In this document: positions 1-20,982 of the stretch, in pieces
Numbering within the stretch: position 1 is the first letter of the stretch
Layout of the letters: the number at the start of each line of letters is the position of its first letter
IMG/VR virus record: IMGVR_UViG_3300037891_000227
Span: 1 to 20,982 of that record
From: a virus
DNA: 20,982 nt
Strand: one strand, 5' to 3'
Position numbers and translations under genes: made by a program
Notes under the pieces: model-generated
Seen by the model: only the letters and a program-made list of their open reading frames with translations
Told to the model about the DNA's origin: nothing
Database searches by the model: none

Positions 1-1623
1 TTCGGATATGAAATTAAGCGCCGATTCAACAAAGGTGCAGAAGATGATTCGCCTTCTGAGTCTACTATAAAGTCATTTGCCCCACCAATTGACGATGGTG
101 GAGTTTCGACAATAGCAGCAGGCGGATATTACGGACAATATTATGATATAGATGGTGCTGGTGGTGGTAGTTCAGATCGCGATATGATTATAAAATATCG
201 TGGAGCCGCAGAGCAGCCAGAAACCGATAATGCTATTGACGATATTGTTAATGAATCAATAGCAGCCGGAGATGTTGGAGCACTAGTATCTCTTAATGTA
301 GATGACTTGGAATATGAAACTGATGTTAAACGAAAAATATTAAATGAGTTTGATAACGTTTATAATCTATTTAATTTTACAGAGTTCGGAGCTGACTATT
401 TTAGAAAATGGTATATCGACGGAAAGATATACTTTCACATTGTAGTTGATTCTGCAAACCCTAAAGCGGGTATTCAAGACTTGCGATATGTTGACCCCAT
501 CAACATGAAAAAAGTTCGTGAAGTTAAAAAGCAAGTAGATAAACTTACTGGTGTATCAGTTGAAGAAACCGCAGAAGAGTATTTCGTATATAGTGAAACT
601 GATTTGTCGGCTAATGCAAATACTGCATCTGCTGATAGTATTAGTGGAATAAAGGTAGCTGAAGAAGCAATTATTTATGTAACCAGCGGAATTACAGATG
701 CATCTCGAAGCAAGGTTCTTTCACACTTACATAAGTCTATTAAGATTATTAATCAGTTGAGAATGCTTGAAGATGCACTAGTTATCTATCGTATATCTAG
801 AGCACCTGAAAGACGTATATTTTATATCGATGTAGGTAATTTACCAAAAGGTAAAGCGGAAGAATATGTAAGAAATATGATGTCTCAATATCGTAACAAG
901 ATTGTTTATGATGCTAATAACGGAGAAGTTCGTGACGATAGACGCCATAAGTCAATGCTTGAAGATTTCTTCTTACCGCGAAGAGAGGGTGGTAGAGGTA
1001 CTGAAATCACTACTTTGCCGGGTGGAGAAAACCTTGGACAGATTGATGACATTCTATTCTTCCAAAAGAAACTTTATAAGTCTCTTAATGTACCAATGAG
1101 TCGTTTAGATAGCGAGTCCGGTTTCCAAGTTGGAAGAGCTACAGAGATTAATAGAGAAGAAGTTAAGTTTCATAAATTTACAAGCAGACTTAGACAAAAA
1201 TTCTCTCATGTTTTCTTATCTGCACTTAAAACTCAGTTAGTACTTAAGGGTATTATTAATGAAGATGATTGGCCAATGATATCTGAAAACATTTATGTTG
1301 ACTATCAAAAAGATAATTACTTTGCTGAGTTAAAAGAATTTGAAATCATGCGTGATAGATTTGATATGATGAGTCAAGTTGAAAATCTTGTTGAACAAGG
1401 ATATTACTCAAAAGATTGGGTAAGAAAGAATATTTTAGCTCAAGACGACCAAGAAATAGAAATGATTGATAAACAAATTGCCGATGAAAAGGCAGAAGGT
1501 GAGACCGGTGATGCGATTGACGATTTAATTGCAGGAACTCAACCCGAGTTGGAAAAACAAGGCGATTTAGAACAAGAATTAGGTAATAATACCGAAGGTT
1601 CTTTAGAAAATGAAATAAATTAA
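1..1623 (+). CDS. 20: Portal vertex protein gp20, 5' end outside the window
   Basis: This is the dodecameric head portal, which nucleates prohead assembly, is the channel for DNA packaging and later joins the neck. The reading frame is open from base 1, so the gene starts upstream; the first internal ATG, at 184, is not the true start. About 540 residues are visible, against 524 in T4 gp20, so only a short N-terminal part can be missing unless this homologue is longer. The central region is typical of T4-type portals, with YVRNMMSQYRNK and a conserved DDRRHKSMLEDFFLPRREGGRGTEI segment (quoted in part: DFFLPRREGGRGTEI), then FFQKKLYKSLNVP. The C-terminal 60 residues are acidic and Gln/Asn-rich. 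It heads the order 20-67-21-22-23, as in T4. Identity is confident from these motifs, length and neighbours. Confidence 0.95.
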   Translation, partial: FGYEIKRRFNKGAEDDSPSESTIKSFAPPIDDGGVSTIAAGGYYGQYYDIDGAGGGSSDRDMIIKYRGAAEQPETDNAIDDIVNESIAAGDVGALVSLNVDDLEYETDVKRKILNEFDNVYNLFNFTEFGADYFRKWYIDGKIYFHIVVDSANPKAGIQDLRYVDPINMKKVREVKKQVDKLTGVSVEETAEEYFVYSETDLSANANTASADSISGIKVAEEAIIYVTSGITDASRSKVLSHLHKSIKIINQLRMLEDALVIYRISRAPERRIFYIDVGNLPKGKAEEYVRNMMSQYRNKIVYDANNGEVRDDRRHKSMLEDFFLPRREGGRGTEITTLPGGENLGQIDDILFFQKKLYKSLNVPMSRLDSESGFQVGRATEINREEVKFHKFTSRLRQKFSHVFLSALKTQLVLKGIINEDDWPMISENIYVDYQKDNYFAELKEFEIMRDRFDMMSQVENLVEQGYYSKDWVRKNILAQDDQEIEMIDKQIADEKAEGETGDAIDDLIAGTQPELEKQGDLEQELGNNTEGSLENEIN

Positions 1624-1640
1624 CCCCTTTATAGTCTAAA

Positions 1641-1662
1641 TAGGAGGTCTTGAAACCTCTTA
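1641..1662 (+). other. Stem-loop between portal gene and gp67-like gene
   Basis: An 8-bp stem (1641-1648 with 1655-1662, one G-U pair) with a six-base loop lies 18 bases after the portal stop. No T-run follows, so it does not look like a standard intrinsic terminator. It ends just before the late promoter at 1666, so it could partly terminate or shape the 3' end of the upstream mRNA. That role is inference. Confidence 0.4.
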
Positions 1663-1665
1663 CTA

Positions 1666-1673
1666 TATAAATA
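1666..1673 (+). promoter_or_regulatory. T4-type late promoter ahead of the gp67-like gene
   Basis: An exact TATAAATA octamer, the sequence recognised by T4 gp55-type late sigma factors at about -10. Transcription should start near 1679, giving a leader of about 18 bases with an AAGG ribosome site before the ATG at 1697. It would drive the 67-21-22-23 head operon late in infection. Confidence 0.75.
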
Positions 1674-1696
1674 CATGTATTAAATTAAGGTAAATT

Positions 1697-1861
1697 ATGG
1701 CACAAATATCAAATATATTAGGAGCTCTTTATAAGGGCGACAAAGAAAGCGCTAATAAAGCGTTTGATGAAGTATTGAAGGTGAAAACAAAAGAAGCCCT
1801 GGAAGTAAAGAAAGTTGCGGTGGCTGCAAACATTTTTAATCAAACAAACACACAAGGATAA
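1697..1861 (+). CDS. 67: Prohead core protein gp67-like, very short (54 aa)
   Basis: A 54-residue reading frame, MAQISNILGALYKGDKES..., fills the slot between portal and protease where T4 has genes 67 and 68. T4 gp67 is an 80-residue inner core protein of the prohead, cleaved by gp21 during maturation. The charged, Lys-rich middle (KVKTKEALEVKKVAVA) looks helical, as expected for a core peptide. It starts after an AAGG site and its stop lies one base before the protease ATG at 1863. No gene 68 is present. The assignment rests on position, size and composition more than on a diagnostic motif, so the gp67 label is likely rather than certain. Confidence 0.65.
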   Translation: MAQISNILGALYKGDKESANKAFDEVLKVKTKEALEVKKVAVAANIFNQTNTQG

Positions 1862-1862
1862 A

Positions 1863-2504
1863 ATGAGATTAATCACAGAACATTTTGATTCTTTGGAATA
1901 TATAACTGAAGATAAGGACGGCAAGAAAGGAACTTACATCACTGGTGTATTCATGCAAGCCGAACAGAAAAATCGTAATGGTCGTATATATCCTAAAGAA
2001 ACACTTTTTAAAGCCGTTGAAAAATATGTCAACGAGCAAGTTAGTAAAGGTAGAGCGGTTGGCGAATTAGACCACCCAGCTGGACCTCAAATTAACTTAG
2101 ATAAAGTTTCACACAAAATCACCGAATTAAAGTTTGACGGTGATAATGTTGTTGGAAAGGCACAAGTCCTCAATACACCAATGGGTAAGATCGTTGAAGG
2201 TCTTATCGAAGGTGGAGTTAAACTTGGTGTCTCTAGTCGTGGTATGGGAACAGTTGAGAATAAGCAAGGAGCAACAATCGTCAATGATGATTACCTTCTT
2301 GCTACTGTGGATATCGTCCAAGACCCTTCAGCCCAAGGTGCCTTTGTAAATGGCATTATGGAAGGCGTGGAGTGGATTTGGGACAATGGTATTCTCAGAG
2401 CTCAGCAACTTGAAAAGTATGAGACTGAAATCTCAAACGCCTCAGCCAAGAATTTGGCTTCAGTTCAAGAACGGGTGTTTAAGGATTTCCTCTCGAAACT
2501 CTAA
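1863..2504 (+). CDS. 21: Prohead core protease gp21
   Basis: This serine protease of the prohead core cleaves scaffold and capsid proteins during head maturation and is then lost. At 213 residues it matches T4 gp21 (212). The probable catalytic His is H71 in GELDHP, the nucleophile is one of S124/S125 in LGVSSRGMG, and an Asp follows in the VDIVQDPS stretch (D150 or D154). An upstream in-frame start at 1815 would add 16 residues overlapping the gp67-like gene. The ATG at 1863 is preferred because AAGGA lies 6-10 bases before it, the product then has family length, and translation would be coupled to gp67. The next gene, the scaffold, is a natural substrate. Confidence 0.93.
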   Translation: MRLITEHFDSLEYITEDKDGKKGTYITGVFMQAEQKNRNGRIYPKETLFKAVEKYVNEQVSKGRAVGELDHPAGPQINLDKVSHKITELKFDGDNVVGKAQVLNTPMGKIVEGLIEGGVKLGVSSRGMGTVENKQGATIVNDDYLLATVDIVQDPSAQGAFVNGIMEGVEWIWDNGILRAQQLEKYETEISNASAKNLASVQERVFKDFLSKL

Positions 2505-2523
2505 AATATAGGAAATAATAACT

Positions 2524-3951
2524 ATGGCACAAGAAGAAAACAAAACAGAAAAATCGCTATTGGAAACAATATCGTCACTTGAGTCTGAATCCGAAATCCT
2601 AGAGAATACAGAGGAAACTGAAAAACAGCCAGAAACAACACTGGAAGCTGCTGTATTCAAGGTATGGGGTGAAGAACAAGATGCTGAAGACTCAGAAGAA
2701 GGCGAAGATGCCGAAGCTGATGAAGAAGAAGTAACCGAGGAAGAAGAAGATGACGGAATCGAAGGTAGTAAAACACCTGACGAAGACCCATCTGATAGTA
2801 CCGAAGTTAAAGAAGAAGAAGACGAAGAAGAAGCACCTGCTGAAGAAGAAGGTGAAGATGAAGCAGAAGAAGCTTATCACACAGACGATGACGAAGACCC
2901 TTCAGATGAAGACTCCGTTGACGACGCTGATGATGTAGAAGTTTCTGCAGATGATGCTGAAGATGACATGGAAGACGAAGTCGAAGACGAAGTTGTTGGT
3001 GACGACGATGGAGAAGAAGACGAAGAAGAAATGGAAGAAGCAGAAGTAGTTGACGGTGACTCAGATGAAGATGACTCTATTGACGGTGCGGCTGAGCCGG
3101 ACCAAGATGTTGATGACGCAGTTAATCAAATCTCACAAACTGTTATCAAAGCTGCTACAGCTAAAGCTCAAGAAAAGATTAACGCAACTTATGGTGGAAT
3201 GAAAGAAGACGTTGAAGCACTTTGTGCTGATGATGAATCTCTTTCTGAAGAATTCAAGACCAAAGCTGCTACTATTTTTGAAGCCGCAGTTACATCTAAA
3301 GTAGCAAGTCATATAGAAGAAATCCAAGAATCTTATGTAGATTTCGTAAATGAAGAAGTTAATGCTCTTCACGAAGGTCTAGTTGATAAGATTGATAGTT
3401 ATCTAACATACGTCTCTGAGCAATGGATTGCTAAGAATGACGTTGCAGTAACTAATGTTCTTCGTACTGATATTGCTGAAGCATTCATGGCTTCACTGAA
3501 AGAATCATTCGTTAATCATTATATCGAAATGCCAGAAGGTAAGACAGATATGTTTGACGAAGTAACACAACAGAATGCAGAATTATCTGAAACTGTTGAA
3601 GCTAAAGAAGAAGAAATTGGTACACTAGCTGAAGAAATCATTTCCTTAAAAAAGGATAAGATTGTTTCTGATTTATCAGAAGGTTTAGCTGATACTCAAA
3701 TTGGTAAGTTCAAGAAATTGACTGCTGATATCGTATTCGAAAGCGCTGATTCATTCACAGAGAAAGTTCAAGTTATTCGTGAATCTTACTTTTCATCAAA
3801 GAAGGTAGAAGAAACCGTAACTGAAAAATCAAACTCAGCAACTACTAAAGAAGTAGTTGTAACAGAAGAAGTGAAAGAAGACGATAGTCTTTCTCCACTT
3901 ATGTCAAGCTATGTTAAGGCCTTTACTAAGTTAGATAAAGAAGCCTTTTAA
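2524..3951 (+). CDS. 22: Prohead scaffolding core protein gp22, with a long acidic segment
   Basis: This is the main scaffold of the prohead, around which gp23 assembles; gp21 then degrades it and the peptides leave or stay in the head. The product is 475 residues against 269 in T4 gp22. The excess is mostly an Asp/Glu tract at about residues 50-200, low in complexity and nearly free of Lys and Arg. The part after residue 200 resembles a normal scaffold: predicted long helices, a coiled-coil-like stretch around LSETVEAKEEEIGTLAEEI, and a C-terminal SPLMSSYVKAFTKLDKEAF helix of the kind that contacts the shell. AGGAA at 2510-2514 is the ribosome site. It lies between protease and capsid genes exactly as in T4. 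Identity comes from position, acidity and C-terminal character. Confidence 0.88.
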   Translation: MAQEENKTEKSLLETISSLESESEILENTEETEKQPETTLEAAVFKVWGEEQDAEDSEEGEDAEADEEEVTEEEEDDGIEGSKTPDEDPSDSTEVKEEEDEEEAPAEEEGEDEAEEAYHTDDDEDPSDEDSVDDADDVEVSADDAEDDMEDEVEDEVVGDDDGEEDEEEMEEAEVVDGDSDEDDSIDGAAEPDQDVDDAVNQISQTVIKAATAKAQEKINATYGGMKEDVEALCADDESLSEEFKTKAATIFEAAVTSKVASHIEEIQESYVDFVNEEVNALHEGLVDKIDSYLTYVSEQWIAKNDVAVTNVLRTDIAEAFMASLKESFVNHYIEMPEGKTDMFDEVTQQNAELSETVEAKEEEIGTLAEEIISLKKDKIVSDLSEGLADTQIGKFKKLTADIVFESADSFTEKVQVIRESYFSSKKVEETVTEKSNSATTKEVVVTEEVKEDDSLSPLMSSYVKAFTKLDKEAF

Positions 3952-4000
3952 CCCATAACAATAAACTAATTAACAACAATAAAGAAAAGGAATTATTAAA

Positions 4001-5245
4001 ATGTTTAATTCAGAAAATGCTCAAAAAAAATGGGCTCCTTTGTTAGAGCACAGTGATTGCGCTCCAATCAAAGACCCATATCGTAAAGCAGTAACCTCAG
4101 TTCTTTTGGAAAACCAAGAAAAAGCACTACGCGAAAGCGCTGCTCATTCTTCTTTCTCCATTAACGAGGCTGCTGATACTAATGCAGGGAATGCACAGAA
4201 CTTTGACCCAGTATTGATTGCTCTTGTACGTCGTGCTATGCCATCTTTGATCGCATACGACGTTGCAGGTGTTCAACCAATGTCTGGTCCAACTGGTCTT
4301 ATCTTCTCTATGGTTGCCAAGTATGGCATCAATAACGTAGCATCTCAAGGTCAAACAGAAGCACTATTCGACGAAGCTAATGCAGCTTTCTCTGGTGATT
4401 CTCCAGGCACTGGTATGACTACAGCTGCTGCCGAACTTAAAGTCGGTAACACTACAGATGATACACAAATGTCAGCAATGGGATTTGAGATTCAAAAAGC
4501 TACAGTAACTGCTAAGAGCCGTGCTCTTAAAGCTGGTTACACAATGGAGCTTGCTCAAGACCTCAAAGCTATCCACGGTTTAGATGCTGAAGCAGAATTG
4601 GCTAATATCCTATCTACTGAAATCCTTGCGGAAATCAATAGAGAAGTTATTACTCGAATTGGCTCAGAAGCTACCGCAGGTGCTGCATTCGTAGGTTCAG
4701 ACACAACTGATAATCTAGGTGCACGTTGGGGACAAGAAAAGTTCCAATCACTAGTATATCGTATCGAGCAAGAAGCAAATGCAATCGGCGTTGCTACACG
4801 TAGAGGTAAAGGTAACTTTGCTATCGTGAGCCCAGACGTTGGTTCAGCTCTTGCAGCTTCAGGCTACCTCAACTACGGAGACGCAGTTAAGGAAAATGGT
4901 CTTAACGTTGATGCTCAAGTTAACACATTCGCTGGTGTACTTAATGGTAGCACCAAGATTTATGTTGACCCATACTTCGATGGCTCTGGTTCAGACCCAG
5001 AAGTAGTTGTTGGATATCGTGGAGCTTCTCCATATGATGCAGGATTATTCTACTGCCCATACGTTCCTTTGACAATGGTCAAAGCTGTAGGGGAAGAAGA
5101 CTTCCAACCACGTATCGCATTCAAGACTCGTTATGGAATGACATCCAATCCATACGCGTTAGCATACTCAAGTGGTGTGAATACAGATGGTTCATTAACA
5201 GGAACCAATCCTTACTTCCGCTCAATCGCAGTAAGCGCACTGTAA
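4001..5245 (+). CDS. 23: Major capsid protein gp23
   Basis: This HK97-fold protein forms the hexamers of the head shell. It has 414 residues; T4 gp23 has 521, and marine homologues are often shorter. The N-terminal 56 residues form the delta region removed by gp21; the likely cut is after E56 in FSINEAADTN, in keeping with the family's preference for a Glu at P1. The mature part begins with the conserved NFDPVLIALVRRAMP and PMSGPTGLIFSM segments, and the C-terminal domain has AFKTRYGMTSNPYA. A strong ribosome site (AAAGAAAAGG, 3981-3990) fits high expression. The gene ends in tandem hairpins. No separate gp24 vertex gene is seen in this window. Confidence 0.97.
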   Translation: MFNSENAQKKWAPLLEHSDCAPIKDPYRKAVTSVLLENQEKALRESAAHSSFSINEAADTNAGNAQNFDPVLIALVRRAMPSLIAYDVAGVQPMSGPTGLIFSMVAKYGINNVASQGQTEALFDEANAAFSGDSPGTGMTTAAAELKVGNTTDDTQMSAMGFEIQKATVTAKSRALKAGYTMELAQDLKAIHGLDAEAELANILSTEILAEINREVITRIGSEATAGAAFVGSDTTDNLGARWGQEKFQSLVYRIEQEANAIGVATRRGKGNFAIVSPDVGSALAASGYLNYGDAVKENGLNVDAQVNTFAGVLNGSTKIYVDPYFDGSGSDPEVVVGYRGASPYDAGLFYCPYVPLTMVKAVGEEDFQPRIAFKTRYGMTSNPYALAYSSGVNTDGSLTGTNPYFRSIAVSAL

Positions 5246-5266
5246 TCTTTACGATAACTAAAGATT
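5244..5266 (+). other. Stem-loop overlapping the gp23 stop codon
   Basis: A perfect 8-bp inverted repeat (AATCTTTA at 5244-5251, TAAAGATT at 5259-5266) with a seven-base loop starts inside the gp23 stop codon. It has no strong T-run. With the terminator just downstream it makes a double hairpin at the 3' end of the most abundant late mRNA, a layout that could protect the message from 3' exonucleases. The stabilising role is inferred. Confidence 0.5.
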
Positions 5267-5270
5267 CTTT

Positions 5271-5300
5271 AAAGAGACTCCGAAAGGGGTCTCTTTTTTT
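5271..5300 (+). terminator. Intrinsic terminator after gp23
   Basis: An 11-bp stem (5271-5281 with 5286-5296, one G-U pair) is capped by a GAAA tetraloop, and a run of seven T ends at 5300. This is a textbook rho-independent terminator for the head operon. The late promoter for the next gene begins two bases later. Confidence 0.92.
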
Positions 5301-5301
5301 G

Positions 5302-5309
5302 TATAAATA
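5302..5309 (+). promoter_or_regulatory. Late promoter abutting the gp19-like gene
   Basis: An exact TATAAATA lies only five bases before the ATG at 5315. With usual late-promoter spacing the transcript would start at about the ATG itself, leaving no room for a ribosome site. The message should therefore be leaderless or nearly so. Confidence 0.75.
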
Positions 5310-5314
5310 GAACT

Positions 5315-5821
5315 ATGAGTAGCACTAATTTAACATCAAATCTAAATATGTTAGGACCCGGTAACTTTAGAGTTACTATCGACGCGTCGGAGTTTGCAAA
5401 TCTGCAATTCTTTTGTACTACTGCAACAGTACCATCATTAACACAATCTGAAGTATTACAAGGATACAAAAACAAAAATGCATATTTCCCAGGTGATACT
5501 ATCGAATACTCAACTCTTGAAGTTACATTTATCGTAGATGAAGAGTTAAAGAATTATATTGAAATGTACAATTGGCTTAAGACTGATGCGGGGTATAATA
5601 CTGAAAATACAAAGACGGGTCCAACCACCCACCAAGTTAAGTTTAAAGATATAACGTTATCTATTCTAACATCTAAGAACACAATTAATAAGCAAGTAAA
5701 GTTCAGTGATGCTTTTCCTACTAGTCTAGGAGAATTACAATTCACCACCCAAGATACTGCGGTTGAATACATCACTTGTACAGTTTCGTTTAGATATAAC
5801 CGATTCGAGTTTATTAGATAA
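5315..5821 (+). CDS. gp19-like tail tube family protein
   Basis: The 168-residue product resembles T4 gp19 (163 residues), which polymerises into the inner tail tube. Shared features are the N-terminal FRVTIDASEFANLQFFCTTATVPS segment (cited in part: FANLQFFCTTATVPS), a Gly-Asp turn (FPGDTIEYSTLEVTFIV), then an aromatic helix around YIEMYNWLK and a C-terminal beta pair ending CTVSFRYNRFEFIR. In T4 and cyanophages gene 19 sits before gene 20, so this copy after gp23 is either relocated or a second paralogue. It could be the tube protein itself or a tube-related baseplate protein such as a gp54-like initiator. It has its own late promoter and no visible Shine-Dalgarno. Confidence 0.75.
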   Translation: MSSTNLTSNLNMLGPGNFRVTIDASEFANLQFFCTTATVPSLTQSEVLQGYKNKNAYFPGDTIEYSTLEVTFIVDEELKNYIEMYNWLKTDAGYNTENTKTGPTTHQVKFKDITLSILTSKNTINKQVKFSDAFPTSLGELQFTTQDTAVEYITCTVSFRYNRFEFIR

Positions 5822-5826
5822 TTGCC

Positions 5827-5855
5827 TTTACAAGTGGTAGTTATTGTGTTATAGT
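5827..5855 (+). promoter_or_regulatory. sigma70-type promoter ahead of the membrane peptide and uvsY
   Basis: TTTACA (5827-5832) and TATAGT (5850-5855) are 17 bases apart. The start site is predicted near 5862, one base before the ATG at 5863. It would give early or middle transcription of the small peptide and of uvsY by host-type RNA polymerase. Confidence 0.7.
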
Positions 5856-5862
5856 ATATACT

Positions 5863-5940
5863 ATGGAAAATGATATTGAAATGATAATTGCGCTAGCAGT
5901 TGCGGTGTTTGTCGCATTCTGCTATTTTAAGACTAAATGA
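5863..5940 (+). CDS. 25-residue putative membrane peptide upstream of uvsY
   Basis: MENDIEMIIALAVAVFVAFCYFKTK has a short acidic head, about 16 hydrophobic residues that could form one membrane helix, and a basic tail, suggesting a single-pass peptide. Its stop overlaps the uvsY start as ATGA, so translation is likely coupled. The ATG is almost at the predicted transcript start and lacks a Shine-Dalgarno. I do not recognise a family. It could be a real micropeptide or mainly a leader that delivers ribosomes to uvsY. Confidence 0.55.
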   Translation: MENDIEMIIALAVAVFVAFCYFKTK

Positions 5941-6383
5941 CTATTGAGCAAATATTAGAAATGTGGAAGAAAGATGCTCCGATTGATGATATCGATTTGG
6001 ATAAATCTTCTACTGATACACCAAAGCTTCATTCAAAGTATCTTGAAATATTAACTGTATCTAAACTACAACTTAAGAGATTGAATCTAAAGATTGCTTC
6101 ACTTAAGAAAGACAAGTGGTTATATTACACAGGCAAGATGACTAAAGAAGATATGGATTCAAAGGGTTGGGACTACGATCCGTATAAAGGTGGAACTAAA
6201 CCACTTAAAGGTGATATGGATTATTACTATGATTCAGACCCGCACATTCAAGAGCTGGTTGCTAAGATAGAATACCAACAAACACTAGTTGATACCCTAG
6301 AAGAAATAATGAATGTGATTCGTTGGAGACATTCCACGATTAAGAACGTAATTGATTGGCGCAGATTTTCAGCTGGCGGGTAG
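5937..6383 (+). CDS. uvsY: UvsY recombination mediator
   Basis: UvsY loads the UvsX recombinase on gp32-coated single-stranded DNA in T4 recombination-dependent replication. The product has 148 residues (T4: 137). It shares the family layout: KLHSKYLEILTVSKLQLKRL near the N-terminus (cited in part: LHSKYLEILTV), the LYYTGKMTKEDM tract that matches the T4 LDYYSGR region, and a helical C-terminus ending KNVIDWRRFSAGG. The start overlaps the stop of the upstream peptide, and no better start exists. It lies directly before uvsW, another recombination gene. UvsX and gp32 are not in this window. Confidence 0.92.
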   Translation: MTIEQILEMWKKDAPIDDIDLDKSSTDTPKLHSKYLEILTVSKLQLKRLNLKIASLKKDKWLYYTGKMTKEDMDSKGWDYDPYKGGTKPLKGDMDYYYDSDPHIQELVAKIEYQQTLVDTLEEIMNVIRWRHSTIKNVIDWRRFSAGG

Positions 6384-6391
6384 TATAAATA
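6384..6391 (+). promoter_or_regulatory. Late promoter abutting uvsW
   Basis: An exact TATAAATA begins one base after the uvsY stop codon, with six bases between its end and the uvsW ATG at 6398. The predicted start (about 6397) gives an almost leaderless mRNA. T4 uvsW is also expressed late, so this fits known regulation. Confidence 0.75.
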
Positions 6392-6397
6392 ACTACA

Positions 6398-7870
6398 ATG
6401 AGTGACATCGTTATAACCAAAAATGATGAAGTTGATATTATTGTAAAATCAAATGATTCTGGTATCGTAATGGAACTAAGCGAGTTCTTTACTTTTTATG
6501 TGCCGGGTTATAAATTTGTACCTTCTTATCGTAATAAGTTATGGGACGGAAAAATAAGATTATATGATACTCGCAATAACACGCTTCCTAGTGGTTTGCT
6601 ATACCACGTAGAGAAATTTGCAGGACAAAGAGGATATGAAATACTTAATAAAATACAAGAAGCAAATATTGAAAGCTGTGATATTCCTGAGCTTAGCTTA
6701 TCTAATGCTGGGAATCCTATCAGTCTTCGTGATTATCAATCTATAGCAATTAACCATGCGTTAAAGTTTAAACGCTCTCTTTTAGTTTCACCCACAGGCT
6801 CTGGTAAATCTCTTATGATTTATATGATACTTCGTTGGTATCTTGAAGCATCGAATAAGAATGCACTAATTGTAGTACCAACGACTTCTCTTGTAGAACA
6901 ATTATGGAAAGACTTTGCAGACTATTCATCTAATGACGATACATTTAACCCCAATGAAGTTCATAAGATATATGCAGGAAAAGAAAAAGAATCATTTCCA
7001 CACAGAGTGGTAATCACTACTTGGCAATCAGTCTTTAAGATGCCACGTAATTGGTTTGAAGATTACGAAATGGTTGTAGGAGATGAAGCTCATTTGTTTA
7101 AAGCTAAATCATTAACTACTATAATGGGTCACCTAAGAAATGCATGGTTAAGAATAGGAACTACAGGAACTCTAGACGGAACTAAAGTTCATAAGCTTGT
7201 ACTAGAAGGCGCTTTTGGTCCTACCTTTAATGTGACATCTACAAAGAAACTAATCGAATCAGAAACTCTTTCTGCGTTGTCTATTGATGTGTTACATATG
7301 CAATATCCAGATGCTGAGAAAAAAGCTTTTGGTAAAAAAACATACCAAGAAGAAGTACAATATATAGTAGCTCACGAAAAGAGAAATAACTTTATTAAGA
7401 ATCTTGCTATAGCTCAAAAGGGTAACACATTAGTTCTATTCAATCTTGTAGAGAAACACGGTAAACCATTGTTTAAATTGATTAGAGATTCGGCCAAGAT
7501 TGATAGAAAAGTATTCTATGTGTCAGGTGAAGTCGGAGCTATCGATAGAGAAGAAATCAGAACACTAGTAGAAAAAGAAAAGGATGCTATTATTGTAGCT
7601 TCGCTTGGTACATTCTCTACCGGTATCAATATAAAGAATCTTCACAATATGGTATTCGCTGCTCCTACAAAAAGTCAGGTAAGAGTTCTCCAATCTATTG
7701 GTCGTTCATTAAGAAAGTCAGAGAGCGGACAACCCGCGAAGGTGTATGATATATGCGACGACTTTAGTTGGAAGACTAGAAAGAACTACACTCTTGGCCA
7801 CGGAATAGAACGAATCGGTATCTATGAAAAAGAAGAGTTAGACTTTAAGACTCACCCAGTACCTATGTGA
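6398..7870 (+). CDS. uvsW: UvsW RNA-DNA and DNA helicase
   Basis: UvsW is a superfamily 2 helicase that in T4 unwinds R-loops, regresses forks and moves branches, and so shifts replication from origin-based to recombination-based mode. The product has 490 residues (T4: 503). Motifs in order: a DRD-like N-terminal domain with the KLWDGKIRLYD signature (47-57), Q-motif-like RDYQ (111), Walker A PTGSGKS (132-138), motif Ia VVPTTSLVEQ, DEAH (229-232), motif III TTGTLDG (255-261), and motif VI QSIGRSLRKS (432-441). All catalytic residues are present. It begins without a Shine-Dalgarno right after a late promoter. Its end overlaps the convergent fibre gene by 8 bases. Confidence 0.96.
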   Translation: MSDIVITKNDEVDIIVKSNDSGIVMELSEFFTFYVPGYKFVPSYRNKLWDGKIRLYDTRNNTLPSGLLYHVEKFAGQRGYEILNKIQEANIESCDIPELSLSNAGNPISLRDYQSIAINHALKFKRSLLVSPTGSGKSLMIYMILRWYLEASNKNALIVVPTTSLVEQLWKDFADYSSNDDTFNPNEVHKIYAGKEKESFPHRVVITTWQSVFKMPRNWFEDYEMVVGDEAHLFKAKSLTTIMGHLRNAWLRIGTTGTLDGTKVHKLVLEGAFGPTFNVTSTKKLIESETLSALSIDVLHMQYPDAEKKAFGKKTYQEEVQYIVAHEKRNNFIKNLAIAQKGNTLVLFNLVEKHGKPLFKLIRDSAKIDRKVFYVSGEVGAIDREEIRTLVEKEKDAIIVASLGTFSTGINIKNLHNMVFAAPTKSQVRVLQSIGRSLRKSESGQPAKVYDICDDFSWKTRKNYTLGHGIERIGIYEKEELDFKTHPVPM

Positions 7871-10853
7871 TTGAGCCATTAGCAACAAAGTCACTAGTCA
7901 TGTCCATTATCTTGTACGTAATTCTAAAAAAGTAATTATCATCTACCGTTTGACTATACGTATTCAAATTAGCATAGGTATTTGCGCCTTCTGGTCTAAG
8001 TAATAATGGTACATTAGGATAAGCTCGTGTTTGAGTAGCGGGAGCATCTCTTACAATAATAGTATCGACTGCGCCGCCTGCTACAAACACACCATTAATA
8101 GTATGGTTTAAAAATTTCTTTTGAAAAGTAGCGAAAGTGTTATACTTACCGGATGAACCGTAGCCTGAAACTGTATTTGCTGGAGTTTCAACTACTAATT
8201 GCAAATTATTACCCCAACCTCTAAGCTGCCCGCCGCTCATTGGTGTCCATGAGCCTCTATCGATAAATATTTCGAGCTCTCTTATTACAAGTACTTTATT
8301 CGCACCAGGAGCAGGTATTAATTCAAGGAATGTAGATGCAGTTGTAGTCATTGCTTGGGCGCGAGTACCAGCAACTTTTATTACAATAACCCTTTCGTCT
8401 TGAACCAGATTGCCCGATAAATTAAAAGCAGCAGTTGTTGTTGATGATGATGAAGTTGGAAAATTTGCAGATACATAGTGACTGGAGCCAATAGTTGAAG
8501 CTCCATTAATGGACCCGGTCGCAGCCAGGTTTCCACCCGCAGAAACCCCTCCACTTGCTCTAATCTCGCCTTGAACATCTAATTCATAGCCAGCTTCAGC
8601 GGTCTTACCAATGCCAACTTCACCAGTATCATTGATAGTCATTCTAGCAATAGTAGCACCATCTGCGCCAGTATTATCTGGTCGAGTAGAAAATACTAAA
8701 TTTCCACTTGCGGCTGAAGAAGATGCTCTTATAGAATCTATACTCGCGTTAACATATGTTTCTGATGTACTATTAGTAAATGCTATACCAGTACCAGTAC
8801 CGGAAGTAGTTGAATCATTATGTATTCGAATTTGGCGAACAACGTTACCAGCACTTGTGTCTTTTACGTGTAATTTTCCTTGTACCGCAAAATTATCAAA
8901 AGCTGTAATTCCTGCATCTCCACGTAAACTAAGTGTGCCGCTGCCAGCATTCAAGCTTACATCATCACCTGGTGTGCCGTTTATACCAGATGTTAAAAAC
9001 GCGCCTACTCCTCCGCCGCCGGAGTTACCAGCAATAAAACTTACCGCACCGTTACTTGCTTTTAATTCAAGATAATCTCCATTGGTAGCTGGTTCATTAG
9101 TTAATGTTATTTTAGGATTGGTACCACTTGATGCAATATTACCAGTGAACGATGGATTATTTATTGGTGCTTTATTATCAACTCCTAAATCACTTTTCAA
9201 AGACTGAAAAGTCTTTGGCATAATTCCGGTACTTGCAAACATGGCCAGGTCGCCTCCGCCTGGAGCAGCAGAAGTATTATCCATTTTAACCGCATTCGTA
9301 TTAGCTATACCAAAGGTTAAGGTATCCTGCTTTCCAGCGATGTCAGTTATATTCTGGTCTACGTCTGATCGCAGTGTTGGAATACCCATATCACTTTTCA
9401 AAGACTGAAAAGTCTTTGGCATAATACCAGCACTTGCAAACATGGCAAGGTCACCTCCACCTGGAGCGGCAGACGTGTTATCCATTTTAACTGCGTTTGT
9501 ATTAGCTATACCAAAGGTTAAGGTATCCTGCTTTTGGCCAATCGCCGTGGCGGTTGTAGTAGCAAAATTAGCGTCATCGCCTAAAGCCGCAGCCAATTCA
9601 TTTAAAGTGTTTAATGCTTCTGGAGCAGAATTAACTACACCCGCAACTTGAGTATCTACATAAGTTTTATTTGTTAAATGATCGTTTGAAGTTGGTGCCG
9701 CATTTGATTGCGGATTACCAGTAAATATTGGATTGGCTAATGGTGCTTTATTATTAACTCCTAAATCACTTTTTAAGGATGCAAAAGTCTTTGGCATAAT
9801 ACCAGCACTTGCGAATATGGCAATGTCACCTCCAAACGGAGCGGCAGAAGTATTATCCATTTTAACCGCATTCGTATTAGCTAGGCCAAAAGTTAGTGCA
9901 TTTTGTTTTGCTGCAACTTGGGCATCTACATAAGTTTTATTTGTAAGATGATTACCCGCTGTTGGAGCAGTAGCTACATTCACATCTCCGCTTACGGTTA
10001 AAGATGTTAATGTTCCTACACTTGTAATGTTTGTTTGTGCTGCGGTTGAAAGAGTACCAGCTAATGTGGCTCCTGTTATACTTCCACTTGCTGCAATATT
10101 TCCTGTAACATCTAATGCTTGAGACGGTGAAGTCTTATTAATACCAAAGTTGCCTGTACTAATAAATGTATTTCCATCAGGCTTAAATTTCATAGTACTT
10201 AAAACAGAACCACCTTTTTTCAATTCTAAGTTAAAGTTCTTTTCACCTTCACCCGAGGCTGTGTTACCTTCGTATGTTATTCCAAATTCGTTATCCGCAG
10301 AAGCGGCATGTTTAATTCTTATACCTCCACCATTAAAAAATCCTTGTTGAATTTCTAAACCAGATGAAGCCGATACGCCCGTAAGTTTTAGTTGTCCACT
10401 TGATGTTAATGCAGTTAATGTTCCAACACTCGTAATATTTGGTTGAGCTGCAGTAGTTAAAGTTATTGCATCTATTCCAGCTTCGGCTAAAGTTTGATTT
10501 ATAAAATTGCCTGAACTCGAAACTAACAATTCACCGTCTGCTAATGAAGTGAGTGTAACATCATTCATTTCGGCGATGGTGTCTTCACTTTGAACCGCGC
10601 TAGTAACAAACTCTGTAGTAGCTATTTGAGTAGTATTTGTTCCAGCTGTTGCTGTCGGTGCAATAGGAGTTCCTGTGAAAGTAGGATCGGTAAACATCGT
10701 AGCCTTTGACTCGTTTGTCACATTGTTTATTCCTAATGAGTTGCGGGTCGCCGCGTCTTTTGTAACTCCTACAGGAACTAAACCTACTGATGGATTTATT
10801 GCAGCAGTCAAAGAACTATTTGATGAACTGATCGTTGCTTTTAAATCTGCCAT
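7863..10853 (-). CDS. Repetitive tail fibre protein (996 aa)
   Basis: A large, Ala/Thr/Ser/Asn-rich protein with phage-fibre repeats, likely a trimeric adhesin on the tail. The N-terminal two thirds hold recurring beta-rich units: FTGTPIAPTATAG, then two NITSVGTLT units, LTNKTYVDAQVA/LTNKTYVDTQVA, and three copies of a 48-residue TNAVKMDNTSAAP...IMPKTF..LKSD block at about residues 315-362, 440-487 and 507-554. Residues 760-996 are non-repetitive and probably form the distal tip. There is no visible S74 peptidase or other self-cleaving chaperone. The ATG follows AGGATAA, which overlaps the stop of the upstream minus-strand gene, so the two form one operon. Which receptor it binds, and whether it is the main long fibre, cannot be told. 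Confidence 0.85.
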   Translation of the reverse strand: MADLKATISSSNSSLTAAINPSVGLVPVGVTKDAATRNSLGINNVTNESKATMFTDPTFTGTPIAPTATAGTNTTQIATTEFVTSAVQSEDTIAEMNDVTLTSLADGELLVSSSGNFINQTLAEAGIDAITLTTAAQPNITSVGTLTALTSSGQLKLTGVSASSGLEIQQGFFNGGGIRIKHAASADNEFGITYEGNTASGEGEKNFNLELKKGGSVLSTMKFKPDGNTFISTGNFGINKTSPSQALDVTGNIAASGSITGATLAGTLSTAAQTNITSVGTLTSLTVSGDVNVATAPTAGNHLTNKTYVDAQVAAKQNALTFGLANTNAVKMDNTSAAPFGGDIAIFASAGIMPKTFASLKSDLGVNNKAPLANPIFTGNPQSNAAPTSNDHLTNKTYVDTQVAGVVNSAPEALNTLNELAAALGDDANFATTTATAIGQKQDTLTFGIANTNAVKMDNTSAAPGGGDLAMFASAGIMPKTFQSLKSDMGIPTLRSDVDQNITDIAGKQDTLTFGIANTNAVKMDNTSAAPGGGDLAMFASTGIMPKTFQSLKSDLGVDNKAPINNPSFTGNIASSGTNPKITLTNEPATNGDYLELKASNGAVSFIAGNSGGGGVGAFLTSGINGTPGDDVSLNAGSGTLSLRGDAGITAFDNFAVQGKLHVKDTSAGNVVRQIRIHNDSTTSGTGTGIAFTNSTSETYVNASIDSIRASSSAASGNLVFSTRPDNTGADGATIARMTINDTGEVGIGKTAEAGYELDVQGEIRASGGVSAGGNLAATGSINGASTIGSSHYVSANFPTSSSSTTTAAFNLSGNLVQDERVIVIKVAGTRAQAMTTTASTFLELIPAPGANKVLVIRELEIFIDRGSWTPMSGGQLRGWGNNLQLVVETPANTVSGYGSSGKYNTFATFQKKFLNHTINGVFVAGGAVDTIIVRDAPATQTRAYPNVPLLLRPEGANTYANLNTYSQTVDDNYFFRITYKIMDMTSDFVANGSIT
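9190..9333 (-). repeat. Fibre-gene direct repeat, copy 3 in gene order
   Basis: A 144-base unit of the fibre gene, nearly identical to 9391-9534 (offset 201 bases) and more distantly matching 9766-9909. It encodes the block with TNAVKMDNTSAAP and IMPKTFQSLKSD. The near identity of two copies at the DNA level suggests recent duplication or gene conversion. Confidence 0.85.
9391..9534 (-). repeat. Fibre-gene direct repeat, copy 2 in gene order
   Basis: Closest partner of the copy at 9190-9333, with only scattered, mostly silent differences. Both contain a perfect inverted repeat (CAAAGACT, four bases, AGTCTTTG) at 9399-9418, lost in the third copy. Confidence 0.85.
9766..9909 (-). repeat. Fibre-gene direct repeat, copy 1 in gene order (diverged)
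   Basis: Encodes the same 48-residue fibre block with more changes (AAPFGGDIAIF instead of AAPGGGDLAMF, TFASLKSD instead of TFQSLKSD), so it is the older or less homogenised copy. Confidence 0.75.
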
Positions 10854-10861
10854 AATTTATC

Positions 10862-11524
10862 CTAGTATCCGTAACCACTTGCTCCACCACCATCCGAAGT
10901 CTGAGTCTCTGATGGTGAGTTATTTGATGTATCATCTGATGCTGAAGATGTAGAGCCCGAAACTTGTTCAAGAGCGCTTTGGCTAGTCTCAGCGGTTTCC
11001 GAACTGTAATTAGTATTATCTGAGCCAATAGGATACACATGAACGTATCCTAAATTCATATATTGCGAGTGAATAGCATAAGAACCAACATAATTAGAAT
11101 TTCCTGTAATTGGGTCGTACATATAATGGGGTACGAAATTTTCTTCAGTATATCTGAATTCTATGCCTTCTGCTAAAGGATTGGCTTGAGATGCTGAAGG
11201 CAATACTTCTATTTGACCTTCCAAAACTCTAATCACCTCTGATGTTGATGAGTTATAAATTTCTATATCATACACATAGCGGCCAGATTTTAGAGCCTTT
11301 GTCTGTGCTGAAGTTAAAGATATCGTTATAGTATCTTGTATGGGTGAATTCTCATTGATAGTACATGTAAATGCAGTATACGTTTGAGAACGATACGATT
11401 TTCTTATTTTACCACGAGCTTGGTAGTCATTCAACTGAAAAAGACCAGATACTTGATTGTCTATGTTGATAGTTGAAGAAAAGGTTGCTCCTTGGTCTAT
11501 GTTTAAATTTGAGACTGTTGCCAT
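10862..11524 (-). CDS. Putative virion protein with Ig-like N-terminal domain
   Basis: The 220-residue product begins with a domain of about 105 residues (QGATFSSTINID, NDYQARGKIRKSY, LTSAQTKALKSGRYVYDIEI) that resembles the Ig-like beta domain of phage baseplate upper proteins (BppU-like) and many marine T4-like structural proteins. A linker rich in Tyr and Asn follows, and the last 35 residues are Ser/Thr/Asp/Gly-rich (SDGGGASGYGY at the end). It is the first gene of the minus-strand fibre operon and has a late promoter at 11570-11563 with an AAAGG site in the leader. It may be a fibre connector, adaptor or decoration protein; the domain call is from memory of the pattern. Confidence 0.6.
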   Translation of the reverse strand: MATVSNLNIDQGATFSSTINIDNQVSGLFQLNDYQARGKIRKSYRSQTYTAFTCTINENSPIQDTITISLTSAQTKALKSGRYVYDIEIYNSSTSEVIRVLEGQIEVLPSASQANPLAEGIEFRYTEENFVPHYMYDPITGNSNYVGSYAIHSQYMNLGYVHVYPIGSDNTNYSSETAETSQSALEQVSGSTSSASDDTSNNSPSETQTSDGGGASGYGY

Positions 11525-11527
11525 TTG

Positions 11528-11535
11528 TATAAATA
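11528..11535 (+). promoter_or_regulatory. Late promoter for the 160-aa gene
   Basis: Exact TATAAATA on the + strand, with a start expected near 11541 and a leader of about 57 bases to the ATG at 11598. It lies inside the leader of the opposite-strand gene. Confidence 0.6.
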
Positions 11536-11562
11536 CCTTTGTAGAGTTATTATTATATACTC

Positions 11563-11570
11563 TATTTATA
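11563..11570 (-). promoter_or_regulatory. Late promoter for the minus-strand fibre operon
   Basis: TATAAATA on the - strand, reading from 11570 to 11563, with a start expected near 11557 and a leader of about 33 bases to the ATG at 11524. It faces the + strand late promoter at 11528, so the two transcripts would overlap at their 5' ends by about 17 bases. Confidence 0.65.
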
Positions 11571-11597
11571 AGAAAACAACAGTAGAAAGGCAGGACT

Positions 11598-12080
11598 ATG
11601 AGCGAAGAATTTGAAGAATTACCAATACATGTTATTAAATTAGCAGACGGAACTACAATAATCGCTACCTTTATCGAAGACGATGGTCAAGAAACATTGA
11701 TATCTAACCCAATGGAAATGGATGTAACACCAATGGACGGTAAAGTAGAGATGTTTATGCAGGAGTGGTTATATGGGTGTTATTCAGAAGAAGTCATTAT
11801 ACCCAATGATAAAATAATAACTCACGCTCCTGCGAATAAACGACTACGAAAGTTTTACTCTAAATGTATAATTCAAGAACGATTATCTGACTTAGTCTCA
11901 GAGCTCTTTAACAAAGAACTTGATAATAAATCTGAATATATTGATTCATTAATAGATGGTCTTGAACCTAAAGATTATACTGAAGATGAAGATATCCTTT
12001 CTCCTTGGCGGAATAGAATGGAATGGAGTCCGAAGAGTGATACACCGATAGAAGACGATGAAGATGAGTCCCCTTTCTGA
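11598..12080 (+). CDS. Acidic protein of unknown function, possibly Sm-like N-terminus
   Basis: A 160-residue acidic protein. Residues 8-40 (HVIKLADGTTIIATFIEDD, then TLISNPMEM) have the strand-turn-strand look of an Sm-like fold: a ligand-type loop after the first strand and an asparagine before a hydrophobic strand. The middle has aromatic EMFMQEWLYGCYSEE, and the tail is Asp/Glu-rich (PIEDDEDESPF). It has an AAAGGCAGG ribosome site and a late promoter. The Sm-like reading is weak inference from pattern; I do not recognise a named family. It is crossed by a leftward antisense promoter just past its end. Confidence 0.7.
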   Translation: MSEEFEELPIHVIKLADGTTIIATFIEDDGQETLISNPMEMDVTPMDGKVEMFMQEWLYGCYSEEVIIPNDKIITHAPANKRLRKFYSKCIIQERLSDLVSELFNKELDNKSEYIDSLIDGLEPKDYTEDEDILSPWRNRMEWSPKSDTPIEDDEDESPF

Positions 12081-12092
12081 TTCGATTTAATC

Positions 12093-12121
12093 ATTATACC
12101 AAATCACGCAGTAAGTGTCAA
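12093..12121 (-). promoter_or_regulatory. Perfect consensus sigma70 promoter pointing left
   Basis: On the - strand, TTGACA (12121-12116) is followed after exactly 17 bases by TATAAT (12098-12093), with a TGG extension before the -10. Transcription should begin near 12086 and run antisense through the 160-aa gene toward the fibre operon. No gene on the - strand lies near its start. Confidence 0.8.
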
Positions 12122-12165
12122 GATAAACTGTGTATTTTTTTTAAGAAAGTTAACTAAAAAAAGGT

Positions 12166-12194
12166 TTTACATTTGCCTTAAAATAGTGTATATT
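12166..12194 (+). promoter_or_regulatory. sigma70-type promoter for gp55
   Basis: TTTACA (12166-12171), 17 bases, TATATT (12189-12194). The predicted start, 12201, is the A of the gp55 ATG, so the transcript should be leaderless. It is divergent from the minus-strand consensus promoter at 12093-12121. Confidence 0.7.
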
Positions 12195-12200
12195 ATATAT

Positions 12201-12770
12201 ATGAAAAATGAAAAATTGAAACCCAAACAGAAACCTCACTATGTAAATAATAGAGATTTTTCTGAAGCGGTAGTAGAGCATGTAAGAGCAACTAATACAG
12301 CAATTGAAAACGGAGATGATGAACCACGGATACCTGAATACATAGGATCATGTTTTCTAAAGATTTCAGAAGGCTTATCCCACAAACCAAACTTTGTTCG
12401 ATACACATATCGTGATGAGATGGTAATGGACGCAGTCGAAAATTGTATTAAAGCAATTAATAACTACAACATAGAAGCAGCAACTAGAACAGGTAAACCC
12501 AATGCATTCGCGTACTTTACGCAAATATCCTACTTCGCATTCTTGCGTCGTATAGCTAAGGAGAAGAAACAACAGGATATTAAGATGAAATGGATTGAAG
12601 AATCTGGCATGGAAGCCTTCGCAGATGTAGGAAGTGGTGGATTTGAGGGAGACAGCATAGTCGAAAGAATAAAAAATCGTATTCATACTGTTAAAGTTAA
12701 AGACCAATCACTAAAAGAATGGGCCAACCAACACGGGCTCAGCACACGCAAAAAGCGTAAGATTAAGTAA
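12201..12770 (+). CDS. 55: Late sigma factor gp55
   Basis: gp55 is the minimal sigma factor that directs host RNA polymerase to TATAAATA late promoters. The product has 189 residues (T4: 185). Shared segments are HYVNNRDFSEAVVEHV, ISEGLSHKPNFVRYTYRDEM and the region-2-like AFAYFTQISYFAFLRRIAKE (cited as NAFAYFTQISYFAFLRRI). An upstream in-frame GTG at 12186 would add five residues but lies within the promoter, so the ATG at 12201 is chosen. No Shine-Dalgarno is visible. The C-terminus is basic (STRKKRKIK) and lacks the hydrophobic DFL-type clamp-binding tail of T4 gp55. The stop shares a base with the gp47 start (TAATG). Confidence 0.93.
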   Translation: MKNEKLKPKQKPHYVNNRDFSEAVVEHVRATNTAIENGDDEPRIPEYIGSCFLKISEGLSHKPNFVRYTYRDEMVMDAVENCIKAINNYNIEAATRTGKPNAFAYFTQISYFAFLRRIAKEKKQQDIKMKWIEESGMEAFADVGSGGFEGDSIVERIKNRIHTVKVKDQSLKEWANQHGLSTRKKRKIK

Positions 12771-13822
12771 TGAAGATAGCGATAATTAATGATACTCATT
12801 GCGGTGTCAAGAACGGCAGTGATGTGTTCTTAGATAATGCGGAAGACTTTTACTCAAAGGTATTCTTTCCTTATCTAGAAGAACATAAAATAGATACAAT
12901 ATTACACCTTGGAGATTATTATGACCATAGAAGATTTGTTAATTTTAAAGCTCTTGAACGAAATCGACATATGTTCCTTGACGTTATTCGGTCTAAAGGT
13001 ATCAATATGTCTATTGTTCCTGGTAACCATGATGTTTATTATAAAAATACTAACGACCTTTGTTCTTTAAAAGAGCTCCTTGGTCACTATACTGATTGTG
13101 TTAAAATATACATGGAGCCGACTGACTTAGAAGTTGGAGATACTACTATTGGTTTGGTCCCATGGCTATGCCCCGAAAATGAAAAAGAATGCATGGACTT
13201 TATTCAGAACACTAAGTCTCAAATTCTAATGGGTCACTTTGAATTAGCTGGGTTTAAGTTTATGGCTAATACTAGTATCAAATCACATGGTATGGGTACT
13301 GAAATCTTCAATCGATTTGATTCAGTATACTCTGGTCATTATCACACAAAGTCAAGTCAAAGTAATGTTACCTATCTTGGCACTCAAGTTGAACTGACTT
13401 GGTCTGACGCTCACGACCCAAAGTACTTTCATGTCTTTGATACTGAAACTCGTGAGATGACTCCGGTAAGGAATCCATACACACTATTCCGCAAGCTATA
13501 TTACTCTGATGACGAACAGTCAGAATACTCAGATGTACATGGTAAGTATGTAAAGATTATCGTATCTGAAAAAACTAACGCGTACGAGTTTGATAAATAT
13601 GTAGATAGAGTACAAGCTCTTAACCCAGCGGACTTAAAGATTGTAGAGAACTTTGGAGACTTATCAGCAGAGACTATCGCCGATGAAGAAATCAATCTTG
13701 AAGACACGCAGACATTGCTCAACACATATGTTGATGCTATTGAATCTAAATTAAGTAAAAGAAAATTGAAAAACATTCTAAGTGAGCTTCACACAGAAGC
13801 ACTAGAAATAGAAGCTATATGA
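12770..13822 (+). CDS. 47: Recombination nuclease subunit gp47 (Mre11-like)
   Basis: gp47 is the metal-dependent nuclease partner of gp46; together they resect DNA ends for recombination and degrade host DNA. The 350-residue product (T4: 339) has every phosphoesterase motif: NDTHCG (D8, H10), HLGDYYDHR (D49), VPGNHDVYY (N86, H87), MGHFEL (H156) and SGHYHTK (H190, H192). Catalytic metal ligands are intact. The C-terminal 100 residues are the capping and gp46-contact region. It overlaps gp55 by one base and gp46 by four (ATGA), so the three are translated as one coupled operon. Confidence 0.96.
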   Translation: MKIAIINDTHCGVKNGSDVFLDNAEDFYSKVFFPYLEEHKIDTILHLGDYYDHRRFVNFKALERNRHMFLDVIRSKGINMSIVPGNHDVYYKNTNDLCSLKELLGHYTDCVKIYMEPTDLEVGDTTIGLVPWLCPENEKECMDFIQNTKSQILMGHFELAGFKFMANTSIKSHGMGTEIFNRFDSVYSGHYHTKSSQSNVTYLGTQVELTWSDAHDPKYFHVFDTETREMTPVRNPYTLFRKLYYSDDEQSEYSDVHGKYVKIIVSEKTNAYEFDKYVDRVQALNPADLKIVENFGDLSAETIADEEINLEDTQTLLNTYVDAIESKLSKRKLKNILSELHTEALEIEAI

Positions 13823-15522
13823 TTAAATTTGAATCTATCGAGTACAAGAACTTTCTCTCGGCCGGTGACAAACCAACTAAAGTATACCTATCAGGTCATA
13901 AGACCACATTGGTAGTAGGAGCTAATGGCTCTGGTAAATCTACAATGTTAGATGCTTTGTCCTTTGCCCTTTTCGGAAAGGCTCATCGTAATATCAATAA
14001 GCCACAGTTAGTTAATAGTATTAACCAAAAGAAGACTGAAGTATCAGTCGAGTTTACTATTGGTACTACCAACTATAAAGTAATAAGAGGAATCAAACCT
14101 AACAAGTTTGAGATATGGCGCAATGGTGAGATGTACAACCAAGAGTCACATGCTCGTGATTACCAAAAAGTATTGGAGAACAATATTCTTAAGCTTAATC
14201 ACAAATCATTTCACCAGATTGTGGTGCTAGGTTCATCTAACTTTATTCCATTTATGCAATTGCCTTCTCATCACAGACGGGAAGTGATAGAGGACTTACT
14301 CGATATTGGTATCTTTACAAAGATGAGTCATGTTCTAAAAGAGAAGCTTACTAAGTTACGCAATGAAATTGGATATAGCGATACTCAGATTGAATTGCAA
14401 AGACAGAAGATAACACTTCAAGAATCTCACATTAAAGAACTTCAATCGATTGATGACACAAAGACTAAAGAAGTAGAAGATGAAATTACTGAGCTGAATG
14501 ACCAAGCCAAAGCTTTGAATGAGCAGAACGATGTATTAAGAGAGCAACTTATAACGGAGGTAACAGAAGATGATATTACTAAACTACGAAACAAGCAGAA
14601 TGAGCTTAATAAGTTTGAAGGCCAAATGCAATCGAAAGTAGAAAGATACAGGAAAGAAGAAATCTTTTTCACTAAGAATGCTACATGCCCGACCTGCAAT
14701 CAACAGATTTCTGACGAAGTTAAATCTGAAGCACTATCAAAAGCTGGTCAGAAACTTTCTAAGTTGGCGGAAGGTAAAGAGGCTTTACAATCAGAGCTTG
14801 GTAAGACTGAACAACTATTCAATACAACTCAAAAAGAATTGGTTCGAATAAGAAACGTAGGTCAAGAGATAAACGAGAATGCTGGTAAGGTAGCTACATT
14901 GTTATCTAGAGTTCAAACACTTCAAGATAAACTTGGTAAGACTAACGACACCTCCGAAGCGGAGAAGTCTCTTACTAAACTATATGAGATGTTGAATCAA
15001 CACTCTAAAGACCATGCTGAATTTACTGAGATGCTAAGTTACTCACAGGCTGTAGATGAACTGCTAAGAGATGGCGGAATCAAGTCAAAAGTTATTAAGC
15101 AATACCTGCCCGTGATTAACAAGCTAATCAATCAGTACTTACAGGTTCTAGACTTCTTTGTACTATTTAACATCGACGAATCATTCAATGAGACTATTAG
15201 GTCTAGACATAGAGATGATTTTTCATACTCAAGCTTTTCAGAAGGTGAGAAGTCTCGTATTGATTTATCTCTAATGTTTACCTGGAGACAGATCGCCCGT
15301 ATGAAGAACTCGACCAACACCAATCTATTGATATTGGACGAGACCTTTGACTCAAGTTTAGACACTGATGGTGTAGACAATCTACTGAAGATACTAGGTA
15401 CCCTAGATGACGATACAAATACCTTTATTATATCCCACAAGGCGGATGTTTTGGACGGTAAATTCGAGAATAAGCTGACATTTGAGAAGGTTAATAACTT
15501 CTCCAAGATGAAAAGTGCGTAA
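13819..15522 (+). CDS. 46: Recombination nuclease subunit gp46 (Rad50-like ATPase)
   Basis: gp46 is the SMC-like ATPase of the gp46/47 complex that controls access of gp47 to DNA ends. The 567-residue product (T4: 560) has Walker A GANGSGKS (34-41), a coiled coil split by the zinc-hook CPTC (C290, C293), the ABC signature SFSEGEKS (472-479) and Walker B LLILDET (D507, E508), with the following D-loop Asp in FDSSLD and an H-loop in ISHKAD. All key residues are present and the hook is canonical CxxC. The start overlaps the gp47 stop. A hairpin terminator candidate follows the gene. Confidence 0.97.
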   Translation: MIKFESIEYKNFLSAGDKPTKVYLSGHKTTLVVGANGSGKSTMLDALSFALFGKAHRNINKPQLVNSINQKKTEVSVEFTIGTTNYKVIRGIKPNKFEIWRNGEMYNQESHARDYQKVLENNILKLNHKSFHQIVVLGSSNFIPFMQLPSHHRREVIEDLLDIGIFTKMSHVLKEKLTKLRNEIGYSDTQIELQRQKITLQESHIKELQSIDDTKTKEVEDEITELNDQAKALNEQNDVLREQLITEVTEDDITKLRNKQNELNKFEGQMQSKVERYRKEEIFFTKNATCPTCNQQISDEVKSEALSKAGQKLSKLAEGKEALQSELGKTEQLFNTTQKELVRIRNVGQEINENAGKVATLLSRVQTLQDKLGKTNDTSEAEKSLTKLYEMLNQHSKDHAEFTEMLSYSQAVDELLRDGGIKSKVIKQYLPVINKLINQYLQVLDFFVLFNIDESFNETIRSRHRDDFSYSSFSEGEKSRIDLSLMFTWRQIARMKNSTNTNLLILDETFDSSLDTDGVDNLLKILGTLDDDTNTFIISHKADVLDGKFENKLTFEKVNNFSKMKSA

Positions 15523-15526
15523 GTCC

Positions 15527-15543
15527 TTGCGGCTGTACCACTT
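15527..15543 (+). repeat. Intergenic repeat TTGCGGCTGTAYCACTT, copy 1
   Basis: A 17-base element four bases after the gp46 stop, repeated with one change (C to T) at 16466-16482, also four bases after a stop codon. Both copies precede a promoter of the same type. Confidence 0.7.
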
Positions 15544-15574
15544 TTAAAAACTTTCGGAGTTTTTAAAACTTTTT
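15542..15574 (+). terminator. Probable terminator after gp46
   Basis: A perfect 11-bp AT-rich stem (15542-15552 with 15558-15568) with a TTCGG loop, then AC and five T at 15570-15574. The stem is AT-rich, so termination may be partial. As stem-loop followed by promoter it resembles the PeSL cassettes described in T4-type phages. Confidence 0.65.
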
Positions 15575-15617
15575 GTCAACCTGTTCGCTACCAACGACTT
15601 ATACAAGGATGTTTTAG

Positions 15618-15646
15618 TGTACAAAAGTGCCAAAATATGGTATAAT
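15618..15646 (+). promoter_or_regulatory. Early-type promoter for the accessory cluster
   Basis: TGTACA (15618-15623), 17 bases, TATAAT (15641-15646), with TGG before the -10. The block TGCCAAAATATGGTATAATA is nearly repeated at the promoter at 16547. The start should be near 15653, giving a short leader with AAGAAAGGGA before the ATG at 15671. Confidence 0.8.
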
Positions 15647-15670
15647 AGTAGTAGAAAGAAAGGGAAAACT

Positions 15671-15769
15671 ATGAAAAAAATAATACTAGAAACACTACTC
15701 GCCTCCTTGGTAGGAGCACTATTTGGAGCCATGTTTTACTATGGCTTGGTAATCTCAATCCCCGTTTAA
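15671..15769 (+). CDS. 32-residue putative membrane protein
   Basis: The product is 32 residues: a basic start (MKKIILE), then about 22 hydrophobic residues with a small-residue GALFGA pattern of the kind that packs helices in membranes. It has its own promoter and a good ribosome site about 6 bases before the ATG. The next gene starts three bases after its stop. I do not recognise a family. Early-expressed phage membrane peptides often alter the host envelope, but nothing here shows that. Confidence 0.7.
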   Translation: MKKIILETLLASLVGALFGAMFYYGLVISIPV

Positions 15770-15772
15770 ACT

Positions 15773-15973
15773 ATGGAAAACGTAATAAACTACATTATCG
15801 ACCACAAAGGATATGGCAACATATTCCAACTCACAAACGTCCGAACTGGCGAATGTAACGATCTGGTTCGTTATCAGGCACTGGACTACTACGTAAACCT
15901 TCAACACAAGACTTATTTCTCTATCCGAGCAGACGTTCAACTGCGTGCGGTAGAACAACACCTAGTAAAATAA
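15773..15973 (+). CDS. Hypothetical 66-residue protein
   Basis: The product begins MENVINYIIDHKGYGNIFQL and ends RAVEQHLVK. It has a mixed alpha/beta character, one Cys, no membrane segment and no motif I recognise. It sits between the membrane peptide and the 161-aa gene with gaps of three and two bases, so it is part of the same early operon and probably depends on coupled translation. Confidence 0.7.
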   Translation: MENVINYIIDHKGYGNIFQLTNVRTGECNDLVRYQALDYYVNLQHKTYFSIRADVQLRAVEQHLVK

Positions 15974-15975
15974 TT

Positions 15976-16461
15976 ATGGCAAAAAAAATCGTACAGACAC
16001 AATATCGCGAAAACTATGGCTCCCACGATTGGGACGGAACTGGGGAATGCCCTCAGTATTGGAAGAACAAGGGTGGAGAAACTTACTTGGTTTATGGCTC
16101 TGAGGTGTCTACCTCGAGCGGGGTAATTAACAATACCATTGCGTACTCGAGTGAGTATTCAGAAGAGTCCGTTATTAGCATCGAAGATTTTTCAGAGGAC
16201 AATGATATTTGGGAACCTTGGCAAGAACGAACATATTTGGCGATTTGCGAAGATGGTACCATCGTAAGAGAGCGACATAGCGGAACTGAAGACTTACGTC
16301 GAGGACTAAAGCGTTACAAACATGCTTGGATATTTCCTAATGCTGAAGCACTGCGTTCAGGCGATTCGAGTCACTATAGCGTTCAGTATGTCTTTGAAGA
16401 TGGACATGAGGCGAACTCCGAAGAAGAGGCTCGAGCCCACTTCGAAGCGATATCTGCATAA
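15976..16461 (+). CDS. Conserved-looking hypothetical protein (161 aa)
   Basis: The N-terminus, IVQTQYRENYGSHDWDGTG, with the nearby Cys and WKNKGGETYLVYG, is a pattern I associate with uncharacterised proteins of T4-like marine phages. The rest is acidic with many Trp and Tyr (DIWEPWQERTYLAICEDG) and a short basic patch (RRGLKRYKHAW). There are no enzyme motifs, signal peptide or membrane segments. It ends the early operon begun at 15671, and the second promoter cassette follows it. Function unknown. Confidence 0.75.
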   Translation: MAKKIVQTQYRENYGSHDWDGTGECPQYWKNKGGETYLVYGSEVSTSSGVINNTIAYSSEYSEESVISIEDFSEDNDIWEPWQERTYLAICEDGTIVRERHSGTEDLRRGLKRYKHAWIFPNAEALRSGDSSHYSVQYVFEDGHEANSEEEARAHFEAISA

Positions 16462-16465
16462 CCTG

Positions 16466-16482
16466 TTGCGGCTGTATCACTT
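16466..16482 (+). repeat. Intergenic repeat TTGCGGCTGTAYCACTT, copy 2
   Basis: Second copy of the 17-base element, four bases after the stop of the 161-aa gene. A GGACTTATCACC stretch and the promoter block further on also have weaker counterparts in the first cassette, in the same order. Confidence 0.7.
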
Positions 16483-16546
16483 ATGACTTTTTTTCGCCGT
16501 TTTACTAAATCGTTGGTAACAAAGGACTTATCACCTAAGAAAGCGG

Positions 16547-16575
16547 TAGACATTTTGGCCAGAATATGGTATAAT
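16547..16575 (+). promoter_or_regulatory. Early-type promoter for the second accessory group
   Basis: TAGACA (16547-16552), 17 bases, TATAAT (16570-16575), with TGG before the -10. The predicted start, 16582, is the A of the ATG of the next gene, so the transcript should be leaderless. Confidence 0.78.
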
Positions 16576-16581
16576 ATAACT

Positions 16582-16803
16582 ATGATAAGGGAAAAAAGAA
16601 TTAATACAAATACAGAAATCGTTATCGATTTGACAGGGCCAAATGGTAATGCATTTGCTCTTATGGGAACAGCTATCCGACTTGGAAAAAAGCTGGGATT
16701 AGACACGGATAAAATCACATCAGAAATGAAGTCCGGTGATTATGAAAATTTAGTAGGAGTCTTCGATAATTACTTCGGGCACTTCATAGTTTTAGAAAGG
16801 TAA
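16582..16803 (+). CDS. Conserved-looking small phage protein (73 aa)
   Basis: The reading frame extends up to an ATG at 16483, but that would run across the promoter, so the ATG at 16582 is taken as the start. The product has IVIDLTGPNGNAFALMGTAIRLG, then KITSEMKSGDYENLVGVFDNYFGHF (key parts: GPNGNAFALMGTA, MKSGDYENL, FDNYFG), a pattern I recall from small uncharacterised proteins in many T4-like phages. No catalytic motif is evident. No Shine-Dalgarno precedes the ATG. The next gene, the HAD-like phosphatase, starts five bases after its stop. Confidence 0.75.
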   Translation: MIREKRINTNTEIVIDLTGPNGNAFALMGTAIRLGKKLGLDTDKITSEMKSGDYENLVGVFDNYFGHFIVLER

Positions 16804-16807
16804 ATAT

Positions 16808-17194
16808 ATGGCAGATAACTTAAAAACATTTATGGTAGATATCGACGGAACAATTTGTTCTCTTGAGCTCTACCTCAACAAAGACGGGAGAATCGACAAT
16901 GACGAAACCCGTGCGGTACCTTACATGGACCGAATCCAATACTTCAACGAGCTCTACGATGAAGGTCACACAATCAATTATTACACGGCTCGAGGTTCGA
17001 GTACCGGAAACTATCACGCCAAACATGAGCTGACTAAGAATCAGTTAGATAAATGGGGTGTCAAATACTCTAGCGTCAAGGTTGGTAAGCCACATTACGA
17101 TGTTTGGATTGACGATAAGGCTCACAATGTAGATGAGTTTTTCAATTCAACCGCTAAAGAAGATGTTCTAAAAACTAAAGAGATAGTTTATTAA
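16808..17194 (+). CDS. HAD-like phosphatase (128 aa)
   Basis: A minimal haloacid dehalogenase-fold protein with the four HAD motifs: DIDGT (nucleophile D11, acid D13), YYTARG (motif II Thr T60), VGKPHYD (Lys K94) and WIDDKA (D102, D103). It should be a Mg-dependent phosphatase; there is no cap domain large enough to suggest a substrate. Phage members of this kind may act on nucleotides or nucleic acid ends, but it lacks any polynucleotide kinase domain. AAAGG before the ATG is its ribosome site. Its stop overlaps the start of the metallopeptidase-like gene (TAATG). Confidence 0.82.
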   Translation: MADNLKTFMVDIDGTICSLELYLNKDGRIDNDETRAVPYMDRIQYFNELYDEGHTINYYTARGSSTGNYHAKHELTKNQLDKWGVKYSSVKVGKPHYDVWIDDKAHNVDEFFNSTAKEDVLKTKEIVY

Positions 17195-17655
17195 TGGCGA
17201 TTAGCATAGACACAAATGGTAACAAACGAGAACGAGAGCTAATTGAATCTCTCGCCTATTATTGTATACAAAAGATGATGCCTCGAAAGAAGAACCTTGA
17301 GATTGATATCATACAAGTTACGAATCTTAGAAACACAGACGGCGACTGGGCTAATTGTATCGACACTGAAGATTTGAATACCTTTGAAATCAAAGTCGAG
17401 CGACAGATGTCACTTCGTAAGAAGCTGTTATCCGTGGCTCACGAGTTGGTACATGTAAAACAGTTTGCTCGAAAAGAATTAGAGCACACCGAGTCAATTT
17501 CATACTCAACATGGTATGGTAAACGGTATCGTACTACAAACAAATATTGGGAATTGCCTTGGGAAATCGAAGCGTATGGTATGGAACTAGGACTATTTAA
17601 TCAATGGGCTGACGATAAAAATATCAAAGGTAAGTTTATAAACGACCCGACTTAA
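17194..17655 (+). CDS. HExxH metallopeptidase-like protein, SprT-like
   Basis: The 153-residue product has VAHELVHVKQ (H83, E84, H87), the zinc-binding HExxH of metallopeptidases, and a downstream LPWEIEAYGME in which E124 or E126 is the likely third ligand. The arrangement recalls SprT-like and related small phage peptidases; there is no signal peptide, so it should act in the cytoplasm. Substrate unknown. It is coupled to the HAD-like gene by a one-base overlap. The late promoter for the next unit begins 13 bases after its stop. Confidence 0.75.
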   Translation: MAISIDTNGNKRERELIESLAYYCIQKMMPRKKNLEIDIIQVTNLRNTDGDWANCIDTEDLNTFEIKVERQMSLRKKLLSVAHELVHVKQFARKELEHTESISYSTWYGKRYRTTNKYWELPWEIEAYGMELGLFNQWADDKNIKGKFINDPT

Positions 17656-17667
17656 AGCAGTTATTCT

Positions 17668-17675
17668 TATAAATA
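17668..17675 (+). promoter_or_regulatory. Late promoter for the right-end unit
   Basis: Exact TATAAATA with a start expected near 17681 and a leader of about 45 bases before the ATG at 17726. It suggests that the next two genes are made late, when virion proteins are made. Confidence 0.75.
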
Positions 17676-17725
17676 GTATTGTTAGATTAGAGCGATTTAA
17701 CAATTTATTTTTATGGGAACACTGC

Positions 17726-19879
17726 ATGTCAATTAAAACTTTTAAGCTACACGAATCAGAAGCATCAGACAAAGCCAAAAAAATGGGATTGGTCCATTTT
17801 GGCCGCGGTGTATATGGAAAAAAGAAAGGTGATAAACCATCTTTCAAAGCATCTGATGACGGGAAGCGATTAGAGCCAATTGATAAAGCAGAACCTAAAT
17901 CAGACACCAAGCCTGATAAAGCTCAACCTTCTAAAAAATCTAGCAGTCCAAGCAATTCACCCGCTCGCGGTAAGCTAGCTGACAGAGATGATAAATTTTC
18001 TGATGGGGCCATTAAGCAAAAAGGCTTAGATATTGGTTATAACGAAGTAGATGGGTTTAAGCCAGCCCCTGGTAATGCTGGTTCAATGATGCAAGAGATT
18101 ATGACTGGTGAAGCATCTAATATTATTACGCTTAAGCCAGATATCACCGAAGATGAACTTCAAAGAGCTTTATATAATCAAGTCAAAGATACAACTCTCG
18201 GCAAACAAAACTCTGGTGGCGATACTTTTAAAAGAGGAGACCGAGAAGGCTTAGACAAAAAGCTATTTGCTCTTATGGGGTCTACTGCCAAGTCTGGTAT
18301 GCAAAAACATAAGAAGATGACTAAAGCGATCGACGCACTGGCTGAAGATGGCAAAGTCATTCCACCAGCTAAAATTAGAAATTTCTATGGGCATTCACAA
18401 TCAATCGAAGCGCAGGTTGAATTAATCAAAGCTAGTGCAGGTCCTTTTTATACTAATAAAGGAGTAGAGATTCCTAGAGCTCAATTAGTAGAATTTATAC
18501 GAGTGAGTGGTGGTGGAGAGAATCCGTCTGACACTTCCTCAATTGCAATCGATAACAAAGGCCGAGGAGTTGTAACATTCCACTCGGATAAAATTTCGAC
18601 GTCGGATATCCAAGCCAATTCAACTCCTAACAAAGAGTCGGACCAAATGAAAGATGTTGTTTCTGGCTTAAAGCTTAAAGAAGAAACAAAAGCCAAAGCC
18701 ATTGCAATTATTGAAGATGGTCAGAAGGCTTTGATCTCAGCTGAAGCAGCACTTAAAGATGTTGGAGTACCACTAGGGCAAGGTCTACAGAAGGTAGATA
18801 TGACAGCTGCTATTGAAAAGATAAAAGCAGACCCTTTAGTTGCATCTAGATTTGTCGGTGGTAAGAAATCAATCTTTACAGGAACTAAGACTAAGAATAG
18901 ATTTTCAGTTGCAGACGATGCTAGTGAAGAAGAGCAGCTTAAAGCATTTATTGATTACATGGCTGATCCTAATAAAACCAAAGAGCCTTCGACGGATATG
19001 ATTAAGCTGATTCAAAGAGTCGGCGCACAGAACGATGTTAAGGTTAACTTAGGCAAGATTAAGAAAAGAAGCTTAGACGTACAAAGAGAAACTAACGATA
19101 AGCTAAATCAAACGCAAATTAAATTGCCGAACGGAGAATCTAAAGGGTTAGGAGACTATCTTGAAGGCAAGAATATAATTGATAAGCTCCATCTTGGAGT
19201 TGTCGACGGTGAAGATGGTGAAGGCGTAGGAAAATATCCAGGTTTGTTTAATTTAAATATGGGCGGTACTGTAGTAGAAGCTGAGCAGATCAAAGCCGCA
19301 CTTAATATAGAATCTACCGACGATTTTATTACTCACTTCGATGTTGGTAAACCAGGTGATGGAGAAGAAGTTACTAAGAACTCGAAGACTGGCGCGATTA
19401 CCGGAAGAAACATTTTTGTATACGCTATAACTAAAGACGGCAAGCGTATTCCTATTGCAATGAAAACACAAAGGTCAAAGTCGGGTGTAACCGGAAAACT
19501 TAATACAACATATCAGTGGCACCCAGAAGTACAAAAGAAATTTAAAGACCTTAACGTGGTAGAACAAAGCACGTTTAAAGAACACAGTCAGAGTTTGCAA
19601 GAAAAGGAATTAGAAGAAATCTTTGGCTCTATTCCGTTTAATATTGATATATTAAAATGGTCATCTAAACACGGAGGCCAAAGACCTAAAGGTAATGACA
19701 CATGGAGCTTTGACTATAAGGTTCCAGTTCGTTCAATGGGTAATATGGTTTTGGACGATGGAGACTTCACTTTTAGGGGTGCGTTTAAAAAAGCAGTACA
19801 GGCTTTAGTTAAATATTTAAAGAAATCAGTTGGGCCAAAAGGAATTATTAAACAAGCGAAAGTAGTATTAAAGCCATGA
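17726..19879 (+). CDS. Late 717-residue protein of unknown function, likely virion-associated
   Basis: The N-terminal 52 residues (KAKKMGLVHFGRGVYG, then FKASDDGKRLEPID) form a small basic module that recalls short N-terminal modules in other marine T4-like phage proteins. Residues 53-85 are a Lys/Pro/Ser linker. The body is a mostly soluble alpha/beta protein, rich in Lys, with no membrane segment and no catalytic motif I can identify; the end is strongly basic (KYLKKSVGPKGIIKQAKVVLKP). The late promoter and the ATGA overlap with the nucleotidyltransferase-like gene suggest a structural or packaged protein that works with it. An in-virion role is inference. Confidence 0.7.
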   Translation: MSIKTFKLHESEASDKAKKMGLVHFGRGVYGKKKGDKPSFKASDDGKRLEPIDKAEPKSDTKPDKAQPSKKSSSPSNSPARGKLADRDDKFSDGAIKQKGLDIGYNEVDGFKPAPGNAGSMMQEIMTGEASNIITLKPDITEDELQRALYNQVKDTTLGKQNSGGDTFKRGDREGLDKKLFALMGSTAKSGMQKHKKMTKAIDALAEDGKVIPPAKIRNFYGHSQSIEAQVELIKASAGPFYTNKGVEIPRAQLVEFIRVSGGGENPSDTSSIAIDNKGRGVVTFHSDKISTSDIQANSTPNKESDQMKDVVSGLKLKEETKAKAIAIIEDGQKALISAEAALKDVGVPLGQGLQKVDMTAAIEKIKADPLVASRFVGGKKSIFTGTKTKNRFSVADDASEEEQLKAFIDYMADPNKTKEPSTDMIKLIQRVGAQNDVKVNLGKIKKRSLDVQRETNDKLNQTQIKLPNGESKGLGDYLEGKNIIDKLHLGVVDGEDGEGVGKYPGLFNLNMGGTVVEAEQIKAALNIESTDDFITHFDVGKPGDGEEVTKNSKTGAITGRNIFVYAITKDGKRIPIAMKTQRSKSGVTGKLNTTYQWHPEVQKKFKDLNVVEQSTFKEHSQSLQEKELEEIFGSIPFNIDILKWSSKHGGQRPKGNDTWSFDYKVPVRSMGNMVLDDGDFTFRGAFKKAVQALVKYLKKSVGPKGIIKQAKVVLKP

Positions 19880-20982
19880 TAGACTTTAAATCATACATAG
19901 CCGAAGCTTCGGCACCAGGTAAGAATACTCACATGACTCACATTGAGGACCGAGTATTATATGGTGGTGTAAAAGGAGCTCGAGAAGCAATCTTTGCTCT
20001 TCGTGGTATGAGAGATATGTTAGCCGGCGAATCTTCAAAGACTACCGACGTAACTGTTAAATGGGATGGTGCTCCGGCAGTATTTGCTGGTATCGACCCA
20101 ACCGACGGAAAGTTCTTTGTGGCCAAGAAAGGAATCTTTAACAAGAATCCTAAAGTCTATAAAACAAATGCCGACGTAGATGCCGATACATCTGGTGACC
20201 TTGCATCTAAACTCAAAGTTGCTTTATCAGAACTAAGTAAGTTAGGAATCAAAGGGGTAGTACAGGGAGATTTACTATTTACTGATGATGTGGATACTGA
20301 AACAATTGATGGAGAAAACTATTATACTTTTCAACCAAACACAATTGTGTATGCAGTGCCAGTCAAATCTGATTTAGGTAAGAAGATTAATAAAGCTAAG
20401 ATTGGTATTATCTTTCACACCACATATAATGGAAGTGATTTTGAATCAATGAAAGCTTCTTATACGGTAGACACAGGGTCATTTAAACAATCGCCTTCAA
20501 TCTTCTTTGATGATGCTGGTTTAAAAGATGTATCTGGTACTCTATTGTCAAAGAAAGAAACAGACGAAGTTACTAAAGCCCTTTCTGTAGCAGGAAAGAT
20601 ATTCCAAAAGATTCAGGGCTCAACACTCAGACAAATCGAAAAGGACCCTAGCCTTTCTCAAGAGCTCGAGACATTCAATAACACATATGTAAGAGCTGGA
20701 GAAAAGATTAAAGATTCAAAGAAACATGTAGTCAATCTACTTAAGTGGTATGAACAAAGATATACTAAAGAGATTGATAAAAGAAAGAGCCCAGCAGGTA
20801 AAGAAAAGGTTGCTCAGAAGAAAGATGAAAGACTTAAATTCTTCTCTGCTTCAAACAAAAAGAATTTAGAACTGGTATTTGAACTACAAAAGCAATTAGT
20901 GGTTGCAAAAGAACTTATCATATCTAAACTTGATAAAGTTAAAAGCATGAATACTTTTGTTAGAACCAAACAAGGCTTTAAA
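19876..20982 (+). CDS. DUF6267-like protein with ligase-type KxDG motif, 3' end outside the window
   Basis: The frame starts at the ATG overlapping the previous stop and runs open to the window end (369 residues seen). It resembles the marine-phage family I know as DUF6267: THIEDRVLYGG, VKWDGAPAVFAG, FFVAKKGIFNK, GVVQGDLLFT, TFQPNTIVYAVP, KIGIIFHTTY. K62-x-D64-G65 matches motif I of covalent nucleotidyltransferases (ATP-dependent ligases, RNA ligases), and VVQGDLLF (G131, D132) sits where motif III (GE/DL) is expected. A clear motif IV (ExxV) and motif V (KxK) are not evident, so activity is uncertain. The Lys-rich helical C-terminal part (260-369) could bind nucleic acid or partners. Late expression with the 717-residue gene is likely. 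Confidence 0.75.
   Translation, partial: MIDFKSYIAEASAPGKNTHMTHIEDRVLYGGVKGAREAIFALRGMRDMLAGESSKTTDVTVKWDGAPAVFAGIDPTDGKFFVAKKGIFNKNPKVYKTNADVDADTSGDLASKLKVALSELSKLGIKGVVQGDLLFTDDVDTETIDGENYYTFQPNTIVYAVPVKSDLGKKINKAKIGIIFHTTYNGSDFESMKASYTVDTGSFKQSPSIFFDDAGLKDVSGTLLSKKETDEVTKALSVAGKIFQKIQGSTLRQIEKDPSLSQELETFNNTYVRAGEKIKDSKKHVVNLLKWYEQRYTKEIDKRKSPAGKEKVAQKKDERLKFFSASNKKNLELVFELQKQLVVAKELIISKLDKVKSMNTFVRTKQGFK

Follow-up and report, generated by a model that had tools for sequence, protein, structure and literature searches.

What does a perfect consensus sigma70 promoter do when there is no gene in front of it? The question is raised by a 20,982-base uncultivated virus record, analysed here over its whole length and referred to below as the window. 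Its gene order is T4-like: uvsY and uvsW are followed by fibre and fibre-assembly genes on the minus strand, a gene for a 160-aa protein, gp55, gp47 and gp46, and its source is a marine T4-like phage. Between the 160-aa gene and gp55 lies a promoter that faces leftward, away from gp55. The features discussed are listed in Table 1.

Table 1. Features surrounding the leftward promoter (positions in the window)
Feature	Position	Strand	Basis or remark
uvsW helicase gene	6398-7870	+	late octamer TATAAATA at 6384
996-aa tail fibre protein	7863-10853	-	part of the fibre operon
220-aa fibre assembly-like protein (phrog_3304, L-shaped tail fibre protein assembly)	10862-11524	-	phrog match
Predicted antisense RNA (minimum extent), covering the complement of the entire Sm-like gene	11525-12086	-	inferred; could extend as far as the fibre genes
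Late promoter TATAAATA of the Sm-like gene	11528-11535	+	in all relatives compared
Late promoter TATAAATA of the fibre-assembly/fibre operon	11563-11570	-	in all relatives compared
160-aa Sm-like (LSm) protein, T4-GC 139 family	11598-12080	+	phrog_471, E=1.4e-8; profile; model
Leftward (antisense) sigma70 promoter, TTGACA-17-TGG-TATAAT	12093-12121	-	hexamer scan and conservation
A/T-rich, UP-element-like spacer between the two -35 boxes	12122-12165		survey of relatives
gp55 sigma70-type promoter, TTTACA-17-TATATT	12166-12194	+	hexamer scan and alignment
gp55, late-transcription sigma factor	12201-12770	+	phrog_234, E=1.1e-51

The leftward promoter and the gene that it faces

The leftward promoter consists of a TTGACA -35 box (12121-12116, minus strand), a 17-bp spacer and an extended -10 element, TGG-TATAAT, in which TATAAT occupies 12098-12093 of the same strand. 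Transcription is predicted to start at approximately 12086, with 12086-12121 spanning both promoter and start site. The original prediction of a perfect consensus promoter with a TGG extension is confirmed: this is the sole 12/12 match in the 20 kb scanned (0.012 exact matches are expected in the window), and its hexamers lie within the 16–18 bp spacing of sigma70 promoters and above chance. Weaker matches from the same scan are at chance level (47 found vs 59.8 in shuffles). A chance origin of the site is ruled out by the expectation of 0.012 and by its enrichment at the 3' ends of Sm-like genes (discussed below).

The direction proposed for the promoter follows from minus-strand geometry: it points in cis-antisense orientation into the 160-aa gene and, beyond it, towards the minus-strand fibre-assembly and fibre genes. 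Its description as an orphan is also supported, as no minus-strand open reading frame of at least 40 aa was found behind it within the 160-aa gene. Two signs of a hidden leftward gene were rejected: the longest minus-strand frame in the antisense stretch (39 aa) begins at 12094, which precedes the point where the RNA is predicted to start, and an apparent leftward start codon at the stop of the 160-aa gene (CAY-TAG read backwards) is accounted for by a conserved C-terminal histidine.

In relatives, the family to which the 160-aa protein belongs carries the annotation "methylamine utilization". A Pfam search with the window's own protein gave no match; when 46 homologs are combined into a profile, the match is to the Sm/LSm-like protein PDB 3by7 (E=1.3e-13), and the Syn19 homolog matches Pfam Sm_like (5.7e-47). 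In a structural model of the window's protein (pLDDT 82), the best Foldseek match is again 3by7 (TM 0.89 on the target), and the gene product is predicted to have an Sm-like fold. Because the protein matches 3by7 by profile and by model, and its Syn19 homolog matches Sm_like, the antisense promoter faces a gene for an Sm-fold protein.

Conservation among relatives

The leftward promoter is not peculiar to the window's phage. Among 94 non-redundant relatives, many represented by short metagenomic contigs, 81 have a leftward promoter (score of at least 11) within 150 nt past the stop codon of the Sm-like gene, compared with 17 of 675 other gene ends drawn from the same loci; both hexamers of the original prediction are thus kept in relatives. 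In an alignment of 14 sequences, the plus-strand sequence ATTATACCA, corresponding to the -10 box with its TGG, is invariant in the window's clade, and the -35 box (TTGACA, TTTACA, TTGACG or TGTACA) is always 17 bp from the -10 box across a spacer whose sequence drifts. A wider survey took in both IMG/VR contigs and isolates and covered 102 non-redundant regions upstream of gp55: promoters matching at least 10/12 positions are present leftward in 74.5% (6.9% of shuffles) and rightward in 77.5% (7.5% of shuffles). Of the 59 full-consensus promoters that have no co-directional gene start and lie outside co-directional open reading frames, 58 are the leftward promoter.

A direct nucleotide search for relatives among isolates returned part of one gp55 only. 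The promoter is present in most of the cultivated cyanophages checked: Syn19, S-MbCM6, S-RIM2, S-RIM8, S-P4, S-PM2, S-RSM4, S-SM2, S-ShM2, P-SSM3, ACG-2014f/g, DSL-LC03 and C48C1. Melnitz-3 has no clear leftward promoter, and that of RN05-S was scored in the survey of 102 regions and was not recovered in a later, narrower scan. At the level of sequence, these comparisons confirm a family-wide antisense promoter, a stronger observation than the one first noted, and identify the site as a genuine host-sigma70 (early) promoter, presumably active, that is under selection across the Kyanoviridae and their uncultivated relatives. Literature searches found no description of it; earlier start-site mapping in Syn9 may have recorded it.

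The general gene order in relatives is uvsW, Sm-like gene, promoter pair, gp55 and gp47, with a small gene sometimes between the last two. Across all 94 loci, the Sm-like gene and gp55 have the same orientation. Other genes are inserted between the Sm-like gene and gp55 in 24 loci. In 17 of these the 3' end of the Sm-like gene retains the leftward promoter, often with the gp55 promoter hundreds of bases away and the consensus (TTGACA-17-TATAAT) still perfect; in the other seven it is not at that end, and the link to the Sm-like gene is therefore not absolute. Two loci (L012 and L013) have a leftward 299-aa gene directly behind the promoter, which begins VIKSDNEWSPLKEV in L012 and has a likely ribosome site (GAGGGGG or AAAGGGG). 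The gene may be amidinotransferase-like.

Phasing of the twin promoters

The leftward and gp55 promoters stand back to back, their -35 ends facing each other, and the length of the A/T-rich spacer between them varies among relatives in steps of approximately 10 bp. The distance between the two -35 starts falls near -15, -6, 5, 14, 25, 35 or 45 bp; the centres of the hexamers are therefore approximately -10, 0, 10, 20, 30, 40 or 50 bp apart, i.e. at whole turns, on one face of the helix. A period scan of these distances gives R=0.75 at 10.0 bp (71 pairs). With phylogeny corrected for by gp55 clustering only, one value per cluster gives R=0.82 (30 clusters at 80% identity) and R=0.73 (11 clusters at 75%, p=0.0016). 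A control distance, from the leftward start to the Sm-like stop, is not periodic (R approximately 0.17). Five isolates fetched afterwards have -35 distances of 6, -15, -6, 4 and -6, each within 1 bp of the whole-turn rule. As comparative evidence that divergent promoters may be physically coupled, this spacing is unusually clean. A further feature, resembling an UP element, is a set of conserved A/T positions approximately 10 bp apart on the upstream side of the leftward -35 box.

The phasing points to a coupling of the two promoters, something that silencing of the Sm-like gene alone would not need. The leftward promoter might serve gp55, with the antisense RNA as a by-product: tuning of the gp55 promoter would come from leftward firing or from a polymerase that sits on the same face of the helix, by way of supercoiling, occlusion or an UP element common to both. 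The periodicity (in pairs and in clusters), the five further isolates and the non-periodic control all favour this reading. It is harder to reconcile with the 17 rearranged loci that keep the consensus at the Sm-like end with the gp55 promoter usually hundreds of bases off, and we regard it as a live rival, albeit a rather unlikely one.

The -35 boxes within a pair are identical in 39 of 64 cases, vs 13.6 expected. Three classes of phage can be distinguished by the early -35 box at their gp55 loci (TTGACA, TTTACA or the palindrome TGTACA), and the class is consistent across the other promoters of each. A local regulator that reads the co-varying boxes was considered and ruled out: since other promoters of the same phages use the same type, it is a property of the phage or host and not of the site. 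The three classes may reflect a host sigma factor or a phage factor.

In the interval 12166-12206, the gp55 ATG coincides with the start predicted for the gp55 promoter and is not preceded by a Shine-Dalgarno sequence; judging from this arrangement, the gp55 mRNA of the window's clade may be leaderless.

Late promoters and the early/late border

In the window's clade, the late promoters of the Sm-like gene (11528, plus strand) and of the fibre operon (11570, minus strand) are convergent and overlap head-on between the fibre-assembly and Sm-like genes in all relatives compared. For most relatives, uvsW and the Sm-like gene are immediate neighbours, with uvsW on the upstream side; in the window's clade they are separated by the fibre genes. 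A perfect late octamer is found in only some relatives, upstream of uvsY in 13 of 44 cases and upstream of uvsW in 6 of 51.

In the complete genome of C48C1, gp55 (21,386) is where forward sigma70 promoters first occur, and the first 50 kb contain five late octamers, of which four are to the left of the gp55 promoter (5.8–17.8 kb); the promoter pair thus marks the border between late and early blocks in that genome. In cyanomyoviruses, which have no homologs of MotA or AsiA, the sigma70-like promoters are regarded as the early class (PMC2984593); a late promoter drives T4 uvsW (PMC3016281). The leftward RNA should therefore be early and its targets late. A conserved antisense promoter at the early/late border, present in the laboratory phage S-PM2, makes the timing of genes in phages that lack both of these regulators directly testable.

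From the observed sequence, position, conservation and phasing of the leftward promoter, and from the late promoters around it, we infer its activity, its timing and its silencing effect. Our best guess at its role is that it silences the Sm-like gene before late time. The explanation that we prefer, and to which we give an even chance, is that of an early antisense promoter at the late/early boundary that opposes the late Sm-like gene (and, in relatives, also uvsW) until gp55 switches transcription. Early in infection, host RNA polymerase would use both promoters: the rightward one would yield the gp55/gp47/gp46 mRNA, and the leftward one an antisense RNA opposing the Sm-like gene (uvsW too in relatives) through collision, RNA pairing or both. 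As gp55 builds up, polymerase would shift to the TATAAATA promoters; leftward firing would then fade, and the Sm-like gene would be freed for late expression. Weighing against this reading are the seven rearranged loci, the results for Melnitz-3 and RN05-S, the small share of relatives with perfect late octamers at uvsY or uvsW, and the failure to find an antisense terminator or a conserved RNA structure. A broader proposal, which we make tentatively, is that the late/early border of marine T4-like phages holds a timing switch shared across the family, in which helically phased twin sigma70 promoters would produce both the late sigma factor and an antisense lock on Sm-like/uvsW that holds until this factor diverts the polymerase.

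The predicted leftward RNA and comparison with known systems

The leftward promoter is a possible source of an unannotated non-coding RNA. A search for intrinsic terminators over the first 2.2 kb of the leftward RNA came up empty in 71 of 76 loci, an Rfam search of this RNA gave no match, and neither a conserved RNA structure, a conserved end nor strongly conserved sequence past the leader was found. In most relatives outside the window's clade, a leader between the leftward start and the Sm-like stop is rich in purines at +9 to +18 (roughly GAGGGGAG); TATAC often comes next. The window's clade has no separate leader of this kind, and its leftward start is approximately 6 nt from the Sm-like stop.

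It is improbable that the RNA has a function of its own, as a trans-acting or Sm-like-bound small RNA: its overlap with a gene for an Sm/LSm-fold protein and the conserved purine-rich 5' leader of many relatives are in keeping with this idea, but the absence of a terminator, of an Rfam family and of strong conservation beyond the leader argues against it. Cyanophage S-PM2 has an antisense RNA, CfrI (PMC2984593), which resembles the RNA predicted here from its promoter in being cis-antisense in a T4-like cyanophage. CfrI differs in its location, at psbA and a homing endonuclease gene, whereas the leftward promoter is at the Sm-like/gp55 border and is conserved family-wide; S-PM2 itself carries it.

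A second live rival, also of low probability, is a replication origin, in which an R-loop formed by the leftward transcript would prime DNA synthesis and later be removed by UvsW. The T4 origins oriF and oriG are such promoter-driven R-loops, shut off at late times, and UvsW is the late R-loop helicase (PMC3016281); the strong orphan promoter near uvsW and the G-rich leader outside the window's clade (approximately +9 to +18) would fit this model. Unlike oriF and oriG (PMC3016281), the site is at most a putative origin, and neither a MotA site nor a defined unwinding element was identified at it. The GC/AT skew of C48C1 at third codon positions has no clear switch at the site, and the purine-rich leader is missing from the window's clade, where the start is so near to the Sm-like stop.

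Early transcription of the fibre operon, as suggested in the original prediction, is unlikely, and we attach very little probability to it. In the window's clade, fibre genes do lie downstream in the leftward direction with no terminator found between, and L012 and L013 illustrate that a leftward gene can adjoin the promoter. The idea is weakened, however, because the fibre operon has its own conserved TATAAATA late promoter and the leftward promoter is retained in most relatives despite the absence of fibre genes there. The excludon (PMC7154746) offers a comparison: in the window's clade, one leftward RNA could be both Sm-like antisense and fibre mRNA, with no terminator found between. The geometry fits in that clade only, most relatives being without a leftward gene, the fibre operon has a late promoter of its own, and the dual function is putative here.

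The promoter pair also has a parallel in the bidirectional bacterial promoters with a symmetrical shared -10 element (PMC10268837), in which divergent starts likewise give one coding and one antisense transcript. That type is defined by starts 7–25 bp apart with -10 elements that overlap reciprocally (PMC10268837), and the pair falls outside it: here there are two separate promoters with starts approximately 115 bp apart in the window and at least approximately 57 bp apart in relatives (start to start approximately D+72, where D is the -35 distance, i.e. approximately 57–119 bp).

Further to the left in the window, a strong intrinsic terminator-like hairpin (11 pairs) is present on the plus strand at 5271-5296, just before a late octamer at 5302.
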